NCBI RefSeq assembly: GCF_023074835.1
Contig: NZ_JALLGW010000001.1
Span: 2,232,001 to 2,296,000, forward strand
Direction: 5' to 3'
Source of the DNA: Halomarina salina
GTDB taxonomy: Archaea > Halobacteriota > Halobacteria > Halobacteriales > Haloarculaceae
DNA length: 64,000 nt
Positions within the stretch are counted from its first letter, which is position 1. Every line of letters begins with the position of its first letter. This document shows, one piece after another, positions 1 to 64,000 of the stretch. A program made the position numbers and the translations under genes. The notes beneath the pieces are model-generated. The model had not been told where the DNA came from and made no database searches. It was given only the letters and a program-made list of their open reading frames with translations.

Positions 1-414
1 GACGGTCGCCAACAGCGGTTCCGGGTCCGGTTTCTGCGTCGCGACGGTGTCACGACCGACGACCGCGCCGACGTGGTCGTCCAGGCGGTGGGTGTCGAGC
101 GCGATGCGACAGGCGGCCGCGCAGTTGAGCGAGCAGACGCCCACCGGGACGTCCAGCGGGAGGTCGTCTGCGTGTGGCAGTCGCTCGGAGTCGCGTGCGC
201 CCTCGCGTTCGTGGCGCGAGATGACCTCCTCGACGGCGTCGTGGTGTGGCGTGCCCTGCGACTGGACGAGCATCTCCCAGAGGCCGTCGGGCGGGGTCGC
301 CCCACGGTCGCGGAGGACGTGCGCCACCTCGCTCGCGACGCGGTCCCACTCCACCAGGAGCCGGACGAGCGTCCCGTCGAGGTCGTAGACGACGGCCTCG
401 TAGTCGTCGGTCAC
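1..414 (-). CDS. HAD-superfamily hydrolase, 3' end cut by the window edge
   Basis: Only the N-terminal 138 residues are present; the gene runs off the left edge. It begins at a GTG (412-414) that overlaps the stop codon of the upstream gene in a GTGA junction, so the two are co-transcribed. The near N-terminal VYDLDGTLV is HAD motif I, with the nucleophile Asp and the acid/base Asp two residues later. Further on VCSLNC fits motif II and TQKPDP fits motif III with its Lys. The order and spacing resemble phosphoglycolate-phosphatase-like enzymes, which remove phosphate from small organic phosphates. The substrate cannot be inferred. The partner of unknown function directly upstream is the only context. 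Confidence 0.8.
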   Translation of the reverse strand, partial: MTDDYEAVVYDLDGTLVRLLVEWDRVASEVAHVLRDRGATPPDGLWEMLVQSQGTPHHDAVEEVISRHEREGARDSERLPHADDLPLDVPVGVCSLNCAAACRIALDTHRLDDHVGAVVGRDTVATQKPDPEPLLATV

Positions 415-818
415 GAGCGGACGAACCCCTCGACTGCTTCGACGACCGCGGTCACCGACGAATCAGGGGCGAGCAGGAGGAACAGCCCCTCGTCGTCGCC
501 GAGGACGCGGAGGGCGACCAGATTCTCCATGTGGGTCGTCAGTGCGCGCGTCTCGCCCGAGTCGACGAACAGGTCCTCCGAGAGCGCGCGCCGCTCGGCA
601 TCGTGGAAGGCGTGGGAGTGGACCCTCTCGAAGTGCTCGTACATCGCCTGGTCGTCCTCGTAGCGGTCGGCCACCACGTCCGCGCAGTACAGGAGTTTGT
701 ACGCCTCCCCGTCGTACTCGACGACCAGCAGCAGGTCGCTCCCGGTGACTTCGAGAGCGGACGCCACGGCACGCTCGGCGTCGAAGTCGACGACGGACGA
801 GTCGTTCACCACCGGCAT
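411..818 (-). CDS. conserved haloarchaeal protein of unknown function
   Basis: 135 residues, acidic, no membrane segment, signal peptide or cysteine cluster (one Cys). The start is taken at MPVVNDSS: the long in-frame upstream extension is Arg/Pro/Thr-rich shadow sequence. The alternating strand/helix pattern, with hydrophobic runs such as SDLLLVVEYDG and EGLFLLLAPDSS, would fit a small roadblock- or profilin-like alpha/beta fold, but that is only an impression. It is translationally coupled to the downstream HAD phosphatase through a GTGA overlap, so the two probably act together. The inverted repeat at 819-838 touches the start codon. I do not recognise the family well enough to assign a function. 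Confidence 0.7.
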   Translation of the reverse strand: MPVVNDSSVVDFDAERAVASALEVTGSDLLLVVEYDGEAYKLLYCADVVADRYEDDQAMYEHFERVHSHAFHDAERRALSEDLFVDSGETRALTTHMENLVALRVLGDDEGLFLLLAPDSSVTAVVEAVEGFVRS

Positions 819-838
819 GGGTACTCGTTCGAGTACCC
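819..838. promoter_or_regulatory. perfect inverted repeat at the start codon of the gene at 411-818
   Basis: GGGTACTCG, two bases, CGAGTACCC: a perfect 9+2+9 dyad ending one base before the ATG of the minus-strand gene. It could be an operator covering the transcription start, or a leader hairpin that masks the start codon. Confidence 0.5.
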
Positions 839-930
839 GAGGATAAACGTTCTCGTCCGCCAAACTGACCGACTCGTGACCGAGAGCGACCGACCGGTGT
901 GCGGCGTCGTTCTCGGGTCCCGCCCGAGCG

Positions 931-2049
931 TCAGTCGAGCAGGTCGCGCGCGATGACGGTCTTCTGAATCTGGCTCGTCCCCTCGTAGATGGTGAGTATC
1001 TTGGCGTCGCGGTAGAGGCGCTCCACGTCGAACTCGCGGGTGTAGCCGTAGCCACCGTGTGTCTGGACGGCCTCGTTGGTCACGTCCATCGCGCCCTCGC
1101 TGGCGACGTACTTCGCCATGCTCGCCGCGGTGGGGAAGTCGTCGGTCCGCTGGCCCTTCTTCCGGGCGGCGTCGCGGGTCAGCAGCCGACCGGACTGGAC
1201 GGTCGTGTGCATCTCGGCGAGTTTGTGGCGGATGGACTGGATGTCGGCGATGGGACCGTCGAACTGCTCGCGCTCCTGGGCGTAGTCGACCGCCCGGTCC
1301 AGCGCGTCCTGCGCGAGGCCGACCGACTGGGCGGCGATGCCGATACGGCCGCCCGTGAGGATGGAGAGCGCGGCCGACAGCCCCTTCCCCTCCGGAGTGA
1401 GGCGGTTCTCGGCCGGAATCCGAACCTCGTCGAACGTGAGACTCGTCGTGTCGCTGGCGCGCAGGCCGAGTTTCTCCTCCGGTTCGCCGACGCTGAGGCC
1501 GTCGACGTCGCCGGGGACGACGAACTGGGTGACGCCCTCGTCGGTCTTCGCGAAGACGATGTAGACGCCAGCGCGACGGCCGTTCGTGATCCACTGCTTG
1601 TCGCCGCTGACGACGTAGGCGTCGCCGTCTCGCTCCGCGGTGGTGGTCATCTGGGCGGGGTTCGACCCCGCGCCGGGTTCGGAGAGGCAGAACGCGCCGA
1701 CCGGGCGGCCCGCGACCATCTCCGGCAGCCAGCGCTCTCGCTGCTCCTCGTCGCCGAACTCCGCGATGCAGGAGGTGGCGAGGCAGTGGACCGACAGCGC
1801 CGTGGCGACGGCGAGCGTCCCGTACGCCACCTCCTCGTTGACGACGGCGTACGTGACGGGGTCGGCGTCGAACCCGCCGTACTCCTCGGGGACGGTCATG
1901 CCCGTCAGGTCGAGTTCGGCGAGGCCGTCCCACACCTCCTCGGGGAACGTCTCGGTCGCGTCGCACTCCTCGGCGACGGGTTGTATCTCCTCGACCGCGA
2001 ACTCGTGGACCACGTCCCGGATGGCCTCCTGCTCGGCCGTCAGTTGCAT
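931..2049 (-). CDS. acyl-CoA dehydrogenase
   Basis: 372 residues, the usual length for short/medium-chain acyl-CoA dehydrogenases, which use FAD to introduce the 2,3 double bond into acyl-CoA and pass electrons to electron-transfer flavoprotein. Start at MQLTAEQEAI, the standard N-terminus. Visible signatures are CLSEPGAGSN (about 121-130) and KQWITNG (151-157) around FAD, QTHGGYGYTREF (329-340), and the C-terminal IYEGTSQIQK, whose Glu356 is at the position of the catalytic base. A second, differing acyl-CoA dehydrogenase lies at 38822-39976 beside other beta-oxidation genes; this copy has no fatty-acid neighbours. The exact acyl chain used is unknown. Confidence 0.95.
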   Translation of the reverse strand: MQLTAEQEAIRDVVHEFAVEEIQPVAEECDATETFPEEVWDGLAELDLTGMTVPEEYGGFDADPVTYAVVNEEVAYGTLAVATALSVHCLATSCIAEFGDEEQRERWLPEMVAGRPVGAFCLSEPGAGSNPAQMTTTAERDGDAYVVSGDKQWITNGRRAGVYIVFAKTDEGVTQFVVPGDVDGLSVGEPEEKLGLRASDTTSLTFDEVRIPAENRLTPEGKGLSAALSILTGGRIGIAAQSVGLAQDALDRAVDYAQEREQFDGPIADIQSIRHKLAEMHTTVQSGRLLTRDAARKKGQRTDDFPTAASMAKYVASEGAMDVTNEAVQTHGGYGYTREFDVERLYRDAKILTIYEGTSQIQKTVIARDLLD

Positions 2050-2275
2050 ACGCCACCGTCCGCAGTCGCCCCGCAAAAATCGCCCGTTCCGACACGGTGC
2101 TGCCCGGGCGGTGATGGTCGCCACCCGCGTCGAACGCGACGACGGTCGACTTCGTGCCGTCGTGGTCCGCTCCCGAGCCGCTCTCGGTACGTTCGCACGC
2201 GAACAGGAGCGCAGTCCAGTACCGCGGGCGAACGGTGGGAGAAAGTACATCACGGCGGCCTCCACCGTCTGTCCC

Positions 2276-2647
2276 ATGGCCGACACGCCCGACCCCATCG
2301 ACGCGTTCGAGGCCCTCAGCGACGAGACCAGACTCGCCATCGTCCGGACGCTCGCCGACCGGCGCCGTGACCGACCCGACGCCCCCGCGCTCTCGTTCTC
2401 TGCACTCCGCGGACGCGTCGGCGTCCGTGACTCGGGGACGTTCAACTACCACCTGAACCGCCTCCGACGGACGTTCGTGCGGAAGACCGCCGAGGGCTAC
2501 GAACTCGACGCCGATGGGATGCGACTCATCGACGTCGCCGAGGACCGGGTCGAGCCGACACGGGGAGACGCTAGACGTGACAGCGAGTGCCCCGTCTGTG
2601 GAGACGCGAAGTGCGAGCGGGTCCACGTCCACCTCCGTTCGCGCTGA
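2276..2647 (+). CDS. winged-helix (ArsR-type) regulator with C-terminal zinc-knuckle-like motif
   Basis: 123 residues. Residues about 7-85 form a winged helix: FEALSDETRLAIVRTLAD is the usual opening of ArsR-like haloarchaeal regulators and DSGTFNYHLNRLRR is the recognition helix region. The C-terminus has CPVCGDAKCERVH, a C-x2-C-x4-C-x3-H cluster that could hold zinc or another metal, or act as a cysteine switch. ATG chosen at MADTPDP; the long upstream in-frame reading is shadow. It lies alone between divergent acyl-CoA dehydrogenase and convergent alaX-like genes, so its target is not evident. Confidence 0.85.
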   Translation: MADTPDPIDAFEALSDETRLAIVRTLADRRRDRPDAPALSFSALRGRVGVRDSGTFNYHLNRLRRTFVRKTAEGYELDADGMRLIDVAEDRVEPTRGDARRDSECPVCGDAKCERVHVHLRSR

Positions 2648-2665
2648 CCGACGCTGCGAGTTCGC

Positions 2666-3913
2666 CTACTCGCCGCGCAGGAACGCGACGACGGCCTCGG
2701 GGTCCGCCGAGAGCCCGCCGCCCTGCGCGACGGTCGGCGACCCGCCACCGCCGCCGCCGAACTGCTCGGTCACCTCGCTCACGACGGCGCTGGCGTCGTG
2801 GTCGCCGGACGTCGCCACCGCCAGCGAGGAGTCGGCGACCAGTGCGACCACCTCCGCCCCGTCGCCCGCGATGTCCTGCGCCCGGTCGGCCAGCGCGTTC
2901 GCGTCGAGGCCCGCGACGGTGCCGACCACCCAGGTCGAACCGTCTCGCTCGACGGCCCCCTCGCGGAGGTCCGCGAGTCGCGCACCGACCACCTCCTCGC
3001 GGAGGGCGTCGCGCTCGGCGGCGGCCTCGTTCCGGTCGGTTCGCAGGCGCTCGATACCCTGCGGGACCTCGTCGAGGGGCGTGCCGAGGTCGCGGGCCGC
3101 GGCGAGGAGCGCGCGCTTCTCGGTCGCCCGTCGGTCGATGGCGTCCGGGCCGACGGCGAACTCGACGCGGGTCAGTCCCTCGCCGGGGTTCGACCGCCCG
3201 AGGACCGTCACGGGGCCGAGTTCACGGGTGTTCGAGACGTGCGTGCCGCCGCAGGCCGCGACGTCCCAGTCGCCCGGTGCGTCGGCGGCCCCCTGTGGGG
3301 ACGCTTCGGCGTCCTCGGACTCCCTCGAACCGACGGTGACCACCCGGACGGTGTCGGCGTCGAGACCCTCCTCGGTCTTCGTGTTGAACGCGATGTCCGA
3401 CCGAGAGAGCGCTTCTTCCCTCGGGACCTCCGCCCAGGAGACCGGCCGTGACTCCCAGACGACGCGATTGACGAGCCGTTCGAGTCCGACGAGCGCCGCG
3501 TCGTCGACGTCCGTCGGCGTCGAGAAGTCGACCCGCACCTTCTCCGCGGTGATACCGAACCCGCCGTAGCCGAGGTCGTCGAACAGGCGCCGTCCCGCGC
3601 CGTACAGGACGTGGCTGGCGGTGTGCGCGCGCATGCAGTACGTCCGGAACTCCTCGTCGACGGTGCAGGACACCTCGGCACCGGGGGCTATCGCGTCGGC
3701 ATCCCCGTCGCCGTCGAGGTGGTGGACGACCGTCCCGTCCCGGCGCTCGACGTGGACGACGGGAACGCCTTCGATGCGCCCACGGTCGGCCGGTTGCCCG
3801 CCACCTTCGGGGTAGAAGTACGTCTCGGAGAGGACGACCTCGTCGCCGTCCCGGCGTTCGACCTCGGCGTCGAACCCGAGCGTCGACGGGTCCGCCGCGG
3901 CGAGTGATGGCAT
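2666..3913 (-). CDS. alaX: AlaX-type alanyl-tRNA editing protein (long form)
   Basis: 415 residues. It matches the editing half of alanyl-tRNA synthetase without the aminoacylation domain: FYPEGGGQPADRG (about 33-45), HTASH (97-101) and CGGTH (221-225) provide the zinc-binding His/Cys set, then a coiled helix and a C-terminal DHHA1-like domain ending in a glycine-rich GGGGGGSPTVAQGGG stretch. The family hydrolyses Ser-tRNA(Ala) or Gly-tRNA(Ala) in trans; the DHHA1 tail marks the AlaX-L form. Start at MPSLAAADPST; further in-frame upstream sequence is shadow. Neighbours are convergent or independent, so it is probably its own unit. Confidence 0.92.
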   Translation of the reverse strand: MPSLAAADPSTLGFDAEVERRDGDEVVLSETYFYPEGGGQPADRGRIEGVPVVHVERRDGTVVHHLDGDGDADAIAPGAEVSCTVDEEFRTYCMRAHTASHVLYGAGRRLFDDLGYGGFGITAEKVRVDFSTPTDVDDAALVGLERLVNRVVWESRPVSWAEVPREEALSRSDIAFNTKTEEGLDADTVRVVTVGSRESEDAEASPQGAADAPGDWDVAACGGTHVSNTRELGPVTVLGRSNPGEGLTRVEFAVGPDAIDRRATEKRALLAAARDLGTPLDEVPQGIERLRTDRNEAAAERDALREEVVGARLADLREGAVERDGSTWVVGTVAGLDANALADRAQDIAGDGAEVVALVADSSLAVATSGDHDASAVVSEVTEQFGGGGGGSPTVAQGGGLSADPEAVVAFLRGE

Positions 3914-4054
3914 ACCGTGCGAACGAACGCCCGACGCAAAGGCCGTTGTGGTCGCGGTGTCGTCGCGGCGGTTCGGGTCCGAGGCGTCCGATGTGACTGG
4001 ACGGTAGACCACCTCGGGAGAAGAGCGGAATCGAAGGGTCGGCCCGTCCTTCGG

Positions 4055-4582
4055 TCAGTCCTCGGCGAGTTCGACGCCGAGTCGTTCTTCGAGCGCCTCG
4101 ATGAGCGACCCGCCGATGCCTTCACTGGTCGCCCGGCCCCGTTCGACGGCGACGACGTCCGCCTCGCGGACGCCGAGTTCGCCCGCGAGGTCCGCCGAGG
4201 AGAGCTCTTCTGCCTCGCGCGCCTCGACGACCGTCTCGCCGTAGCCCTTCACGAGGTACGGGAGCGGGTCGTCCTCGTAGTCCGCGCCCTCGACCCAGCG
4301 CTCGGAGTCGCCCTTCCGGGCGTCGTCCAGGCGGGCCTGCGCCCGGACGGCCTTGAGTTTGCGGTCACGCTCCTCGTCGCCGGAGGACTGGTCGCTCCGC
4401 TGGCCGCCGCCGCCACCGCCGCCACCCTGGGACCCGTCGCTCCCGTGGCGGCGGCAGTCCGGACAGACCTGGAGGACCGCCCCCTCGACGTTCACGGCTT
4501 CGAGCGAGCGCTCTTCGGCACCGCAGAGTTCACAGGAGTCCGACTCCCGTGACCCGACGCCGCCAGTCGAGTATTTCGCCAT
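4055..4582 (-). CDS. mbf1: MBF1-family (multiprotein bridging factor) HTH protein
   Basis: 175 residues. The N-terminus carries a C-x2-C...C-x2-C zinc ribbon (CELCG and VCPDC, about residues 17-44), then a glycine/aspartate-rich linker, then a C-terminal cro/C1-type helix-turn-helix containing GYGETVVEAREAEELSSADL and GELGVREADVVAVERGR. That is the layout of the archaeal MBF1 family, thought to bridge basal transcription factors, or associate with the ribosome. The chosen ATG (MAKYSTGG) is leaderless: an AT-rich TTCAAATACC on the coding strand sits about 25 bases upstream. Confidence 0.92.
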   Translation of the reverse strand: MAKYSTGGVGSRESDSCELCGAEERSLEAVNVEGAVLQVCPDCRRHGSDGSQGGGGGGGGQRSDQSSGDEERDRKLKAVRAQARLDDARKGDSERWVEGADYEDDPLPYLVKGYGETVVEAREAEELSSADLAGELGVREADVVAVERGRATSEGIGGSLIEALEERLGVELAED

Positions 4583-4603
4583 ACCCGTCGTTGTGTACCG
4601 GCG

Positions 4604-4613
4604 GTATTTGAAA
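4604..4613 (-). promoter_or_regulatory. TATA box for the MBF1 gene
   Basis: Reading the minus strand, an A/T-rich TTTCAAATACC element lies about 22-31 bases before the ATG at 4582, the spacing of an archaeal TATA box on a leaderless transcript. Confidence 0.55.
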
Positions 4614-4757
4614 CGTGCGCCCAGTGACGGGTCCGGGTCACGACCGCCGCCCGTGTGGTGGTCGGCGAGTCTGGGGTGGTTGACCGTCCCAGCCCCCGGT
4701 CCAAACGGAAGGGCTTTTAATACCGGACCGGATACGAGTAAACGCACGACGAAGCGT

Positions 4758-4842
4758 GCGTGGGTAGCCAAGCCAGGCCAACGGCGCAGCGTTGAGGGCG
4801 CTGTCCTGTAGAGGTCCGCCGGTTCAAATCCGGTCCCACGCA
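4758..4842 (+). tRNA. tRNA-Leu (anticodon GAG)
   Basis: 85 nt, class II. Acceptor stem GCGTGGG (4758-4764) pairs with CCCACGC (4835-4841), discriminator A. The anticodon arm CAGCG / TTGAGGG / CGCTG puts GAG at 4794-4796, reading CUC/CUU leucine codons. It has a long variable arm, and the T loop GGTTCAAATCC is intact. No CCA is encoded. A CTTTTAATA box at 4715-4723, about 35 bases upstream, is a good archaeal promoter. Unlike the Leu(CAA) gene at 59195, it has no copy of its tail downstream. Confidence 0.95.
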
Positions 4843-5027
4843 CTGATGGGGCTCACCGCCCCGAAAGTGCACGGTGCTCGTCACAGTGACAGCACCCACG
4901 CATCATCCTTACCGACGCAACGCCCGAGAGCGACAGCCCCGTCGAGAGATATCCGCCGGTGAGCAGTCGGCCTGCCGACCGACCACGGAAGCGATACGCC
5001 GATACCGCGGCCGTCCGTAGCGACGGT

Positions 5028-5585
5028 ATGGAGTTCCGCGCGAAAGACCGGGTCCCCCTGCTGACCGGCGTCCTCACGGTGGTCTCGCTCGCTCTCGTCT
5101 TCGCCGCCGTCGGGCAGGTCATCCCGAACGACGCCATCCCGCGGTCGGAGTCGCTCGTCGAACTGGTCCCCCACCTGAACGCCGTCATCAGTCTCGCGGC
5201 TATCGGCACTATCACGGCCGGCTGGCGCTGGATTCGGGAGAACGAGGTGGCGAGACACCGGGTCGCCATGCTGACGAGTTTCGTCCTGTTCGCCGCCTTC
5301 CTCGTGCTCTACCTCTACCGGGTGAGTCTCGAAGGCCCGAGCGAGTTCCCCGGCCCGGAGGCCGTCTACCTGTACGTCTACCTCCCGGTGCTCGCCGTCC
5401 ACATCCTGCTGGCCATCGTCTGCGTGCCGCTCGTCTACTACGCGCTGTTGCTCGCGGCGACGCACACGCCGTCGGAACTCCGGCAGACGGCCCACCGGCG
5501 GGTGGGTCGCGTCGCGGCGTCGCTGTGGCTGGTCTCGTTCACGCTCGGGGTCGTCGTCTACGCGCTGTTGTACGTCGTCTACTGA
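5028..5585 (+). CDS. DUF420 family membrane protein
   Basis: 185 residues with five predicted membrane spans (approximately 10-30, 47-66, 78-98, 115-145 and 160-185). Histidines lie in or next to the spans: PHLNAVISL, ARHRVAMLTSF, LAVHILLAIV and AATHTPSELR. This is the DUF420 pattern; DUF420 proteins are distantly related to the small subunits and assembly factors of haem-copper oxidases and occur near respiratory genes. Here it stands alone downstream of tRNA-Leu, so a respiratory or haem role is only inferred. ATG chosen at MEFRAKDRV, just ahead of the first span. Confidence 0.85.
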   Translation: MEFRAKDRVPLLTGVLTVVSLALVFAAVGQVIPNDAIPRSESLVELVPHLNAVISLAAIGTITAGWRWIRENEVARHRVAMLTSFVLFAAFLVLYLYRVSLEGPSEFPGPEAVYLYVYLPVLAVHILLAIVCVPLVYYALLLAATHTPSELRQTAHRRVGRVAASLWLVSFTLGVVVYALLYVVY

Positions 5586-5680
5586 GCCAGTCCGCATCCG
5601 GGGACTCCGACCCCGACCGACCGGCCTCCCGAGCGCGCGCTAAGGGAACGCTTTTGCCGCACTTGCCCGACTGTCCCGAC

Positions 5681-5989
5681 ATGGCTGACACGCAGTGGCC
5701 CCACGACCCCGACTCCGACGAGGGGAGCGAGGGGATGCGCAAGTACGGGCACGCCATCCTCGCGAAGAAGATCGACGAGGAAGCGGACTTCCCGCTATCG
5801 CGCGACGAGTACGTCGAGAACTACGGCGACGAACCGGTGCGTATCGACCACGAGACCGTCGTCTCCGTCCGCGACGTCTTCGAGCACGTCGACCAGGAGG
5901 AGTTCTCCGACTTCCCCGACTTCCACAGGGCCGTCGGCCGCGCGATGCGCGGCGCTGGCTACTGGTACTTCGACATCGACGACTACTGA
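5681..5989 (+). CDS. DUF5785-type small haloarchaeal protein
   Basis: 102 residues, strongly acidic and soluble. MADTQWPHDPDSDEGSEGMRKYG opens the protein, and the C-terminus GAGYWYFDIDDY is aromatic-rich. It resembles a short family conserved across haloarchaea (DUF5785 as I recall it). KYGHAILAKKIDEEADFPL and DDEPVRID-like spacing suggest a compact alpha/beta domain, but no catalytic motif is seen. A CTTTTGC element about 30 bases before the ATG may be its TATA box. Function unknown. Confidence 0.8.
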   Translation: MADTQWPHDPDSDEGSEGMRKYGHAILAKKIDEEADFPLSRDEYVENYGDEPVRIDHETVVSVRDVFEHVDQEEFSDFPDFHRAVGRAMRGAGYWYFDIDDY

Positions 5990-6197
5990 CGCGACTGCGT
6001 CGTCTCCTCTCGATGGAGCTGCGCTCTCCACCGCTCGGTAGTGCCCCGGCTCGGCGTTCGAGTCCGGACAGAGGCAAGCGACGGGGTCTGGGCGACCCCC
6101 GCCGGTCTGGTTCGTCGCCCCCGACGGGTGACTGGGAATCGGGAGGTGTCGACGGCGACGCACGATACCGTTCGTTCCGCACGGAGACCCGACCCGA

Positions 6198-6374
6198 CTA
6201 GCTCGGATCGGACACCGCGTCGTCGACCTCGAACGTGACGGCCCGCACTCGCGGATTGTACTCCTCGTGGTCGTCGATGAACGTCTGCAGGTCGTCGAGC
6301 GTCAGCGTCGAGGATCTGCTCTCCGTCAAGGTCGGGTCGAGTGTGAATCGTCGACTGTACTGTTTTGCTGCCAT
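6198..6374 (-). CDS. small acidic protein of unknown function (58 aa)
   Basis: 58 residues from the ATG at 6374 (MAAKQYSRRF); a GTG nine bases upstream would add three residues. The promoter supports the shorter form: AAATACTTAA at 6396-6405 lies 22-31 bases before it, so the message would be leaderless. The composition is ordinary for a haloarchaeal protein, with a basic N-terminus and an acidic second half (DDLQTFIDDHEEYNPRVRAVTFEVDD). No domain recognised. The good promoter and codon pattern are why I accept it despite its size. Confidence 0.6.
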   Translation of the reverse strand: MAAKQYSRRFTLDPTLTESRSSTLTLDDLQTFIDDHEEYNPRVRAVTFEVDDAVSDPS

Positions 6375-6395
6375 CGAGTACACGAACGTACTGAG

Positions 6396-6405
6396 AAATA
6401 CTTAA
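6396..6405 (-). promoter_or_regulatory. TATA box for the 58-residue protein
   Basis: The minus strand reads TTAAGTATTT, about 27 bases (centre) before the ATG at 6374, typical for a leaderless archaeal transcript. Confidence 0.6.
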
Positions 6406-6579
6406 CCGTTGCCTGAATGGGACTCGCATCGCCTGGTAGTGTTAATACACCTTTCATCCGTCTGGCTCACGACTCGGTTCGCCCAGTGCGGGTCGCGTCG
6501 TGGTGCCGCGAGGTCGGTCGGCGCTCGGGGGTCACGACGAACCAACACAGGCATAGTTGGGCGTTCTGTAGCGACTACC

Positions 6580-7338
6580 GTGACGAACACGCAGGTCACC
6601 CTCGTCCAGATCGACAACTACGGGCCGTGGACGGTGACGCCCGAACCACGCCGGGAGGTCGACCTCCAGACGCTCCAGTCCCGACTGTACGCCGACCTCT
6701 CGCAGCTGTTCGGCAACCGCGACGGCTACGTCTTCTTCACCAGATTCGACAACATGATCGCGGTGACGAACGGCCTCGACCGGGACGCCCACGCCCTCAT
6801 CCAGGAGTCCGTCGGGAACCGCTACCCGGTGACCGTGAGTCTCGGGTTCGGCGTCGACCCGTCGCCGGTGACGGCGCTCGGCGACGCGACCGCCCCGCTC
6901 CAGGACGCCGGGAGCGCACAGGACGCCACCCGACAGGAGATCCTCTCGGGGGACATCCTCGGCGACGAGGAACGGACCGGCGACGACGTGCAGATCGCGC
7001 ACTTCGACGTCGTCGACGCGACCGGCAAGTACACCGACGAACTGAACGCGTTCGACTCGTTCATCCACATCGAGCAGGGGTACGCCGAACTGATGCGCTA
7101 CATGCGCACCGCACACGACTCCCTCTCCTTCTTCGTCGGCGGCGACAACGTCATCGCCGTCTGTCCCGCGCTCTCGACGGCGGAGTACGAGGACGCCATC
7201 GAGACGGTCCACGACCGGGTCGACGTCGAACTGCAGGTCGGCGTCGGTCGGGCTCGAACCGCCCAGTCCGCGGGGATGAACGCGAAGCACGCGCTGGAGA
7301 CCTGCCGCGACCACGGGACGGCCGTCGAGTTCTACTGA
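6580..7338 (+). CDS. gch3: GTP cyclohydrolase III
   Basis: 252 residues beginning at a GTG (VTNTQVTLVQIDNYGPWT). The archaeal enzyme opens GTP to a formamidopyrimidine nucleotide, the first step towards riboflavin and the deazaflavin F420. It consists of two tandem palm-like halves related to GGDEF cyclases. Both metal-site strands are visible: FFTRFDNMIAVTNG (about 50-63) in the first half and FFVGGDNVIAVCP (about 186-198) in the second. VSLGFGVDP and LQVGVGRA close each half. Length is standard. In-frame codons upstream of the GTG look non-coding. No riboflavin-pathway neighbour is present. Confidence 0.93.
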   Translation: MTNTQVTLVQIDNYGPWTVTPEPRREVDLQTLQSRLYADLSQLFGNRDGYVFFTRFDNMIAVTNGLDRDAHALIQESVGNRYPVTVSLGFGVDPSPVTALGDATAPLQDAGSAQDATRQEILSGDILGDEERTGDDVQIAHFDVVDATGKYTDELNAFDSFIHIEQGYAELMRYMRTAHDSLSFFVGGDNVIAVCPALSTAEYEDAIETVHDRVDVELQVGVGRARTAQSAGMNAKHALETCRDHGTAVEFY

Positions 7339-7458
7339 CGCGCGCTTCCGGGTAGCTCCTAATTCGCAGCTGATTGGTAGAGAAATTTTCCCGAGATACG
7401 GCCCGAACAACGGTCAGTCAGCTATTTTCTATGAAATCCGGTTCGCAACTACGGCTAC

Positions 7459-7465
7459 CTTTAAG
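7459..7465 (+). promoter_or_regulatory. TATA box of the substrate-binding protein gene
   Basis: CTTTAAG lies 27-33 bases before the ATG at 7492, the expected archaeal spacing for a leaderless transcript. Confidence 0.55.
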
Positions 7466-7491
7466 AGGGTTGGTTAGGATATTGTGACAGT

Positions 7492-8859
7492 ATGGCACGG
7501 AAATTCGACAGGCGGGACTTCCTCGTCGGTGCGGGGGTAACCGGTTCGATGTTCGTCGCAGGCTGCCTCGGCGGCGGCGACGGAGAGGATACAGAGACGA
7601 CCGGCGACGGTGGCGGCAACGGTGGCGATGGCACGACCAGTGGCGGTGGCGGCAACGGCAGCACCACGCAGGACGGTGGCGGCGGTGGCGGGTCGGCGGA
7701 CCGTGACTCCCCGATTCGCGTCGGCGTCCTCCTTCCGTTGACGGGCGACCTCGGGGAACTCGGCGTCCCCATCAAGGACGGCGCTATCCTCCCGTTCGCC
7801 CAGCTGGATGGGCAGACCGACTTCACGCTCGAACAGCAGGTCGAGGACACGCAGACCGACCCGAACGCGGCACAGAGCGCGGCCCAGGCGCTCGTCAACG
7901 CCGGGTTCCCGGCGGTGACGGGGGCGGCGTCCTCCGGTGTCAGCCTCCAGGTGTACCGGAACGTGTTCATCCCGAACGGCATCGCCGCGTGTTCGCCAGC
8001 GAGCACGTCGCCGGAGATCACCGACCTGAACGACAACAACCTCATCTACCGCACTCCGCCCACCGACGCGCTGCAGGGGCAGGTGCTCGCGCAGGTCGCG
8101 ACCGAACAGGAGGACGCCTCGACGGCGTCGACCCTGTACGTGAACAACTCCTACGGGCAGCTGCTCTCCGACAGCTTCGCGGGGGCGTTCGAGGAGCGCG
8201 ACGGCACCGTCCAGAACCAGGTGTCGTTCCAGAGCGAGCAGTCCTCGTACGTGCCGCGGCTGGAGAGCGCGCTGTCCGGTGACCCGGACGCGCTCGTCAT
8301 CATCGGCTACCCGGCCAGCGGGGTCCAGATGTTCCGCGACTTCTACGCGAACTTCAACCAGCCCGACCTCCCCATCTTCGTGACCGACGGACTCCGGGAG
8401 CCGTCGCTCCCCGCGAACGTCGACAACGCGATGGAGAACGTGAAGGGCACCGCGCCGCTGGCCTCCGGGCCGGGGACGGAGTTCTTCAACCAGCTCTACC
8501 GCGACGAGTACGGACGCGAGCCGGGAGTGTTCACCGCCCAGGCGTACGACGCGACGGCGTGTCTCATGCTCGCCAACGCCGCCGCCGGGGAGAACAACGG
8601 TGCGGCCGTCGCCGAGCAGATGCGAACCGTCGCCAACGGACCGGGCACCGAGTACACGCCCGAACAGCTCGGCGAGGCGCTCACCGCAGCGGCCTCGGGC
8701 GAGGACATCAACTACCAGGGTGCGTCGAGCGCCGTGGAGTTCAACGAGCAGGGCGACCTGGAGGCGGCGACGTACGAGCTGTTCAGCTGGCAGGAGTCCG
8801 ACTCCACCGACAGCGGCTGGGCGATCGAGTCGCTCCAGGAGATCGAGTTCCAGGCCTGA
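7492..8859 (+). CDS. livK: branched-chain amino-acid-type ABC transporter substrate-binding lipoprotein
   Basis: 455 residues. The N-terminus has a Tat signal (RRDFLVGAGV) followed by the lipobox VAGC, so the protein is exported folded and lipid-anchored. A Gly/Thr/Asp-rich linker covers about residues 22-66. The mature domain begins SPIRVGVLLPLTGDLGELG, the classic opening of LivJ/LivK-type periplasmic binding proteins; ALVNAGFPAVTGAASSGVSL and a hinged two-lobe layout follow. It is convergent with the permease/ATPase operon at 8988-13117, with 128 bases between, and has its own promoter. The ligand could be a branched-chain amino acid, amide or urea; the sequence alone does not say. Confidence 0.93.
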   Translation: MARKFDRRDFLVGAGVTGSMFVAGCLGGGDGEDTETTGDGGGNGGDGTTSGGGGNGSTTQDGGGGGGSADRDSPIRVGVLLPLTGDLGELGVPIKDGAILPFAQLDGQTDFTLEQQVEDTQTDPNAAQSAAQALVNAGFPAVTGAASSGVSLQVYRNVFIPNGIAACSPASTSPEITDLNDNNLIYRTPPTDALQGQVLAQVATEQEDASTASTLYVNNSYGQLLSDSFAGAFEERDGTVQNQVSFQSEQSSYVPRLESALSGDPDALVIIGYPASGVQMFRDFYANFNQPDLPIFVTDGLREPSLPANVDNAMENVKGTAPLASGPGTEFFNQLYRDEYGREPGVFTAQAYDATACLMLANAAAGENNGAAVAEQMRTVANGPGTEYTPEQLGEALTAAASGEDINYQGASSAVEFNEQGDLEAATYELFSWQESDSTDSGWAIESLQEIEFQA

Positions 8860-8987
8860 GCGCGGGCGTCGAACGCGCGACGCGTCCGACTCACGACCAT
8901 CACTTCTTTCGACGCCGACCGAGAGAGCGACGCGGCCGACCACTCGGTCCGGTAAAAGGAGGGTTGCGAATCGCAGGGGACCGGTGG

Positions 8988-9773
8988 CTATCCGCCGAGG
9001 AACTCCTGGCGGACCTCCTCGTCGCCGAGGAGGACGTCGCCGTCGTCCATGAACCGGTTGCCCCCGTTGACGAGGACGTAGCCTCGGTCACAGCGTCGAA
9101 GCGCCTCCTTCGCGTTCTGCTCGACCATCAGAACCGCGGTGCCCGACTCGTTGATGGCGTCGATGCGGTCGAACATCTCGTCGACGAGGTCCGGCGCGAG
9201 GCCGGCGCTCGGTTCGTCGAGCATCAGCAACTGCGGGTCGAGCATCAGCGCCCGTCCCATCGCGAGCATCTGTCGCTGGCCCCCCGAGAGGTTGCCCGCC
9301 TTCTGCTCACTGCGCTCCCGGAGGATGGGAAACCGGTCGAACACCTCGTCCAGCCGGTCCTCGGGCAGTTCGTCGAGGATGTACGCGCCCATCTCCAGGT
9401 TCTCGCGGACCGAGAGCCCCGCGAACACGTTCTCGTTCTGAGGGACGTAGCCGATGCCGTAGTGGATGATCTCCTCTGGTTGCTCGTCGGCGATGTCGCG
9501 GTCGTCGAACCTGACGCTCCCGCCCATGTACGTCGTCAGGCCGAAGACGGACTTCATCACCGTCGACTTCCCCGCGCCGTTGGGACCGACGATGGTGACG
9601 TACTCGCCGGGGCGAACGTCGAGGTCGACCGAGTCGAGGACCTGCAGGTCGCCGTAGCCCGCGTCGAGGTCGCGGACCGCGAGCAGGCTCTGCGCATCGT
9701 CGTCGAGCGTCGACGCCGTGCTCGCGCCCGTTCCGGTTCCGGTCGTCTCGACGTCGTTCGAGTCGGTGCTCAC
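8988..9773 (-). CDS. livF: ABC transporter ATP-binding protein LivF-type
   Basis: 261 residues. Walker A GPNGAGKS, signature LSGGQRQMLAMGRAL, Walker B LLMLDEPSAGLAPDL and an ATP-hydrolysis region MVEQNAKEAL are all present. The order of sequences around the Q-loop (IGYVPQNENVFAGLSV) is characteristic of LivF, the second ATPase of the branched-chain amino-acid importer. It has an N-terminal Ser/Thr/Asp-rich extension of about 30 residues before the ATPase core. It is the last gene of the operon and overlaps the end of livG by four bases (ATGA). Confidence 0.95.
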   Translation of the reverse strand: MSTDSNDVETTGTGTGASTASTLDDDAQSLLAVRDLDAGYGDLQVLDSVDLDVRPGEYVTIVGPNGAGKSTVMKSVFGLTTYMGGSVRFDDRDIADEQPEEIIHYGIGYVPQNENVFAGLSVRENLEMGAYILDELPEDRLDEVFDRFPILRERSEQKAGNLSGGQRQMLAMGRALMLDPQLLMLDEPSAGLAPDLVDEMFDRIDAINESGTAVLMVEQNAKEALRRCDRGYVLVNGGNRFMDDGDVLLGDEEVRQEFLGG

Positions 9774-10684
9774 AGCGTCTCACCCAGGTAGGCGTCGATG
9801 ACGCGGTCGTCGTTCCGGATCGTGTCGGCGTCGCCTTCGGCGAGGACCTGTCCCTGGTGCATGACGATGATGTGTTCGCAGTTCTGCATGATGATGTCCA
9901 TGTCGTGTTCCACGAGGAGGAACGTCAGTCCCTCCTCGCGCAGCGCGTGAATCCGTTCGAGCAGTTTGTGTTCGAGCGTCGGGTTGACCCCGGCCAGCGG
10001 TTCGTCGAGCAGCACCATCTCCGGGTCGGCCATCAGCACGCGGGCCATCTCCAGCAGCTTGCGCTGGCCACCGGAGAGGTTGCCCGCGTACTCGCTGGCG
10101 AGGTGGTCTATCTCGAACAGTTCGAGCGTCTCCCACGCCTTCTCCCGGAGGTCCTCCTCCTGCGTGACGACCTGGCCGCGCAACCCCGGGAACACCGAGT
10201 AGGTGAGCGACTCGCCCCGCTGTCCCCGCGGCGCGAGCATCATGTTCTCCAGGACGGTCATCTCCTCCAGTTCGCGGGCGATCTGGAACGTCCGCATCAG
10301 TCCGCGGTTGGCGACCTGGTGTGGCCTGTACCCGGTGATGTCCTGGCCCTGGAAGTAGACGTGGCCGGACGTCGGCTGGTGGACGCCAGCGATGCAGTTG
10401 AACGTCGTCGACTTCCCGGCCCCGTTCGGCCCGATGAGGCCCGTCAGCGACCCCTTCTCGACCGAGAACGAGGCCCCGTCGACGGCCGTGATACCGCCGA
10501 ACTCCTTGCGGAGGTCCTGGACGCGGAGCGGGAGGCCACGCGGCGTCCGCTTCGCGTCCTCCTCGACGTCGGAGTCGGCGCTCTCCGCCTCCTCGATGTC
10601 CGGGGTCTCCACGTCGTCGGGGATGTTCGCCTCGACCGGTCCCCCGCTACGCGGGTTCTCCGTGGAGTCGTCCGCGTCACTCAT
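9770..10684 (-). CDS. livG: ABC transporter ATP-binding protein LivG-type
   Basis: 304 residues from MSDADDSTEN. About 50 acidic, disordered N-terminal residues precede the ATPase core. GPNGAGKST (Walker A), LSGGQRKLLEMARVLM (signature), MVLLDEPLAGVNP (Walker B) and LLVEHDMDIIM (H loop) are intact. The motifs FNCIAGVHQPTSG and RTFQIARELEEMTVLENM are typical LivG. Its start overlaps the end of livM by 8 bases, so translation is probably coupled. Confidence 0.95.
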   Translation of the reverse strand: MSDADDSTENPRSGGPVEANIPDDVETPDIEEAESADSDVEEDAKRTPRGLPLRVQDLRKEFGGITAVDGASFSVEKGSLTGLIGPNGAGKSTTFNCIAGVHQPTSGHVYFQGQDITGYRPHQVANRGLMRTFQIARELEEMTVLENMMLAPRGQRGESLTYSVFPGLRGQVVTQEEDLREKAWETLELFEIDHLASEYAGNLSGGQRKLLEMARVLMADPEMVLLDEPLAGVNPTLEHKLLERIHALREEGLTFLLVEHDMDIIMQNCEHIIVMHQGQVLAEGDADTIRNDDRVIDAYLGETL

Positions 10685-12029
10685 CGTCGGCACCTCCGTC
10701 GTCCGCGGTCCGACCACCGTCGGCGGCCGGTGACCCCTTGGGCGGGTCCCGGTCCCGGCGCATCAGGTCGACGCTGGACGCCGGTTCGACGCGGTGTCCG
10801 AGCAGTCCCTCCGGCCGGTTCTGCATCAGCCAGACGAGCAGCGCGCCGATGAGGACGAACCGCATCTGGTCGAGACTGCCGAGGAAGTAGCCGAACAGCG
10901 GCAGGACGTCCAGCGATGCGAGCGGGGCGACGGCGTCGACGAAGTTGTTCGGCGAGGGGATGTTCGGGAGGAACTGCTCCGCGACCCGATTCGCGTACTG
11001 TGGAGCGAGGAAGAGGATGCCCGAGAACAGGGCGCCGCCGAGGATGCTCCCGGTGTTCGACCCCGCGCCGCCGATGATGAGCGCGATGAACAGGTAGAAC
11101 GTCAGCGGCGGTTTGAAGTTGTCCGCCGGGTTGACGCTCCCGATGCCGTACGCGTACCACAGGATACCGCCGAGGCCCATCAGCGCGCAACCGAGCATGA
11201 ACGTCTTTATCTTGAACCATCGGGTGTCCTTCCCCAGCGACTGGGCGACGAGTTCGTCCTCGCGGATGGCCTTGAGCACGCGGCCGAACGGCGAGTTGGC
11301 GATACGCCGGAGCAGCACGTAGACGACCGCGACGACGACGACCAGCAGCAACACGTACGTCACCCGCAGGCCGACCACGGGGTTCTGGACGCCGACGGAC
11401 TCGAAGAGGCCGAACACGACCTCCCCGACCGGCGTCGGGTCCGAGATGGCGCTGGTGGGGTCGCTCAGCAGCAGCATGTTGGCCGGGTTCGCGGGGAAGT
11501 TGCTGAACCCCGCGCCGCCGCCGGTCACGTCCTCGAAGGCGCGCGACCCGAGCGCGATGCGGATTATCTCGGCGAACGCGATGGTGACGATGGCCAGGTA
11601 GTCCGCCTTCAGTCGCAGCGCGGGGAGGGCGGTGATGAGTCCGAACAGCGCCGCCAGCAACATCCCGCCGAGGACGCCGACGGGGAACGGTAGGCCGAGA
11701 CCGGTCGGCGTCCCCGTCGTCGAGCCGCTGATGAGTCCGAACCCGTAGACGCCGACCGCGAGGTAGCCCGCGATACCGATGTTGAACAGTCCGGCGTACC
11801 CCCACTGGAGGTTCAGTCCGAGGACCACGATGGCGTACACCGCGACGTAGAACGTCACCTCGCGGACGAGGTTGATGATGCCCGAGAGCTGGTAGTTGAG
11901 GACGACGCCGATGGCGGTGAAGAGGACGTACAGGCCGAGCATCGCCCCCAGGATGTACACCGCGTCGAGGGCCGCACCGCTGAGGCCGAAGCGGGACTGC
12001 CGCCGTGCGTCTGCCTCGGCGTCACTCAT
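10677..12029 (-). CDS. livM: ABC transporter permease LivM-type
   Basis: 450 residues, start MSDAEADARRQ overlapping the livH stop (ATGA). About nine or ten hydrophobic spans. The family loop that contacts the ATPase, ANSPFGRVLKAIREDELVAQSLGKDT, is recognisable, as is GYAGLFNIGIAGYLAVGVYG near the first spans. The C-terminal 45 residues are an Asp/Arg/Gly-rich soluble tail, longer than usual for LivM. Pairs with LivH to form the membrane channel. Confidence 0.94.
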   Translation of the reverse strand: MSDAEADARRQSRFGLSGAALDAVYILGAMLGLYVLFTAIGVVLNYQLSGIINLVREVTFYVAVYAIVVLGLNLQWGYAGLFNIGIAGYLAVGVYGFGLISGSTTGTPTGLGLPFPVGVLGGMLLAALFGLITALPALRLKADYLAIVTIAFAEIIRIALGSRAFEDVTGGGAGFSNFPANPANMLLLSDPTSAISDPTPVGEVVFGLFESVGVQNPVVGLRVTYVLLLVVVVAVVYVLLRRIANSPFGRVLKAIREDELVAQSLGKDTRWFKIKTFMLGCALMGLGGILWYAYGIGSVNPADNFKPPLTFYLFIALIIGGAGSNTGSILGGALFSGILFLAPQYANRVAEQFLPNIPSPNNFVDAVAPLASLDVLPLFGYFLGSLDQMRFVLIGALLVWLMQNRPEGLLGHRVEPASSVDLMRRDRDPPKGSPAADGGRTADDGGADDE

Positions 12030-13117
12030 GCGGTCGTCACCCCACCGAAGATGCCCGACGGCCGGAACAGCAAGACGAGGATCATGAGTCCGAACGCGAT
12101 TGGCTGTGAGAAGTCGGTCCACGGTCCGTTGAGCCAGACGAGCGAGAGGTTCTCCGCGAGGCCGATGAGGACGCCGCCGGCCATCGCGCCGTACACCGAC
12201 CCGATACCGCCGAGGATGACGGCGGCGAAGATGAGGAGGAGCAACACCCACCCGAAGTTGTAGGAGATGGTACCGCTCTCCAGGACGACGAGGTAGCCCG
12301 CCGCCCCGGCCAGCGCCCCGCCGATGATCCACGTCCAGCGGATGACGCGTTCGGTCGGGATGCCCGTGACCCGTGCGAGGTCCTCGTTGTCGGCCATCGC
12401 CCGCATCGCGGTGCCGAGTTTCGTCTGCTGGAGGACGACGTGGACGCCGGCCATCAACAGCAGCGAGGTGACGACGAGCGTTATCTCGTGGCTGGAGACG
12501 ACGACGCCGAGAATCTCGAACGTCTCGGGGCTCGCGGTGACGCCGCGGGAGTTGACGTCGAAGACGAACGCGATGAGGTACCGGAGCGCGAAGGCGACGC
12601 CGACGCTGGCGATGAGCAGCGCGATGCCCTCCTGATTGCGCATCGGCTTGTAGACGGCCCGGTCGAGGACGAGTGCCAGCAGGACGGTGAACGCCATCGC
12701 GGCGAGCAGGCCGACGAGGATGACGAGCGGGGCCGACGAGATGTTCGCACCGATACGGCCGGGCGTCGCCTGCACGAGGAGTCGGCTGCCGAGGTCGGCG
12801 ACACCGACACCGGCGATGACGTAGCCGACCGACCACCCGGCGAAGGCGCCGCCCGTGAGGTAGTCGCCGTGAGCGAAGTTGGCGAAGCCGAGGATGCTGT
12901 ACGTCAGCGACAGCCCGATACCCGCCAGCCCGTAGACGAGACCGATGACGAGACCGCTCCAGAGGTAGTTACCGAGCGCCGACGGGGCGATCGCTCCGAC
13001 GGCCAACCTGCGAACGAGGTCGAGTAACAGCAAGACAGCCACGACAGCTACGAGGAGTCCCGCCGGGTTCTCCCCGAACAGCTTTCGCCCCCTCGAGTAG
13101 GTGTCACTTACTCCCAT
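12026..13117 (-). CDS. livH: ABC transporter permease LivH-type
   Basis: 363 residues from the ATG at 13117 (MGVSDTYSRG); a TTG nine bases upstream is a weaker alternative. Several membrane spans; the LivH-specific segment GLVYGLAGIGLSLTYSILGFANFAHGDYL is split by nothing and the ATPase-contact loop KLGTAMRAMADNEDLARVTG is intact. First gene of the four-gene permease/ATPase operon; each following gene overlaps its predecessor by 4-8 bases. A TATA-like TTATTTATG (minus strand) about 33-42 bases upstream is the likely promoter. Confidence 0.94.
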   Translation of the reverse strand: MGVSDTYSRGRKLFGENPAGLLVAVVAVLLLLDLVRRLAVGAIAPSALGNYLWSGLVIGLVYGLAGIGLSLTYSILGFANFAHGDYLTGGAFAGWSVGYVIAGVGVADLGSRLLVQATPGRIGANISSAPLVILVGLLAAMAFTVLLALVLDRAVYKPMRNQEGIALLIASVGVAFALRYLIAFVFDVNSRGVTASPETFEILGVVVSSHEITLVVTSLLLMAGVHVVLQQTKLGTAMRAMADNEDLARVTGIPTERVIRWTWIIGGALAGAAGYLVVLESGTISYNFGWVLLLLIFAAVILGGIGSVYGAMAGGVLIGLAENLSLVWLNGPWTDFSQPIAFGLMILVLLFRPSGIFGGVTTA

Positions 13118-13187
13118 GTGTATCAATCACGCGTCTCTCTGGTGGGTACGCATAAATAACCCCACCGCTCTCCCGTCGTCGCGCCCG

Positions 13188-13667
13188 TCAGCGACGTTCG
13201 TGACCGATGACCTGTTCGGCGATGCGCTCGGCGCGACGCTCCGGCGACTCCCGCCGACGCAGCACCCCGACGAGGTACGTCACCGTCGCGACGGTGGCGA
13301 CGACGAGAGCGCCGAGCGAGAGCGTGCCAACCGCTCGGAGGACGACCCCGGCCCGAACGGGGTCGGTCGGCGTCCCGAGCAGGAACGCGCTCCCGAACAG
13401 TATGGACCCCGTAACCGCCGCGACGAGGCCGAAGCCGAACCCTACCCGTTCGCGGTCGGCGACCGGTCGTGCGAGCAGTCGTGGGGCCGTGCCACCGGAG
13501 GCGCCCGCAGCGACCACGAGCGCCCAGCGGTCGAGGGCCTGTGCGTCGCTCGCCAGCGCCGTCGCGGCACAGAACGAGCACGCCGCGACGAGGAGGGCGA
13601 GGGCGGTCAGGTCGACCGGAAACCGGTCGGCTGCGGGGTCGAACACACGCGAGGTTCGCGAACTCAC
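13188..13667 (-). CDS. hypothetical integral membrane protein
   Basis: 159 residues with four hydrophobic segments: about 19-40 (VDLTALALLVAACSFCAA), 47-66, 76-98 and 105-131. A basic C-terminal tail RRRESPERRAERIAEQVIGHERR lies on one side. Start at MSSRTSRVF. No motif recognised. It stands alone between the livH promoter and the divergent pgk gene; whether it shares regulation with either is unknown. Confidence 0.7.
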   Translation of the reverse strand: MSSRTSRVFDPAADRFPVDLTALALLVAACSFCAATALASDAQALDRWALVVAAGASGGTAPRLLARPVADRERVGFGFGLVAAVTGSILFGSAFLLGTPTDPVRAGVVLRAVGTLSLGALVVATVATVTYLVGVLRRRESPERRAERIAEQVIGHERR

Positions 13668-13728
13668 ACGGATAAGCGCTGGGATTAGGAGGGGAACAAC
13701 TTAGTCCGCAGATGGAGGAGGGAGTCGC

Positions 13729-14913
13729 ATGGTCCGGACGCTCGACGACCTCGACGCCGCAGGGGCGGCGGTCGGGGTACGCGTCGACATCAACAGTCCC
13801 ATCGACGACGACGGAGCGCTCGCCGACGACACTCGCTTGCAGGCCCACGTCGACACCCTCGACGAACTCGCCGCCCGCGACGCTCGCGTCGTCGTCCTCG
13901 CCCACCAGGGCCGTCCCGGCAGCGACGACTTCACCACGCTGGCCGCACACGCCGACCGTCTCGACGACCTGCTCGACGCCCCCGTCTCCTACCACGACAC
14001 CACGTTCGGCCAGGACGCACGGGACGCCATCACCGACCTCGCACACGGCCACGTCCTCGTGCTGGAGAACACCCGCTTCTACAGCGAGGAGGTGATGTCG
14101 TTCGACCCCGAGGTGGCCGCCGAGACGCACCTCGTGACGGGACTCGTGCCCGCGCTCGACGCCTACGTCAACGACGCCTTTGCCGCCGCCCACCGCTCAC
14201 AGCCGTCGCTCGTCGGCTTCCCCGCCGCTCTCCCTGGGTACGCGGGTCGCGTCATGGAGCGCGAACTCGACGCGCTGGGCGACATCGGGTCGACGCCGAC
14301 ACCTCGGGTCTACGTCCTCGGCGGGGCGAAGGTCGACGACTCCATCGACGTGGCGGCGAGCGTCCTCGACTCGGGCCTCGCCGACAGGGTGCTCACGACC
14401 GGTGTCGTGGGGAACACGTTCCTCCACGCGTCGGGCGTCGACCTCGGTCCGGCGTCGACGGAGGTGGTCAAAGACCGGGCCGGCGAGGCGCTCACCCGCG
14501 CAGAGGAGTTGCTCGACACCTACGGCGACCGCATCGCACTGCCCGTCGACGTGGCGGTCGAACGCGACGACGAACGCATCGAGGTGGCCGTCGAGGACCT
14601 CCCCTCGGACGACCCGGCGATGGACATCGGAAGCGAGACGGTGGCTGCATACGGCGACGTACTCGACGACGCCGGGACGGCCATCCTCAACGGTCCCGCG
14701 GGCGTCTTCGAGATGGACGCGTTCTCGGTGGGCACGCGCGACCTGTTCGAGGCGGCACGGGCCGCGGAGTACACCGTCGTCGGCGGCGGTGACACCGCGG
14801 CGGCGCTCCGCCGGCTGGGACTCTCCGGGTTCGACCACGTCAGTACGGGCGGCGGGGCGGCGCTGACGTTGCTCACCGGCGAGTCCCTGCCCGCCGTCGA
14901 GGCGCTCTCGTGA
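13729..14913 (+). CDS. pgk: phosphoglycerate kinase
   Basis: 394 residues. It transfers phosphate between 1,3-bisphosphoglycerate and ADP (glycolysis/gluconeogenesis). The family landmarks are present: RVDINSP near residue 18 (RVDFNVP in most), LAHQGRPG, ENTRFY, VYVLGGAKVDDSI, NGPAGVFE and the ATP-site GGGDTAAALRRLG. The replacement of the bacterial RVDFNVP and the insertion of acidic loops are typical for haloarchaea. The downstream acetyltransferase start GTG overlaps its stop (GTGA), so the two are co-translated. Confidence 0.96.
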   Translation: MVRTLDDLDAAGAAVGVRVDINSPIDDDGALADDTRLQAHVDTLDELAARDARVVVLAHQGRPGSDDFTTLAAHADRLDDLLDAPVSYHDTTFGQDARDAITDLAHGHVLVLENTRFYSEEVMSFDPEVAAETHLVTGLVPALDAYVNDAFAAAHRSQPSLVGFPAALPGYAGRVMERELDALGDIGSTPTPRVYVLGGAKVDDSIDVAASVLDSGLADRVLTTGVVGNTFLHASGVDLGPASTEVVKDRAGEALTRAEELLDTYGDRIALPVDVAVERDDERIEVAVEDLPSDDPAMDIGSETVAAYGDVLDDAGTAILNGPAGVFEMDAFSVGTRDLFEAARAAEYTVVGGGDTAAALRRLGLSGFDHVSTGGGAALTLLTGESLPAVEALS

Positions 14914-15395
14914 GGGTGGAACCCCCCGGCATCGACGAGGCGGACGCCATCGCGGACGCGTGGGTGGCGCTCGCGGCGGACCAGCAGTCCTACGACTCCT
15001 ACCTCCTCTCCGAGGAGAACCGGGCGACCGCCCGCGAGTCCGTCTGCCGCTCTATCGTCACTGGGGGGATGCTCGTCGCGCGAACCGAGGCGGACGACAT
15101 CGCCGGATTCGTCCAGTTCAGCGTCGAGTCGGGTGCCTACGAGACGTCCGTCCGCAAGGGACTCGTCGAGAACCTCTTCGTCGCACCGGACCAGCGGGAC
15201 CGCGGCGTCGGGTCGGAGCTCTTGGAGGCCGCCGAGTCGGCACTCGTCGCGGACGGCGCGGAGACCGTCGTGCTGGACGTCATGGCCGACAACGAGGCGG
15301 CCCGCCGGTTCTACCGACGCCACGGCTACGACCAGCACCGAATCACGATGCTCAAGGACGTCGAAACCGATATCCCGCCCGGGGAGAACGACTGA
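14910..15395 (+). CDS. GNAT-family N-acetyltransferase
   Basis: 161 residues starting at GTG (VRVEPPGIDEADAIAD). The acetyl-CoA-binding loop VAPDQRDRGVGSELLEAAE (about 90-108) is the R/Q-x2-G-x-G/A motif A of the GNAT fold; LDVMADNEAARRFYRRHGY near the C-terminus is motif B with its Tyr. The acceptor could be a protein N-terminus or small amine; unknown. Coupled to pgk by a four-base overlap; this may simply be compact packing. Confidence 0.88.
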   Translation: MRVEPPGIDEADAIADAWVALAADQQSYDSYLLSEENRATARESVCRSIVTGGMLVARTEADDIAGFVQFSVESGAYETSVRKGLVENLFVAPDQRDRGVGSELLEAAESALVADGAETVVLDVMADNEAARRFYRRHGYDQHRITMLKDVETDIPPGEND

Positions 15396-15401
15396 CCACG
15401 C

Positions 15402-15475
15402 GCCAAGGGAGCTTGGGCGGTTCAAGCACTCGATTTGTAATCGAGAATTCGTGGGTTCGAATCCCACCCTTGGCT
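15402..15475 (+). tRNA. tRNA-Thr (anticodon UGU)
   Basis: 74 nt. Acceptor GCCAAGG (15402-15408) pairs with CCTTGGC (15468-15474), discriminator U. Anticodon arm CTCGA / TTTGTAA / TCGAG, with TGT at 15436-15438 reading ACA. T loop GGTTCGAATCC intact. It starts seven bases after the acetyltransferase stop, so its promoter must lie inside that gene. The sequence beyond it (15480 on) changes in character (see findings). Confidence 0.95.
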
Positions 15476-15612
15476 CTCGACGGTACGTCTACAATTGGAT
15501 GAACCAGCGGTACGCTGGTCTCGTCCCGGCTATCTCCTCTACTGAGGGGGTAGACTCTATCTCCGGAATCGCTAGACAGAGAACGTGAGCGTTGTATTCC
15601 AGTTGGACTCGG

Positions 15613-17997
15613 CTAGTGCTTCGTTCCATCCCTGGCCGTCCGCACGTGCAACTGCTCTTGCGAGTCGGCTAGTTGGTCGGGCTCTATCCGTGACAGTCGC
15701 ATTGCGTTCCCTGTCACGCCGAGGCTCATCCCCATGTCACCGACGACCACTGCGAGTGCGACACTGACGAACCCCAGCGGAACGCCGAGGGCTAACACGG
15801 CTTTCACGCCGAGACTCGACCAGATGTTCTGTCGAATCACACTGTTCGCCTCCTGTGAGAGTGCGTACAGGTACGGGAGTTTTCCGACATCGTCGCCCAT
15901 CAGCGCGATATCAGCGGTCTCAAGTGCTGTGTCGGTACCCGCCGCACCCATCGCGATACCGACGTCGGCGGTGGCCAACGCGGGGGCGTCGTTGATACCG
16001 TCGCCGACCATCGCGACCGACCCGTACTCGCGCTGGAGCGATTCTATCGCATCGACTTTCTCCTCGGGAAGGAGCTCTGCCCGGTACTCGTCGACGCCGA
16101 CGTCCTCGGCGATGGCACGCGCCGTGCCCGTATTGTCACCGGTCAGCATCACGACGTGTTCGACGCCCAGTTGGTGGAGCCGCTCGACGGCCCGACGAGA
16201 GGCCGGTCGGACCTCGTCAGCAATCGCAACGAGACCGACCAGTTCCGACTCGGTCCCGACGAAGACCACCGTCTTCCCCGCCCGTTCCAACTCGGCGAGC
16301 GCATCGCGTGCGGTCTCGGCTGGTTGCTCTGTCACGGCCCCACCGTCGGTGGCTCGGCGTGACTGGGAGAGGTCGAACCCCAGTTCCTCGAACAGTGCCG
16401 GTTTGCCCGCGTAGTACGTCTCATCGTCGAGGTCAGCGCGAATCCCCTTCCCGGTCAAGCTCTCGAACCCGGACGGGGTCGGACGGGCGTCGAGACCCAC
16501 ATCGTCTGCCCGAGCGAGAATCGCCTCCGCGATTGGGTGCTCACTTCGCTGTTCGAGACTCGCGGCGTATCGGAGGACATCTGCCTCCTCGAACTCCCCC
16601 AGTGAGACCACATCGGTGACGGCCAGTTCGCCCTTCGTGAGCGTTCCCGTCTTGTCGAGGGCGACCGCGTCGACCTCGCCCATCGCTTCGAGGTGGTTAC
16701 CACCCTTGATGAGCACACCATTTTTCGCGGCGCTCGTGATACCCGAGACGACGGAGACGGGCGTCGAGATGACGAACGCACAGGGGCAGGCGATGACGAG
16801 GAGCGTCAGTCCACGGATGAACCACGCCTGCCAGCCCCCGGGAAGGACCACCGAAGCTCCCGCAACGTCGAGGGTGAGACCGTCACCAATGAGCAACGGC
16901 GGCACCGCAGCGGTGAGTATGGCCAGCACGACGACGGCAGGGGTGTAGTAGCCCGCAAACCGGTCGACGAACTGCTCTTTGTCGGTCTTCTTCTCCTGTG
17001 CGCCCTGCACCAGTTCGATGATTCGAGAGAGTGTCGACTCCCCCGCTCTCGAGGTCACCTCGACTTCGAGGTATCCACCTTCGTTTATCGACCCCGCGTA
17101 CACGTCGTCACCGGCCGACTTGTCGATAGGAACAGACTCTCCCGTAATCGGCGATTCGTCGACTGCGCTCTCCCCGTCGACGACTGTCCCATCCAGCGGT
17201 ATCTTGTCACCGGGACGAACGATGACGGTCTCACTGATAGCCACGTCCTCCGCTGGAACGGTCACCTCCTCGCCCGCCCGTCGGACCGTTGCTTCATCGG
17301 GCGAGAGTTCCATCAGTTCGCGCAGCGAGTCGCGTGCACGGTCCATCGAGTAGTCTTCGAGCAGTTCGGCGATGCTGAACAGGACTGCCAGTGTCGCCGC
17401 TTCGACGAAGTATCCGATACCTGTCGCGGCGATGATGGCCGTCCCCATCAGCAGGTCGATGTCGAGGCTCAGATTCCGGGCCGAGTAGTAACCACTCCGG
17501 ACGACCGGATACCCACTACTTACAATCGCCACGAGGAACAGGCCGTCGGCGAGTGTGAGCGGGTAGTCGACGATGGTCGCTATCGTGGGGTCGACGCCAG
17601 TGAGGACGAACTCTACGAGCAGGCCGAGTGCGACGAACACCGCTCCGACCCACGTCTTGAGCGCCCGCGGACTCGTCCAGATATCCGATGGTGGTGCGAT
17701 GTTCATCCCACCGGTCGATTCGTCGTCGGACCCACTACTGACGACCTCGTACCCCGCCCCCTCGATTGCCGCGACAACGTCGCTCTCGCTGACTCGCTCC
17801 GAATCGTATGTCACGGTGGCTGTCCCAGTGGTCGGTTGCAGCATGGCCTCGGTGATGCCATCGACACGCTGGAGGCTCTTGTCGACTTTCTGGGCGCAGG
17901 AGGGGCAGTCCATCTCGGGGACTGTGAGTCGGACGGACAATTCACGGCGATGCCCGTCCTCCTGCGTGTGGTCGACACCGGCTACGTCATCTGTCAT
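15613..17997 (-). CDS. zntA: heavy-metal P-type ATPase, zinc/cadmium class (P1B-2)
   Basis: 794 residues. N-terminal heavy-metal-associated domain with MDCPSC (Cys31, Cys34). Membrane metal site CPC at 404-406, phosphorylated Asp in DKTGTLT (448-454), TGES phosphatase loop about 285, and hinge GDGINDAPAL. The last two spans carry a Lys in NIWSSLGVKAVLALG and an Asp in VVVGDMGMSLG, the pair that defines the zinc/cadmium/lead-exporting subgroup rather than the copper one. It should therefore pump Zn(II), Cd(II) or Pb(II) out of the cell. Codon choice is less GC-rich than in neighbouring housekeeping genes. A regulator gene lies directly upstream on the same strand. Confidence 0.94.
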   Translation of the reverse strand: MTDDVAGVDHTQEDGHRRELSVRLTVPEMDCPSCAQKVDKSLQRVDGITEAMLQPTTGTATVTYDSERVSESDVVAAIEGAGYEVVSSGSDDESTGGMNIAPPSDIWTSPRALKTWVGAVFVALGLLVEFVLTGVDPTIATIVDYPLTLADGLFLVAIVSSGYPVVRSGYYSARNLSLDIDLLMGTAIIAATGIGYFVEAATLAVLFSIAELLEDYSMDRARDSLRELMELSPDEATVRRAGEEVTVPAEDVAISETVIVRPGDKIPLDGTVVDGESAVDESPITGESVPIDKSAGDDVYAGSINEGGYLEVEVTSRAGESTLSRIIELVQGAQEKKTDKEQFVDRFAGYYTPAVVVLAILTAAVPPLLIGDGLTLDVAGASVVLPGGWQAWFIRGLTLLVIACPCAFVISTPVSVVSGITSAAKNGVLIKGGNHLEAMGEVDAVALDKTGTLTKGELAVTDVVSLGEFEEADVLRYAASLEQRSEHPIAEAILARADDVGLDARPTPSGFESLTGKGIRADLDDETYYAGKPALFEELGFDLSQSRRATDGGAVTEQPAETARDALAELERAGKTVVFVGTESELVGLVAIADEVRPASRRAVERLHQLGVEHVVMLTGDNTGTARAIAEDVGVDEYRAELLPEEKVDAIESLQREYGSVAMVGDGINDAPALATADVGIAMGAAGTDTALETADIALMGDDVGKLPYLYALSQEANSVIRQNIWSSLGVKAVLALGVPLGFVSVALAVVVGDMGMSLGVTGNAMRLSRIEPDQLADSQEQLHVRTARDGTKH

Positions 17998-18033
17998 TAC
18001 GTGAATGGAGGGCAGTCACGGCGATAGGTCTTC

Positions 18034-18049
18034 GTTGGAATATTCCAAC
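18034..18049. promoter_or_regulatory. perfect 16-bp palindrome upstream of the zinc-type ATPase
   Basis: GTTGGAATATTCCAAC lies in the 68-base gap between the regulator stop and the ATPase start, 37-52 bases before the ATG. Its AT-rich core overlaps where the TATA box would be for a short-leader transcript (minus strand TTTAGTTGGAATATT). A metal-responsive operator is the simplest reading. Confidence 0.6.
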
Positions 18050-18065
18050 TAAACCACGACCAACC

Positions 18066-18815
18066 TCAAGATGTGGTCGATGGGGAGTCCCGCATCGATT
18101 CCCTGTCGACATACCGCGCTGCCAGCTGTGCTTCGGCTCGACGAAGTCGGTAGGTGAGCGTCGACCGTGGGACAGCGAGATGCTCGGCCAGTTCCCCGAC
18201 ATCGACCGCCCGTGGCGTTTCGTAGTAGCCGTGTTCGACGGCTGCTTCGAGTGCAGCCGCCTGTTCGGGCGGGAGTTCGTCTCGGTTGCTGTGGCCATAC
18301 CTCCTCGTTACTTCGGTGTCTGTCGTCCGGAGCATCTCCATCTCCGCACAGGTGCCGACTGCCGTCTCAAGGTCGTCGAAGAAGGCCCCTACGTTACCCT
18401 GTCCCGAGTGGATAATCCGCCATGTGTAGTGACGCCCCTCATGGCGTGTGTCGAATAGGACCCCGTCTCCGAGGTGTGCTCGCGCGATGTGGGGGACCGA
18501 CGAGCACTCTGGCGTGCGCTCCCAGTACGAGTAGAGCACGAGTGTGTCGTCGGTGTGGTCGAGGACCTGTGTCGACTGGGTCGCACCGCAGTCGTCGGTC
18601 GCTAGACAGTCCGCGTAGTAATCGGCGGTCAAGAACGCGTCTTCGATATCGTCGAGAGCGGCTGGCGTCCCGGTCGCGTGGTCGACACGCCAGAGACGTT
18701 TTGCGGTCGCATGGAGTGAGAGTGAGCGAATCAGCGCGTCAGGATGCGCCGCGAGCGTGTCTGCTACGCGGTTACAGCCGGGGTCGTATTCGAGGGCAAA
18801 GACGAGACTCCGCAT
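18066..18815 (-). CDS. HTH-10 (bacterio-opsin-activator type) regulator, probable metal sensor
   Basis: 249 residues from the ATG at 18815. The C-terminus (about 190-245) is an HTH-10 domain: LPPEQAAALEAAVEHGYYETPR then VDVGELAEHLAVPRSTLTYRLRRAEAQL. The N-terminal about 170 residues form the sensor part and hold more cysteines and histidines than usual here, in YDPGC, DYYADCLATDDCG, TPECSSVPHIARAH and GTCAEM, which could bind a metal. It lies directly upstream of and co-directional with the zinc/cadmium ATPase, across the palindrome at 18034. A role as its metal-dependent regulator is inferred from this. A longer TTG-initiated form is possible but less likely. Confidence 0.85.
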   Translation of the reverse strand: MRSLVFALEYDPGCNRVADTLAAHPDALIRSLSLHATAKRLWRVDHATGTPAALDDIEDAFLTADYYADCLATDDCGATQSTQVLDHTDDTLVLYSYWERTPECSSVPHIARAHLGDGVLFDTRHEGRHYTWRIIHSGQGNVGAFFDDLETAVGTCAEMEMLRTTDTEVTRRYGHSNRDELPPEQAAALEAAVEHGYYETPRAVDVGELAEHLAVPRSTLTYRLRRAEAQLAARYVDRESMRDSPSTTS

Positions 18816-19286
18816 ACGCTCTAGTGAGGGGCAGACGGAATAACGAGTCGGGTCGTTGGTCGTCAACTGGGGGCGTTAGGGGCTCGCCGGCCCGACCCAA
18901 CCGCGTGCTCGATTACTCGCTCGGCGAACTTTCGCGCATCGATGATGTTTCGGGCGAGCGGTCCAGCAGTCAGTTCGGCGAACTGGCCGGTCACGAAAGT
19001 CTTCGACACTGTCCCATCGGAACGGCACCAAGCGAGTGTCGCGCTCGAACTCCTCTGAGAACACACCCCGAGTTCTACAACGACTGGGTCGTGCCCGAGA
19101 GCTACTACGACCAGTACGACCGCGAAGTGCCGGTAGGCGTCGGGGGGGTCGGCCACGCCGAACGTCGTCGGCGTGTCGGGCGTGGGGAGGACTATACGTC
19201 GCCGTTCGTCGAACCGATTCCGACCGACTGAGTCAGCGGTCGGCTCGAGTTGCTAGTCACGCCACGCGGATGGGCGTGGCTCACTC
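18816..19286. other. gene-poor stretch with decayed coding sequence
   Basis: 470 bases without a convincing gene. The minus strand around 18870-18990 reads GTVSKTFVTGQFAELTAGPL and NIIDARKFAERVIEH, which look like real protein. The plus strand around 19060-19231 reads PEFYNDWVVPESYYDQYDREV, also protein-like, but neither has a proper start or full length. They may be two truncated gene ends meeting head to head. I could not identify either parent gene. Confidence 0.4.
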
Positions 19287-20141
19287 TCACCCGTCGACTT
19301 GTGTCTTGGACGGAGGTGTAGCCGCCCCAGAGAGCAGTTCGACCAGTTCGGTCTCCGTCACCGGTCGACGCGACCCGTCGACATCGAGCGACTTCGCGAG
19401 TCGAACTGTCGTGGGTGCGTGGAGGTTGGCTCGCTCCAGCAAACCCTCGTCGTAGAACACCTCCTGTGGCGTCCCCTCGCCGACGAGGTTCCCGTCAGCC
19501 ATCACACAGACTCGGTCCGCGACGCTCGCCGCGAAATCGATGTCGTGCGTCGAGAGGACGACGCTGATCCCCTCCCGGCTGATTGCTTCGATACGGTCGG
19601 CGACGAGTCGGGAGCGTTCGGGGTCGAGGCCCGCTAGAGGCTCGTCGAGGACGACGACACTCGGTTCGAGGACGAGGACGCCAGCGAGTCCGACAAGTCG
19701 TTTTTCCCCGCCGCTGAGGTAGTGGGGGACGCGCTCTTCGAGGTGAGCGGCGTCGACGGTCGCCAGCGCTTCGCGGGCACGTTCCCGGGCGTCGTCCGCC
19801 GGAACGCCGTAGTTGCGAAGCCCGAACATCACGTCGTCGAGGACCGTGGGCGCGACGAGTTGCGTGTCCGGGTCCTGGAAGACGAACCCGACCTCCTTGC
19901 GGGCGTGGGAACGCGTCTCCGCGGTAACCTTCCGGCCGGTGACGCGGAGTTCGCCCGCGTCGGGCGTGAGCGTCCCGTTGAGGTGTTCGAGCAGCGTCGA
20001 CTTCCCCGCGCCGTTTCCACCGAGTAGCGCGACGACCTCGTTCGGCCGAACCTCGAAGTCGACGTCGTGCATCCCGACCGTCCCGTCGGGGTACGTGTGG
20101 GCTTCACAGTGCAGGTCGACCAGTGGGTCGCTGCCGCTCAC
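19287..20141 (-). CDS. cbiO: nickel/cobalt ECF-type transporter ATPase (CbiO/NikO)
   Basis: 284 residues. Complete ATPase: GGNGAGKSTLLEHLNG (Walker A), LSGGEKRLVGLAGVL (signature), VVVLDEPLAGLDPER (Walker B) and VLSTHDIDF (H loop). Q-loop sequence GFVFQDPDTQLVAPT is typical of CbiO. A C-terminal extension of about 60 residues follows the ATPase core. Last gene of a four-gene unit with cbiM, a CbiN-like gene and cbiQ; overlaps cbiQ by four bases. Because nikR lies next to the cluster, nickel is the likelier substrate. Confidence 0.93.
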   Translation of the reverse strand: MSGSDPLVDLHCEAHTYPDGTVGMHDVDFEVRPNEVVALLGGNGAGKSTLLEHLNGTLTPDAGELRVTGRKVTAETRSHARKEVGFVFQDPDTQLVAPTVLDDVMFGLRNYGVPADDARERAREALATVDAAHLEERVPHYLSGGEKRLVGLAGVLVLEPSVVVLDEPLAGLDPERSRLVADRIEAISREGISVVLSTHDIDFAASVADRVCVMADGNLVGEGTPQEVFYDEGLLERANLHAPTTVRLAKSLDVDGSRRPVTETELVELLSGAATPPSKTQVDG

Positions 20142-20980
20142 AGCCCCACCCCTCTGAGGCCGACGGGAAGCGCGACGACATCGTAGGGACCGACGAGCGC
20201 GTAGACGATGATGCCGACCGACAGGACGGTGAGGACGGTGAGGTCACGCGCCGGCGGTCGGGTGACGTCGCCGTACAGCGTGATGTCTCCGTCGTAGCCG
20301 CGAGCTTCCATCGACTTCACCAGTCGTTCGGAACGCTCGATGGCCGCCAGCATCGTCATCCCGAGGATGCGTGCGTACAGTCGCTTGTTCGCCCAGAACT
20401 CACCGAGGTTCGCTCCCCGCGACCGGGCGGCTTTCACGAGGTCTTCGAGCAGTTCGAGCATGACGAACGTGAACCGATAGGTCAGGAGTGCGATCTGGTC
20501 GAGCGGCCGTGGCAACAGTCGGCCGAGTAGATACGCGACGTCGTTGTACGCAGTCGTCATCGACAGCGTCAGCGAGAACGTGACGACGACGAGCGACCGG
20601 GTCGTGAGTTCTGCGACCAGCAGGGCCCCCGCCCACGTTACCGACAACTCGCCCAGTGGCGTGGCGACGGCCCCGCCGATAGGTGTGCCTGGTTCGAGGA
20701 ACGCTATCGGTACACCGACGCTCACGATGAACAGGAACGGGAGCGAGTACCAGGCGAACAGTCGTCGAAGCGGAAGGGTCGCGAGCGCGTACGTCGCCAG
20801 CGTCACGCCGTAGACGCCGAGGAGGACGGCGAGCGAGTCGGCCACCGTCACGAGGAGGACGAGCAACGCGAGGACGCCGAGTTTCGTCCACGGGTTGAGA
20901 CGGTGGACGGGGCTGTCCCGTCGCTCGGCGAACGCGGTGATGAGCCGTGGGTCCGGAACGTGATTCGAGAGCGTACTCAT
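20138..20980 (-). CDS. cbiQ: nickel/cobalt ECF-type transporter transmembrane protein (CbiQ/NikQ)
   Basis: 280 residues with about six spans. The coupling segment ERSERLVKSMEARGYDGD contains the A-R-G motif that docks into the ATPase. HRLNPWTKLGVLALLVLLV near the N-terminus is the conserved opening of CbiQ. Start MSTLSNHVPD. Lies between the CbiN-like gene (six bases upstream) and cbiO (ATGA overlap). Confidence 0.93.
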   Translation of the reverse strand: MSTLSNHVPDPRLITAFAERRDSPVHRLNPWTKLGVLALLVLLVTVADSLAVLLGVYGVTLATYALATLPLRRLFAWYSLPFLFIVSVGVPIAFLEPGTPIGGAVATPLGELSVTWAGALLVAELTTRSLVVVTFSLTLSMTTAYNDVAYLLGRLLPRPLDQIALLTYRFTFVMLELLEDLVKAARSRGANLGEFWANKRLYARILGMTMLAAIERSERLVKSMEARGYDGDITLYGDVTRPPARDLTVLTVLSVGIIVYALVGPYDVVALPVGLRGVGL

Positions 20981-20986
20981 CGCGAG

Positions 20987-21301
20987 TCAGGCGGTCTCGC
21001 CGTCGAAGCCGCGGTACCGACTGGCGTAGACGTACAGGCCGACGCCGAGGAGCGCCAACACGAGGACGACGAGGCCGAACTCCATCACGAGTCCCCCCTT
21101 CCGAATCGGTCCCGCGATGGCGATTCCGCGACCGAAGTCGACGAGCGGGCCGCTCCCTTCGCTGGCTCCTTGCTGGAGTGCTTTCGTGAACCGCTTGGCG
21201 TACGGGAGCGCCCCACCCGTGTTCGTGAAGCTGACCAGCCCTGCCACGAGACAGACTGCCGCCAGCCCCCCGAGAACGCCGTACTGCTTCCAGCGCTGCA
21301 T
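20987..21301 (-). CDS. CbiN/NikN-like (PDGLE-type) small membrane component
   Basis: 104 residues with two membrane spans, about 9-28 and 70-93, separated by an extracytoplasmic loop with GRGIAIAGPIRKGG. The size, two-span topology and position between cbiM and cbiQ match the CbiN/NikN accessory component that helps load metal into CbiM. Its ATG overlaps the cbiM stop (TGATG). The canonical PDGLE sequence itself is not seen, so the assignment rests mostly on topology and context. Confidence 0.75.
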   Translation of the reverse strand: MQRWKQYGVLGGLAAVCLVAGLVSFTNTGGALPYAKRFTKALQQGASEGSGPLVDFGRGIAIAGPIRKGGLVMEFGLVVLVLALLGVGLYVYASRYRGFDGETA

Positions 21302-21981
21302 CAGGCGGTCACCCCGTTGGATTCTTCCGGCTCGGTGCGGTCGCCCACGCCCACGAGGTCGGGACGGACCGACGCGAGGAACTGGACGATGAACCCGGTG
21401 AGGATGCCTTCGATGATGGCGACGCCGAGGTTGATGCCGACCATCCCACCGACGGCGATGGCGAGGTCACTCCGGGGGAGTGCGCTCCCGTTGACACCGC
21501 TGACGACGATGATGACGCCCATCAGGATCGCGCCGACGGAGAGGCCGATGGTCGCGGCGGTCGAACTGGCCGGGAAGACGTCCCAGTCGAGACGGAGCAG
21601 CGACCGGAACGCGTAGTACGCGACGATGGCCTCGCTCGCGTTGACCAGTGTGTTCGCCCCGAGCAGGCCGACCGCGCCGTGACCCAGTGCTGCCGAGAGG
21701 ATATTGACGACGAGCGCGATGAGTGCGCCCAGGGCCGGGCCAGCGAGAATGCCGACCAACCCGGTCAGATTCATGTGAACGCCGCCCCAGACGGGGATGT
21801 TCAACTGGAAGATGGCAAAACTCGCGGCCGCACCGACGCCCGCGAGGGCGATCTGCTGTGTCTTGATACCGCTCTGGCGGACCCGCCAGAGTACAGTACC
21901 GATGAGGCCCGCCCCAACGACCGTCCAGAGGACGAGCGCCCAGAGCGGGAACGACCCTTCCCCGAGGTGGATATGCGCCAT
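21301..21981 (-). CDS. cbiM: nickel/cobalt ECF-type transporter substrate-specific protein (CbiM/NikM)
   Basis: 226 residues; six or seven spans. Start chosen at MAHIHLGEGSFPLW (21981), because CbiM needs a free N-terminus with His at position 3 or so and an HxxxGxxP-like segment to bind the metal ion; the upstream in-frame MALTTAT would disturb this. HMNLTGLVGILAGPALGALIA and GANTLVNASEAIVAYYAF are family segments. First gene of the transporter unit. A minus-strand TTTAACATTATA at about 22006-22017 is the likely promoter. Confidence 0.92.
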   Translation of the reverse strand: MAHIHLGEGSFPLWALVLWTVVGAGLIGTVLWRVRQSGIKTQQIALAGVGAAASFAIFQLNIPVWGGVHMNLTGLVGILAGPALGALIALVVNILSAALGHGAVGLLGANTLVNASEAIVAYYAFRSLLRLDWDVFPASSTAATIGLSVGAILMGVIIVVSGVNGSALPRSDLAIAVGGMVGINLGVAIIEGILTGFIVQFLASVRPDLVGVGDRTEPEESNGVTA

Positions 21982-22173
21982 AGTTGCTGTTGTTAACGCC
22001 ACTCTCTATAATGTTAAAGCTGACTCTTTCAACCCGGCGTGTTATCAGGGTATGGTTCTATCTGTCGGGGTGTTAGCAACGTACTCTCCAGCCGGGGCGG
22101 CAGTTAGGCGGGCGGGCTACGCGGTGTCTCGTCCGTCTAGGTCAGGGAGACACCAGCGCCCCGGTGTTCGCTC

Positions 22174-22545
22174 GTGGTGGACTCCTCCATCATCCACGAG
22201 GTAGACGAGGCCGTTCGACTCGCCGACCGCATCCTCGTCATGGGTGCGACTCCGGGGCACGTGGGTCGCGTGGTGGACGTCCCGCTCGAACGGCCCCGTG
22301 GACGAACCGACGACGAGTTCGTGAGACTCGTCGACCGACTGGACCTCGACACGGACGAGTCCGGGTTCGTCGATGTCGCACGGGCAGAGTCACCGATGGG
22401 TGGTGCCGGTCGAACGTCCGTCGAGGGAGTGTTCGACGCTGGGGATGCGCCGAACGGGTCGAGCCCCTCTATTGTGACCGCTGCAGCGGAGGGGTACGAG
22501 GTCGGGGCAACCGTCAACGCAGAACCGAGCGACGAACTGATTTAG
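22174..22545 (+). pseudogene. C-terminal remnant of a nitrate/sulfonate-type ABC ATPase
   Basis: Reads HEVDEAVRLADRILVMGATPG then VGRVVDVPLERPRGR, the H-loop and C-terminal region of the SsuB/TauB/NrtD ATPase family. Walker A, signature and Walker B are all absent, and upstream sequence (22030-22170) shows no coding continuity. The C-terminal about 60 residues are unusual Gly/Ser/Ala-rich tail. It lies between the promoter side of cbiM and nikR, so it is likely a leftover of a deletion or of an insertion of the nickel cluster. Confidence 0.65.
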
Positions 22546-22577
22546 CCGATTCACAGACCCGTTCTTCCACGCGGTTG

Positions 22578-23006
22578 CTAGTCGGTCGAGAGGAGTGCTG
22601 CGCTGTCGTCGACGGGGATCACGGAGTAGTCGATGTTGAGCGTGTCCTTCGTCGCGCGAATCTTCCCGACGAACGTCGATATCTCTTCGAGGGAGCCCTC
22701 CAGAACGAACAGTTCCATACAGCGGTGCGTCCCGACGTGGCTGTGGAAGTTCGAGGCGACGATACCCTCGTGCTCGTGTCGGAGTTGCATCATCCGCTCT
22801 TCGACGGTCGTCGTGTCGTAGTCGAACAGCACCGTCACGATACCCATCAGTTCGCGGTCGTCGAGGCGCTTGTCCTCGAACTCGCCGAGGAGCTTCCGGG
22901 AGGCCTCCCGAACCACCTCACTACGGCCGGTGTAGCCGTGTTCGTCGGCGAACTCGTCGAGTCGGTTCAGGAGCGCATCGGGCATCGAGACACTGACCAC
23001 TGCCAT
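22578..23006 (-). CDS. nikR: nickel-responsive regulator NikR
   Basis: 142 residues. Ribbon-helix-helix DNA-binding domain at 1-45 ([35 protein letters not shown]) and C-terminal ACT-like domain. The high-affinity nickel ligands are all present at the expected spacing: His77 or His79, His88, His90 and Cys96 in [19 protein letters not shown]. NikR represses nickel uptake when nickel is sufficient. The transporter operon starting at 21981 is the obvious target. ATG chosen at MAVVSVSMP; a second, truncated copy of this gene is at 58881-59090. Confidence 0.93.
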
Positions 23007-23529
23007 ATGATAACTCAACCGCGCTCAGCTATCAATCCTTGTGATTCCGAGCGATGGTGGACACAGCACACGCGGGGACGTCGGTCGATTCCGGGTGTAC
23101 CGACATCAGGTGTCGGACCGACCGAATAACGAGCGATTTTCACGCGTCGTTGTAGTCCACTTCCCCACCAGGGATGTAAGAGCCGTGAACGATTCTGGCG
23201 GACAGTACTCCGGAGACTGAAGCGCTCTGTCGTGCGTCCTCGCAGTACACGGCTCTCTGTGAACCCCTGTCACTGAGACCGAAGTGACACCTCTTTATAC
23301 GACTTCTTCCCCAAGCGTCGAGTGCCTCTCGGCGTCCAACTCGGACCCACGTTCATCGACTGGCTTCACTTGGCCATGTCGACGGGCTTCACCCGTCGTC
23401 GCTGGGCCGAGGTCGCCGGGAGGGTTTTCCAGAACACGGGGAGCGCCGGTGCCGTCACTCGGCTCGTCTAACGCGCCTCCGAGTGGTGCATCTCTATGGT
23501 ACTCCGGAGTGTGCGTCCGGTAACGAACA
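23007..23529. other. 523-base intergenic stretch, no gene
   Basis: No convincing gene. One plus-strand frame at about 23193-23291 ends in STPETEALCRASS and a stop; it faintly recalls the tail of TnpB-type proteins, but I cannot support it. CTCTTTATACG at 23290 is AT-rich. The last 100 bases presumably hold the promoter for the regulator at 23530. Confidence 0.4.
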
Positions 23530-23850
23530 ATGGAGGCGGTGTTGTGGTACGTGTTGACCGGAACCCGAGGTGGGCCCAACCGCGCACGTATCCTCAGAAC
23601 TCTTCACAACCGCCCACGGAACGCGAACAGACTCGCGAACGACCTCGATCTCGACTACAAGACGATTCGGCACCACCTCGACGTCCTCGTGGACAACGAC
23701 ATCGTCACCACCAGCGGCGACGACTATGGTGCCATTTATATGCCGTCAGACCGCGCTCGACAGCAGTGGGAGACGGTCGAGACGGTCCTGGACGCAGTCG
23801 AGGAGACGAACGACGGCACGAACCAGGACGCCGATCCAGATACGGAGTGA
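23530..23850 (+). CDS. winged-helix transcriptional regulator
   Basis: 106 residues. A compact winged helix fills most of it: GTRGGPNRARILRTLHNRPR, then RLANDLDLDYKTIRHHLDVLVDND with the recognition helix, then a wing TTSGDDYGAIYMPS. A C-terminal helix and acidic tail (NDGTNQDADPDTE) follow. It is the common small ArsR/MarR-like type in haloarchaea. The gene after it (23926) encodes a small membrane protein on the same strand; this two-gene arrangement recurs in haloarchaea as I recall, and suggests the regulator controls or senses through it. Confidence 0.85.
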   Translation: MEAVLWYVLTGTRGGPNRARILRTLHNRPRNANRLANDLDLDYKTIRHHLDVLVDNDIVTTSGDDYGAIYMPSDRARQQWETVETVLDAVEETNDGTNQDADPDTE

Positions 23851-23925
23851 CCATCGACGAATGAGTACCGACATGGGCCAGAATTGGGAAAGCGACTATC
23901 GCAGTTCCGCGACTGAGGGAGATAC

Positions 23926-24237
23926 ATGAGCGGTATGGTCGACCTGTTCCGCGCCCTCTTCGGAGTGAACCTCCTGTTGCTCGCGGTCCTCACGGGCATC
24001 TGGCTCCGCAACTACCTGCGGTTCCGGTCGAAGCACACGCTGGGACTGGCGCTGTTCTCGGTGTTCCTGCTCGCCGAGAACGCGCTGGGCCTGTACATGT
24101 TCTTCCTGAACCCGACGCTGACGGCGTGGATCCTGAACTCCACGGCGGTCCCCGCTCCTGCTCAGAACGCGATGCTCGCACTCCGTGCGCTCGAGACGGT
24201 CGCACTCGCGTTCCTCCTCTGGGTCACGCTCGACTGA
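23926..24237 (+). CDS. small integral membrane protein paired with the wHTH regulator
   Basis: 103 residues, three hydrophobic segments at about 6-27, 39-60 and 80-101; short loops (RNYLRFRSKHT) are basic and probably cytoplasmic. The segment LRALETVALAFLLWVTLD ends the protein. No motif points to a function. It is 75 bases after the winged-helix gene and is likely co-transcribed. A GTG or ATG choice between MSGMVDLF and MVDLF changes only three residues. Confidence 0.78.
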   Translation: MSGMVDLFRALFGVNLLLLAVLTGIWLRNYLRFRSKHTLGLALFSVFLLAENALGLYMFFLNPTLTAWILNSTAVPAPAQNAMLALRALETVALAFLLWVTLD

Positions 24238-24434
24238 CCCGTTCTCGGCGTCTCCCCGCCCATCGTTCGCCGCTAGCTGAGACTCCACGTAGCGACCGCG
24301 TTTTCATTCCATCGACGAACAGTCTCTAGAAGAAGAGTACGTCTGTACAGTTCCCGGTCGAAATTGGGTCGCATTTCGGCAAATGCTATTCAAACGAACT
24401 GTCGTAGTCGTCGATGCGCACAGCGCACCCACCA

Positions 24435-25139
24435 ATGACTGACGACAACACTCCAGTTGACCGCGTCATCGACGGCGCGAACGAACTGCTCACCGACCGG
24501 CGCTCGTTCATGGCCGGAGCGGCGAAACTCGGCGTCGGCGGCGCACTGCTCTCGCAGTTCGCCAGCGGCTCGGCGACCGCCCAGGAGGGCGACGAGATGT
24601 CGGAGGTGTCGGACCTCGACATCCTGAACTACGCACTGACGCTCGAACACCTCGAGTACTCCTTCTACGAGGAGGGGCTGTCGAACTTCGAGGAACTCCG
24701 TGACTTCGAACGCGCCGGGACGCCCGGCGGCGAGATATTCGATGACCCGTCGCTCCAGTACGGGACCTACAACTACCTCGAGAGCGTCCGTGACCACGAG
24801 GAGGCTCACGTTCACACGCTCACCGAGACCATCGAGAAGCTCGGTGGCGACCCGGTCGGGGCTGCGGAGTACCAGTTCCCGTACGAGACGCCCGAGGAGT
24901 TCGTCGCGTTGGCACTCACCCTCGAGAACGTCGGCGTCTCCGCGTACGCCGGAGCCGGTCCGCTCATCCAGAACGAGGCCGTCGTGGAGGCCGCACTCTC
25001 CATCCACAGCGTCGAAGCGCGTCACGCGGCGTTCCTCGGCACCCTCAACGAGCGACTGTTCCCGCACGGTGCGTTCGACCCCGCCCGCTCGATGGACGAG
25101 GTCGTCGCCATCGCCAGTCAGTTCATCGTCAGCGAGTAG
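24435..25139 (+). CDS. Tat-exported ferritin-like domain protein
   Basis: 234 residues. The N-terminal region has a twin-arginine signal (RRSFMAGAAKLGVGGALL, about 24-41) ending near GSATAQE, so the protein is exported. The rest is a four-helix ferritin-like domain: ILNYALTLEHLEYSFYEEG, ESVRDHEEAHVHTLTETIEKLGG, LALTLENVGVSAYAGA and SIHSVEARHAAFLG provide the Glu and His di-iron-type ligands. It belongs to the dessication-related (Pcc13-62-like) group. Start at MTDDNTPVD; the upstream MRTAHPP is an alternative. The tail of the gene overlaps a small opposite-strand gene by 11 bases. Confidence 0.9.
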   Translation: MTDDNTPVDRVIDGANELLTDRRSFMAGAAKLGVGGALLSQFASGSATAQEGDEMSEVSDLDILNYALTLEHLEYSFYEEGLSNFEELRDFERAGTPGGEIFDDPSLQYGTYNYLESVRDHEEAHVHTLTETIEKLGGDPVGAAEYQFPYETPEEFVALALTLENVGVSAYAGAGPLIQNEAVVEAALSIHSVEARHAAFLGTLNERLFPHGAFDPARSMDEVVAIASQFIVSE

Positions 25140-25326
25140 CGTCGACGCTACTCCCTGTCGGGATCTCGAATCGTTCACAGCCGCGTGCGACGACCAGCAG
25201 GCCGAACGCGAGGAGCCAGAGCACCACCGTGGACTCGATGCTCCACACACCAACAGCGACGCCGACGAGCCCGACCAGTTCGAGCACCACCGCGGCGGCG
25301 ACCAGCGTGCTGACGAGGGTGTTCAT
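25129..25326 (-). CDS. small two-span membrane protein
   Basis: 65 residues, with hydrophobic segments at about 4-27 (VSTLVAAAVVLELVGLVGVAVGV) and 31-48 (STVVLWLLAFGLLVVAR). Ends GCERFEIPTGSSVDATR in a soluble tail. It is convergent with, and overlaps by 11 bases, the ferritin-like gene. Small membrane proteins of this kind are common and usually unannotated; the reading frame has good codon character but no homology that I recognise. Confidence 0.55.
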   Translation of the reverse strand: MNTLVSTLVAAAVVLELVGLVGVAVGVWSIESTVVLWLLAFGLLVVARGCERFEIPTGSSVDATR

Positions 25327-25663
25327 CGACCGAGAAGACGTGGACCACCTCGTTAGTTACCGCGTCGCAAACCGGTCGGTAGCCGCTCGGCTACCGGAGT
25401 TATCGTCGGAGTAACGCTCTCGACGGACGCGTGGGGCGCGGTGGGGACGCGCCCTCGTCCGTTCACAGGTGGGTTCCCGGCGGGTGCCGGGTGGCTCCCG
25501 ACACGTCCCGTTCTCGCGGAAGCCATGCTCTCCTTCATCACCCACCCGTTTAGCTGTACCGTCCGTCGGTTTCTGTGAGTTCTCCGAAAACGGTATCGTG
25601 CGGTGAGCGTGGCAGACCGGCACACGAAAGCCAGTCACGAGTCGAAGCCCGCTCGCTCCCCGT
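25327..25663. other. 337-base intergenic stretch with a strong hairpin
   Basis: No gene. A perfect 9+2+9 inverted repeat CGGTAGCCG-CT-CGGCTACCG is at 25377-25396; it has no T run after it, so it is not a standard terminator. A glycine-codon-like GGT/GGG-rich run follows near 25461-25500. Nothing else stands out. Confidence 0.5.
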
Positions 25664-26320
25664 CTACCACGACGCGACGAGCGCTCGCATCACCTTCGTC
25701 TGGGCCTTCCGCAGGTGTTCGGCGGCCGTCGCTGCCGAGCAGTCCAGGTCGGCCGCGACGTCCGCCACCGAGGCCGTGCGCGGCGTGGCGAAGTAGCCGA
25801 CCTGGACCGCTCTCGCGACGGCCTCGGTCTGTCGCTCCGTCAGTCCGGGGTCGAACCGGCCGGGGTGACCGGCGTACTCCCCGATTCGTTCGACGGCCAC
25901 GTCGACGACCGCCGGCACCTCATCGACGACGCGCTGCAACGACGCCGACTCGCCGACGACGGTCAGCGCCGCGGTGCCGTCCTCGGCGAACACGACGGGC
26001 GGGACGACGAGGACGCCCGACGACGAGACGGCGGCCAGCAGGTCGTCGTCGACCGCACGACTCTCCTGGCGGACGTAGACGTACTGCCGACCGTCGCCCG
26101 ACGCCGTCAACTCGTACTCGACGACGGAGGGCGTCTCGGCAAGCGCCGCCTCGTAGACCTCCGTCTCCCCCTCGACGGAGTAGAGGAACACGTCCGCGTC
26201 GTCGGCCCGCGACCACTGCCAGAGCAGGTCGCGGGAGGGAGCGTCGTCGCTCGCCAGCGCCGCGTGGACCGGGTGGATGGCGTCCTCGGCGAACGTGAGG
26301 CGACATCGGAGGTACCGCAT
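25664..26320 (-). CDS. HTH-10 (bacterio-opsin-activator type) regulator
   Basis: 218 residues. C-terminal HTH-10 domain (about 160-215): LTERQTEAVARAVQVGYFATPR then ASVADVAADLDCSAATAAEHLRKAQTKVM. The N-terminal about 150 residues are the family's variable sensor-like region (RYLRCRLTFAEDAIHPVH). Its ATG at 26320 is leaderless: the minus-strand TATA ATTTAAGTAC is about 23-32 bases upstream and sits inside an inverted repeat. It is divergent from the lone nuoCD gene with 88 bases between, so control of that gene and of itself is likely. Confidence 0.88.
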   Translation of the reverse strand: MRYLRCRLTFAEDAIHPVHAALASDDAPSRDLLWQWSRADDADVFLYSVEGETEVYEAALAETPSVVEYELTASGDGRQYVYVRQESRAVDDDLLAAVSSSGVLVVPPVVFAEDGTAALTVVGESASLQRVVDEVPAVVDVAVERIGEYAGHPGRFDPGLTERQTEAVARAVQVGYFATPRTASVADVAADLDCSAATAAEHLRKAQTKVMRALVASW

Positions 26321-26338
26321 CGGGAGGTCGTTGCGTGT

Positions 26339-26354
26339 GCGTACTTAAATACGC
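26339..26354. promoter_or_regulatory. inverted repeat enclosing the TATA box of the HTH-10 gene
   Basis: GCGTA-CTTAAA-TACGC: 5-base arms around the AT-rich core, centred 26 bases before the HTH-10 start codon and 62 before the nuoCD start. A protein bound here would block the regulator's own promoter. Confidence 0.55.
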
Positions 26355-26408
26355 TAGTCGATGCGGCAGAACGCTCCTCGCGGTCGCCGGCCGATATCGA
26401 CGTAGAGT

Positions 26409-28067
26409 ATGCAGCGTAAACGCCCGCAGGCTGTCGAGCGAGCGAGCGACGCCCCCTCCACGCCGTCGCCCGTCGACGCCCTCGCCGACGTCGCCATCGG
26501 TCACGAACGGCACCTGAACGCCCCCGCTGTCGTGATTCGACCCGACGACGTGCAGACGGCCCTCCGTCGGCTCCGGGACGAACTCGGCTTCGACCACCTC
26601 TCGTGTGTCACGGCCCAGGAGTACGAGGACCGCTTCGAGACCATCTACCACCTGAAGCAGTACGCGGACCCGACCCAGGAGGTCAGCGTCGTCGTCCCGA
26701 CGAGTCGCGACGACCCCCGCAGTCAGTCGGGAGCGGCGGTCTTCGACACCGCCGACTGGCACGAGCGGGAGGCGTACGACCTGTTCGGGATTCGGTACGA
26801 CGAGCACCCGGACCTCCGGCGTATCCTGCTCCCGGAGACGTGGCAGGGACACCCACTCAGACGAGACTACGACCAGGAGCAGTCACAGGTCGTCACCTTC
26901 CGCGAACACGCCAACCCGCTGGCGGACGACGAACGCGAGAACGACACGATGCTGCTCAACGTCGGACCGCACCACCCGTCGACCCACGGCGTGCTCCATC
27001 TGAAGACGACGCTCGACGGCGAGACGGTCGCGGACGTCGAACCGGACATCGGCTACATCCACCGGTGTGAGGAGCAGATGTGCCAGCAGGGCACCTACCG
27101 CCACCAGATAATGCCGTACCCCGACCGCTGGGACTGGGGCGGAGCGGGCATCCTCAACGAGTGGGCGTACGCGCGCGCCGCGGAGGACCTCGCGGACCTC
27201 GACGTACCGGAGTACGCGCAGGTCGTCCGGACGATGAGCGCCGAGCTGAGTCGGATGAACTCCCACTTCCTCGCCGTGGGAGCGTTCGCGCTGGACGTCA
27301 TCGGCGAGTTCACGGCGACGTTCATGTACGCCATTCAGGAGCGCGAACGCATCCAGAACTTGCTGGAGGACCTCACGGGTCAGCGCCTGATGTTCAACTA
27401 CTTCCGCCTCGGCGGCGTCGCCTGGGACCTCCCGGACCCCCGCGAGGAGTTCTTCGAGAAGACCCGGACCTTCGTCGACGGGCTCCCCGCCCGCCTCTCG
27501 GAGTACCACGACCTGCTGACGGCCAACGAGATAATGCAGATACGGACGCTCGACACGGGCCACCTCGACCCTGAGGTCGCCAAGCGCTACGGCGTCACTG
27601 GCCCGGTCGCCCGTGGGTCGGGTATCGACTACGACCTGCGTCGCGACGACCCGTACGGCTACTACCCCGAGCTCGACTGGGACGTCGTCACCGAGGACGG
27701 CTGTGACAACTACTCGCGACTGCTCGTCCGCATGCGCGAACTCGAAGAGTCGGCGAAGATCGTCGAACAGTGCGTCGACCTGCTCGAACAGTGGCCCGAG
27801 GAGGACCGCGAGATTCAGTCGAACGTCCCGCGGACGCTCAAGCCCGACAACGACACCGAGGTCTACCGCGCCGTCGAGGCCGCGAAGGGCGAACTCGGCA
27901 TCTACATCCGCTCGGACGGCACCGACACGCCCGCCCGGTTCAAGATCCGCGGGCCGTCGTTCTCCAACCTGCAGGCGCTCCCGGAGATGGCCAACGGCGA
28001 GTACGTGCCCGACCTCATCGCGACGCTGGGGAGCCTCGACACCATCATGGGGGAGGTGGACCGCTGA
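26409..28067 (+). CDS. nuoCD: stand-alone NADH dehydrogenase-type NuoCD fusion
   Basis: 552 residues. The N-terminal part (about 35-165) is the 30-kDa NuoC domain, with [38 protein letters not shown] in two parts. The rest is the 49-kDa NuoD domain, with [15 protein letters not shown], the quinone-pocket histidine loop, [23 protein letters not shown] and an intact C-terminus. In haloarchaea this fusion normally sits within the nuoA-N operon; here no other complex I subunit is near. [12 protein letters not shown] differs from the DxxDYVS-like sequence that I expect next to the quinone site. It is either a displaced housekeeping copy or a paralogue with another partner. Confidence 0.92.
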
Positions 28068-28115
28068 CGCTCTGGCGGCGACCTATCGGTCCCGAGAGCG
28101 CGTCGCACTCGGCCT

Positions 28116-29300
28116 TCAGCGGTCCCGGTCGACCGACTCGCCGGGCGTGGTGAACGACCCTGCCGAGAGGACGAGGCCCGGTGCGAGCGAGGAGTTGACG
28201 CCCGTCTTGGCCCCGTCGCCCGCGACGACGCCGTACTTCCGGCGGCCGGTCGAGACGCGTTTGCCCTTCACCGTCTGCTTCACGCTCTCGCCGTCGTGGC
28301 GGAGGTTCGCCACCTGCGTCCCCGCGCCGAGGTTGACGTTCGGGCCGAGCAGGCTGTCGCCGACGTACGAGAGGTGCGGGACGTTCGTGTCGTGCATCAG
28401 CACGCTGTTCTTCAGTTCGACGCCGTGACCGACGTGGCAGTTCGCGCCGACGAGCGTCGCGCCACGGAGGTACGCGTTCGGCCCCACGTCCGCACCGGAG
28501 CGAATCAGCGCCGGTCCCTCGACGGTGACGCCGGGTTCGACGACTGCACCCTCCTCGACGACGACGTTCCCGCGCAGGTCGGCGTCGCCGCGCACTTCGC
28601 CCGCGACGCGACGCTCGAGTTCGCCGAGTTTCCACTCGTTGGCGGCGAGCAGTTCCCAGGGGCGACCGACGCCCAGCCAGCGGCCCACCTCGACCGCGCT
28701 CACGTTGTGGCGCTCGACGACCTTCGCCAGCACGTCCGTTATCTCGTGTTCGCCGCGTTCGGACTGTGGGACGTCCAGCCAGTCCCGCGCCTCCGCGGGG
28801 AAGTGGTACGCGCCCGCGTTGACGAGGTCGCTATCGGGCTGTTCGGGTTTCTCGACGATGTCGACGACGTTCCCCGACCCGTCGAGCGTGAGGACGCCGT
28901 AGTTCGACGGTTCCTCCGCCCGGTAGGCGGCGACGGCCGGACCACGCTCGAACAGGTCGACGATGGCCGACCGGTCGTAGAGGTCGTCGCCGTTGAGGAC
29001 CACGAAGTCGCCGTCGAGGTGCTCGCGCGCCTGGAGGACGGCGTGGGCGGTGCCGAGTTGCTCGTCCTGGGTCGCGTAGGAGACGGGGACGCCCGCGTAC
29101 TCGTCGCCGAAGAACTCCCGGACGGCATCGCCCTCGTAGCCGACGACGAAGACGAGTTCGTCCGCCCCCGCCGCCGCCGCGTCGTCCGCGGTGTGGGCGA
29201 CCAGCGGCCGGTCCGCCACGGGGAGCATCGGTTTCGGCGTCGAGTGCGTCAACGGTCGCATCCGGGTGCCCTCGCCGGCGGCGAGGATGACGGCTTGCAT
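28116..29300 (-). CDS. glmU: bifunctional sugar-1-phosphate nucleotidyltransferase / acetyltransferase (GlmU-like)
   Basis: 394 residues. Nucleotidyltransferase domain 1-230: MQAVILAAGEGTRMRPLT, TPKPMLPVADRPL, VLNGDDLYD and NVVDIVEKPEQP are the nucleotide and sugar-phosphate motifs. A left-handed beta-helix of hexapeptide repeats (GNVVVEEGAVVEPGVTVEG...) fills about 245-380 and would carry the acetyltransferase activity, acting on glucosamine-1-phosphate. Haloarchaeal relatives include AglF-type glucose-1-phosphate uridylyltransferases, so UTP/dTTP and sugar choice remain open. Start at MQAVILAAGEG (29300). Isolated gene, no glycan cluster around it. Confidence 0.88.
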   Translation of the reverse strand: MQAVILAAGEGTRMRPLTHSTPKPMLPVADRPLVAHTADDAAAAGADELVFVVGYEGDAVREFFGDEYAGVPVSYATQDEQLGTAHAVLQAREHLDGDFVVLNGDDLYDRSAIVDLFERGPAVAAYRAEEPSNYGVLTLDGSGNVVDIVEKPEQPDSDLVNAGAYHFPAEARDWLDVPQSERGEHEITDVLAKVVERHNVSAVEVGRWLGVGRPWELLAANEWKLGELERRVAGEVRGDADLRGNVVVEEGAVVEPGVTVEGPALIRSGADVGPNAYLRGATLVGANCHVGHGVELKNSVLMHDTNVPHLSYVGDSLLGPNVNLGAGTQVANLRHDGESVKQTVKGKRVSTGRRKYGVVAGDGAKTGVNSSLAPGLVLSAGSFTTPGESVDRDR

Positions 29301-29718
29301 ACAACGCCCTCCCACGGCAATCCCGATATGCCTACCGCCTCCCGACGGTCCCGTCGGTCGACCTTTCGAGGACCCGAGGGCCCGTACCGATGCGGCGATA
29401 CTGGACCGCCCTGCGACCCGGTCTTGCCCTCACACGCCAAGCGTGCGGTGTCTCGACTCCTCGCGTTGGAGATGGCAGAAGGGGCGGGAATGAAACCACA
29501 TGAAGCCCTGAGAGGCGTCAGCCGGTGACGGCCGACGGCCGAGTTCTACCGCGTTCCCCTTCCTGAGAACCCGATACTCCGGGGGGTATCAAATATCCGA
29601 CGGTATGGGTGGAACGTGCCGGAGACGTGAGTGTAGGTGTCGCTGAAAGGAGGACGTGTGCTCGAAGCGACGGTGCGGCTCGAAAGGGATAGAATCCGCG
29701 AGTCCAGCGTCCGGAGGC
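29301..29718. other. 418-base intergenic stretch, possible structured RNA
   Basis: No gene. Positions about 29470-29545 can form several short G+C hairpins (GAGGCGTCAGCCGGTGACGG and following GCCGACGGCC), and AGGGGCGGGAATGAAACC precedes them. It does not match RNase P or SRP RNA as I know them. A small RNA or transposon-end remnant is possible but unsupported. Confidence 0.3.
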
Positions 29719-31581
29719 TCAGTAGCTCCGGATCTTCGGCTCGTACTCCTTGTTCTCGCCTTCGAGGATGACGTCCGTGAAGTACAGTTCGGGACGGCCC
29801 TCGTTCCACGCGACCATCGTGTGTTTAAGCCACTCCTCGTCGCGGCGCTCCTGGAACTCCGCACGCCAGTGGGCACCGCGGAACTCCTCGCGTGCGAGTG
29901 CGCCGAGCGTCAGCGCCTCCGCGAGGTCGATGAGGTTGCGCGTCTCGATGGTGTGGATGAGGTCCGTGTTGAACGTCCGCGACGGGTCGCTGACGGCCAC
30001 GTCGAGGTAGCGCTCGCGGCAGTCCCGGATGTCACGGAGCGCCTGCTTGAGACCTTCCTCCTCGCGGAACACGTTGACGTTCGCCGTCATCGTCTTCTGG
30101 AGGTCCGAGCGGATTTCGGCGTGGTTCGTCCCGTCTCGTTCCATCAGGCGCTCGACGCGGGCACGCTCGCGCTCGACGGCCCGGTTCACGACCTCGTTCG
30201 CCGGCGCGTCGAGCAGCGCGCCGCCGTCGGAGGCCGTCTTCGACCCCCCATCCGCGGCGACGTTGCCGTCGGACCGGACCTCGCCGGGCGTGACCGGCGT
30301 GTCGACGACGCCGTCTTCTGTCTTCGCCGACGGGCCGGTCTTGATCTGGGACTCGCCCTTCTCGCGGTGCGCGGCGTGACGACCCGCTCGCGCGCCGAAC
30401 ACGATGAGTTCGGGCAGGGCGTTCCCGCCGAGGCGGTTCCCGCCGTGGACGCTGACGCAGGCGCACTCGCCCGCCGCGTAGAGTCCAGAGATGCACGTCT
30501 CGCCGTTCTCGTCGGTCTCGATGCCACCCATTGCGTAGTGCTGGCCGGGCTTGACCGGCATCGGCTCTTCGAGCGGGTTGACGCCCTCGAAGTCCTCCGA
30601 GAGGTGGATGATGTTCTCCAGCCGGTCGGTGATGCGCTCCTCGCCGAGGTGACGCATGTCGAGCAGGACGTAGTCGTCCTCGAACCCGCGTCCCGCGTTT
30701 ATCTCGTCCAGTTCGGCGCGCGCGACGACGTCGCGGCTGGCGAGTTCGCCGACGTTGTTCGCGTACCCGTGTTCGAACATGAACCGCTCGCCCTCCTTGT
30801 TGTAGAGGATGCCGCCCTCCCCGCGGACACCCTCGGTGATGAGGACGCCCGTCGAGGGGAGCGTCGTCGGGTGGAACTGGATGAACTCCATGTCCTCCAG
30901 CGGGACGCCCGCCCGGTAGGCCATCGCCGGGCCGTCGCCGGTGTTGGCGACGGCGTTCGTGGTGTGGTCGTACATCTGTCCGGGGCCGCCCGTCGCGAGG
31001 ATGACGCCGTTGTTCGCGACGAACCCGTTGACCTCGCCGGTCTTGATGTCGTAGGCGACGGCGCCGCGACAGCGCCGGTCCTCGGGGTCCTCGTGGTCGG
31101 TGACGGCCAGTTGCATCACGTAGTGTTCGTCGTAGACGCGGATGCCCCGTTTGACGACCTGCTCGTACATCGTGTGGAGCAGGTGGTGACCCGTCTCCGC
31201 GCCCGCGTACGTGGTACGGGGGAACGAGAGTCCGCCGAACGGTCGCTGGCTCACCCGGCCGTCGTCGTCCCGTGAGAACGCCATCCCCCAGTGTTCGAGC
31301 TGGATGGTCTCCTCGGGGGAGTCCTGACAGAGCGTCTCGATTGCCGGGGCGTCGCCGAGGTAGTCCGACCCCTTCATCGTGTCGTACGCGTGGTCCTCCC
31401 ACGAGTCGCCGTCGCGGAGGGCCGCGTTGATGCCACCCTCGGCCGCGCCCGTGTGACTGCGGACCGGGTGGAGTTTCGAGACGAGCGCGACGTCCGCGCC
31501 CTCCTCCTGTGCTGCGATCGCCGCTCGGAGGCCGGCACCGCCCGCGCCGACCACGATGACGTCGTGTTCGTGAATCGCCAT
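29719..31581 (-). CDS. sdhA: succinate dehydrogenase flavoprotein subunit
   Basis: 620 residues. Oxidises succinate to fumarate. N-terminal FAD fold VVGAGGAGLRAAIAAQE; the FAD-linking His lies in RSHTGAAEGGINAAL (about residue 46). Active-site region GGNRLGGNALPELIVFGARAGRHAA (about 396-419) and a His/Arg pair are intact. Middle and C-terminal domains of normal length, including a loop around 421-470 rich in Gly/Thr/Asp. Last gene of an sdhC-D-B-A order transcribed from 33310 downwards. Confidence 0.96.
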   Translation of the reverse strand: MAIHEHDVIVVGAGGAGLRAAIAAQEEGADVALVSKLHPVRSHTGAAEGGINAALRDGDSWEDHAYDTMKGSDYLGDAPAIETLCQDSPEETIQLEHWGMAFSRDDDGRVSQRPFGGLSFPRTTYAGAETGHHLLHTMYEQVVKRGIRVYDEHYVMQLAVTDHEDPEDRRCRGAVAYDIKTGEVNGFVANNGVILATGGPGQMYDHTTNAVANTGDGPAMAYRAGVPLEDMEFIQFHPTTLPSTGVLITEGVRGEGGILYNKEGERFMFEHGYANNVGELASRDVVARAELDEINAGRGFEDDYVLLDMRHLGEERITDRLENIIHLSEDFEGVNPLEEPMPVKPGQHYAMGGIETDENGETCISGLYAAGECACVSVHGGNRLGGNALPELIVFGARAGRHAAHREKGESQIKTGPSAKTEDGVVDTPVTPGEVRSDGNVAADGGSKTASDGGALLDAPANEVVNRAVERERARVERLMERDGTNHAEIRSDLQKTMTANVNVFREEEGLKQALRDIRDCRERYLDVAVSDPSRTFNTDLIHTIETRNLIDLAEALTLGALAREEFRGAHWRAEFQERRDEEWLKHTMVAWNEGRPELYFTDVILEGENKEYEPKIRSY

Positions 31582-31647
31582 GATGTAGTGTGTGTCGAGG
31601 TTGTGTCGCCGGAAGGCGACGAGTCGTTCGCTAGTAGTTCGCTGGGG

Positions 31648-32532
31648 TTACCAGAACTTGAGGTTGTTCTTCACCGCTTCGCGCTTCAGTTCCTGGATGT
31701 GCTCGGTCAGCGGGATGTCCTTCGGACAGACGTTGGTACAGGAGAACTGAGTCTGGCACCGCCAGACGCCGTTCTCTTGCTCCAGGATGTTCAGCCGTTC
31801 CTGCTTGAGGGCTTCGCCCTCGCGTTCGTCCATCGCGAACCGGTAGGCCTTGTTGATGGCCGCCGGACCGAGATACTCGTTGTCGCCCGCCGCGATGTTG
31901 CACGAGGACATGCACGCGCCACACCAGATGCAGCGCGTCGACATCTTCACCTTCTCGCGGTTCTCACGGCTCTGGCGCTGCTCTTCGAGGCCGTCGGGGA
32001 CGTCCTCCTCCTTGAAGAACGGTTCGACGGCGTCCATCTGGTCGTAGAAGTGCTGCATGTCCACGACGAGGTCCTTGACGACCTCCTGGTGGGGCAGCGG
32101 TTCGACGCGGACCGGGTTCGAGAGCTCCGAGAGCTGCGTCTTGCAGCCGAGTCGCTGCGACCCGTTGATGAACAGCGCGTCCGACCCGCAGATGGCCTGC
32201 CGACACGAGTGTCGGAAGGTGAGCGAGGAGTCGTAGGTGTCCCGCGCCCACATCAGGGCGTCGAGGACCGTCATCCCCTTGCGGTACGGGACGACGAACT
32301 CGTCGAATCGGGGGTCCTTCTTCCCCTCGACCTCGGGGTCGTAGCGGAACACCTTCAGCGTCCGCGTCTCCTGACCGTCGAGCGACGACTCGACGGCTTC
32401 GCGCTGGCGGTCGTCCTCGGCCGCCTGCTCGCGCTTCTGCTCCATTCGGCGTTGCTGCTGGGCCGGGACTGCCTCACCCGGTTGCTCGTCGGCCTGTTCC
32501 TCGGTCTCTTGCTCCTGAATTTGCGTGCTCAT
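31648..32532 (-). CDS. sdhB: succinate dehydrogenase iron-sulfur subunit
   Basis: 294 residues. All three clusters are visible: [2Fe-2S] ligands in HSCRQAICGSDALFINGSQRLGCKT split over the middle, [4Fe-4S]/[3Fe-4S] ligands in CIWCGACMSSCNIAAG and CTNVCPKDIPLTEHI. The N-terminal about 45 residues (QIQEQETEEQADEQPGEAVPAQQQRR) are a Gln/Glu-rich extension typical of haloarchaeal SdhB, longer than in bacteria. Sits 66 bases before sdhA and directly after sdhD (2 bases apart). Confidence 0.96.
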   Translation of the reverse strand: MSTQIQEQETEEQADEQPGEAVPAQQQRRMEQKREQAAEDDRQREAVESSLDGQETRTLKVFRYDPEVEGKKDPRFDEFVVPYRKGMTVLDALMWARDTYDSSLTFRHSCRQAICGSDALFINGSQRLGCKTQLSELSNPVRVEPLPHQEVVKDLVVDMQHFYDQMDAVEPFFKEEDVPDGLEEQRQSRENREKVKMSTRCIWCGACMSSCNIAAGDNEYLGPAAINKAYRFAMDEREGEALKQERLNILEQENGVWRCQTQFSCTNVCPKDIPLTEHIQELKREAVKNNLKFW

Positions 32533-32534
32533 TG

Positions 32535-32906
32535 TCAGAGGATGGTGGTCCCGGTCATCGCCATCGCCACACGGATTCCCTGGGCGACGAGCAGGACACC
32601 GGCAATCGCGAGTCCGTACTTGACGACTACGCGCTGCGTCCCCTCAAGCCCTTGGTTCACCAGCGCGTTGTAGACGCCGTTGATGCCGTGGAACGCCGCC
32701 GTGACGAGGAAGGCGACCATCGTCAGGAGGTAGCCCGGCTCCTGCATCCGCGCCTGCGTCCCCATGAAGGTGATCTCGTAGGCGTGGTTGACGAAGTGCA
32801 GCAGCATGAAGTGGAACGCCAGCACGCCGATGAGGAACACCGCCGTCAGTCGCTGGAGCAGCCACCCCGTGCTGTGACGGGAGAACGAGGAGTAGTGGTC
32901 CGCCAT
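32535..32906 (-). CDS. sdhD: succinate dehydrogenase membrane anchor subunit D
   Basis: 123 residues, start [15 protein letters not shown] (32906). Three spans: about 16-38, 56-76 and 95-118. HFMLLHFVNHAYEITF and FHGINGVYNALVNQ provide His residues for haem/quinone. The start overlaps the sdhC stop (TGATG). Confidence 0.9.
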   Translation of the reverse strand: MADHYSSFSRHSTGWLLQRLTAVFLIGVLAFHFMLLHFVNHAYEITFMGTQARMQEPGYLLTMVAFLVTAAFHGINGVYNALVNQGLEGTQRVVVKYGLAIAGVLLVAQGIRVAMAMTGTTIL

Positions 32907-33310
32907 CAGAACGCCCCCGTGAGGAACGTCGGCACCGACGCGACGACGATAGCGCCCGTCAGCACCAGCGACGCGTAGAAGCTCTTGTCCTGTGCGGTCA
33001 GCCCCACGCCGAGGTCCACGAACAGTAGCCGGACACCGTTGAGGATGTGGAAGACGGCGACGGCGAGCAGGCCGACTTCGAGAATCCGCACGATGACGAG
33101 CTCTTCGAGTCCCTGTAGCGTCGTCGTGTAAATGCCGCCGGTCCCGCCCGCGGCGGGGATGGCAGTGCTGAGCACCGCGATGTGTGTGAACAGGTAGCCG
33201 ATGAGGACCCACCCGGTGAACTTGTGGAACACCCACGCCCACATGCCGGCGGAGAAGTCGCGCCACCGACCGAAGTCCTCGACGAGCCCCCTGTCGTACG
33301 ACTGGCTCAT
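32906..33310 (-). CDS. sdhC: succinate dehydrogenase cytochrome b556-type subunit C
   Basis: 134 residues; three spans. [21 protein letters not shown] and [15 protein letters not shown] are the SdhC signatures with the haem-ligand His. First gene of the sdhCDBA operon. The minus strand has TAGTAACTACTATAC about 28-42 bases before the start, a plausible TATA/BRE promoter. Confidence 0.92.
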
Positions 33311-33458
33311 ATAACTGGAGCCTCGCAGGCGGCGAGTATAGTAGTTACTAACTTCGGGTTATCTGCGACGCGTCTGCGGCGGCGTGCGTCGGTTGTAAAC
33401 GACTACCGCACTGACCCCAGCTAGTGTAAACCTTCGGCGGCGTAAATCCGTCCCTGAC

Positions 33459-34484
33459 TCAGGAGCGCTGCTGGGTCACCCGTCCCTGCTCCCGTTCGAG
33501 GGCGGCCAGCGTCTTCTCGCCGAGTTTGACGAGGTGACAGAGCGGGTTTCCGGGGTAGACCAGCGGGTTCTCCAGCACCCCGACGAGCAGCCCGGTGAAC
33601 GGCGCTTCGACGAAGACGCTCTCGGCGCGGAACGGGTCGGCGATGGAACAGATGGTGTCGCCCTCGTAGACGAGCGCCCCTCGCTCGTAGTGCATGTCGA
33701 CGAGGCCGCCGACGTCGGAGCGGAGCCAGGTCTTCTCGTCGGAGTCCTCGATGACGGTCCGCCAGCCCGGCCAGCGGACCGCCTCCCCCTCGCGCATCCC
33801 GAACTCGGCGAGGACGCTCTTCACGCCGTCGAGCGCCCGGTCGATGAGGCCGCGCTGGAACCGGTGGGCCTCCCCCATCTCGATGGTGATGGTCGGCGTC
33901 TCTGCCTCGGTCGCCTCCCGCCTGAGCGTCCCGTCCGGCCCCTCTCCGGCGAGGATGACGTTCGAGGCGAACGCGTTGGCGAGCCGCTCGACGTTCGGGT
34001 CGTCGAGGTTCGCCCGAACGTGGAGCATGTTCGTCCGGCCGCGCGTCGAGGTGTGGAAGTCCAGGCCGAGGTCACACGGTTCGATGAAGTTCCGGAAGAT
34101 GCGGTGGGCCATACGCTTCGCACCGGTCGACGTCTCGCGGCCGGGGAACGAGCGGTTCAGGTCGCGGTCGTAGATGGGGAGGTAGCGCTGCTGGGCGATG
34201 AACGCGGGGACGTTCAGGACGGGCAGGCAGACGAGCGTCCCCCGGAGGTTCGTGTGGTCCCACGAGTGGGCCACCTCCCGGACCACCTCGATGCCGTTGA
34301 GTTCGTCGCCGTGGGCCGCGGCGCTGAGGAACACCGTCGGACCGGGCCGCTCGCCGTTGACGACGGTGACCGGGATGCGGACCGGGTCACCGAGGTACGT
34401 CTCGCTGACGCTGTATCGGAGGTTCTGGATCTCGCCGGGGGCGACCGTCCCACCGTTGTAGGTGAACGGTTCGGCCTCTGTCAT
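33459..34484 (-). CDS. M14-family zinc deacylase (succinylglutamate desuccinylase/aspartoacylase type)
   Basis: 341 residues. Zinc ligands His58 and Glu61 in AAAHGDELNG and His144 in LDFHTSTRG; substrate Arg/Asn segment DRDLNRSFPG (107-116); likely general base Glu202 in TITIEMGEA. C-terminal beta barrel-like domain 250-341. The family removes acyl groups from amino-acid-type amides. It is divergent from the RimK-retropepsin gene (150 bases between ATGs), both apparently leaderless (minus TATA GCTTATGG near 34508-34515), which suggests one acts on products of the other. M14 is adopted from the ligand pattern; the substrate is unknown. Confidence 0.9.
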   Translation of the reverse strand: MTEAEPFTYNGGTVAPGEIQNLRYSVSETYLGDPVRIPVTVVNGERPGPTVFLSAAAHGDELNGIEVVREVAHSWDHTNLRGTLVCLPVLNVPAFIAQQRYLPIYDRDLNRSFPGRETSTGAKRMAHRIFRNFIEPCDLGLDFHTSTRGRTNMLHVRANLDDPNVERLANAFASNVILAGEGPDGTLRREATEAETPTITIEMGEAHRFQRGLIDRALDGVKSVLAEFGMREGEAVRWPGWRTVIEDSDEKTWLRSDVGGLVDMHYERGALVYEGDTICSIADPFRAESVFVEAPFTGLLVGVLENPLVYPGNPLCHLVKLGEKTLAALEREQGRVTQQRS

Positions 34485-34604
34485 ACGATTTCACGGCCCC
34501 GACCCACCATAAGCGCGCCGTCACAGTATTGAGCGGGTCGGGGAGCGACGGTCCGGCCGTCGACCGGGCGACCCGTCCAGTCGCGAACGCACGCTATCGG
34601 CACG

Positions 34605-34612
34605 GTTTTTAC
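34605..34612 (+). promoter_or_regulatory. TATA box for the RimK-retropepsin gene
   Basis: GTTTTTACC lies about 23-31 bases before the ATG at 34635; the message would be leaderless. Confidence 0.55.
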
Positions 34613-34634
34613 CGACCGACCGGTTCGTCCCGGT

Positions 34635-35993
34635 ATGTCCACCGACGACGATCGAGTACGTGTCGGCGTTCTCTCACTACACAACAGCAAGGAGACGAAG
34701 GCCATCCTCAACGCGGTCGAGGACCTCGGCCACAAGGGTGAGTGGCTCCGACAGGAGAACACGGCGGTCAACATCGAGGAGGGGGAGGTCATCATCGAAC
34801 CGGACGTGGACATCATCGCGAACCGCCTCCTGCTCTCGAACACCGAGGAACCCGCCGAGGGGCTGGGACTGGCGACGACGTTCAACCGCCTGCGCCCGAT
34901 GCTCAACCAGCCCGGTGCGGTGCTGACGGCCATCCACAAGTTCGCGACGGCGGTCACGCTCGCCGACTGGAACATCAACGTGCCCGACGCACTGCTCGCC
35001 CTCTCGAACGACCGCCTCAACGCCGGTCGAGAGCGCTTCGGCGACGAGGGCGTCTACAAGACCGCCATCGGTACCCACGGCGGCGGGACGTGGAAGGTGG
35101 ACCTGACCGAACCCGTCAACCCGAAGGTGGGCAACCGACAGGCGTTCCTGCAGGACTTCATCGAGCGCGACTCCGAACTCCACCGCGACCTGCGGGTCTA
35201 CACCGTCGGCGAGCAGGTCATCGGCGCGATGCACCGCTTCGCCCCCGAGGGCGACTGGCGGACGAACGTCGCCCTCGGCGGCGCTGTCGAGGACATGACC
35301 GACGAGATGCCCGAGGTGGCGAAGGAGACGGCGCTGTACGCCGCCGAGGTCATCGGCCTCGACTACGCGGGCGTCGACCTCATCGAGGGCGAGGACGGCT
35401 GGTACGTCCTCGAGGTGAATCCGACGGCCGGGTTCAAGGGCCTCTACCAGGCGACGGGTCGCTCGCCTGCTCCCTACATCGCCCAGATGGCTATCGAGCG
35501 TGCCGGCGGCGAGGTCGACGAGGACCGCGTGGACGACCTCGCGGCGACGCTCGACGACTCGACGCCGTCGTGCAAGCCCCGGATGCCCGCGACCCACCGC
35601 GAGGACACGCCGCTCATCGGCTACATCGAGGAGGTGGTCGCCTCGGGGACCAGCGGGTCGGTCACCGCGCTGGCGAAGTCCGACACGGGCGCGACCCGGA
35701 CGAGCATCGACACCTCGCTGGCAGCCGAGATCGGCGCCGGCCCCATCAAGAGCATGACGCGCGTGAAGTCGGGGAGCGTGAAGGGGGGGAAGGCTCGCCC
35801 CGTCGTCGACCTCGTCATCGGTATCGGGGGGCGACAGCACACCGTCACCGCGAGCGTCGAGGACCGGTCGCACATGGACTACCCGCTGTTGCTGGGCCGC
35901 GACATCCTCCAGCACTACCAGGTCGACGTCCGAAAGCGCGCCGACAGCGACTCCGGCGCGTCGGACGACGACGAAGAGATGCTGGAGGAGTAG
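34635..35993 (+). CDS. RimK-type ATP-grasp ligase fused to a retropepsin-like (RimB/ATP-dependent-protease type) domain
   Basis: 452 residues. Residues 1-300 are an ATP-grasp ligase of the RimK/glutathione-synthetase family: the Mg/ATP loop LEVNPTAGFKG (259-269) and YKTAIGTHGGGTWKVD. After a linker (300-325), residues 328-430 form a single-chain retropepsin-like domain: ALAKSDTGATRTSIDT contains the DTGA catalytic motif at 350-353, and YPLLLGRDIL (417-426) is the hydrophobic-hydrophobic-Gly fold signature. The ligase part should join a carboxylate, such as glutamate, to an amine; the aspartyl domain is of the type found as a separate protein (RimB) near RimK. Very acidic C-terminus. Divergent from an M14 deacylase. 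Confidence 0.9.
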   Translation: MSTDDDRVRVGVLSLHNSKETKAILNAVEDLGHKGEWLRQENTAVNIEEGEVIIEPDVDIIANRLLLSNTEEPAEGLGLATTFNRLRPMLNQPGAVLTAIHKFATAVTLADWNINVPDALLALSNDRLNAGRERFGDEGVYKTAIGTHGGGTWKVDLTEPVNPKVGNRQAFLQDFIERDSELHRDLRVYTVGEQVIGAMHRFAPEGDWRTNVALGGAVEDMTDEMPEVAKETALYAAEVIGLDYAGVDLIEGEDGWYVLEVNPTAGFKGLYQATGRSPAPYIAQMAIERAGGEVDEDRVDDLAATLDDSTPSCKPRMPATHREDTPLIGYIEEVVASGTSGSVTALAKSDTGATRTSIDTSLAAEIGAGPIKSMTRVKSGSVKGGKARPVVDLVIGIGGRQHTVTASVEDRSHMDYPLLLGRDILQHYQVDVRKRADSDSGASDDDEEMLEE

Positions 35994-36014
35994 CGCGGTT
36001 CGGAGAGAGCGGGT

Positions 36015-36641
36015 TCAGGACTCGTACTCTGCCCAGAGGAGTCGTGTCGCGTAGGACCGGTAGGGTCTCCAGTTCTCCGCGATCCGGTGCATCTCCTCTC
36101 TGCTCTCCGCCCCGTACAGGTTCTCTATCGCGCGTCGAACGGCGAGGTCCCCGATAGGAAACACGTCCTCACGCCCGAGCGGGAACAGGAGGAACATGCG
36201 AGCGGTCCACTCACCGATCCCCTTGATCTCGGTGAGGCGTTCGACGACCTCCTCGTCGGTGTAGTCCGCCAACCCCTCGCGGGTGAGGTCGTGCTCCTGG
36301 AACGCTCTGGCAGCGTTCTGGATGTAGTCGATCTTCCGCCGCGAGAGGCCCGCGTCGTGGAGTTCGTCTTCGTCTGCTGCGAGCACGGTCTCCGGCGTGA
36401 CGTCGTGGTCGAGGACGTCGTAGAACCGCTCTCGCACTGCGGCGGCACTGGCGGTCGATAGCTGCTGGTTGTTTATCGATATCACCAGTCTCTCGAACTC
36501 GTCCCAGTCGGTTTCGCTGTACGGGTCGTGCTTCTCGACGAGCTTCGCCATCACCGGGTCCTCCCGGAGTACCTCCTCGAGCGTGCGTTCCGCGACCGTT
36601 TCTGCTCCCTGCCCGGCCCCCGTCTCCGACTGGTCGGTCAT
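36015..36641 (-). CDS. alkA: DNA-3-methyladenine glycosylase (AlkA-like, HhH-GPD)
   Basis: 208 residues from [10 protein letters not shown]. The HhH-GPD core is clear: LTEIKGIGEWTARMFLLFPLG (helix-hairpin-helix) and VFPIGDLAVRRA with the catalytic Asp. An N-terminal helical domain LVISINNQQLSTASAAAVRERF places it with AlkA2/AlkA-type enzymes that remove alkylated purines. No Fe-S cluster Cys set. Starts inside the stop of cysE (TGATG overlap), so the two are transcribed together, cysE first. Confidence 0.9.
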   Translation of the reverse strand: MTDQSETGAGQGAETVAERTLEEVLREDPVMAKLVEKHDPYSETDWDEFERLVISINNQQLSTASAAAVRERFYDVLDHDVTPETVLAADEDELHDAGLSRRKIDYIQNAARAFQEHDLTREGLADYTDEEVVERLTEIKGIGEWTARMFLLFPLGREDVFPIGDLAVRRAIENLYGAESREEMHRIAENWRPYRSYATRLLWAEYES

Positions 36642-37207
36642 CAGTCCTCGTTCGGGTTCGAACACCGTGGATGCTGTGATAGCGGCGGTTCCGCCGACTC
36701 GCCGATGGGTCGAGCCGGGTTCCCGGCGACGGTCGTCCCGGGGGCGACGTCGTCGACGACGACCGCTCCCGCCCCGACGGTCGCCCCCTCGCCGACCGTA
36801 ATGTCGCCGACGAGCGTCGCGTTCGCGCCGACCGTCACGCCGTCTTCGAGCGTCGGGTGGCGCTTGACGGGTTCGGGCGAGTTCCCCCCGAGCGTGACGC
36901 CGTGGAACAACTGCACGTCGTCGCCGAGTTCGGCCGTCTCGCCGACGACGACGCCCATCCCGTGGTCGATGAACACGCGCCGACCCAGCGTCGCGCCGGG
37001 GTGTATCTCGACGCCCGTCAGCACACGTGTCAGGTGCGAGAGAACACGCGCGGCCAGGGGGTGGCCGCCGTTGAGTAGCCGACTGGCGACCCGGTACAAC
37101 CAGACGGCGTGGACGCCGGGGTAGGTGAGCACCACTTCGCGGGCGCTCTTCGCGGCGGGGTCGTTCGTGAGTGCGGTGCGGACGTCTTCGCGGAGTCTGT
37201 CGAACAT
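36641..37207 (-). CDS. cysE: serine O-acetyltransferase
   Basis: 188 residues. N-terminal helices ([30 protein letters not shown]) then left-handed beta-helix hexapeptides with [22 protein letters not shown], whose His/Asp are catalytic. Makes O-acetylserine, the first committed step to cysteine. The C-terminus [20 protein letters not shown] is short. ATG at 37207; long upstream in-frame reading is shadow. No cysK neighbour; coupled to the glycosylase downstream by a one-base overlap. Confidence 0.93.
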
Positions 37208-37522
37208 CGTGTGTGGAGACTGGTGGTGGTTGGCCGGCGGACCGACGACGGGCGAGAAGGAACTCAACAGCGACAGCACGGACGCACGAACGAACGGTGA
37301 GCGAGCGACCGACTGCGACTGATGCTGTCGCGCATACCGGAGTATTCGAGTGTGCAGGCAAAAGCGTGGCGAGGTTGTGAGAAAGTGGTGGGCAGTGGGC
37401 ATGAAGGTGTCTCCCTGTCTGCAAATTGCCCCTCACTGTCGTCGATTTCGACAGACTCGTGCCGCGAGTCTAACAGTCTCAGTTGACGGATGACAGTATC
37501 GAATAGCCTTCCAACCACAGGT
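37208..37522. other. 315-base intergenic stretch between cysE and a convergent lipoprotein gene
   Basis: No gene. Positions 37330-37345 have a weak dyad (CATACCGGAGTATTCG). The composition changes here from high GC to markedly lower GC at about 37320, marking the border of the two-lipoprotein segment. Confidence 0.4.
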
Positions 37523-38038
37523 TTACGAACACCGTTCGTGTAGGCCCACGCCATACGGCGCAATCTCCGTTTCCACAGAGATGAAGTCGTACCCACCACA
37601 GTTCTTCATGAAATAGTCCGTGATGTGTGAGTTCTCGTCGTAGACGACGATGAGAAACAGAGAGTCAACAGGCCGGTTGCGGACTTCTCGTTCGACGACC
37701 TCGCCGGGCCCAATGGTTAGATTGGCAACAAAGCGCGCTGGTTCGGGGTCGACACTCGTATAGTGATACCCATCGGTGGGTTCGGCGGAGAGTGAATATC
37801 CATCGACTTTCCTACTATGACTTTTCCCATCGTTACGACGAATATCGAGTGTGGTTGAGGTGTTGACGAGGAATATCTCGACGGTGTACGTGGTGTTCAC
37901 TGAACTGTTCCCGATGAGTTCGATAGGTGCCTCCTGCGTTCGCGGCGCGTCGGAGAGCACGCCACTGCATCCCGCCAACGGCACCAGTAGTAGCAGGAAG
38001 GTGACCACGAGACGAACCGACGAGCGACCAGTGAACAT
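37523..38038 (-). CDS. lipoprotein of unknown function
   Basis: 171 residues. Signal peptide with lipobox LAGC (about residues 9-24), no twin arginine, so Sec-type export. The mature part has many Thr/Asn/Val beta-type segments (YTVEIFLVNTSTTLDI, NLTIGPGEVVEREVRNR), likely an immunoglobulin-like fold. Cys in MKNCGGYD and HERCS could form a disulfide. Lower GC than neighbours. Divergent from a second lipoprotein 170 bases away. No family recognised. Confidence 0.7.
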   Translation of the reverse strand: MFTGRSSVRLVVTFLLLLVPLAGCSGVLSDAPRTQEAPIELIGNSSVNTTYTVEIFLVNTSTTLDIRRNDGKSHSRKVDGYSLSAEPTDGYHYTSVDPEPARFVANLTIGPGEVVEREVRNRPVDSLFLIVVYDENSHITDYFMKNCGGYDFISVETEIAPYGVGLHERCS

Positions 38039-38103
38039 CAGAGAGTGTATTTCAGTAGATACTGTCGCCTGACTAATAGCTGCGGGACACGCGGTCGAAT
38101 GAG

Positions 38104-38126
38104 AGACTCACGCTCTGAGTGTATCA
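38104..38126. repeat. left copy of a 23-bp imperfect direct repeat
   Basis: AGACTCACGCTCTGAGTGT followed by ATCA. It matches the copy at 38629-38651 at 20 of 23 positions and lies between the two lipoprotein genes. ACTCA-CGCTC-TGAGT inside it is also a small hairpin. Confidence 0.55.
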
Positions 38127-38207
38127 AACGGGGTTAGCGCCAGACGCGTGCCGCGAGGGGGTCATTCTCCGCAGAAGATATTTACCACTCGTTGATTGAT
38201 GCACCGT

Positions 38208-38630
38208 ATGAAACGTCGTGCCCTCCTCGCCGTGATTGGGGCAGCCGCTACTGGTGGTTGTTCAAGTGTGTCTGGAGTGTTCGGGGGTGACGTGGAGGAG
38301 GGGATGACGGTGAGTTCCGAATACACTTGCATCGAATTGCAGGACCCCCCGTGCATCGCGTCGGTGACGGTCGACGAGATGGGCAACGCTACTCAACTCG
38401 TGGCAAAGGTACCCAATTCGTCTGGTACGACAGAACAACACGTCATCCCCACTGAAGGCGGCCAGTTGGAGATAGAAGGATTACGCCCCGAGCAGGAAGT
38501 GGAGTTGTATGCGAAGCGGGATGACAAGACGATTCTGTTTCAGAAGGTCCCAACACCCGAACAGCGCAAGCGTGAGCTTCCCCTGAGCAACTCTTCGGAC
38601 AGTCCCCACTCAACTACTCAGTCCCGATAG
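38208..38630 (+). CDS. small Tat/lipobox lipoprotein of unknown function
   Basis: 140 residues from MKRRALLAVIG (38208); ATG at 38199 is an alternative. The start is set by TATA-like GATATTTACC at about 38177-38186, 22-31 bases upstream. The N-terminus KRRALLAVIGAAATGGC has twin arginines and a lipobox. The mature part has short beta-strands (QLEIEGLRPEQEVELYAKRDD) and a Ser-rich tail. Cysteines in YTCIELQDPPC probably form a disulfide. Bounded by the direct repeats at 38104 and 38629 and of lower GC than surrounding genes, suggesting later acquisition. Confidence 0.65.
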   Translation: MKRRALLAVIGAAATGGCSSVSGVFGGDVEEGMTVSSEYTCIELQDPPCIASVTVDEMGNATQLVAKVPNSSGTTEQHVIPTEGGQLEIEGLRPEQEVELYAKRDDKTILFQKVPTPEQRKRELPLSNSSDSPHSTTQSR

Positions 38631-38651
38631 ACTCACACTCTCGGTGTATCA
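38629..38651. repeat. right copy of the 23-bp imperfect direct repeat
   Basis: AGACTCACACTCTCGGTGT then ATCA; overlaps the stop codon of the lipoprotein gene by two bases. Distance between copies is 525 bases. Confidence 0.55.
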
Positions 38652-38821
38652 GCTGAATCGGCGAATATGATTCCGAAGTAAATACCCTTCTCAGATGGGT
38701 ATTCGCGCGAGTGGAACGAGCGCGATTCACCGTGAGGCGCGCGAGCGCGCCGACCGGTTTTTCAGTCCAAGATGCTCCGAGAATCGGGTCCCTTCGCGAC
38801 CCCGACGAAGAGGACCGTGAT

Positions 38822-39976
38822 TCAGAAGCCCTTGCCGAGCAGTTCGCGCGCGATGATGTTCTTCTGGATCTCCGAGGTACCCTCGTAGATCTGCGTGATC
38901 TTCGCGTCGCGGTAGAGGCGTTCGGCGTCGAAGTCGTTGACGTAGCCGGCCCCGCCGTGAATCTGGACGCACTCGTTGGCCGCGTCGACGGCGACGCGGG
39001 AGGCGTACTCCTTGGCCATCGAGGCGAGCGTCGTCAGCTGGTCGTCGGAGTTGTCGACCGACCACGCGCTCTTGTAGGTGAGCTGACGGGCGGCCTCGGT
39101 GCGGGTGTGGATGTCGGCGAGCTTGTGCTGGATGGCCTGGAAGTCGCCGATGGGGCGGCCGAACTGCTCGCGCTCCTTGGCGTAGTCCAGCGCGCGGTCA
39201 CACGCGCCCTTGGCGATGCCGACGCCCTGCGCGGCGACCATCGTCCGGGTCACGTCGAAGAAGTTCATGAGCTGGAGGAACCCCATCCCGCGCGTGCCCA
39301 CGAGGTTCTCCTCGGGGACGCGCAGGTCGTCGAAGATGAGCTCCGCCGTGTCGCTGGCGCGGATGCCGAGTTTGCCCGTAATCTTCTCGCTCTTGAAGCC
39401 GTCCCGGTCGGACTCGACGACGATCTGCGAGAAGCCGTTGTAGCGACCCTCGGCCTCGGGGTCGGTCTTGCACATGACGACGAAGAAGTCGCCGACCGAG
39501 CCGTTGGTGATCCACATCTTGTTGCCGTTGAGGACCCACTCGTCGCCGTCCTTCTCGGCGGTCGTGGAGACCGACGACACGTCCGAACCGGTGTCGGGTT
39601 CGGAGATGGCCGCGCCCATGATGGCCTCGCCGCTGGCGACCGGTTCGAGGTACTGCTCCTTCTGCTCCTCCGTCCCGTACTCCATGATGGCGTCGGAGCC
39701 GAACGTCGTCGCCGTGATGGACAGCGCGATGCCGGGGTCGACGGCGAACATCTCCTCGACGATGAGCGCGGTTTCGAGCGCGTTGTAGCCCGCACCACCG
39801 TACTCCATGGGGATGTTCGCGCCGGTCAGCCCCATCTCGGCGGCCGTCTCCAGCACCTCGTGGGGGAACTTCTCGTCGACGTCGTACTCCTGGGCGACGG
39901 GGGCGATCTCGTTCTCCGCGAAGCGGCGGACCTCCTCTTTGATCTGTTTCTGCTCGTCGCTGAGCTGATAATCCAT
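38822..39976 (-). CDS. acyl-CoA dehydrogenase
   Basis: 384 residues, start [12 protein letters not shown]. The usual motifs: [44 protein letters not shown] and the C-terminal [11 protein letters not shown] with its Glu base. It differs from the 931-2049 enzyme in the FAD loop (EPDTGSD rather than EPGAGSN), so the two probably handle different acyl chains. Divergent from the fused HBD/hydratase gene (119 bases between starts); with 43783 it belongs to beta-oxidation. TTATGTGTC (minus) at about 40000-40008 may be its TATA. Confidence 0.95.
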
Positions 39977-40095
39977 GACAGTCGCTCTCTCCCGGCGACA
40001 CATAACCGTTTCCCGACGGTTTTCAACGGGCTAGGAGTTTCTGTCGGGTGGATGGGAAACGTTGAACACGGCCCGCCAAGTGGGGCCAGTTGTCT

Positions 40096-42063
40096 ATGAA
40101 CGCCGACGACATCCAGACCATCGCCGTCCTCGGTGCTGGCAACATGGGCCACGGTATCGCCGAGGTGGCGGCCATGGCCGGCTACGACGTCAACCTCCGC
40201 GACATCAACGAGGAGTTCGTCCAGAACGGCTACGACCAGATCGAGTGGTCGCTCGGCAAACTCGCCGACAACGACCAGTTGAGCGAGGAGGAGGCCGACG
40301 CCGCGCTCGACCGCATCACCCCGCTCGTCGAGATGAGCGAGGCCGTCTCGGACGTCGACGTCGTCATCGAGGCGGTGCCCGAGAAGATGGACATCAAACA
40401 GGACGTGTACGGCGACGTGGAGGAGTACGCGCCCGACCGCGCTATCCTCGCGTCCAACACGTCGTCGCTGTCCATCACTGACCTGTCGGAGGTCACCGAG
40501 CGTCCCGAGCAGTTCTGCGGGATGCACTTCTTCAACCCGCCCGTGCGGATGCAGCTCGTCGAGGTAATCTCCGGGGCACACACGGCCGACGAGACGCTGG
40601 AGGCCATCGAGGACCTGTCTGAGTCGTTCGGCAAGACGCCCGTCCGCGTCCGCAAGGACGAACCGGGGTTCATCGTCAACCGCGTCCTCGTTCCGCTGAT
40701 GAACGAGGCGTGCTGGATCGTCTCGGAGGACGACGCCACGATGGCCGAGGTCGACTCGACCGTCAAGTACGACATCGGCCTCCCGATGGGCGCGTTCGAA
40801 CTCGGCGACCAGGTGGGCAACGACGTCACCTACCACGTGCTGGAGTACATGTACGAGACGCTCGGCGAGGCGTACGAACCGGCGCCGCTCCTCGAAGAGG
40901 TCGTCGAGGAGGAGCGCTACGGCAAGAAGTCCGGCGAGGGGTTCTACGACTACGAGAACGGCGACGGCGCGGACGTCCCGACCGACGAGGGCCGCGAGGA
41001 CGTCAAGCACCGACTGCTCGCGACGATGGCCAACGAGGTCGGGAACCTCGTCGGGCAGGACGTCGCCCCGCCCCGCGACATCGACCAGGCCGTGATGCTC
41101 GGCGCTGGCTACCCCGACGGCCCCGCGAAGATGGCCGACGAGGCGGGTCTCGACACGCTCGTCGAGACGCTGGAGGACCTCCACGACGAGACGGGCGCGG
41201 CGCGCTACGAGGTCTCCGACGGCCTCCGCGAGGCGGCCGAGGAGGGCGGCTTCCACGGTGCCGACGACGAGGACACCGTCGAGTTCACCACCGTCTCGCT
41301 GGAGTACCCCGGCGACCAGGTCGGACAGATCGTCCTCGACCGCGAGGCCCGGATGAACACCATCAGCACGGACATGCTCGACGAACTGGCCGACGCCGTC
41401 GACGTGCTGGAAGACGACGACGACGTGCGCGCCATCCTCATCACCGGGAAGGGCGACCGCGCGTTCTCCGCGGGCGCGGACGTAAGCGCCTTCGCCTCCT
41501 CGGCGGAACCGCTCACGGGCATCGAACTCTCCCGGAAGGGCCAGCGCACGTTCGGCAAACTGGAGGAGTCGCCGCTGCCGGTCGTCGCGGGTATCGACGG
41601 CTTCGCGCTGGGTGGCGGCCTCGAACTCGCCGCCTGTGCCGACCTCCGCATCGCGTCGGACCGTTCGGAACTCGGCCTGCCGGAGCACTCCCTCGGCCTG
41701 ATTCCGGGCTGGGGCGGCACGCAGCGTCTCCAGCGCATCGTCGGCTTCGGCCGTGCGAAGGAGATCGTGTTCACCTCCGACCGGTACGACGCGGAGACGA
41801 TGTACGACTACGACTTCGTCAACGAGGTCGTCCCGTTCGGCGAGTTCGAGGAGAAGGCCCACGACCTCGCGGCGAAGATGGCACGCGGGCCGCCCGTCTC
41901 CCAGAAGCTCACGAAGCGGACGATGCTCCGTGGCTGGGAGGACCCCGACGCCGGACTCGAACTCGAAGCGCAGTCGTTCGGCCACCTGCTGGGCACCGAC
42001 GACCTGATGGAGGGCATCACGGCGTTCATGGGCGACCGAGACCCGGAGTTCGAGGGGAAGTGA
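40096..42063 (+). CDS. fused 3-hydroxyacyl-CoA dehydrogenase / enoyl-CoA hydratase
   Basis: 655 residues. Residues 1-390 are the NAD-dependent dehydrogenase: VLGAGNMGHGIAEVAAMAGYD (Rossmann), GMHFFNPPVRMQLVEV and two C-terminal helical repeats. Residues 395-655 are the hydratase: AGADVSAFAS oxyanion segment, GGGLELAACADLRIAS and EHSLGLIPGWGGTQRL with the two catalytic Glu positions. Together they run steps 2 and 3 of beta-oxidation; domain order is reversed from bacterial FadB (hydratase first). ATG at 40096; TTG at 40090 would add two residues. Confidence 0.95.
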   Translation: MNADDIQTIAVLGAGNMGHGIAEVAAMAGYDVNLRDINEEFVQNGYDQIEWSLGKLADNDQLSEEEADAALDRITPLVEMSEAVSDVDVVIEAVPEKMDIKQDVYGDVEEYAPDRAILASNTSSLSITDLSEVTERPEQFCGMHFFNPPVRMQLVEVISGAHTADETLEAIEDLSESFGKTPVRVRKDEPGFIVNRVLVPLMNEACWIVSEDDATMAEVDSTVKYDIGLPMGAFELGDQVGNDVTYHVLEYMYETLGEAYEPAPLLEEVVEEERYGKKSGEGFYDYENGDGADVPTDEGREDVKHRLLATMANEVGNLVGQDVAPPRDIDQAVMLGAGYPDGPAKMADEAGLDTLVETLEDLHDETGAARYEVSDGLREAAEEGGFHGADDEDTVEFTTVSLEYPGDQVGQIVLDREARMNTISTDMLDELADAVDVLEDDDDVRAILITGKGDRAFSAGADVSAFASSAEPLTGIELSRKGQRTFGKLEESPLPVVAGIDGFALGGGLELAACADLRIASDRSELGLPEHSLGLIPGWGGTQRLQRIVGFGRAKEIVFTSDRYDAETMYDYDFVNEVVPFGEFEEKAHDLAAKMARGPPVSQKLTKRTMLRGWEDPDAGLELEAQSFGHLLGTDDLMEGITAFMGDRDPEFEGK

Positions 42064-42111
42064 CCCGAACTCGGCCTGTGACCGCCTGACAGCCACGCGC
42101 CGAAAGACAGC

Positions 42112-42119
42112 CTTTATCA
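42112..42119 (+). promoter_or_regulatory. TATA box for the tRNA-Glu transcript
   Basis: CTTTATCA. It lies 27-34 bases before a copy of the tRNA 5' heptamer (42146) but 81-88 bases before the real tRNA 5' end, so the pre-tRNA should carry a leader of about 54 nt. Confidence 0.5.
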
Positions 42120-42145
42120 ACGGGAGGGCCGCAGTTTGATTCGTA

Positions 42146-42206
42146 GCTCGGTCGTCCCACGGAGCGAAGCGACGTGGGCACAGCGCTGAGCGAAGTGACG
42201 CTCGGT
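42146..42206. repeat. 54-bp segment between two GCTCGGT copies, upstream of tRNA-Glu
   Basis: GCTCGGT occurs at 42146-42152 and again at 42200-42206, where it begins the tRNA. Between them are two hairpins with GAGCGAAGCGA-type loops: CCCACG...CGTGGG (42156-42178) and AGCG...CGCT. This looks like an insertion that duplicated seven bases. Confidence 0.6.
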
Positions 42207-42274
42207 TGGTGTAGTCCGGCCAATCATTTCGGCCTTTCGAGCCGATGACACGGGTTCAAATCCCGTACCGAGCA
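42200..42274 (+). tRNA. tRNA-Glu (anticodon UUC)
   Basis: 75 nt. Acceptor GCTCGGT (42200-42206) pairs with ACCGAGC (42267-42273), discriminator A. Anticodon arm TCGGC / CTTTCGA / GCCGA, TTC at 42236-42238. The T arm CGGGTTCAAATCCCG is intact. No CCA encoded. The final 22 bases are repeated exactly at 42368-42389. Confidence 0.93.
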
Positions 42275-42316
42275 TTCTGCGAGGAGTATCCCGACGAGCA
42301 GATGCGCGACGAGTGG

Positions 42317-42389
42317 TTTGAACCCTGCGAGACGCAGCACGAACGGAGTGAGTGACCGTCTCGCTTCGGTTCAAATCCCGTACCGAGCA
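42317..42389 (+). repeat. stem-loop ending in an exact copy of the tRNA-Glu 3' 22 bases
   Basis: 42368-42389 repeats 42253-42274 exactly (GGTTCAAATCCCG...CGAGCA). Its first eight bases GGTTCAAA pair with TTTGAACC at 42317-42324, and inside that GCGAGACG (42327-42334) pairs with CGTCTCGC (42357-42364), giving a 16-bp interrupted stem with a 22-base loop containing GAACGGAGTGAGTGA. The copy lacks the D and anticodon arms and cannot be a tRNA. Confidence 0.8.
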
Positions 42390-42468
42390 CTTTTCGAGTG
42401 AACGTAGTGAGCGCGAAGAGCGCACAGCGTCGGGAGTTGTATCGGGAGAGAGCGAAGCGAGCGAGTGC

Positions 42469-42490
42469 GGTTCGCGTCCCGCCCTGAGCA
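42469..42490 (+). repeat. third, decayed copy of the tRNA-Glu tail
   Basis: GGTTCGCGTCCCGCCC then TGAGCA matches the tRNA tail at 16 of 22 positions and follows another GAGCGAAGCGAGCGAG tract (42450-42465). Spacing from the previous copy is 101 bases. Confidence 0.5.
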
Positions 42491-42687
42491 GTCTTCGAGG
42501 GACCGTCTGAGGAGCGGACGGTGACTGGCGCACCACGGTACGCCGCCGAACGACGTGACCGACGTTCGATGACCGGCCGACGCGCCGACCTGTCCGACGC
42601 CGTGTGAGCTGTCCCGAGGCTCCTCTCCGCCGTACGCTCGCGAACGAACGGTCCGTCGGCATCGAACACCTATCGTTCATCTATTTG

Positions 42688-42699
42688 TCTTACGTAAGA
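42688..42699. promoter_or_regulatory. 12-bp palindrome upstream of the HalOD1 gene
   Basis: TCTTACGTAAGA, a perfect palindrome 63-74 bases before the ATG at 42762, in an otherwise AT-rich upstream region. Candidate operator. Confidence 0.45.
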
Positions 42700-42761
42700 A
42701 ACTTCTTGTCTGACAAACATTCATTATCTCATGGTTACTCTCTGTGGAAGAGGACGCTCAG

Positions 42762-43079
42762 ATGAGTACTATCGAATCCCCGGATGGACGTGTCGAGCTG
42801 TCGAGTCGGAACGAGTGCGACCACCGAGTCACCCACGAGGTCGGTGGTCCCGCGTCACTCAGCGTCACCGTCGTCAGCGCGGTCAGCGAAGCACTGGACG
42901 CGGACGTGACGGCAGTCGACCCGCTCTACGAGAGCGTCGACCCAGACGCCCTCGACTCGCTGTTCGCGTCCGCGACTGCCGGGAACCGTTCTACGACACG
43001 TATCTGCTTCGCTCACGACGGCTGTTCGGTCACTATCTACGGCGACGGTGAGGTTCTCGTCACGGTTCTCGACGACTAG
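42762..43079 (+). CDS. HalOD1 output-domain protein
   Basis: 105 residues from MSTIESPDGR. The region SVTVVSAVSEALDADVTAVDPLYESVDPDALDSLFA is the core of the haloarchaeal HalOD1 output domain, found as an output module in signalling proteins and as single-domain small proteins like this one. The end CSVTIYGDGEVLVTVLDD is the typical closing strand. Probably regulatory; partners unknown. A GTG 18 bases upstream (VEEDAQ) is an alternative start. Confidence 0.85.
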   Translation: MSTIESPDGRVELSSRNECDHRVTHEVGGPASLSVTVVSAVSEALDADVTAVDPLYESVDPDALDSLFASATAGNRSTTRICFAHDGCSVTIYGDGEVLVTVLDD

Positions 43080-43170
43080 CTATTACTGCGGGAGCGTGGC
43101 TCAGGCGCGTGATATCAGCAGTCTCGCAACGGTTAATATCTGAGATGCCGTCGGTACGGCTCGAACGATT

Positions 43171-43617
43171 ATGAGTATCCGACGAAGTTCCTTCGACGAC
43201 ATGGACCGAATGTTCGACCAGATGCGCCGCTCGATGGTCTCCCCCTGGTCGGGCCGCGTGGCCGACTGGGACCTGCCCGAGATGTCCCGCCTCACCGGCC
43301 GCACTGACAGCAACCTGAGCATCGAACGCGACGACGAGGGCTACGTCGTCCTCGCCGACCTCCCCGGCTTCGAGAAGGAGGAACTCGACCTCGAGTTCGA
43401 CGACGGCGTCCTCTCGGTCAGCGGTCGCCACGAGGTCAGCGAGGAGTCCGACTCGGGCACCTCGATGCGCGCTCGCTCGGTGTTCGAACAGGTCCACATC
43501 CCCGGCGACGTCGACGTCGATGCAATCTCCGCGACGTACCGCAACGGCGTCCTCGAGATTCGCCTCCCGTCGATGAGCGACCGGGGCGACGACTCCCACC
43601 GCATCGACATCGACTGA
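43171..43617 (+). CDS. hsp20: Hsp20/alpha-crystallin small heat-shock protein
   Basis: 148 residues. Alpha-crystallin domain about 45-135: SIERDDEGYVVLADLPGFEKEELDLEFDDGVLSVSGRHE (in two parts) and ATYRNGVLEIRLPS, the conserved G-x-L-x-I/V near its end. The N-terminal arm contains MDRMFDQMRR. Holds unfolding proteins. GGTTAATATC at about 43130-43139, 32-41 bases upstream, is a possible TATA box; no heat-shock element is discernible. Confidence 0.94.
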   Translation: MSIRRSSFDDMDRMFDQMRRSMVSPWSGRVADWDLPEMSRLTGRTDSNLSIERDDEGYVVLADLPGFEKEELDLEFDDGVLSVSGRHEVSEESDSGTSMRARSVFEQVHIPGDVDVDAISATYRNGVLEIRLPSMSDRGDDSHRIDID

Positions 43618-43782
43618 GCACGCTCGCTCGGACGCCCTCAGCCCTCCGATCCCTCCGACGCGTTACTGCACTCCTCCGCATCGTTTCTCGGGTATTTCCG
43701 ACCACGACGGCCCCGTTTACCACGGTTGGATTGGTAATGTACAACAACATTCATTACTGCGACTTACAATCTACCACTAACG

Positions 43783-45801
43783 ATGGCAACACAGCGACCC
43801 TCCGGGACCGAACCGTCGTGGCTCGAACACGAACGAGAGTACACCGACGAGGTCATCGGCGAGGATACCCTGGCCGTGATGTTCGAGCGGAGCGCCGAGC
43901 GAAACCAGACCCGCTCGGCCCAGCGCTACAAGGGCGGCGTCTACGACCGCTCGCTCGTCGCCGAGGGTGTTGTCAACGCGGCTCCGAACGGGGGGTACGC
44001 GACGCTCTCGTACGGCGACATGCGGGACATCGTCCACAACCTCGCCGCCGGGTTCCGGGACCTGGGACTGAGCGCCGGGGACCGCGTGGGGATCTTCGGT
44101 AACACGCGGATGGAGTGGGCGCAGAGCGACTTCGCCCTCCTGCAGGCTGGTGGCGTCGTCACCACCGTCTACGCCGAGTCCTCGCCACGGCAGGTAGAGT
44201 ACCTGCTCGACAACCCCGGCGCGACGGGCGTCGTCGTCGAGAACCAGGAACTCCTCGAACGGGTGCTCGAAGTCGAGGACGAACTCGACCTCTCGTTCGT
44301 CGTCGTCATGGACGAGATATCGGGGTACGACGGCCGTGAGGACGTGCTGACCCTCGGCGAACTCCACGACCGCGGTGCCGAGGTGTTCGACGCCGACGAG
44401 CACGCCTCGTGGCTCGACGAGCGCTCCCCCGAGGACCTCGCCAGCCTCATCTACACCTCCGGAACCACCGGGCGGCCGAAGGGCGTCGAACTGACGAACG
44501 CGAACCTCCGGGCGAACGTCAACCAGTGCCGCAAGCGGATGGGGCCGCGCCCGGACAAACCCGCCGACATGCCCGCCATCACCGCCGGGAGCGAGGCGCT
44601 GTCGTTCCTGCCGCTGGCGCACGTGTTCGAGCGGACGGCGGGACACTTCCTCCTGTTCGCCTCTGGCGCGACGGTCGGGTACGCGGAGTCGTCCGACACC
44701 GTCGCCGACGACATCCAGACGCTGTCGCCGTCGACGGTCACCTCCGTCCCGCGCATCTACGAGCGCATCTACGACTCGATGCGCGACCAGGCGGCCGGTT
44801 CCGCCCCGAAGGAGCGCATCTTCAAGTGGGCGGTCGGTGTCGCCCGCCAGTACGCTCGCGCCGACTCGCCCGGCGCGGCCCTGCGGGCCAAACACGCCGT
44901 CGCGGACCGTCTCGTCTACTCGAACGTCAAGGAGAAGATGGGCGGCAACATCGAGTTCTTCGTCTCCGGTGGGGGGAGCCTCTCGAAGGACCTCGCGCAA
45001 CTGTTCATGGGGATGGGACTCACCATCATGGAGGGGTACGGCCTCACCGAGACGTCGCCAGTCGTCACCGTCAACCCGATGGAGGACATCCGCCCGGGAA
45101 CGCTCGGCGTCCCCCTGGTGGACATCGAGACGCGCGTCGACGACGCGGAACTCGACGAGGACCAGAAACGCCGGGCCAGCGGCGACATCGGCGAACTGCA
45201 GGTGAAGGGGCCGAACGTCACCCGTGGGTACTGGGAGCGTCCCGAAGCCACCGAGCGTGCGTTCACGAGCGACGGGTTCCTCAAGACCGGCGACATCGTC
45301 GAAGTGACCGACGACGGCTATCTCGTGTTCCACGAGCGTCTCAAGCAGATCCTCGTCCTCTCGACCGGGAAGAACGTCGCGCCCGGTCCCATCGAGGACG
45401 CGTTCGCCACCACCGACCGGGTCGACCAGGTGATGGTCATCGGCGACAGTCGGAAGTTCGTCAGTGCGCTCATCGTCCCCAACTTCGAGGCCATCGACAA
45501 CTGGTCTGACCGCTACGACGTCGACCTGCCGGACGACCGCGCCGCCATCTGCGACGACGACCAGGTCAGGGCGTACGTCCAGACGGTCGTCGACAAGGTG
45601 AACGAGAAACTGGAGAAAGAAGAGCAGATCAAGCGGTTCGAACTCGTCCCCGAGGAGTGGACCGCCGAGAACGACCTGATGACTCCCTCGCTGAAGAAGA
45701 AACGCCGGAACATCCTCGAACGCTACCAGGGCGAGGTCGACCAGATATACGCCGACGCCGAAGCCGAGAAGGAGGCCGCACGCGCACAGAGCGACGACTG
45801 A
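43783..45801 (+). CDS. long-chain acyl-CoA synthetase (AMP-forming)
   Basis: 672 residues. P-loop IYTSGTTGRPKGVELTN (about 224-240), GYGLTETSPVV, KTGDIVEVTDDGYLVFHERLKQILVLSTGKNVAPGPIED and the C-terminal Lys region mark a full-length adenylate-forming acyl-CoA ligase of the FadD/LC-FACS type with its 30-residue insertion. Activates fatty acids for the beta-oxidation enzymes at 38822-42063, though separated from them by the tRNA-Glu segment. AACATTCATTA upstream (43746-43756) recurs before the HalOD1 gene. Confidence 0.95.
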   Translation: MATQRPSGTEPSWLEHEREYTDEVIGEDTLAVMFERSAERNQTRSAQRYKGGVYDRSLVAEGVVNAAPNGGYATLSYGDMRDIVHNLAAGFRDLGLSAGDRVGIFGNTRMEWAQSDFALLQAGGVVTTVYAESSPRQVEYLLDNPGATGVVVENQELLERVLEVEDELDLSFVVVMDEISGYDGREDVLTLGELHDRGAEVFDADEHASWLDERSPEDLASLIYTSGTTGRPKGVELTNANLRANVNQCRKRMGPRPDKPADMPAITAGSEALSFLPLAHVFERTAGHFLLFASGATVGYAESSDTVADDIQTLSPSTVTSVPRIYERIYDSMRDQAAGSAPKERIFKWAVGVARQYARADSPGAALRAKHAVADRLVYSNVKEKMGGNIEFFVSGGGSLSKDLAQLFMGMGLTIMEGYGLTETSPVVTVNPMEDIRPGTLGVPLVDIETRVDDAELDEDQKRRASGDIGELQVKGPNVTRGYWERPEATERAFTSDGFLKTGDIVEVTDDGYLVFHERLKQILVLSTGKNVAPGPIEDAFATTDRVDQVMVIGDSRKFVSALIVPNFEAIDNWSDRYDVDLPDDRAAICDDDQVRAYVQTVVDKVNEKLEKEEQIKRFELVPEEWTAENDLMTPSLKKKRRNILERYQGEVDQIYADAEAEKEAARAQSDD

Positions 45802-45943
45802 GACCAGAACCCAGTCGATAGCCTTCTTCTCCTATCCCGGAACTCTACGTCGCCCGCCAGAGTGCGTCGGTGTGAGCGACAGCCGGCGACTCGCATAGGT
45901 GTCGCTGGACGGTCTCCACACGATAGTCGAAAGGTATCGGGGT

Positions 45944-46495
45944 TCAGACGGGGCCGTCGTCCTCGTCGCGCGGGTTCTCCATGAACGGGAGCCGCCCGTG
46001 CATCGACGTGGTCTGGACGACGGCGGAGATGGCGAGGAGGACGAAGAAGCCCACCGCCCAGACGGCGGGCGAGAGTTGTGAGACGATAGGGGCGGAGATG
46101 TCCGCCGCGACGACGGCCCCGGAACCGAGCGCAGCGAGCGAGACGTAGTACGCGGCCCAGTTGAGGTCCCGGCTCGGGACCCCCATGTACGCCTCGATGT
46201 CGCGGATGCGGTCCTCCAGGTGGACGACCTTGTTCTCGCCGTCGTAGCTGACGATGCCGAGTTCGTCGAGTTTCGGCAGATGTGTCTGATGAAGTGACAC
46301 GTACGCGCTTTGACGCTTCTGTCGGGGCGGCGGTCGTTCGCCGGTCTCCAGACCGGCGACCTGCTCGGACAGTTCGCCGACGTCCAGCGACCCCTCTGCG
46401 CCGCGGAGACAGTGTAGCGCCAGTCGTCGCCGGTCGTTCCGCAGGACGTCGTATATCTCGCCTTCTTCGAGTGGTTGGTGTGCTCCTATCGCCAT
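45944..46495 (-). CDS. DUF7344 winged-helix membrane protein
   Basis: 183 residues. Residues 10-100 are a DUF7344 winged helix: IYDVLRNDRRRLALHCLRGAEG, LDVGELSEQVAG, KRQSAYVSLHQTHLPKLDELGIVSYD. Residues about 113-160 form two membrane spans (WAAYYVSLAALGSGAVVAA and AVWAVGFFVLLAISAVV). It should therefore bind DNA at the membrane or respond to a membrane signal. Directly downstream of, and convergent-free with, the PrkA operon end; whether it regulates it is unknown. Confidence 0.85.
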   Translation of the reverse strand: MAIGAHQPLEEGEIYDVLRNDRRRLALHCLRGAEGSLDVGELSEQVAGLETGERPPPRQKRQSAYVSLHQTHLPKLDELGIVSYDGENKVVHLEDRIRDIEAYMGVPSRDLNWAAYYVSLAALGSGAVVAADISAPIVSQLSPAVWAVGFFVLLAISAVVQTTSMHGRLPFMENPRDEDDGPV

Positions 46496-46616
46496 TCTCC
46501 CACCGGACCTGACAGGTCGTTACTGATGAGTGTCTCCGAGTGGTCAAAAAGGCTGCGGGAATACGGCCGGCCGGACGGCGGTCAGGGTCAGGCGGAACGG
46601 GGCGAACTCACCCGAA

Positions 46617-48614
46617 TCACGCCAGCCAGTCGTCGGGTTTCGTGTCGTAGTCGATGTCCGTCGCGGCGAGGTGTTCGACGTCGTCCCACGCCAGCTCCTC
46701 CGTGGTGACGCGGTCGCCGTCGTAGCGGACGAGGACGCCGACCTCCTCCGGGACGGGTTCGCGGTCCCGACGCCGGGCGACCTCGACGTCGTGGTCGTCG
46801 AGTCGCTTGGTGATGGTCTTGAGGTTCACCGGGCGTCCCCACAGTTCGAAGACGCGTTCGAGCACCTGCTTGGCCTGCTTCAGGTCGAGCATGACGCCGT
46901 TGTACTGGTGGGCGAGCAGCAGTTCGTTGCGGTTGTTGTAGTTGGCGTCCTCGACGGCGACGGTCGGCTTGCCGAAGTTCGTGAACTGCAACATCAGCTT
47001 CTTCTTCACGTCCTCGACGTCGGTGCTGGTCGCGCGGTAGTCGCGCGTCGAGTGCGTGAACTCGTACGTGAAGTAGTGGTTCTGGTCGACGAACTCCTGG
47101 CTGAGGAACTCGTCGAGGAACGTCACGTCGTTGTGGCTCTCGCGGATCTCGCGCATGCGGTCCCAGCCCGCACAGCGGTCGACGTCGGCGAGCGCCTCCT
47201 CGACGTCGGCGTAGCGCGCGTCGTCGAACATGTACCGCGCGATGCGTTCGAGGTCCGACTGCGCGAGGCGCTTGAGGAACCCGCGGTGCTGGCGCTTCAC
47301 GAGCGAGTAGTGGCGCTCGCAGAGGCCCTCGTAGGTGAGCACCTTCCACGGGTAGCGGTCGACGTCCACCTCGCCCGCCCGTGCCCGCTCCAGTTCGTCG
47401 GCGTCGACGCGCGAGTCGTCGGGGTCCAGGGCGTCGAGCGAATCGGCAGAGATGCTGTCGAGCGCGGCGTCGGGTTCGAGCGCCGCCTGTACCTCGTCCA
47501 GGTCGATGCGGTCGTGGAAGTTGCGCCACGTGACGCCCTCCACGCGGAGGAGTCGCTCGGCGACCTCCCGGCGGTTGGTGGCGTTCTCGATGTACTCCCA
47601 GAGCTCCTTCCCGAGCTTGTACGGGTTGAACCCCGGCGAGTTGAGCACCTGCGCCTGGTGGTCGGCGTAGTCGAGGAACTCGTCGGCCTCGGCGAACCCT
47701 TCCTCGCCCATCATCATCGACTCCCAGTAGGCCGCCCACCCCTCGTTCATCACCTTCGTCATCTTCTGGGGGGCGAAGTAGTACGACTCGCGGCGCAGGA
47801 GTTCGAGCGTCTCGCGCTGCCAGTCGTCGTACTCGACGGCTCGTTCGGACTCCTCGTCGTAGGCCATCCCGTGGGTCCGGAGGAAGGCGAGCACGTCGAG
47901 TTCGGGTTCCTCGGGGAACTTCCCGCCGCCCTCGTCGGGTCGCTGCGCCTCCAGCCACTCCTCGTCGAACACCTGCTGGCGGACCTCCTCGCTCAGCCCG
48001 AGGCTGTCGAGCTGGTCGGCGATGTCGTCCAGTTCGGCGTGGTCGCCGTCGCCCTCGATGGTCGTGAACGGTCGGTGCTGGTCGATGCAGTCCTCCAGAC
48101 AGAGCACGTTGTCTATCCACGCCTCGACGGCCTCGCGGTCGACCTCCGGGTCGTCCATGTACGACTCGATGGTGTCGGCGTGGCCCTCCAGCATCGCCGC
48201 CGCGTTCGGGTCGTCGGCGAACAGGCCGAACCACTGGTTGTTCTTGAAGAAGTCGGCGTGGGCCTCGACGTGCGTGATGACCGCCTTTTGGTCGGCCATC
48301 GCGTTCGACTCCTGCAGGAACGCGTGGCTCGGATTGTCGTTGTTGACGATCTCGAACGCCTTCCCGCCGAGGAACTGGGTCTGCTTCTGCTGGCGGTCGT
48401 ACTGCATCCCCCACCGCCAGTGGGGGTAGCGTTCCTGGAACCCGCCGTAGGCGATGAGTTCGTTCATCTCGTCGTAGTCGACGATCCAGTACTTGACGGG
48501 GAACGGGTCGAGGCCGAGTCGTCGCGCGAGGGCGTTCGCCTCGCGGACCGGTTCCTCTAGCTCCCCGGCGATGCGCTGCTTCTGTAGTCGTTCGGTGTCC
48601 GAGTCACTACTCAT
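46617..48614 (-). CDS. SpoVR family protein (YcgB-like)
   Basis: 665 residues; matches SpoVR/YcgB by overall length and by landmarks such as [33 protein letters not shown] (in parts), [38 protein letters not shown]-like segment [16 protein letters not shown] and the C-terminal [28 protein letters not shown]. Family function is unknown but is tied to PrkA kinase and YeaH. It ends the four-gene operon; its start overlaps the YeaH-like stop by eight bases. Confidence 0.95.
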
Positions 48615-49926
48615 CGTTGCTCTCCGTGCTGAGGATGGTGTAGATGGCGCCGACCACGTCCTCCGGCCCGGTGACGTAGGCGACGGCCACGTCGCCGCTG
48701 TCGCCGAAGTGCCGTTCGACCTCCTCGGCGTGGGTCGCGTTGATGGCGTTGCCGCTCGGCTGGGTCTCCACGTACGCGTGGAGGTTGGCCGGAATCTGCT
48801 CCATCAGCGGCACGACGCGCTCTTCGGTGTCGTTCGACGAGTTCTCCGAGTCGCCCGCCGCGAACACGTAGCGGTTCCACTCGCTCCACGGGTACTCCTC
48901 CAGCAACTCGGCGGCGAGTTCGTACGCGCTGGAGATTCGCGTCCCGCCACCGGAACGGATGCCGAAGAACTCCTCGCGGTCGACCTCCCATGCGTCGGCG
49001 TCGTGGGCGATGTAGACGAACTCCGCGTTGTCGTACTTGCCCGTCAGGTACCAGTCGAGCGGCGTGAACGTCCGCTCGACCAGCTCCCGCTTCTTCTCGC
49101 GCATGCTGCCCGAGACGTCGCGAATGTTGACGACGACGACGTTCTTCTCCTTCTCCTCGACGATCTCGGGGTAGCGGTAGCGCTCGTCCTCGCGGCGGAA
49201 CGGGACCTGCTTGAGTCCCTTCCGGCGGATGCGCTGGGCGGTCGACTCGCGGTCGATGATGGCGGTCATCTGGTCGATGCTCGCCCACCGGTCGCGCTCG
49301 TCCTCGGGGATGTCCGTGTACGCGTCGACGATCCAGGCGTGGGAGACGGGGATGTTCTGCTCGCGCGCCCACGCGTACACCTCGTCGGGACCCCAGCCCT
49401 CGACGCGCAGTGCCTCGCGGATGTAGTTCTCGTCGAACTCCATCGCGAGTTTGCGCTTCAGCCCCTGCTTGAACAGGCGCTCGAAGTCGAGCGTGCTCGC
49501 GGGACCCGTTCGGGTGATGTCCGTGTAGTCGCCCTCCGTCTCCTCGACGACCTTCTTCCCCTTCGGGTCGAGGTCGAGGCCGAGTTCCTCGTCGAGCTCC
49601 TGGGCGAACTCCTCGGGGTCCATCTCGTAGTACTCGTGTTCGCCGCCCTCCTCGCCGGGGTCGCCGTCCTCGTCACCGTCGCCGGGTTGTGGCTGTGGCT
49701 GGCCGACGGGGTCGCCCGGTTGCGGCGTCCCGCCGTCGCCCTGACCCACGCCGCCCTTGTCCAGCTGGTCGTACTCGAAGGCGGGCAGGTCGACGATCTT
49801 GATGGGTATCTTCACCTCGTCCGGGAGGCTCTGTCCGAGGTCACCGTACTGGATGAACTCGGAGAGGTCCTGGCGGCGCTGCTCGCCGACCTCCCGGTAG
49901 CGTTCGAGGTCGTCTCTCAGTCCCAT
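48607..49926 (-). CDS. YeaH/UPF0229-type von Willebrand-like protein
   Basis: 439 residues, start [13 protein letters not shown]. An N-terminal Pro/Gly/Asp-rich linker (about 60-95) and then a VWA-like fold with the MIDAS sequence [34 protein letters not shown] and [17 protein letters not shown]. Family members work with PrkA kinases. Overlaps prkA1 by 10 bases and spoVR by 8, so translation is coupled along the operon. Confidence 0.93.
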
Positions 49927-52193
49927 CGGTAGCTCACCTGGCTCATGACGTGTCTGCTGGTCAGTTCCGCGGAGGCCTCGCTGTAGTCGAACAGCTCCTG
50001 GAGGTTCCGGACCGTCCGCTCCTTGACGCTCGCCGTCTCCGTCCCGCTCGGTGGGTCGTCCCACTGGCGGGGGTCGAAGTCCTCGTAGGTGCGGCGGACG
50101 TCGTCCCAGTCGTGGCTGCCGAGGATGGTCGAGATGACGGGAATCTCCTTGAGGTTCACGTCGCCGACGCGGAACTCCTCGTCGCGGTTGCGCCACGCGT
50201 GGCGGTTGAGCGCGGTGATGACCTTCTCCGTCCGGAAGTCGGTCACGGCGGGTCCGGCCTCGGTGCCCTGGAAGTGGGTCTCGTCGAACCGCCCGAGGTG
50301 CTCTATCTCGAACACCTTCATCAGCAGCGGGTCGGGTTCGACGAGTTCGCCCCGCTCGTTCTCTATCTGCTCGTTCTCGACCCAGGCGTAGACGTGCTCG
50401 ACGTACTCCTCGACGGTCTCCTCGTCGACGCGCTTCTCGCGCATGATGCCCGCGAGCACGTCCTCCTCCTGACGCGAGAAGATGCGGTTCTTCACCTGGA
50501 CGACCCGGTTCTCGAACTCGGTACGTTCGGAGTCCGAGAAGACGGGGGCGTCGATGAACCCGCGTGCCATCCGGTTCAGTACGTCGCGAGGCATGATGAC
50601 GTGCTCGACGGGGAGCTCCGGGTGGTGACGGTCGGACTCCTCGTTGAGCAGGTCGGCGACGATGTCCCGCGTGAACGTCACGGGGATGCCGTGTTCGCCG
50701 TCCTCAGCGTCGTGGCCGAAGTCGAAGTCGTCCTTGTCGCGGCGCTCGTCGCCGTCGCGGATGAACCCCGCGTCGAACAGGAGCGCCTTGTCCACCAGGT
50801 CGAGGCCCGTCGGCAGGTCCTCGGTGTCCAGTCGGCTCACCACGTCGTAGAGCGCCGCCGCCTCGATGGCGTGTGGGGCGAGTTCCTTCGTGTTCACCCG
50901 GCGTTCGCTGTCCCGGACGTCGATGTGGACCGGCTGGCGTATCTGCTCCTCGAGCTGGTCGTAGTTCTCGGCCGTCCACACCGTCGTCTCGTTGGTGAGT
51001 TCCCGACGGAGGAGCTCCGCTTCGAGCGAGAGGTTCGTCAGGTAGTGGAACTCGTGTTTGTCCAGCCGTCGCTTGAGCGCCTTCAGCGGGTCCTGTCCGG
51101 CGCGTTCGGCGTGCTGGTTGAGCTGTGCTTCGAGGTCCGGGTTCGAGATGATGATGAGCTGGGTGTCGATGTCCATCCCGATGCCCTTGTCCAGCTTCAC
51201 GTGCGCCTCGTCGGGCACGTTCAGCAGTTTCTGGAGCAGGTCGGCGTGCTGGGCGGCGTCCTCGACGAGCGTCAACAGCCCGTTGCCCTGCGAGAGGACG
51301 CCGTCGTAGCTGAACGCCTGCGGGTTCTTCCGCCCCCGCGAGTTCAGCGCCTGCAACATCCCGTGCATCCACGACCCGACCAGTCGCTCCTTGGGCGACC
51401 CGTCGTCCTCGGAGTGGAGGACGCCGATGCCCTGGCCGACGTCCATCACGACGTTCTTCACCCGGAGGTGTTTCGGGTCGGTGACCGCCGAGAACAGGTC
51501 CTCGCGACCTTTCCGGCGGTACTGCTCTTCGAGGAAGTCGTACGCCTCCCGGCAGAACGGGTCGAGATCCGTCTCGACCGTGATGGGGATGTGGTCGTCG
51601 AGCGACCCGTTCAGTTCGCTCAAAAGTTCCTGGCGCACCTCGCGCGGGAAGACGCTCAGCGGGTGGGCCTGGACGGGGCTCTCGTACCACGCGTCGTCGT
51701 CGGTCGGCGAGGCGTCGTCGTAGGTGAGGCCGCCGCCCGCGTCGGACCCGGAGATGTTCCACTCGACGGTGTAGCGTCGTCCCTCGTCGGTCTTGGAGAA
51801 CTCGCGGAGCCCGTTGATGAGACAGCGCTTCAGTTCGGACTTGCCGGTCGCCGTCGGGCCTTCGAGCCAGACTATCTTCTCCTCTTTGCCTCGGCGAGCG
51901 GCGATGGAGCGCAGGTCGTCGACGAACTCGTTGAGCACCTCGGTGTTGCCGAGGATGGCGTGCTCGCCGTCGTTGTGCGGGTCGTCGAAGAAGCGGTAGC
52001 GCTCGTTCTCCTCGCCCTCCTCGACGACGGTCCGGGTCCCGGAGGCTTCGATGGCTTCGAGGAGGTACTTCGAGGCGTGGGCGGCGAGGTGCGGGCGTTC
52101 GAACAGGCGGTCGACGTACTCCCCGAGGCTCATCGGCTCCTCGTAGGTGTCGGTGAGCGCGCGGTCCGCGTCGGCGATGAAGTCGTGCGTCAT
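49917..52193 (-). CDS. PrkA-family serine protein kinase/AAA protein, copy 1
   Basis: 758 residues. AAA-type Walker [19 protein letters not shown] at about 105-122; PrkA core with [42 protein letters not shown] and INEL-like downstream segments; C-terminal PrkA domain containing [17 protein letters not shown]. PrkA/YeaG proteins phosphorylate serine and behave as AAA proteins in stress and stationary phase. This copy has a 36-base gap from the upstream copy 2 and the downstream yeaH-like gene overlaps. The two copies differ strongly (insertions, different Walker A) and are not a recent tandem duplication. Confidence 0.95.
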
Positions 52194-52229
52194 GGTGGTC
52201 TCGTGGCGGTCATGGCGGAATCACGGGTG

Positions 52230-54302
52230 TCAGTCCTCCATCTCCGTCTTGGCGACCTCCGCGCCGGCGAACTCCAGCACCTCGCGGGCACCTTCGGGGG
52301 AGTAGCCCTGGTCGACGAGCGCGCTGATCCACGCGTTGCGCTCGTCGTCCTCCATCTCCCCGGACGACACCAGCGCCGAGAAGTTGATGTTGTGCTTCTT
52401 GTCCTCCCAGAGCTTGCGCTCCAGGGCGCGACGGAGGCGGTCGTTGTCCTGCGGGTTGAACGACGTCCCCTCGCGGGCGCGTCGGCTGACCCAGTTCGAC
52501 ACCTCCTGGCGGAAGTCGTTCTTCCGGTCCTCGGGGATGTTGAGTCGCTCCTCGACCGACCGGAGGAACTGCTCGTCCGGTTCGGTCTCGCGACCCGTTA
52601 TCTCGTCTTCGATGGTGTCGTCGTCGATGAACGCCATGACGTGGTCCATGTACTTCTCGCCCTGGCGCTGTATCTCGTCGACGTCGTACGCCAGCGCGTG
52701 GCGGACGTCCTCGATGGCGCGCTCCTTGTACTCCTCGCGGACCATCTCCAGGTAGCGGTAGTAGCGCTCGAAGCGGTCCTCCGGAATCGAGCCGTGGTTC
52801 TCCAGATTGCCTTCGAGGTGGTTGAACGTCGTCAGGGGTGAGAGGAAGCCGCGACCGCGGTGCATCGAGTCCATGATTGCCTCGGCTATCTCGTCGCCGA
52901 TGAACCGCGGGCTGACGCCCTCCATCCCCTCGCCGATCTCGGCGAGTTCGCCCGCCTCGTCGCGGAGCTTCTTCACGTCCACGTCCTCGGCGTCGTCTAT
53001 CTCGCCGTTGTAGGCCTTCGCCTTCTGGACGATGTCGACGGTGCCACCCGAGGGCTCCTCGATGCGGGTGAGGACGCCGAACAGCCCCGCCATCTCCAGC
53101 GTGTGGGGTTCGACGTTTATCTCCGGCACGTCGGCGTTGTTGAGCATCTTCTGGTAGATGCGCGACTCCTCCTCGTACTGGAGGACGTAGGGGAAGTCGA
53201 TGCGCTTGGTCCGGTCGTTGAACGCCTCCATCTTCTCGTCGCCCTTCTTGTCCTTGTACTCGGGCATGTTGGTGCGTCCGACGATGACCTGGTCGATGTC
53301 GATTCTGGGGTTGTTCTTCGGCTTGATGGTCTGTTCCTGGGTCGCGTGCAGGAAGTCGTAGAGGAACTCCCGCTGAAGCTTCAGCAGCTCCTCGCCGGAG
53401 AACAGCCCACGGTTCGCGTTACAGAACGCGCCCGAGTAGTCGAAGGCGCGGGGGTCGCTCTCGCCGTAGACGGCAATCTTGGAGTAGTTGACGTCGCCCG
53501 TCAACTCCGTCTCGTCCTGGTTCTTCTTGTCCTTCGGCTCGAACGTCTCGACGCACTGGCGCTTGTTCTCGTCGGCGACCAGTCGGATGACCTCGACGTG
53601 GTTCTCCAGCACCTGCTGGAGGTCGTCGTCGTAGTGTTCGAGCAGTCGGTCCATGTAGAACTCGCTGGCGGGGTCGAGCGCCTGCTCGTTCCGGATGGTG
53701 TACGGCGCGTCGAGTCGCTCGTTCAGCTCCTCGACCAGGCCGTCGCGCTGGGAGAGCGGAATCAGGACGATGGGGTCCTGGTTCATCGGACTGCGCACCA
53801 CGTCGTCCGCGGGGTCCTGGTCTCTGATGACGTCACAGAGGTTGGTCCACCGGAACGTGTACATCCGCCCGTCGTCGCGGGCGGTGTAGTCCTCGAAGTA
53901 GGTCCGGACCTGTCGGTCGAAGTCGGACTTCCCGGAGCCGACCGGCCCGAGGAGGAGCTTGATGCGCTTCTCTGGACCCAGGCCACGAGCGCCAGACTTC
54001 ACCTTGTTGACGAACTCGTGGATGGACTCGTGGATGTTGCGACCGTAGAAGGTGTTCTCGCCGTCGTTGAGGGGGTCCTCACTGGCGAGTCGGTACTCGA
54101 CGACGCCGAGGTCCTCGTCGTACTCGGTGCCGTAGTAATCAAACATGTCCGCGACGCGCTGGTGTGCGTTCCGCGCGATGTGCGGGTCCTCGAAGACCTC
54201 TTCGAGATACCAGTCGAACGTGTGCGTCTGACGGAGGTCCGACGGTATCGAGTCACGGTACTCCTGACTGAGGTCTGCGAGCGTTTCCATGTCGCCTTTC
54301 AT
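52230..54302 (-). CDS. PrkA-family serine protein kinase/AAA protein, copy 2
   Basis: 690 residues from MKGDMETLADL (54302); METLADL at 54290 is an alternative. Walker A GPVGSGKSDFDRQV at about 106; PrkA core FKWT-like RTYFEDYTARDDGRMYTFRWTNLCDVI, GAFCNANRGLFSGEELLKLQREF, KNNPRIDIDQVIVGRTNMPEYKDKKGDEKMEAFNDRTKRIDFPYVL (in parts) and the PrkA C-terminal block LEMVREEYKERAIEDVRHALAYDVDEIQRQGEKY. First gene of the four-gene operon. Closer to bacterial PrkA/YeaG than copy 1 in these blocks. Confidence 0.95.
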   Translation of the reverse strand: MKGDMETLADLSQEYRDSIPSDLRQTHTFDWYLEEVFEDPHIARNAHQRVADMFDYYGTEYDEDLGVVEYRLASEDPLNDGENTFYGRNIHESIHEFVNKVKSGARGLGPEKRIKLLLGPVGSGKSDFDRQVRTYFEDYTARDDGRMYTFRWTNLCDVIRDQDPADDVVRSPMNQDPIVLIPLSQRDGLVEELNERLDAPYTIRNEQALDPASEFYMDRLLEHYDDDLQQVLENHVEVIRLVADENKRQCVETFEPKDKKNQDETELTGDVNYSKIAVYGESDPRAFDYSGAFCNANRGLFSGEELLKLQREFLYDFLHATQEQTIKPKNNPRIDIDQVIVGRTNMPEYKDKKGDEKMEAFNDRTKRIDFPYVLQYEEESRIYQKMLNNADVPEINVEPHTLEMAGLFGVLTRIEEPSGGTVDIVQKAKAYNGEIDDAEDVDVKKLRDEAGELAEIGEGMEGVSPRFIGDEIAEAIMDSMHRGRGFLSPLTTFNHLEGNLENHGSIPEDRFERYYRYLEMVREEYKERAIEDVRHALAYDVDEIQRQGEKYMDHVMAFIDDDTIEDEITGRETEPDEQFLRSVEERLNIPEDRKNDFRQEVSNWVSRRAREGTSFNPQDNDRLRRALERKLWEDKKHNINFSALVSSGEMEDDERNAWISALVDQGYSPEGAREVLEFAGAEVAKTEMED

Positions 54303-54508
54303 GGTATCACGGAGACGGATGTCTCGTTTCCCCCGGTGGGGACCGGGCAGCCACGCTGCACGGTAGCGTCGACGACCCACCCGTCGCGGCCGACATCGAC
54401 CGCGAGGCCACCTCTCGCCCTGCGACACCCACTACCCGTTGTCGGGCTGGGGGCGAGCAGAGAGAAAGAGGTGAATGGGCGGGGCCACCGATACTGTGAA
54501 TAGTGTGT

Positions 54509-54530
54509 TATGGCTTGCCATAGATAAACC
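54509..54530 (-). promoter_or_regulatory. TATA box and overlapping inverted repeat of the PrkA operon
   Basis: Minus strand: GGTTTATCTATGGC, a strong TATA box, overlaps TATGGC-TT-GCCATA (54509-54522, 6-bp arms). The distance to the start at 54302 implies a 5' leader of roughly 190 nt, long for a haloarchaeal message, or a second promoter nearer the gene. Confidence 0.55.
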
Positions 54531-54702
54531 TTGTCACAATACACCGTAATCCGATACGTTTCCACTGAGTTTTCCCCCGAGAAATCGCTACGCGTGGGCA
54601 GTTCGGACGGATCGTGCCGACTTCCGACGAGTTCGTGGGTTTAAGTCAGCACTGTCGAAACCCGACCACACGACACTTGCCCGCGCCGCGCGAACGACGG
54701 GT

Positions 54703-55161
54703 ATGGACCACGATTCGTCGACCGATATGACTGGCGGGGGGGAGGCTGACGAGAGTGGGGGAGAGACGGTCGTCGACCCCGACACACTGGCCGAGGGATG
54801 GCGCGTCTGGAGCGACGCCGACAACCGACTCGTCCTCGCCTACCGACCGGACGTGTTCGACGGGAGCGAGTACCCCGCCCCGTGCCTCCCGACCATCTAC
54901 GTCACCCACGGCCGCCGGAGCAAGCGCCCTGGGACGCCCCGCAACCCCGCGCCGGGCGACCCGTGGGTCGTCACGCTGTTCCTCGAACCGGAGGTGTCGC
55001 GCGACCCGGCGCACTTCGACGAGCGAGGGGCGGCTATCGAGGCGGCACTCGACGTGGCCGAGCAGTTCACGAGCGGCGAGATCGACTACCGTGACCTCTA
55101 CCAGGTCCCCCGCGAGGAGTACTTCGACGCGCTCGACGAGTTGACGGGACGGGAGGCTTAA
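54703..55161 (+). CDS. DUF5820-type haloarchaeal protein
   Basis: 152 residues. An acidic, Gly-rich 25-residue start precedes a compact domain: GWRVWSDADNRLVLAYRPDVFDG, CLPTIYVTHG, KRPGTPRNPAPGDPWVVTLFLEPEV and ALDVAEQFTSGEIDYRDLYQVPREEYFDALDEL. It resembles the DUF5820 family of haloarchaea as I know it; no catalytic motif. First of three co-directional small genes. Confidence 0.82.
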   Translation: MDHDSSTDMTGGGEADESGGETVVDPDTLAEGWRVWSDADNRLVLAYRPDVFDGSEYPAPCLPTIYVTHGRRSKRPGTPRNPAPGDPWVVTLFLEPEVSRDPAHFDERGAAIEAALDVAEQFTSGEIDYRDLYQVPREEYFDALDELTGREA

Positions 55162-55186
55162 CACCGCCGACCGACGACAGGCGAGC

Positions 55187-55633
55187 ATGGCCAAAGTCAC
55201 CCTCATCGGTCCTCGCCTCGCGGAGACGGGTACGGAGTTCGTCTTCGAGGGCGAGTCGACGCTGTGCGAGGGCTGTCCGTACCGCGGGCAGTGTCTCAAC
55301 CTGACGGAGGGCGTCCGCTACCGCGTGACGGGCGTCCGCGACTCGGGACTGCTCGACTGCGCAGTCCACGACCAGGGCGTCACCGCGGTGGAGGTCGAAC
55401 CCGCCACCGTCCGCGCGAACGTCGCCTCGACCGGCGCGTACGCCGGGTCCAGCGCGACGCTCGAAGGTCCCTGTCCGTACACCGAGTGCCCGAGCCACGA
55501 GTTCTGCGAACCCCTCGGCGTCGACTTCGACGAGTCCCGGAAAATTCGCGAGGTGGAGGGCGACCCGCCCCACGACTACTGCGCGCTCGACCGGGACCTG
55601 ACGCTCGTGGAGTTCGAACCGAGCGAGACCTGA
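55187..55633 (+). CDS. UPF0179 family protein, Cys-rich
   Basis: 148 residues. Seven cysteines in pairs: LCEGCPYRGQC, DCAVHD, GPCPYTECPSHEFCEP and DYCALDR, the pattern of UPF0179, which suggests bound iron-sulfur or zinc. Start MAKVTLIGPRLAETGTEF. A GGCTTAAC tract about 25-32 bases upstream, within the end of the previous gene, may be the TATA box. Function unknown in the literature that I recall. Confidence 0.9.
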   Translation: MAKVTLIGPRLAETGTEFVFEGESTLCEGCPYRGQCLNLTEGVRYRVTGVRDSGLLDCAVHDQGVTAVEVEPATVRANVASTGAYAGSSATLEGPCPYTECPSHEFCEPLGVDFDESRKIREVEGDPPHDYCALDRDLTLVEFEPSET

Positions 55634-55642
55634 CCGGACAGC

Positions 55643-56440
55643 GTGGTCCCTCCACCACTCTCCGACCCCGTCCGGTTCGACGGTCGCTCGCTCGTGAGTG
55701 ACGACGCCGACTCCCCCGACGCGCTCGTCGCGCTGGTCCGGGCGCTCGGGCCCCACTGCGACGCCGCGTACGCCCTCCTCGAACGGCCGCCGACGGCCGT
55801 CGACGAACCGGGTGTCCCGAACCCGCAGGCGGTGTGGTCCGACGTGGAGTCCGCGTTCGTCCCGACGTGGACCGGGTGGACGAACGAGAACTCCCAGCGC
55901 CGCTGGCACCGCACCGAACTCCCCGACCACCTCGACGACCTCGCCGCGCTCGCCGACCTCACTCGGACCGGCGTCGGGCAGTGGTTCCTCCACACGCTGG
56001 CGCTCGCTCGCGACGACGAGTGGGTTCTGGTCGCCGTCCCGCACTCGCGGTTCGTGGCGCTGTCGAACGCCTCACGAGTCCGGGCGGCAGCGAGCGATGC
56101 ACTCGCTCCGTACTACGCTGCGCTCGTCGACGGCGAGGAGACACTCTCGTGGACGGACGGCGACCGAACGTTGACCATCCGGAACGGGAGCATCTGCGTC
56201 GACGGTGACGGGAGCGGTCACTGCTGGCCGCTCTCGCGTGTCGAGGCCGTCGAGCGCGTCGGCGAGCGGACGGTCCGCCTCGGCTGGGCCGACCGCTCGC
56301 ACGGCCCCGTTCGCCGAGCAGTCGGGCGACTGCTCCGGACGCCCAACCCGCCCGAGCGAGTCGTAGTCCCCGACGAGGAGACCCGCGACACCGTCGCGGA
56401 CGCTATCGAGTCGTTCCGTGCTTCGTACGAGCCGTCGTAG
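55643..56440 (+). CDS. hypothetical protein, 265 aa
   Basis: Starts at GTG (VPPPLSDPVRFDGRSLV), ten bases after the UPF0179 stop, probably co-transcribed. Soluble, no signal peptide. WTGWTNENSQRRWHRTELPDHL and WVLVAVPHSRFVALSNASRVRAAASDALAPYYAALVDGEE are the best-ordered parts; a repeated beta-strand pattern from about 155 to 200 (DGDRTLTIRNGSICVDGDG) resembles a PH-like or beta-sandwich fold. No recognised domain. Confidence 0.65.
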   Translation: MVPPPLSDPVRFDGRSLVSDDADSPDALVALVRALGPHCDAAYALLERPPTAVDEPGVPNPQAVWSDVESAFVPTWTGWTNENSQRRWHRTELPDHLDDLAALADLTRTGVGQWFLHTLALARDDEWVLVAVPHSRFVALSNASRVRAAASDALAPYYAALVDGEETLSWTDGDRTLTIRNGSICVDGDGSGHCWPLSRVEAVERVGERTVRLGWADRSHGPVRRAVGRLLRTPNPPERVVVPDEETRDTVADAIESFRASYEPS

Positions 56441-56455
56441 TGGGCCTGCGTCGGG

Positions 56456-57283
56456 TTATCCGGAGTACGACCGGGTCGCGCCGTCGCGCTGGACCGGGTC
56501 GCCCCCGAGCTGGCCGGTGAGTTCGCCCGCGTAGCCGAACTCCTCCTCGTAGCCGTACGGCGACATCAGGACGGGGTAGAACGGTTCGTCGGCGACGAGT
56601 TTCTCGCCGTCGACGGCCGCGAACGTCTCGCCAGCCGAGACGCGCTGGAAGTTCGCGGCGAAGACGGCGTACTCCTCGGCGGTGCGCTTCGGGACGAGTT
56701 TCCGGAGACGGAACACCGGCACCTCCCTCGCCGACCCGCGCTCGCTCGGGAGCGCACCGACGGCGGCGAGGAACTCGTAGATGAGCGTGACGGCGTTCTC
56801 GGCGGCCTTCGCTGTGCCCTGCAGGCCGCACTCTACCTCGACGATGTCCGCGTACTGGACGAGGCGACCGTCTGTGAACCCGCCCGCCTCGACGACGGCG
56901 TCGACCGAGAGGTACGGACAGATGGCGTCGGCGAGCGGTCCCGCCTCGTCGACGACCGCGAACGGGTCGTCGTACGACTGCGTGGAGTGCATCGAGAACG
57001 TGGTCAGTCCCCGGAGTTCGTCGGTCAGTTCGGCTGCAAGGCGCTCTTCGTACGTGTCGGCGTCGGGGCTACCGGGGAAGACTCGGTTGAGGTCCGACTC
57101 GGTGTAGCGGACCCCGCGGGCCAGCGCCCGCTCGTTGGCGACGATGAGTTTGACCGGTCGCTCGACGTCGGGGGCGTCGGCGAGGAGGCGCTCGACGGCG
57201 TAGACGCCGCACGGTTCGTCGCCGTGAATCGCCGCGAGAATCGCGATTTCCGGTTCACCGTCACCCAACTGCTCGATTCGCAT
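56456..57283 (-). CDS. M14-family zinc deacylase (AstE/AspA type), second copy
   Basis: 275 residues. Zinc ligands His20 and Glu23 in AAIHGDEPCG and His99 in FSMHSTQSYDDP; YTESDLNRVFPGSP; likely base Glu151 in VEVECGLQGT; C-terminal barrel ends in LMSPYGYEEEFGYAGELTGQLG. It is shorter and clearly different from the enzyme at 33459 and has no RimK gene beside it. Aspartoacylase- or succinylglutamate-desuccinylase-like, substrate unknown. Neighbours are convergent on one side and unrelated on the other. Confidence 0.88.
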   Translation of the reverse strand: MRIEQLGDGEPEIAILAAIHGDEPCGVYAVERLLADAPDVERPVKLIVANERALARGVRYTESDLNRVFPGSPDADTYEERLAAELTDELRGLTTFSMHSTQSYDDPFAVVDEAGPLADAICPYLSVDAVVEAGGFTDGRLVQYADIVEVECGLQGTAKAAENAVTLIYEFLAAVGALPSERGSAREVPVFRLRKLVPKRTAEEYAVFAANFQRVSAGETFAAVDGEKLVADEPFYPVLMSPYGYEEEFGYAGELTGQLGGDPVQRDGATRSYSG

Positions 57284-57403
57284 TCGCTCGAACTACAGGA
57301 GGGGGACTAATCAGTGGCGCGGTCTCTCTCGTCAGTCGACCGATGTAATCGCGACGGTCGCGACGCGGAGACGGGTCGGTCGGTGAGCGGTACCGGTGGG
57401 CCG

Positions 57404-57892
57404 TCAGTGCTCTAACGACTCGACGTAGCGGAAGTCCTCCTCGCGAGCGGTCGGCGTCCCGTCGTCGAGGCGAATCTGCCAGCCGTGCAGGACCTCGGGG
57501 TCGTTCAGCGCGTTCGTGAGGACGGTGCGGACATCGAGCAGGTCCACGCCGTAGAAGTCGTTCGGGACGCCGTGGAAGTACTGGAGCGCGGTGTCGAACA
57601 GCGAGCGCATCCCGTCGTTGTCCTCGAAGTCGAAGTGCTTGTACGCGCCTGCGGCGACCTGCACCATCCCGTGCATGAACTTCGACTCGGTGTTGCCTCG
57701 GCCGTAGTTGTACCACTCGTCCTCGAAACAGTCGTGTGACTCGTGGAACTCCCCCGCGTTGTAGAGGCGGACGCCGTGGACGGTCGCCCGTCTGAGGGTC
57801 GCGTGCTCCCACACGTCCCGGTCCGGGTGCCACCCGGTCGGCGTTCCCGACGTGGGCGGACCGACCGACGGGTCGCGGGTGTGGTCGTCCAT
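57404..57892 (-). CDS. DUF309 family protein
   Basis: 162 residues from [12 protein letters not shown]. Core [25 protein letters not shown] is the H-E-x-x-H/D plus W motif of DUF309, a helical family with possible metal-binding; [20 protein letters not shown] and the C-terminal [14 protein letters not shown] complete it. Start picked at MDDHT because upstream in-frame residues are shadow. No close partner; the VOC gene downstream is on the same strand 67 bases away. Confidence 0.87.
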
Positions 57893-57959
57893 CGACGCAA
57901 AGTTCGGGCGGTGGCCGGTTGAATCTGTCCACACGGACGGCGACCGGTCGTCGACCGCG

Positions 57960-58328
57960 TCACTCCAGTTCGAGCAGTTCGATGCGGTTGCCGAACGGGT
58001 CACGGAACGTGCACCGTTCGCGGCCGGGGATGGGTGTCTCGTCCAGTGTCTCGACGCCGTAGGCTTCGAGATACGTGCGAGTCGTATCGAGGTCACCGAC
58101 CTCGAACGCGGGGTGACGTGTCGAGGTCCCGGCGTCCGCCTCGTCGATACCGAGGTGCAGTTCGATGTCGCCCGCACGGAACCAGATGCTCCCGCTGTCC
58201 GCGAGCGAGTCGGGTTTCTCCACCTCGTCGAACCCGAGCACGTCGCCGTAGAACTCGCGGGCCAGCGCCTCGCTCCCCGGCGTGATACAGAGTTGGACGT
58301 GGTCGATTCGTCGCCAGTCGGGTGTCAT
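57960..58328 (-). CDS. VOC (glyoxalase/bleomycin-resistance) family protein
   Basis: 122 residues. A single VOC module: [44 protein letters not shown] and [15 protein letters not shown], with His/Glu positions typical for metal ligands (His9, His53-like, Glu119). Substrate unknown. Start at MTPDWRRID, overlapping the upstream gene's stop by four bases. Confidence 0.88.
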
Positions 58329-58765
58329 AGGTCCCGCGCGATGTCGTTCAGCGACCCGACCTTCTCCGAGCGACCGCGCAACTCGTCGGGGTCGAGGTGG
58401 CGCGAGAGGCCCGTCTTCCGGACGTGTTCGCGGAGCGTGTCGAGCGCCCGGTCCTCGACGGCGAGTCGCCTGAGGTACTCCGCCAGCGCCTCCAGGTCGT
58501 CGTCGGTCGCGTCCCGCCCGCCGTCTGCTCCCTTGATCTCCCACGTCGTCGTCCGGGCGTCGTTGCCCTCCGGGAGGTGCGCGCCGCCGACGATGACGAG
58601 CGCCTTCGCCAGCGTCCACGGGACGAGGTCGGCCGTCCCGTAGCCGCGGTCGCGCAGCAGGTTCTCCGCGCCGTCGGTGAGTCGGAATCGACGTCGCCGG
58701 TGGCCGACGCCGAGGTCGAGTTTCAGTTCGTCGCCGTCCTCGACGAGATGTGGAGAAGTGGCCAT
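58325..58765 (-). CDS. conserved haloarchaeal protein, 146 aa
   Basis: Start [12 protein letters not shown] wing-like [30 protein letters not shown] at 15-45 and helices [43 protein letters not shown] follow. The layout is suggestive of a small regulatory or RNA-binding helical protein but I do not recognise it. It forms an operon with the VOC gene (ATGA overlap). Confidence 0.62.
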
Positions 58766-58880
58766 ACGTGGGGCCAGGAACGGCGTGAACAAGTGTTCGG
58801 CGGTGCGCGGCGCTCCGACGGCGCGGGCTGCCGGGACGGGACGACGGAGGCGACTCCCCAGGAGTCCGCGCGGCGAGCAT

Positions 58881-59090
58881 GTCCTCGACACTCGTCTCCT
58901 CGTAGTTGAACAGGACGGTGACGACGCCCATCAGGCGACGGTCCTCCAGTTGCTTCTCCTCGAACTCTCCCAGCAGGTTGCGCGCGGCCTCACGGACCAC
59001 CCCGCTCCGGTCGGTGTCGCCGTGCTCCTCGGAGAACTCGTCGCGACGCTCCAGCAGCGAGTCGGGCATCGAGACACTGACGACAGCCAC
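58881..59090 (-). pseudogene. truncated NikR-like gene (N-terminal half only)
   Basis: Begins [21 protein letters not shown] and shares about 50 of 70 residues with NikR at 22578-23006, then stops matching at SVEDM, just before the metal-binding domain. All four nickel ligands (His77/79, His88, His90, Cys96) are lost, and the RHH domain has odd changes (HGDTDRSG in place of HGYTGRSE). The upstream region also resembles that of nikR. Whether the reading frame is still translated as a shorter RHH protein is unclear. Confidence 0.75.
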
Positions 59091-59194
59091 GTATTAACTA
59101 CCGCCCGCTGAATTGATGATGATTGATACTCGACTGCCGTCTCCCCCCGAAACCAGCGCGTTTAACAGGGACAGGGTCCTCCGCTCGACTGCGT

Positions 59195-59278
59195 GCGAGG
59201 GTAGCCAAGTCTGGAAACGGCGGCGGATTCAAGCTCCGCTCCTGTAGAGGTCCGTGGGTTCAAATCCTACCCCTCGCA
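59195..59278 (+). tRNA. tRNA-Leu (anticodon CAA)
   Basis: 84 nt, class II. Acceptor GCGAGGG (59195-59201) pairs with CCCTCGC (59271-59277), discriminator A. Anticodon arm GCGGA / TTCAAGC / TCCGC, CAA at 59230-59232 reading UUG. Long variable arm TCCTGTAGAGGT. Box A GTTTAAC at 59159-59165, about 33 bases before. The last part is repeated downstream. Confidence 0.95.
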
Positions 59279-59317
59279 TGAGTGTGCGTCCGACGGGACG
59301 CACTCGAATGCACACAC

Positions 59318-59385
59318 GGTAGATTTGAAGCAGGGAGGTCGCGCGAAGCGCGTCCGACCGTGGTTCAAATCCTACCCCTCGCATG
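59318..59385 (+). repeat. stem-loop ending in an exact copy of the tRNA-Leu(CAA) tail
   Basis: 59362-59385 repeats 59257-59280 exactly (24 bases, GGTTCAAATCC to CGCATG). Its left part TTCAAATC-C-TACC pairs with GGTAGATTTGAA at 59318-59329, and inside that GGTCG/CGACC and CGCG-AAG-CGCG form a longer hairpin. The copy lacks the rest of a tRNA. The design matches that at tRNA-Glu (42317). Confidence 0.8.
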
Positions 59386-59496
59386 GCGTACCCCACCGGG
59401 TACGACACATGCGGAAGACCGCAGGGCGGTCTTCCCTCGCAAACTCACTCTCGATGCACCACAACGATAGTAGCACCGCGGCCGTTCTTCAGTCAC

Positions 59497-60342
59497 ATGA
59501 GCGACGCCGCCACGCCCGAACTCCGTCGGCTGACGACGTATCCGGTGAAGTCACTCGACCCGCAGGATCACGACTCGGTCGCCGTCGAGCACGGCACGCT
59601 CGCGGGCGACCGGGAGTACGCGATGGTCGCCAAACCCCCGGACGCGGACCACGACCCGACCACGGCGTCGGTCGGTGGGCAGGGAGAGTACGTCAACGGC
59701 AAGCGGACGGCCGCGGTCCACCGCTTGCGCTCGTCGCTCGACCGCGAGGCGGGCGTCCTGACGCTCCGCGAGGAGGGAGGCGACGAGACACGGACGTTCT
59801 CCCTCGACGACCCGGACGCGCTGAACGACTATCTCAGCGACTACTTCGACGAACCGGTGAGCGTCCGCCACGAGCCGCGCGGCGGCTACCCCGACGACCG
59901 GGAGTTCGACGGACCGACGCTCGTCTCGACGGCGACGCTCCGCGAGGTGGCGTCGTGGTTCGACATGACGCTGGACAGCGCTCGACGGCGGTTCCGCGCG
60001 AACCTCGAGGTCGGCGGCGTCCCGGCGTTCTGGGAGGACCGCCTCTTCGCCGACCACGGCGAGGCCGTCGCGTTCCGGATCGGCGACGTGGAACTGCTCG
60101 GCTGTAACCCCTGTCGGCGCTGCGTCGTCCCGTCGCGCGACCCCGACACCGGCGAGGAGACGCCGGGGTTCCGCGAGACGTTCCTCCGCGAACGCGAGCG
60201 GACGCTCCCCGAGTGGGTCGACAGCGACCGCTTCGAGGGGAACTTTCGGCTGATGGTCAACACACGAATCTCCGAGAGCGAGTGGGGCCAGCGACTCTCG
60301 GTCGGCGACGGGGTGGAACTGCTCGGAACGCGTCAGCTCTGA
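59497..60342 (+). CDS. MOSC domain-containing protein
   Basis: 281 residues from MSDAATPELR. N-terminal barrel with TYPVKSLDPQD (about 14-24), then a MOSC domain around 155-275: GPTLVSTATLREVASW, RFRANLEVGG and the Cys-rich LGCNPCRRCVVPSRDPDTG. The MOSC domain carries molybdenum-cofactor sulfuration or related sulfur transfer; this type resembles YcbX/MARC proteins that reduce N-hydroxylated compounds. Overlaps the stop of a convergent gene by ten bases. Confidence 0.9.
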   Translation: MSDAATPELRRLTTYPVKSLDPQDHDSVAVEHGTLAGDREYAMVAKPPDADHDPTTASVGGQGEYVNGKRTAAVHRLRSSLDREAGVLTLREEGGDETRTFSLDDPDALNDYLSDYFDEPVSVRHEPRGGYPDDREFDGPTLVSTATLREVASWFDMTLDSARRRFRANLEVGGVPAFWEDRLFADHGEAVAFRIGDVELLGCNPCRRCVVPSRDPDTGEETPGFRETFLRERERTLPEWVDSDRFEGNFRLMVNTRISESEWGQRLSVGDGVELLGTRQL

Positions 60343-60674
60343 TTCCCGCCGGTCCCGTATCGACTCCCGAGCGGTCGCGAGAGTCGGTCGAAGCGAGACC
60401 GTGCTCTACTGCCTCGATACCGCGTCGCGACGGCGTCGTACGTCAGCGAGGTGACGGCCCCGTGGGCGAGCGAGAGCCGGAACACCGCGTCGACGTGACG
60501 CCCCTCTCGGGGGAGTCGTTCGCGAGCGAGGACGACCGTCTCGTCGCCGTCGGTGGCGAGCACCGCCCGGTCGCCCTCGAACCGGTCGACGACGGCCGTC
60601 GAGCGGGGCTGACCGAGCGGTGAGACGAGCGTACAGACGAGGAGGACGCAGAGCGCGTGGCGGATAGAGAGCAC
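60333..60674 (-). CDS. secreted DUF3006-like protein
   Basis: 113 residues. N-terminal signal peptide or anchor (IRHALCVLLVCTLVSPLG). The core STAVVDRFEGDRAVLATDGDETVVLARERLPREGRHVDAVFRL is a DUF3006 domain. It is a diverged paralogue of the neighbour at 60716-61051 (both have DRFEGD, LP.E and a C-terminal SRFDRLSR). Probably co-transcribed with the two upstream genes; export suggests it acts with the exported hydrolase at 61044. Confidence 0.8.
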   Translation of the reverse strand: MLSIRHALCVLLVCTLVSPLGQPRSTAVVDRFEGDRAVLATDGDETVVLARERLPREGRHVDAVFRLSLAHGAVTSLTYDAVATRYRGSRARSRFDRLSRPLGSRYGTGGNQS

Positions 60675-60715
60675 GCGCGGCTCTGGACGCGTTCTTGGAT
60701 TTGAATGTTCGGCCG

Positions 60716-61051
60716 CTACCGGCTGGCGTCGTCCTCGCGGTGCTCGTCGTCACCGTCGCCCAGCCGTCGCGAGAGGCGGTCGAACCGCGACTGCACGCGG
60801 TCGGCACGCGCCTCCGTCTCGTCCTCGTCGTAGCGGGCGTCGACGAGGTCCCCGTCCTCGACGGTCACGTGGAGCACCGCGTCGGTGTGGTGTGCAGCCT
60901 CCGGCAGACGCTCGACCGATATCGAGACGTCACCCACGGTCTCCTCGTCGGCTTCGAGCAGCAACACCGCCAGATCACCCTCGAACCGGTCGAGGACGGC
61001 GACATAGTCGCCGTCGGCGGGGCCGTCCGACCCGCGTGACTCGTCACTCAT
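60716..61051 (-). CDS. DUF3006 domain protein
   Basis: 111 residues, very acidic, no signal peptide. Core VAVLDRFEGDLAVLLLEADEETVGDVSISVERLPEAAHHTDAVLHVTVEDG is a full DUF3006 domain. Its start overlaps the stop of the metallo-hydrolase gene by eight bases. In bacteria DUF3006 genes often follow ComEC-type hydrolases, which is the same order as here. Confidence 0.88.
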   Translation of the reverse strand: MSDESRGSDGPADGDYVAVLDRFEGDLAVLLLEADEETVGDVSISVERLPEAAHHTDAVLHVTVEDGDLVDARYDEDETEARADRVQSRFDRLSRRLGDGDDEHREDDASR

Positions 61052-62495
61052 ACGACTCCGAGAGGACCCGCACCCCGTTGGCCGTTTCGACCGTGACGGT
61101 GTCGCCGTCGTTGTTCCAGAGCGGGCCGTCGCTGCCCCAGTAGAGGTCGCTCTCGGTGTCGCTCCCGCTCCCGGTGTGGAGCGTGACGCGTTCGCCGGGT
61201 TCGAGCGTCACGTCGCCGAAGGTGTACTCGTGGCCCGCCTCGTCGCGCACCGTCCATCCCGAGAGGTCGAGCGCCCCCTCGCCCGCGTTCTCGAAGACGA
61301 CGTACTCGTCGTCGAGGTTGTCGCCGTCGTGGCCCTCGGCGTCCGCGTGGACCTCGACGAGGCGGAGGTCGCCTGCACTACTGGCCGGTCCCTCCTGGGT
61401 CCCGCCGTCGGCCGCGACTGTCGTCCCGCTGCTGGTGACCGCTCCCGTCCCGGACCCGCCGACGGTCAGTCGCGATTCGACGTCTCCCGACGCGTCGGGG
61501 TCGGTCGCGTCGCCCGACCGCAGGTCGTCGGCGTCCGTGGGGGCGGCCTGTTGCGTGGCGACGGTGACTCGCTGGCCGTCGCTCCTGACGACGACGTCGC
61601 CGTGCGTGCCGGTCCAGAACGTCGGTATCGAGCGGTCGGCGAGTCGACCGAGCACCTCCTCGTGGGGGTGGCCGTACTCCGAGTCGTAGGCGCTGGACAC
61701 CACCGCGACGGACGGCGAGACGGCCGCGAGGAACGCTGCGCTCGTCGACGAGGCACTGCCGTGGTGGCCGACCTTCAGCACCGTCGCGTCGAGTCGGTCG
61801 CCGTAGCGGTCGACCAGCCACCCCTCGGCCGTCGACCCCGCGTCGCCGGTCAGCAGGAACGCGGTGTCGCCGTGACCGACCCGCAGGACGACGCTGTTCT
61901 CGTTGCGGTCGCCGTCGGCGAGGTAGCCCTCGGGCGGGCCGAGGACGGCCGCGGCGACGCCCGAGAACGGGAGGTCGTCGCCCGCCCGGACCTCGTACAG
62001 CGGCACGTCGTAGCGCTCGACTGCGTCCAGGTACTCCTCGTAGGTCCGCGTGCTGGCGGCGATACCGGGGTCGTACACCGCGCCGACGCCCTCGCCCTCC
62101 GTCTCCAGGTACTCGATGACGGCGGGATGGCCCCCGACGTGGTCGGCGTCGGCGTGGGTCGTCACGAGGTGGTCGACGCGGTCGATGCCGTTGCTCCGCA
62201 GGTAGTCGACGACGTGTTCTCCGTCGTCCTGGTAGTCACCCGTGTCGACGAGCATCGTCTCGCCGCTGGGCGAGACGAGGAGGGTCGCGTCGCCCTGCCC
62301 GACGTTCAGGAAGTGGACCGTGAGCGTCCCGTTCGAGTCGCCGTCGACGGGTGCGAGCGTCGTAGTGTCTCCACCGCCAGCAGTCCCGCTACCGTCCGCG
62401 CTTCCGGGCGTCTCGGTGGGGGCGACCCCGACGCCTGCACACCCGGCGAGGACGACGGCCAGACAGCAGAGCGCGACGCGGAGGACCGAACTCAT
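61044..62495 (-). CDS. exported ComEC-type metallo-beta-lactamase with lamin-tail domain
   Basis: 483 residues from MSSVLRVALCC. Lipobox LAGC at about 16-19. Metallo-beta-lactamase fold 57-320: VHFLNVGQGDATLL, THADADHVGG (113-122, zinc ligands), LLTGDAGST and KVGHHGSASST, as in the C-terminal domain of ComEC. A low-complexity Gly/Thr/Ser linker (330-380) leads to a lamin-tail domain 385-483 (DDEYVVFENAGEGALDLSGWTVRDEAG...). It is anchored outside the cell, so it could cleave extracellular DNA or another phosphodiester. First gene of the hydrolase-DUF3006-DUF3006 unit. Confidence 0.93.
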   Translation of the reverse strand: MSSVLRVALCCLAVVLAGCAGVGVAPTETPGSADGSGTAGGGDTTTLAPVDGDSNGTLTVHFLNVGQGDATLLVSPSGETMLVDTGDYQDDGEHVVDYLRSNGIDRVDHLVTTHADADHVGGHPAVIEYLETEGEGVGAVYDPGIAASTRTYEEYLDAVERYDVPLYEVRAGDDLPFSGVAAAVLGPPEGYLADGDRNENSVVLRVGHGDTAFLLTGDAGSTAEGWLVDRYGDRLDATVLKVGHHGSASSTSAAFLAAVSPSVAVVSSAYDSEYGHPHEEVLGRLADRSIPTFWTGTHGDVVVRSDGQRVTVATQQAAPTDADDLRSGDATDPDASGDVESRLTVGGSGTGAVTSSGTTVAADGGTQEGPASSAGDLRLVEVHADAEGHDGDNLDDEYVVFENAGEGALDLSGWTVRDEAGHEYTFGDVTLEPGERVTLHTGSGSDTESDLYWGSDGPLWNNDGDTVTVETANGVRVLSESYE

Positions 62496-62601
62496 CGGAG
62501 GGGGTCGGGGCCGTGTCAGCAAGAGCGTGTGGGCTGGTCGTAGGGTGGACGGTGGGGTGTCGGTGGTCGGCGAGGAGTCGGTAGACAGTAGGCAGTCGCA
62601 G

Positions 62602-62856
62602 TCACGCCTCGGTGACGCGCTCTATCTCACCGAGCACCTCCCACCCGCCCTCGGTCTCGCGGGCGACGAGCAGCGGGTCGTCCTCGCCGTCGGTCACGAG
62701 TCGGTAGGTCGTCCCGTCGGCGACGCCCTCGGCCTGGAACGACTCCTGGAAGAACTCCGCCGACCGCATCTCCAGGGTGAGCGACTCCCCTTCGACGAGG
62801 GTGAGACGGACGTCCTTCGGTGCGACGTTGTAGACGCGCTTCGCGAGCGTGTTCAT
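62602..62856 (-). CDS. small conserved protein, 84 aa
   Basis: 84 residues from MNTLAKRVYNV, with KDVRLTLVEGESLTLEMRSAEFFQ and GTTYRLVTDGEDDPLLVARETEGGWEVLGEIERV, a compact beta-rich domain. Typical of small haloarchaeal conserved proteins, function unknown. Shares a 66-base divergent region with the phosphatase gene, with CTTAATC (62880-62886) serving as TATA for either strand. Confidence 0.68.
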   Translation of the reverse strand: MNTLAKRVYNVAPKDVRLTLVEGESLTLEMRSAEFFQESFQAEGVADGTTYRLVTDGEDDPLLVARETEGGWEVLGEIERVTEA

Positions 62857-62922
62857 ACCTCGGGCGTACGCCTCGGCGCTCTTAATCGGTGGCACTTTGA
62901 CCGCGCCGGACGGTCCGAGGGC

Positions 62923-63726
62923 ATGGACGACACCTCCCTCCGTCTCGCCGTCGCCGAGCGTGCGGCCCACGCGGGCGCGGCCGTCGCGGCCGACGGCTTC
63001 CGGGACGACATCGACGTGGAGACGAAAGACGGGAAGACGGACGTGGTCACCGAGGCCGACCGCCAGGCGCAGCGACGGGTCGTCGAGGTGATTCGCGAGT
63101 CGTTCCCCGACGACGCCGTCGTCGGCGAGGAGGAGGACGAACTGAAGGAGGTCCCCGATGACGGCCCCGCGTGGGTCGTCGACCCCATCGACGGCACGAA
63201 CAACTTCGTCAGGGACCTGCGCGTCTGGGCGACGAGCGTCGCGGCCGTCGTCGACGGCGAGGCCGTCGCCGCCGTCAACGTCCTCCCGGCGCTCGGCGAC
63301 ACGTACGTCGCGAGCCAGAACGGCGTCACGTGGAACGGCCACTCCGTCTCCGTCCGCGAGGTGTCGGACCCCGAGCAGTGTGCCGTCGCGCCCACCATCT
63401 GGTGGGACTTCGACGCCCGCGACGAGTACGCCGCGGCCTGCGAGGCCGTCGTCAGCCGGTTCGGCGACATGCGGCGGTTCGGCTGTGCGCAGGCGACCCT
63501 CTCGATGGTCGCCGACGGCAGTCTCGACGGCACGCTGACGAACCTGGACCCGAACCCGTGGGACAGCGTCGCCGGCGCGTTCATGATAGCGCAGGCGGGT
63601 GGGACCGTCACCGGACTCGACGGCGACCCGTGGCGACACGACTCGCCCGGCCTCGTCGCCTCCTCCGGCGCGTGTCACGACGCGGTGCTGGCCGCGGCCC
63701 GCGACGTCGACGACCGCGAGTGGTGA
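62923..63726 (+). CDS. inositol-monophosphatase-family phosphatase
   Basis: 267 residues. Metal-site motifs VVGEEEDE (Glu pair, about 65), WVVDPIDGTNNF (about 84-95, DPIDGT) and NPWDSVAGAFMIAQAGG (about 205-221) are those of the IMPase/FBPase superfamily, Mg-dependent phosphatases. In haloarchaea members act as inositol monophosphatase, NADP phosphatase or fructose-1,6-bisphosphatase; I cannot separate these. ATG at MDDTSLRLAV. Confidence 0.93.
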   Translation: MDDTSLRLAVAERAAHAGAAVAADGFRDDIDVETKDGKTDVVTEADRQAQRRVVEVIRESFPDDAVVGEEEDELKEVPDDGPAWVVDPIDGTNNFVRDLRVWATSVAAVVDGEAVAAVNVLPALGDTYVASQNGVTWNGHSVSVREVSDPEQCAVAPTIWWDFDARDEYAAACEAVVSRFGDMRRFGCAQATLSMVADGSLDGTLTNLDPNPWDSVAGAFMIAQAGGTVTGLDGDPWRHDSPGLVASSGACHDAVLAAARDVDDREW

Positions 63727-63757
63727 GACGGGTCGGCTCGACTCGGGTGCGACCGAA

Positions 63758-64000
<243 letters not shown>

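Follow-up and report, generated by a model that had tools for sequence, protein, structure and literature searches.

Integrons and CTX phage are described cases in which a folded single strand of DNA serves as a recombination site. In integrons only the folded strand is exchanged, and the attC core has the consensus GTTRRRY. The attP of CTX phage is a folded single strand in which two inverted att segments pair to form the recombination site, and its target is dif with XerCD. Tyrosine integrases also use attachment sites in tRNA genes. Phage Ms6 integrates using the T-loop (PMC1762012, excerpt), and an element with a T-loop integrase restores the tRNA from the crossover to the end of the gene (PMC4383910 and PMC1762012, excerpts). 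In excerpt, PMC8371274 describes the 7-bp tRNA loop flanked by a stem as the usual overlap and core site of a tyrosine recombinase, whose cuts in the two strands fall at the edges of such a loop with an offset of 6-8 bp, and reports a 14-nt att block within tRNA tails for SNJ2-type haloarchaeal elements. In Methanopyrus kandleri a palindrome lies just behind about half of the tRNA genes (PMC5217627, excerpt).

Here we describe hairpin units behind a tRNA-Glu(TTC) gene of Halomarina salina, found in a stretch of 64,000 nucleotides that we call the window, together with related arrays in other Halobacteria. The arrays share with T-loop attachment sites such as that of Ms6 an identity block running from the T-loop to the 3' end and a displaced tail at the far end. 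They differ in that no integrase or cargo lies between the copies (the units are mostly too short for a gene), in that the units measure tens of bp rather than kilobases and are stacked in tandem at many tRNAs, and in that the far copy lies within a hairpin. They resemble integron attC sites and cassette arrays in several ways: the hairpin is imperfect and its foot carries inverted core sequences, the most recent member is the one next to the platform, the junction falls where the foot stem ends on its inner side, and there is a dependence on strand, which in our case is an association between strand and junction only. As in attC, the core has a complementary partner, the arm (145 of 159 units). 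In contrast to integrons, the platform is a tRNA gene, most units are without a gene and the copy core reads GTTCRAA; given this departure from the GTTRRRY consensus, the units do not appear to be members of integrons.

The CTX phage attP likewise has inverted att segments that form a recombination site from one strand, but no virus was found for the Halobacteria units: one exact junction pattern gave 0 matches in viral contigs, and among the best 20 of 40 matches in a phage collection the tRNA part alone was matched. The att block of SNJ2-type elements has the length of our type-B block (14 nt), yet the SNJ2 site is called free of stem-loops and the elements carry an integrase (PMC8371274, excerpt). 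The M. kandleri palindrome shares the placement but differs in sequence and, in the excerpted text of PMC5217627, is without a tail copy and does not extend to Halobacteria. We found no account of these arrays in the literature covered, which consisted of freely available journal articles; they are not described in the excerpts of PMC5217627, PMC3119063, PMC8371274, PMC8373063, PMC1762012 and PMC9668308, and neither "halo" nor "tRNA" occurs in the main text of the archaeal-integron paper.

The tRNA-Glu(TTC) locus

A sequence-only reading of the locus had noted that the last 22 bases of tRNA-Glu recur downstream as part of a hairpin, and this description is borne out (Table 1). The recurrence is exact, at 115 bp start to start; the complementary arm TTTGAACC (42317-42324) lies 43 bases ahead of the copy, the second stem inside the hairpin is confirmed at 8 bp, and the third, decayed copy is indeed present. 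The statement that there is no integrase here also holds, as none of the 10 Phage_integrase (PF00589) matches in the genome falls in the window or near the tRNA-Glu locus. With up to 3 mismatches, the 22-mer occurs at only two sites in the whole 4.46-Mb genome, which excludes chance for the tRNA-Glu copy.

Table 1. Features of the tRNA-Glu(TTC) locus (positions within the window).
Feature	Position	Strand	Source
tRNA 5'-end repeat (GCTCGGT, 42146-42152) and GA-type hairpins	42146-42199	+	
tRNA-Glu (TTC)	42200-42274	+	ARAGORN and Rfam
Attachment-like identity block, the last 22 nt of tRNA-Glu	42253-42274	+	repeat finder
First stem-loop segment (SLI) of unit 1, directly after tRNA-Glu	42275-42311	+	sequence comparison
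5' arm of unit-1 hairpin, complementary to T-loop start of tail copy	42315-42324	+	
Inner hairpin of unit 1, 8-bp stem 42327-42334 / 42357-42364	42327-42364	+	
GA-type core with GGA triloop inside unit-1 inner hairpin	42340-42352	+	
Exact tRNA-Glu tail copy, 3' arm of hairpin and end of unit 1	42368-42389	+	
Unit 2; its orthologues are the unit nearest the tRNA in G004 and a decayed unit in G006	42390-42468	+	
Decayed tail copy (16/22), end of unit 2	42469-42490	+	

Sequence comparison places a near match to the unit-1 SLI in G004 (locus L006), after that genome's own tail copy. Unit 2 is matched by R1, our model of the commonest core type, at 42430-42482 with 28.9 bits. On the other side of the gene, GCTCGGT, the 5' end of tRNA-Glu, occurs a second time 54 bp upstream, beside GAGCGAAGCGA-type hairpins. 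This upstream repeat is present in the window genome (G000) and G004 and absent in G006, and is a putative related hairpin insertion on the 5' side of the tRNA as well. Folded as RNA the window hairpin has a z-score of -2.27; as DNA the scores are -3.55 (+ strand) and -3.20 (- strand), and standard DNA folding energies give neither strand an advantage (-16.8 and -16.9).

Around the locus lie ordinary genes of metabolism (acyl-CoA dehydrogenase, hydroxyacyl-CoA dehydrogenase/enoyl-CoA hydratase, HalOD1, Hsp20, AMP-binding enzyme and SpoVR). The same window holds tRNA-Leu(CAA) (59194-), with a 22/22 tail copy 83 nt past its end. A search of the window with Rfam returned tRNAs only, with no other family above the gathering score.

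Occurrence in Halobacteria and the link to tRNA genes

The tRNA-Glu locus is one of many. Among the 43 Rfam tRNAs of the Halomarina genome, the full set scanned for tail copies, 25 are followed within 400 nt by a copy of their own tail (at least 17/22), and in no case does such a copy lie in the 400 nt upstream. A 1000-nt scan that leaves out tRNA-Lys(CTT) (L047) gave 24/42 downstream, 0/42 upstream and 1/42 on the reverse strand, against a control in which the tails of other tRNAs matched in 84 of 1722 pairs; all such counts hinge on the gene ends given by ARAGORN and on the cut-off, 16 or 17 of 22. Up to three copies stand in tandem, for example behind tRNA-Val(TAC) and tRNA-Arg(TCG), each with 21-22 of 22 bases. 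In a class-wide sample of the best-scoring tRNAs from 59 Halobacteria genomes, 9 of 40 had a tail copy, and tRNAs from other classes of the phylum had none (0/28).

At E<=1e-8 the R1 model finds matches in 123 of the 145 Halobacteria genomes and in 53 of the 59 genera, the E-values of this model and of the type-B model R2 being rough. In a phylum sample of 196 genomes, 25 had an R1 match, all of them from the order of the window genome. Within the Halomarina genome 18 of the 19 R1 matches of at least 40 bits lie close behind a tRNA, and the 19th lies 1.3 kb behind tRNA-Leu(TAG), separated from it by an insert. The genome sets overlap in records, with identical loci removed by sequence, and the 226 tRNA loci used below mix unbiased and unit-selected loci, a set fit for anatomy and unfit for frequency. 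We regard the tRNA-tail hairpin units as a class-wide family of Halobacteria.

The link between hairpin and tRNA was tested independently with an exact pattern that comprised arm, core and T-loop part and omitted the acceptor part, in one genome each of 84,980 species. The pattern matched 37 stretches, all in Halobacteria records; 36 of them are found behind a tRNA of the same strand at a distance of 69-335 nt, and the 37th lies behind tRNA-Gln with an insert in between. The 10-nt acceptor part matches the adjacent tRNA at 7/10 or better in 31 of the 37 and at 10/10 in 16, against 2.4% of comparisons reaching at least 7/10 for tails of other tRNA kinds. Chance had been named as the alternative should hairpin and copy vary independently and the copy occur at many non-tRNA sites. 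The opposite was found, with hairpins behind tRNAs and acceptor parts that follow them, and the proposed tRNA link stands.

Other weak R1 matches in the window genome, among them L132, L133 and L140, have the same core with other complementary arms and lie away from tRNAs; at L140 direct repeats also flank the hairpin. Eight non-tRNA hairpin loci searched with Rfam returned one tRNA and nothing else, and the units are not an Rfam family.

Unit structure, strand and junction

The tail copies form tandem units of about 75-230 bp each. Every unit runs from the tail through the SLI, a short spacer, the 5' arm and the GA-type hairpin core to the next tail copy. The few core types are common to different tRNA species and genera. 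The arms are tRNA-specific. In 71 of 77 units the arm matches the complement of the T-loop and T-stem of the tail at 7/10 or better, with complementarity that covers tail positions 0-11 and declines beyond, and in a larger set an arm that fits the copy at 7/10 or better precedes it in 145 of 159 units. Position 57 is informative in this respect: over 78 units the table of tail against arm is [[36,10],[0,23]] (p=8e-11), that of tail against copy is [[37,10],[1,23]], and in the independent pattern-scan set the arm fits position 57 of the tail in 36 of 37. The arms thus follow the tRNA's own sequence. At differences between copy and tail, the arm agrees with the tail in 27 cases and with the copy in 15.

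The loops of the hairpins are of kinds stable in DNA rather than RNA. GNA triloops are exceptionally stable in DNA, and 87 of the 130 C-G-closed triloops at the 226 loci are GNA. Among 95 C-G-closed tetraloops on the tRNA strand of the same loci, 49 are GNNA (only 5 of them GNRA) and 31 are GNAB, together 80/95; both kinds are stable in DNA (PMC8373063, excerpt, citing Nakano et al. 2002). The equal DNA folding energies of the two strands of the window hairpin count against this DNA reading, as do the double changes in inner pairs described next.

These loops bear on the idea that the units are an RNA device, namely hairpins in the 3' trailer that terminate transcription or act as a guide for tRNase Z or an sRNA. 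The units do come directly after the tRNA, and inner pairs of type A (defined below) show double changes (columns 24-31, for example, with GC 9, AU 6 and CG 5), one inner pair having GC 9 and GU 8. However, the loops are GNYA, GNAB or GNA and not GNRA, 18 of the 43 tRNAs of this genome have no copy, and one of the two unit types carries its motif on the antisense strand. Furthermore, arm mismatches (G.T 44, A.C 38, other 72) show no wobble bias; RNA pairing would favour G.T, so they hold no RNA signal. We consider an RNA device very improbable. Of the ideas raised in the sequence-only reading, our results support those of an att site and a folded-DNA substrate, and speak against a tRNase Z decoy and a transcription end signal, in both cases because of the DNA-type loops, the missing wobble bias and the antisense motif.

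The two unit types differ in where the copy begins and on which strand the hairpin lies. In type A the T-loop is part of the copy. In type B the copy begins at position 8, the 3' edge of the T-loop, and the partner of the 5' arm is T-stem plus acceptor. Without the 44 A and 7 B copies that have no scored core, type A units have the GA core on the tRNA strand in 77 cases and on the opposite strand in 2; type B units have it on the opposite strand in 19 and on the tRNA strand in 6 (A vs B, p = 1e-13). Judged by eye, these 6 same-strand B copies (L023, L053, L057, L097, L230 and L234) are type A copies with an indel or change in the T-loop. Similarly, the top matches of R1 lie on the tRNA strand in 26 of 26 cases (3 of 29 have no tRNA close by) and those of R2 on the opposite strand in 29 of 29 (1 of 30 has no tRNA close by), the latter being partly built in, since R2 was made from antisense B hairpins.

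The copied block has sharp edges. A profile over 159 units shows that it extends from the T-loop to the exact last tRNA base. Identity of the copies to their own tRNA is at control level at position -1, 0.94-0.99 at positions 10-15 (control 0.26-0.85), holds near 0.9 as far as the end of the gene with 0.82 at the last tRNA base (control 0.39), and falls to 0.53 against 0.47 one base beyond. Base 0 is the same as in the tRNA in only 1 of 11 informative units, which places the left edge at or just inside the 5' edge of the T-loop; as T-loop positions 1-4 are alike in all tRNAs, the A junction is placed only between positions 0 and 5. The B junction is placed after position 7, and a stagger of 6-8 bp is compatible with the A and B ranges. 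A T-loop integrase leaves just such a block, the classic attachment block.

Together, the arrays, block boundaries, tRNA-specific arms, polarity (see below), DNA-type loops and rule of strand and junction are best explained, in our view, by stacked, cargo-free mini integrative units at a tRNA attachment site, probably recombined as folded single-stranded DNA, a reading to which we give a probability of roughly 45%. We infer that a tyrosine recombinase acts on the units and that it uses folded single-stranded DNA. The copy at 42368 would then be the old tRNA tail, displaced by a mini unit that entered tRNA-Glu at the T-loop. Each unit, in a circular or folded form, would bring an SLI, a 5' arm, a GA-type core and a tail that restores the tRNA, and the previous tail would stay at the far end of the unit. 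Arm and tail may pair into a duplex of T-loop and T-stem, half an attachment site made from one DNA strand, which would let a tyrosine recombinase use the folded single strand in the way that integron integrases use attC.

If this reading is right, many tRNA genes throughout an archaeal class harbour arrays of miniature mobile units, and these went unnoticed because tail copies were read singly as prophage scars. The units would represent natural recombination of folded single-stranded DNA outside integrons and CTX-type phages, would account for odd repeats behind haloarchaeal tRNA genes, and would caution against calling each tail copy a provirus end. They might also provide an insertion system for haloarchaeal genetics. 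The rule of strand and junction renders the mechanism directly testable.

Two other origins were considered and rejected. In the units inspected no CCA follows the copies, as a reverse-transcribed tRNA fragment would have it, and by eye the SLI start and core end are not mutual inverted repeats of the kind found at casposon- or transposon-like ends.

Possible growth of the arrays

If new units enter next to the tRNA, older units should lie further out and decay. In 18 of 35 arrays of at least two units the first copy resembles the tRNA better than later copies do, in 15 equally well and in 2 less well, as expected for entry beside the tRNA; decay from lack of selection would yield the same polarity. 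At tRNA-Glu within the genus of the window, the tRNA-nearest unit of G004 is the second, decayed unit here, and a different unit is nearest here. By eye, the same units also occur in changed order at tRNA-Glu of the window genome and G004, and at Glu-TTC and Glu-CTC of G001. Orthologous empty sites exist in one other genus, where 26 of 28 parsed tRNA-Met loci have no unit and 2 have one; at these two, tail, arm and copy differ together, being all G57 or all A57.

Such joint changes are also expected from replication template switching with gene conversion, which dispenses with a recombinase. Hairpins and inverted repeats are classic substrates for polymerase template jumps. The T-arm and GA hairpins would make the polymerase jump, slippage would give rise to copies, arms and tandem units, and conversion in these polyploid archaea would keep tail, arm and copy alike. 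Consistent with this, tandem near-identical units occur (G045 has four R1 matches of equal score 111 bp apart), and hairpin repeats with complementary arms of their own are found away from tRNAs. On the other hand, the block is bounded by the T-loop edge on one side and exactly by the last tRNA base on the other, not by stem feet or scattered sites, and the core sequence is common to many tRNA species and genera. Furthermore, the junction depends on the strand of the hairpin, as exchange of a single folded strand predicts, and for this reason we prefer a folded single-strand reaction. The better fit of arms to tail than to copy (27 against 15) is an outcome that the model of integrative units favours only weakly. 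Template switching thus seems to us rather unlikely.

Inserts in tail copies and candidate gene cassettes

Tail copies can receive integrating DNA, as seen in two cases only. In Haloferax marinum (L181, + strand, about 1390-3350) an insert of ~2 kb, flanked by CCGCCTG, splits the first tRNA-Gln tail copy. An ORF reaching into it has similarity to an integrase SAM domain (PF02899, E = 4.8e-05); only the start of this ORF belongs to the insert, since the frame continues through the att side and the tRNA. In the window genome (L241, G000:C1:2498700-2502000) a 1.3-kb insert with a DUF5518 ORF lies in the first tRNA-Leu(TAG) tail copy, flanked by TCCCACGCACTC. Both inserts spared the tRNA itself, as would be expected if the copies were host-made decoys, kept because integrating viruses and plasmids insert there and not in the tRNA gene. 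Yet there are just these two, other inserts hit the tRNA itself (L042 and L237), and decoys leave the hairpin arms and the strand rule unexplained; we regard this explanation as improbable. At L042 (1575-2577, G002) an insert of ~1 kb with a lipoprotein-like ORF, and with no integrase ORF seen, separates tRNA-Lys(CTT) from the displaced tail end and unit.

Arrays are also found behind a 3' piece of tRNA-Gly and of tRNA-Gln whose 5' part is missing (L237/L238 in G099:C11 and L240 in G029), and these are probably array ends displaced by integrated elements. We considered and rejected the possibility that the units are the distal attR of larger elements: the isolated units L211 and L235, with no tRNA near, follow a tRNA-Gly 3' half and a tRNA-Gln 3' piece, which points to arrays displaced by ordinary elements and not to the ends of those elements.

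The boldest hint of gene cassettes may be L272 (4853-10297, G158:C14, a Haloferax-type contig), where tRNA-Arg(CCG) is followed by tail copies of 14 bp in alternation with type-B hairpins and segments of gene size. The segments carry a PIN ORF, an HTH ORF with a PIN-like one, a Fic ORF and a PemK-like ORF with HTH. Single Ns stand at offsets 162, 1182, 1434 and 4512 from the tRNA, and the sole stretch unbroken by Ns is the one that holds the HTH/PIN-like and Fic segments together with a B hairpin. The segment ends look conserved. From such a locus one might propose that Halobacteria run an integron-like cassette system with the tRNA gene as platform, in which attC-like hairpins folded from one DNA strand recombine at that strand's T-loop edge, so that as many as about half of the tRNA genes would carry stacked empty cassettes and some places gene cassettes. 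We consider this wider proposal doubtful.

Two further features of the copies were seen. At L053, L057, L228, L230, L234 and L184, which belong to unrelated tRNAs, the tail copies have one extra T-loop base (GTTCANAATCC-like). At tRNA-Gly(GCC), L229 and L232 (G008 and G014) have an insert of unrelated sequence between two 22/22 tail copies of one array, and this insert contains a strong hairpin and runs of T and A.

What the first reader, a model, noticed from the sequence alone, without database searches (positions are those of the whole stretch)
59318..59385. Same hairpin-plus-tRNA-tail design at tRNA-Leu(CAA)
An exact 24-base copy of the tRNA-Leu(CAA) tail, 105 bases downstream, again forms the right arm of a stem-loop (GGTAGATTTGAA with TTCAAATC-C-TACC, then inner stems with GCGAAGCGC). 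Two independent tRNA genes with the same architecture and similar spacing (115 and 105 bases) make coincidence unlikely and suggest an element class that uses tRNA tails. The other two tRNA genes of the window lack it.
Basis: partly seen in the sequence, partly recalled or inferred. Interest (0 to 1): 0.72.

Follow-up and report, generated by a model that had tools for sequence, protein, structure and literature searches.

The report
Hairpin cassettes copying tRNA gene tails
Salt-loving archaea carry short non-coding DNA units, each made of two hairpins plus an exact copy of the last 21 letters of the neighbouring tRNA gene, inserted right behind about half of their tRNA genes; a gene-free, fast-changing, tRNA-anchored element of this kind does not appear to have been described.

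Summary
At tRNA-Leu(CAA) a 105-bp unit (59280-59384) holds hairpin H1, hairpin H2 and an exact copy of the tRNA tail. In this genome (a Halomarina species) 25 of 43 tRNA genes carry copies of their own tail just downstream; two congeners have 17/43 and 22/42. None lie upstream, and 297 protein genes show none. The copied block is sharply bounded: tRNA nt 53-73, from the T-loop start to the mature 3' end. A covariance model of H2 hits 57/59 Halobacteria genomes and none of about 119 others of the phylum; all 30 top loci lie behind a tRNA gene. Congeners show exact empty sites at several tRNA genes; new units sit next to the tRNA, older ones (once a decayed integrase element) further out. Hairpin tips use tandem G.A pairs and DNA-type loops (GNA, GNYA, GNAB), not RNA-type GNRA/UNCG. 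Inferred, not shown: a recombinase inserts these gene-free cassettes as single-stranded DNA hairpins at the T-arm of tRNA genes. The enzyme is unknown and no assay was possible. I found no description in open-access papers.

The parts
59194..59279 (+). tRNA-Leu(CAA) gene; its nt 53-73 tail (59258-59278) is the sequence copied downstream
59280..59384 (+). inserted 105-bp unit (H1 + H2 + tail copy), absent at the orthologous site of three congeners
59284..59303 (+). H1 hairpin stem GTGCGTCC/GGACGCAC
59318..59329 (+). H2 left arm GGTAGATTTGAA, inverted copy of the start of the tail
59330..59363 (+). H2 core GCAGGGAG...GAA triloop...CGACCGTGG, family-conserved
59363..59384 (+). copy of the tRNA-Leu(CAA) tail (nt 53 to 3' end)
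59409..59441 (+). older hairpin GCGGAAGACCGC..GCGGTCTTCCCTCGCA, conserved behind tRNA-Leu(CAA) across the order; ends in the acceptor-strand sequence CCCTCGCA
42200..42274 (+). tRNA-Glu(UUC) gene
42275..42389 (+). second unit in the window, behind tRNA-Glu(UUC): H1 (weak), left arm 42310-42322, core 42323-42369, tail copy 42369-42389

Best explanation
[quoted passage not shown] Shown by comparison: units are inserted directly after the tRNA, flanked by a direct duplication of tRNA nt 53-73; new units go in next to the tRNA; arrays also grow by local tandem duplication; hairpin tips are exchanged between units and between tRNA loci. Inferred: an unidentified recombinase (tyrosine-recombinase-like, or another enzyme that cuts ssDNA hairpins) acts on the tRNA-sense strand folded as H1/H2. 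It uses the T-loop boundary (nt 53/54) as crossover and the tail as identity block, so the tRNA stays intact at each insertion. This works like an integron cassette array with a tRNA gene in place of attI, but without cassette genes and without a neighbouring integrase.
For: Own-tail copies at 25/43, 17/43 and 22/42 tRNA genes, permutation control and no upstream copies. Sharp block nt 53-73: 93-100% inside apart from the A/G wobble position 57 (85%), about 30% just outside. Empty versus filled orthologous sites with exact boundaries at Leu(CAA) (three congeners), Arg(CCG), Ser(GGA), Glu(UUC), Ser(CGA) and Pro(UGG). Polarity: Val(UAC), Arg(CCG), Tyr(GUA), Arg(UCG) and Leu(UAA) arrays share distal units while proximal ones differ; at Leu(UAG) the unit lies between the tRNA and the decayed remnant of an integrase element that abuts the tRNA directly in a congener. 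Perfect 4x111-bp and 3x122-bp arrays directly behind the tRNA. H2 covariation: 73 double-change cells against 24 shuffled. DNA-type loops: GNA 28, GNYA 18, GNAB 9 against expected 0.8, 0.14, 0.56; GNRA 2, UNCG 0 (motifs in the Nakano 2002 title cited in PMC2984261). + strand folds better than - strand. Class-wide and class-restricted.
Against: No recombinase is linked: the nine PF00589 genes of the genome are not in the unit arrays. Near-identical cores occur at different tRNA genes with different tails, which a simple tail-to-tail cassette exchange does not predict. H1 and H2 often have different histories. The one intact integrase element at a shared site uses a different, 52-nt block. Similar GA hairpins also occur in intergenic places without tail copies. 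No assay of mobility, ssDNA folding or circles was possible.
Confidence: 0.42

Rival explanations
1. Enzyme-free origin: hairpins cause replication slippage, template switching and break repair, which duplicate the tail and swap hairpin tips; no dedicated recombinase exists.
For: Mosaic tips with conserved arms, perfect tandem arrays bounded by 21-nt repeats and left arms that covary with the own tail fit template switching. GA hairpins exist elsewhere too.
Against: The duplication always covers nt 53-73 in dozens of different tRNAs, happens only at tRNA genes (protein genes negative), and new units enter next to the tRNA with exact borders. Slippage alone predicts neither the uniform register nor the shared core.
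Confidence: 0.27
2. Functional RNA: the trailer of the tRNA precursor carries H1/H2 and a tail mimic, for instance to steer 3' processing, termination or a tRNA quality check; turnover is fast evolution under structural constraint.
For: Sense-strand structure with covariation, placement always downstream of tRNA genes, and an order-wide hairpin behind tRNA-Leu(CAA).
Against: Half of the tRNA genes lack it and presence differs between congeners at the same gene. Loops are of DNA-stable, not RNA-stable type. No Rfam match. T-rich stretches directly follow many tRNA 3' ends before H1, compatible with termination upstream of the hairpins (inference).
Confidence: 0.2
3. Ordinary remnants of integrative elements (attR scars) left after deletion of the element.
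For: tRNA 3' ends are classic integrase targets (PMC8371274), and a real integrase element sits at tRNA-Leu(UAG) in a congener.
Against: Uniform size of about 100-130 bp, conserved H2 core, tail copies only near the tRNA and not at tens of kb, a different identity block from the real element (21 versus 52 nt), and a unit inserted between the tRNA and such an element after the element had arrived.
Confidence: 0.07

Closest known systems
Integron gene-cassette arrays (attI/attC)
   Same: Array beside a fixed anchor, newest unit next to the anchor, each unit ending in a hairpin site whose outer arm repeats the crossover sequence; the hairpin is best folded in one strand
   Different: Anchor is a tRNA T-loop, units carry no genes, no IntI-type gene adjacent, the crossover box reads GTTCRAATC instead of GTTRRRY, an extra hairpin H1, and tips are exchanged on their own
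tRNA-integrating elements with tyrosine integrases (SNJ2, pNOB8, HF2-type and others)
   Same: Target is the 3' part of tRNA genes; the tRNA is restored by an identity block ending near its 3' end
   Different: No integrase, about 105 bp instead of kilobases, block nt 53-73 instead of 52 nt at Leu(UAG), hairpins, two dozen tRNA genes occupied at once
PATEs of Haloquadratum (IS605-derived palindrome-associated elements)
   Same: Haloarchaeal, non-coding, palindromes near the ends
   Different: PATEs cause no target duplication (PMC3119063); these units always carry the tail duplication and sit only at tRNA genes
Bacterial REP/REPIN sequences
   Same: Short extragenic palindromes present in many copies
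   Different: Tied to tRNA tails, arms specific to the host tRNA, no RAYT-like partner identified (not searched)

Membership tests
Integron (attI/attC cassette array) | tyrosine recombinase IntI gene next to the array | tested here: not met
   nine PF00589 genes in the genome, none in the unit arrays; the one nearest a tRNA is at tRNA-Arg(GCG), which carries no unit in this genome
Integron (attI/attC cassette array) | polarised insertion next to the anchor site | tested here: met
   orthologous arrays differ in proximal units; Leu(UAG) layering
Integron (attI/attC cassette array) | recombination site folding as a single-strand hairpin with imperfect inner stem | tested here: met
   H2 structure and covariation; DNA-type loops
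Integron (attI/attC cassette array) | cassettes with open reading frames | tested here: not met
   units of about 100-130 bp; the only gene-bearing stretch (Leu(UAG), 1.28 kb) holds a decayed integrase element remnant
tRNA-integrating element (tyrosine integrase type) | identity block ending at or near the tRNA 3' end | tested here: met
   nt 53-73 block
tRNA-integrating element (tyrosine integrase type) | element encodes an integrase between the two blocks | tested here: not met
   units have no room for a gene; none seen
PATE / IS200-IS605-derived element | no target duplication on insertion | tested here: not met
   tail duplication at every unit; definition from PMC3119063
PATE / IS200-IS605-derived element | HUH transposase acts in trans on terminal palindromes | not tested
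   no search for TnpA or RAYT partners was made
Casposon | Cas1-type integrase and short target duplication at tRNA 3' ends | not tested
   recalled from general knowledge as a lead only; units are gene-free
Known structured RNA family (Rfam) | match to a covariance model | tested here: not met
   only the tRNA itself matches; otherwise a weak chance hit

The most novel reading that the evidence does not exclude
Halobacteria run a dedicated recombination system that inserts gene-free single-stranded-DNA hairpin cassettes at the T-arm of most tRNA genes: an integron-like system anchored on tRNA genes, with ordered, growing arrays that record insertion history.
Probability: 0.35. Interest if true: 0.92.

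Novelty: categorically new. Interest (0 to 1): 0.8.

Why it matters
If right, a whole class of archaea keeps about half of its tRNA genes as landing sites for tiny DNA-folding elements that move without their own genes. This would be a new kind of mobile or recombinogenic repeat, would bear on why tRNA genes are integration hot spots, and would give natural ordered arrays for tracing lineages. It would also affect annotation: tail copies can be mistaken for attachment sites of islands or proviruses. The question of which enzyme reads ssDNA hairpins next to tRNA genes becomes testable in genetically tractable haloarchaea.

Tried and rejected
Viral origin: exact-pattern scans of IMG/VR for two core types found nothing; phages and plasmids gave only tRNA matches. 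attR scars of large elements: tail copies are not found up to 19 kb downstream apart from the near ones; the hit at 8.6 kb behind Lys(CUU) reads as an intron-bearing tRNA-Trp. A homing-endonuclease engine: a PDDEXK_5 gene (relative of PDB 2ost) lies behind tRNA-Asp in some genomes but is absent from this one, so it cannot drive the units here. Copying from mature tRNA: no CCA follows the copies (sequence reading). A general gene-tail effect: 297 protein-gene ends are negative. Simple tail-to-tail cassette exchange as the only process: not enough, since cores hop without their tails. Literature searches gave no description of such units; subscription papers are not covered.

Full report
Observation. 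The 24-base repeat and the stem-loop are exactly as described. ARAGORN gives four tRNA genes in the window. The second case is tRNA-Glu(UUC) with its unit at 42275-42389; tRNA-Leu(GAG) and tRNA-Thr(UGU) lack a copy here. The repeated unit is larger than the reported span: it starts at the tRNA 3' end and consists of hairpin H1, an inverted left arm, the H2 core and the tail copy.

Genome-wide census. A BLAST of the 67-base feature against the own genome hit the 3' flanks of other tRNA genes: Val(GAC), Arg(CCG), Lys(UUU), Met(CAU), Arg(UCG). A census of 43 tRNA genes found own-tail copies behind 25, and behind 17/43 and 22/42 in two congeners. Own-tail exact matches of at least 14 nt occur at 19/42, 10/42 and 17/42 genes against 0.3-0.9% for mismatched pairs, none upstream; the own-pair mean exceeded all 10,000 permutations. 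Protein genes show no such effect (297 genes). In 20-kb downstream stretches of about 20 tRNA loci the copies lie only within about 350 bp of the tRNA. The later exception is Leu(UAG), where an old unit sits 1.3 kb away beyond an element remnant.

Anatomy. Seventy-eight units were parsed. Positional identity between tRNA and copy is 94% at nt 53 and 93-100% from nt 54 to nt 73, except nt 57 (85%, A/G). It falls to about 30% upstream, and downstream to 63, 58, 46 and then about 33%. The set was chosen for similarity inside the block, so only the borders are informative. No CCA follows the copies. H2 has an 8-10 bp outer stem GATTYGAA/TTCRAATC, an internal loop (NCA against GTGG) and an inner stem with tandem G.A pairs. 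Sixteen pairs counted on 38 units give 73 double-change cells against 24 in shuffles, and paired cells of 88% against 21-46% when slid. The left arm follows the host tRNA: the partner of nt 57 pairs in 81% against 44% for permuted partners, and the outer five positions in 44% against 34% (maximum of 2000 permutations 42%).

DNA rather than RNA folding. Among 99 stable tips of H1 and H2, 88 have tandem G.A pairs. Loops are GNA 28, GNYA 18 and GNAB 9 (expected 0.8, 0.14, 0.56), but GNRA 2 and UNCG 0. GNNA and GNAB are stable DNA tetraloop motifs (Nakano et al. 2002, title cited in PMC2984261), and d(GCGAAGC) is an extraordinarily stable DNA mini-hairpin (cited in PMC10527192). GNRA and UNCG are the classic stable RNA loops (own knowledge). 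The + strand folds better than the - strand (z -5.6 against -3.7 as DNA). This favours ssDNA of the tRNA-sense strand but does not prove it. The same hairpin vocabulary occurs in intergenic clusters without tail copies.

Movement. Three congeners lack the unit at tRNA-Leu(CAA) and continue directly into the flank found after the copy in this genome. The same exact match of 'after the last copy' to 'after the tRNA' was found at Arg(CCG), Ser(GGA), Glu(UUC), Ser(CGA) and Pro(UGG). Several of these 'empty' flanks hold older or decayed units. Shared units are distal and private ones proximal at Val(UAC), Arg(CCG), Tyr(GUA), Arg(UCG) and Leu(UAA); Lys(UUU) is ambiguous. At tRNA-Leu(UAG) a congener has a 3.4-kb element with a PF00589 integrase directly at the tRNA (52-nt block). 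This genome has a unit, then a decayed remnant of that element with a DUF5518 gene, then an older unit. Tandem amplification is recent in other genera: four perfect 111-bp units, three perfect 122-bp units, A-B-A-C and B-C-B'-C' patterns. H1 and H2 cores have separate histories: Lys(UUU) and Lys(CUU) share an identical H1 with unrelated cores, and Val(GAC) and Arg(CCU) share a nearly identical core with unrelated H1 and different arms.

Distribution. Model R1 hits 57 of 59 Halobacteria genomes at E 1e-4 and, at E 1e-6, 23 of 28 Halobacteria and none of about 119 others in the phylum. All 30 best loci lie behind a tRNA gene on the same strand.

Interpretation. The block starting at the T-stem/T-loop border and ending at the tRNA 3' end is what a recombinase using the 7-nt T-loop as overlap would leave; anticodon loops are known to serve so (PMC8371274). 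Site-specific recombination explains the restored tRNA, the exact borders and the polarity. A staggered insertion with a 21-nt target duplication explains better why cores hop between tRNA genes while tails always match the host. The data do not decide between the two, nor exclude enzyme-free template switching. No dedicated enzyme was found. Integrons, tRNA-integrating elements and PATEs each fail at least one tested defining feature; HUH partners and casposases were not searched. The rating 'categorically new' rests on these failures and on open-access literature only.

Noticed in passing
L232 and L152, behind tRNA-Asp(GUC); also G001 C1:680541-680897: A PDDEXK_5 endonuclease gene (relative of PDB 2ost) sits behind tRNA-Asp in some Halobacteria; in two genomes (L232, L243) tRNA-Asp, unit and following DNA are tandemly duplicated. 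Possibly a tRNA-targeting homing endonuclease.
   Followed up: partly
window 59409-59441 and orthologous loci L080-L108: A hairpin ending in CCCTCGCA, the acceptor 3' strand of tRNA-Leu(CAA), is conserved behind this tRNA across the order; it may be a domesticated old unit.
   Followed up: no
L062:16957-17270, L068:13262-13470: Clusters of GA-rich hairpins with GNA loops right after protein genes, without tRNA tails.
   Followed up: partly
L081, L082, L108 behind tRNA-Leu(CAA); L196 behind tRNA-Leu(GAG): Longer partial tRNA copies (from the anticodon arm on) with hairpin insertions in the variable or T-arm region.
   Followed up: no
L045 (tRNA-Leu(UAA) of this genome): The downstream copy matches the tail of tRNA-Thr(CGU) better than its own tRNA, a possible cross-tRNA move.
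   Followed up: no
L098, L186, L234, L245, L247: A recurrent motif CCACTTTTTCCGAGGGGCTG..CTCGCAAAAACTTGGGGAAAAAG appears near tRNA 3' flanks in several genera.
   Followed up: no
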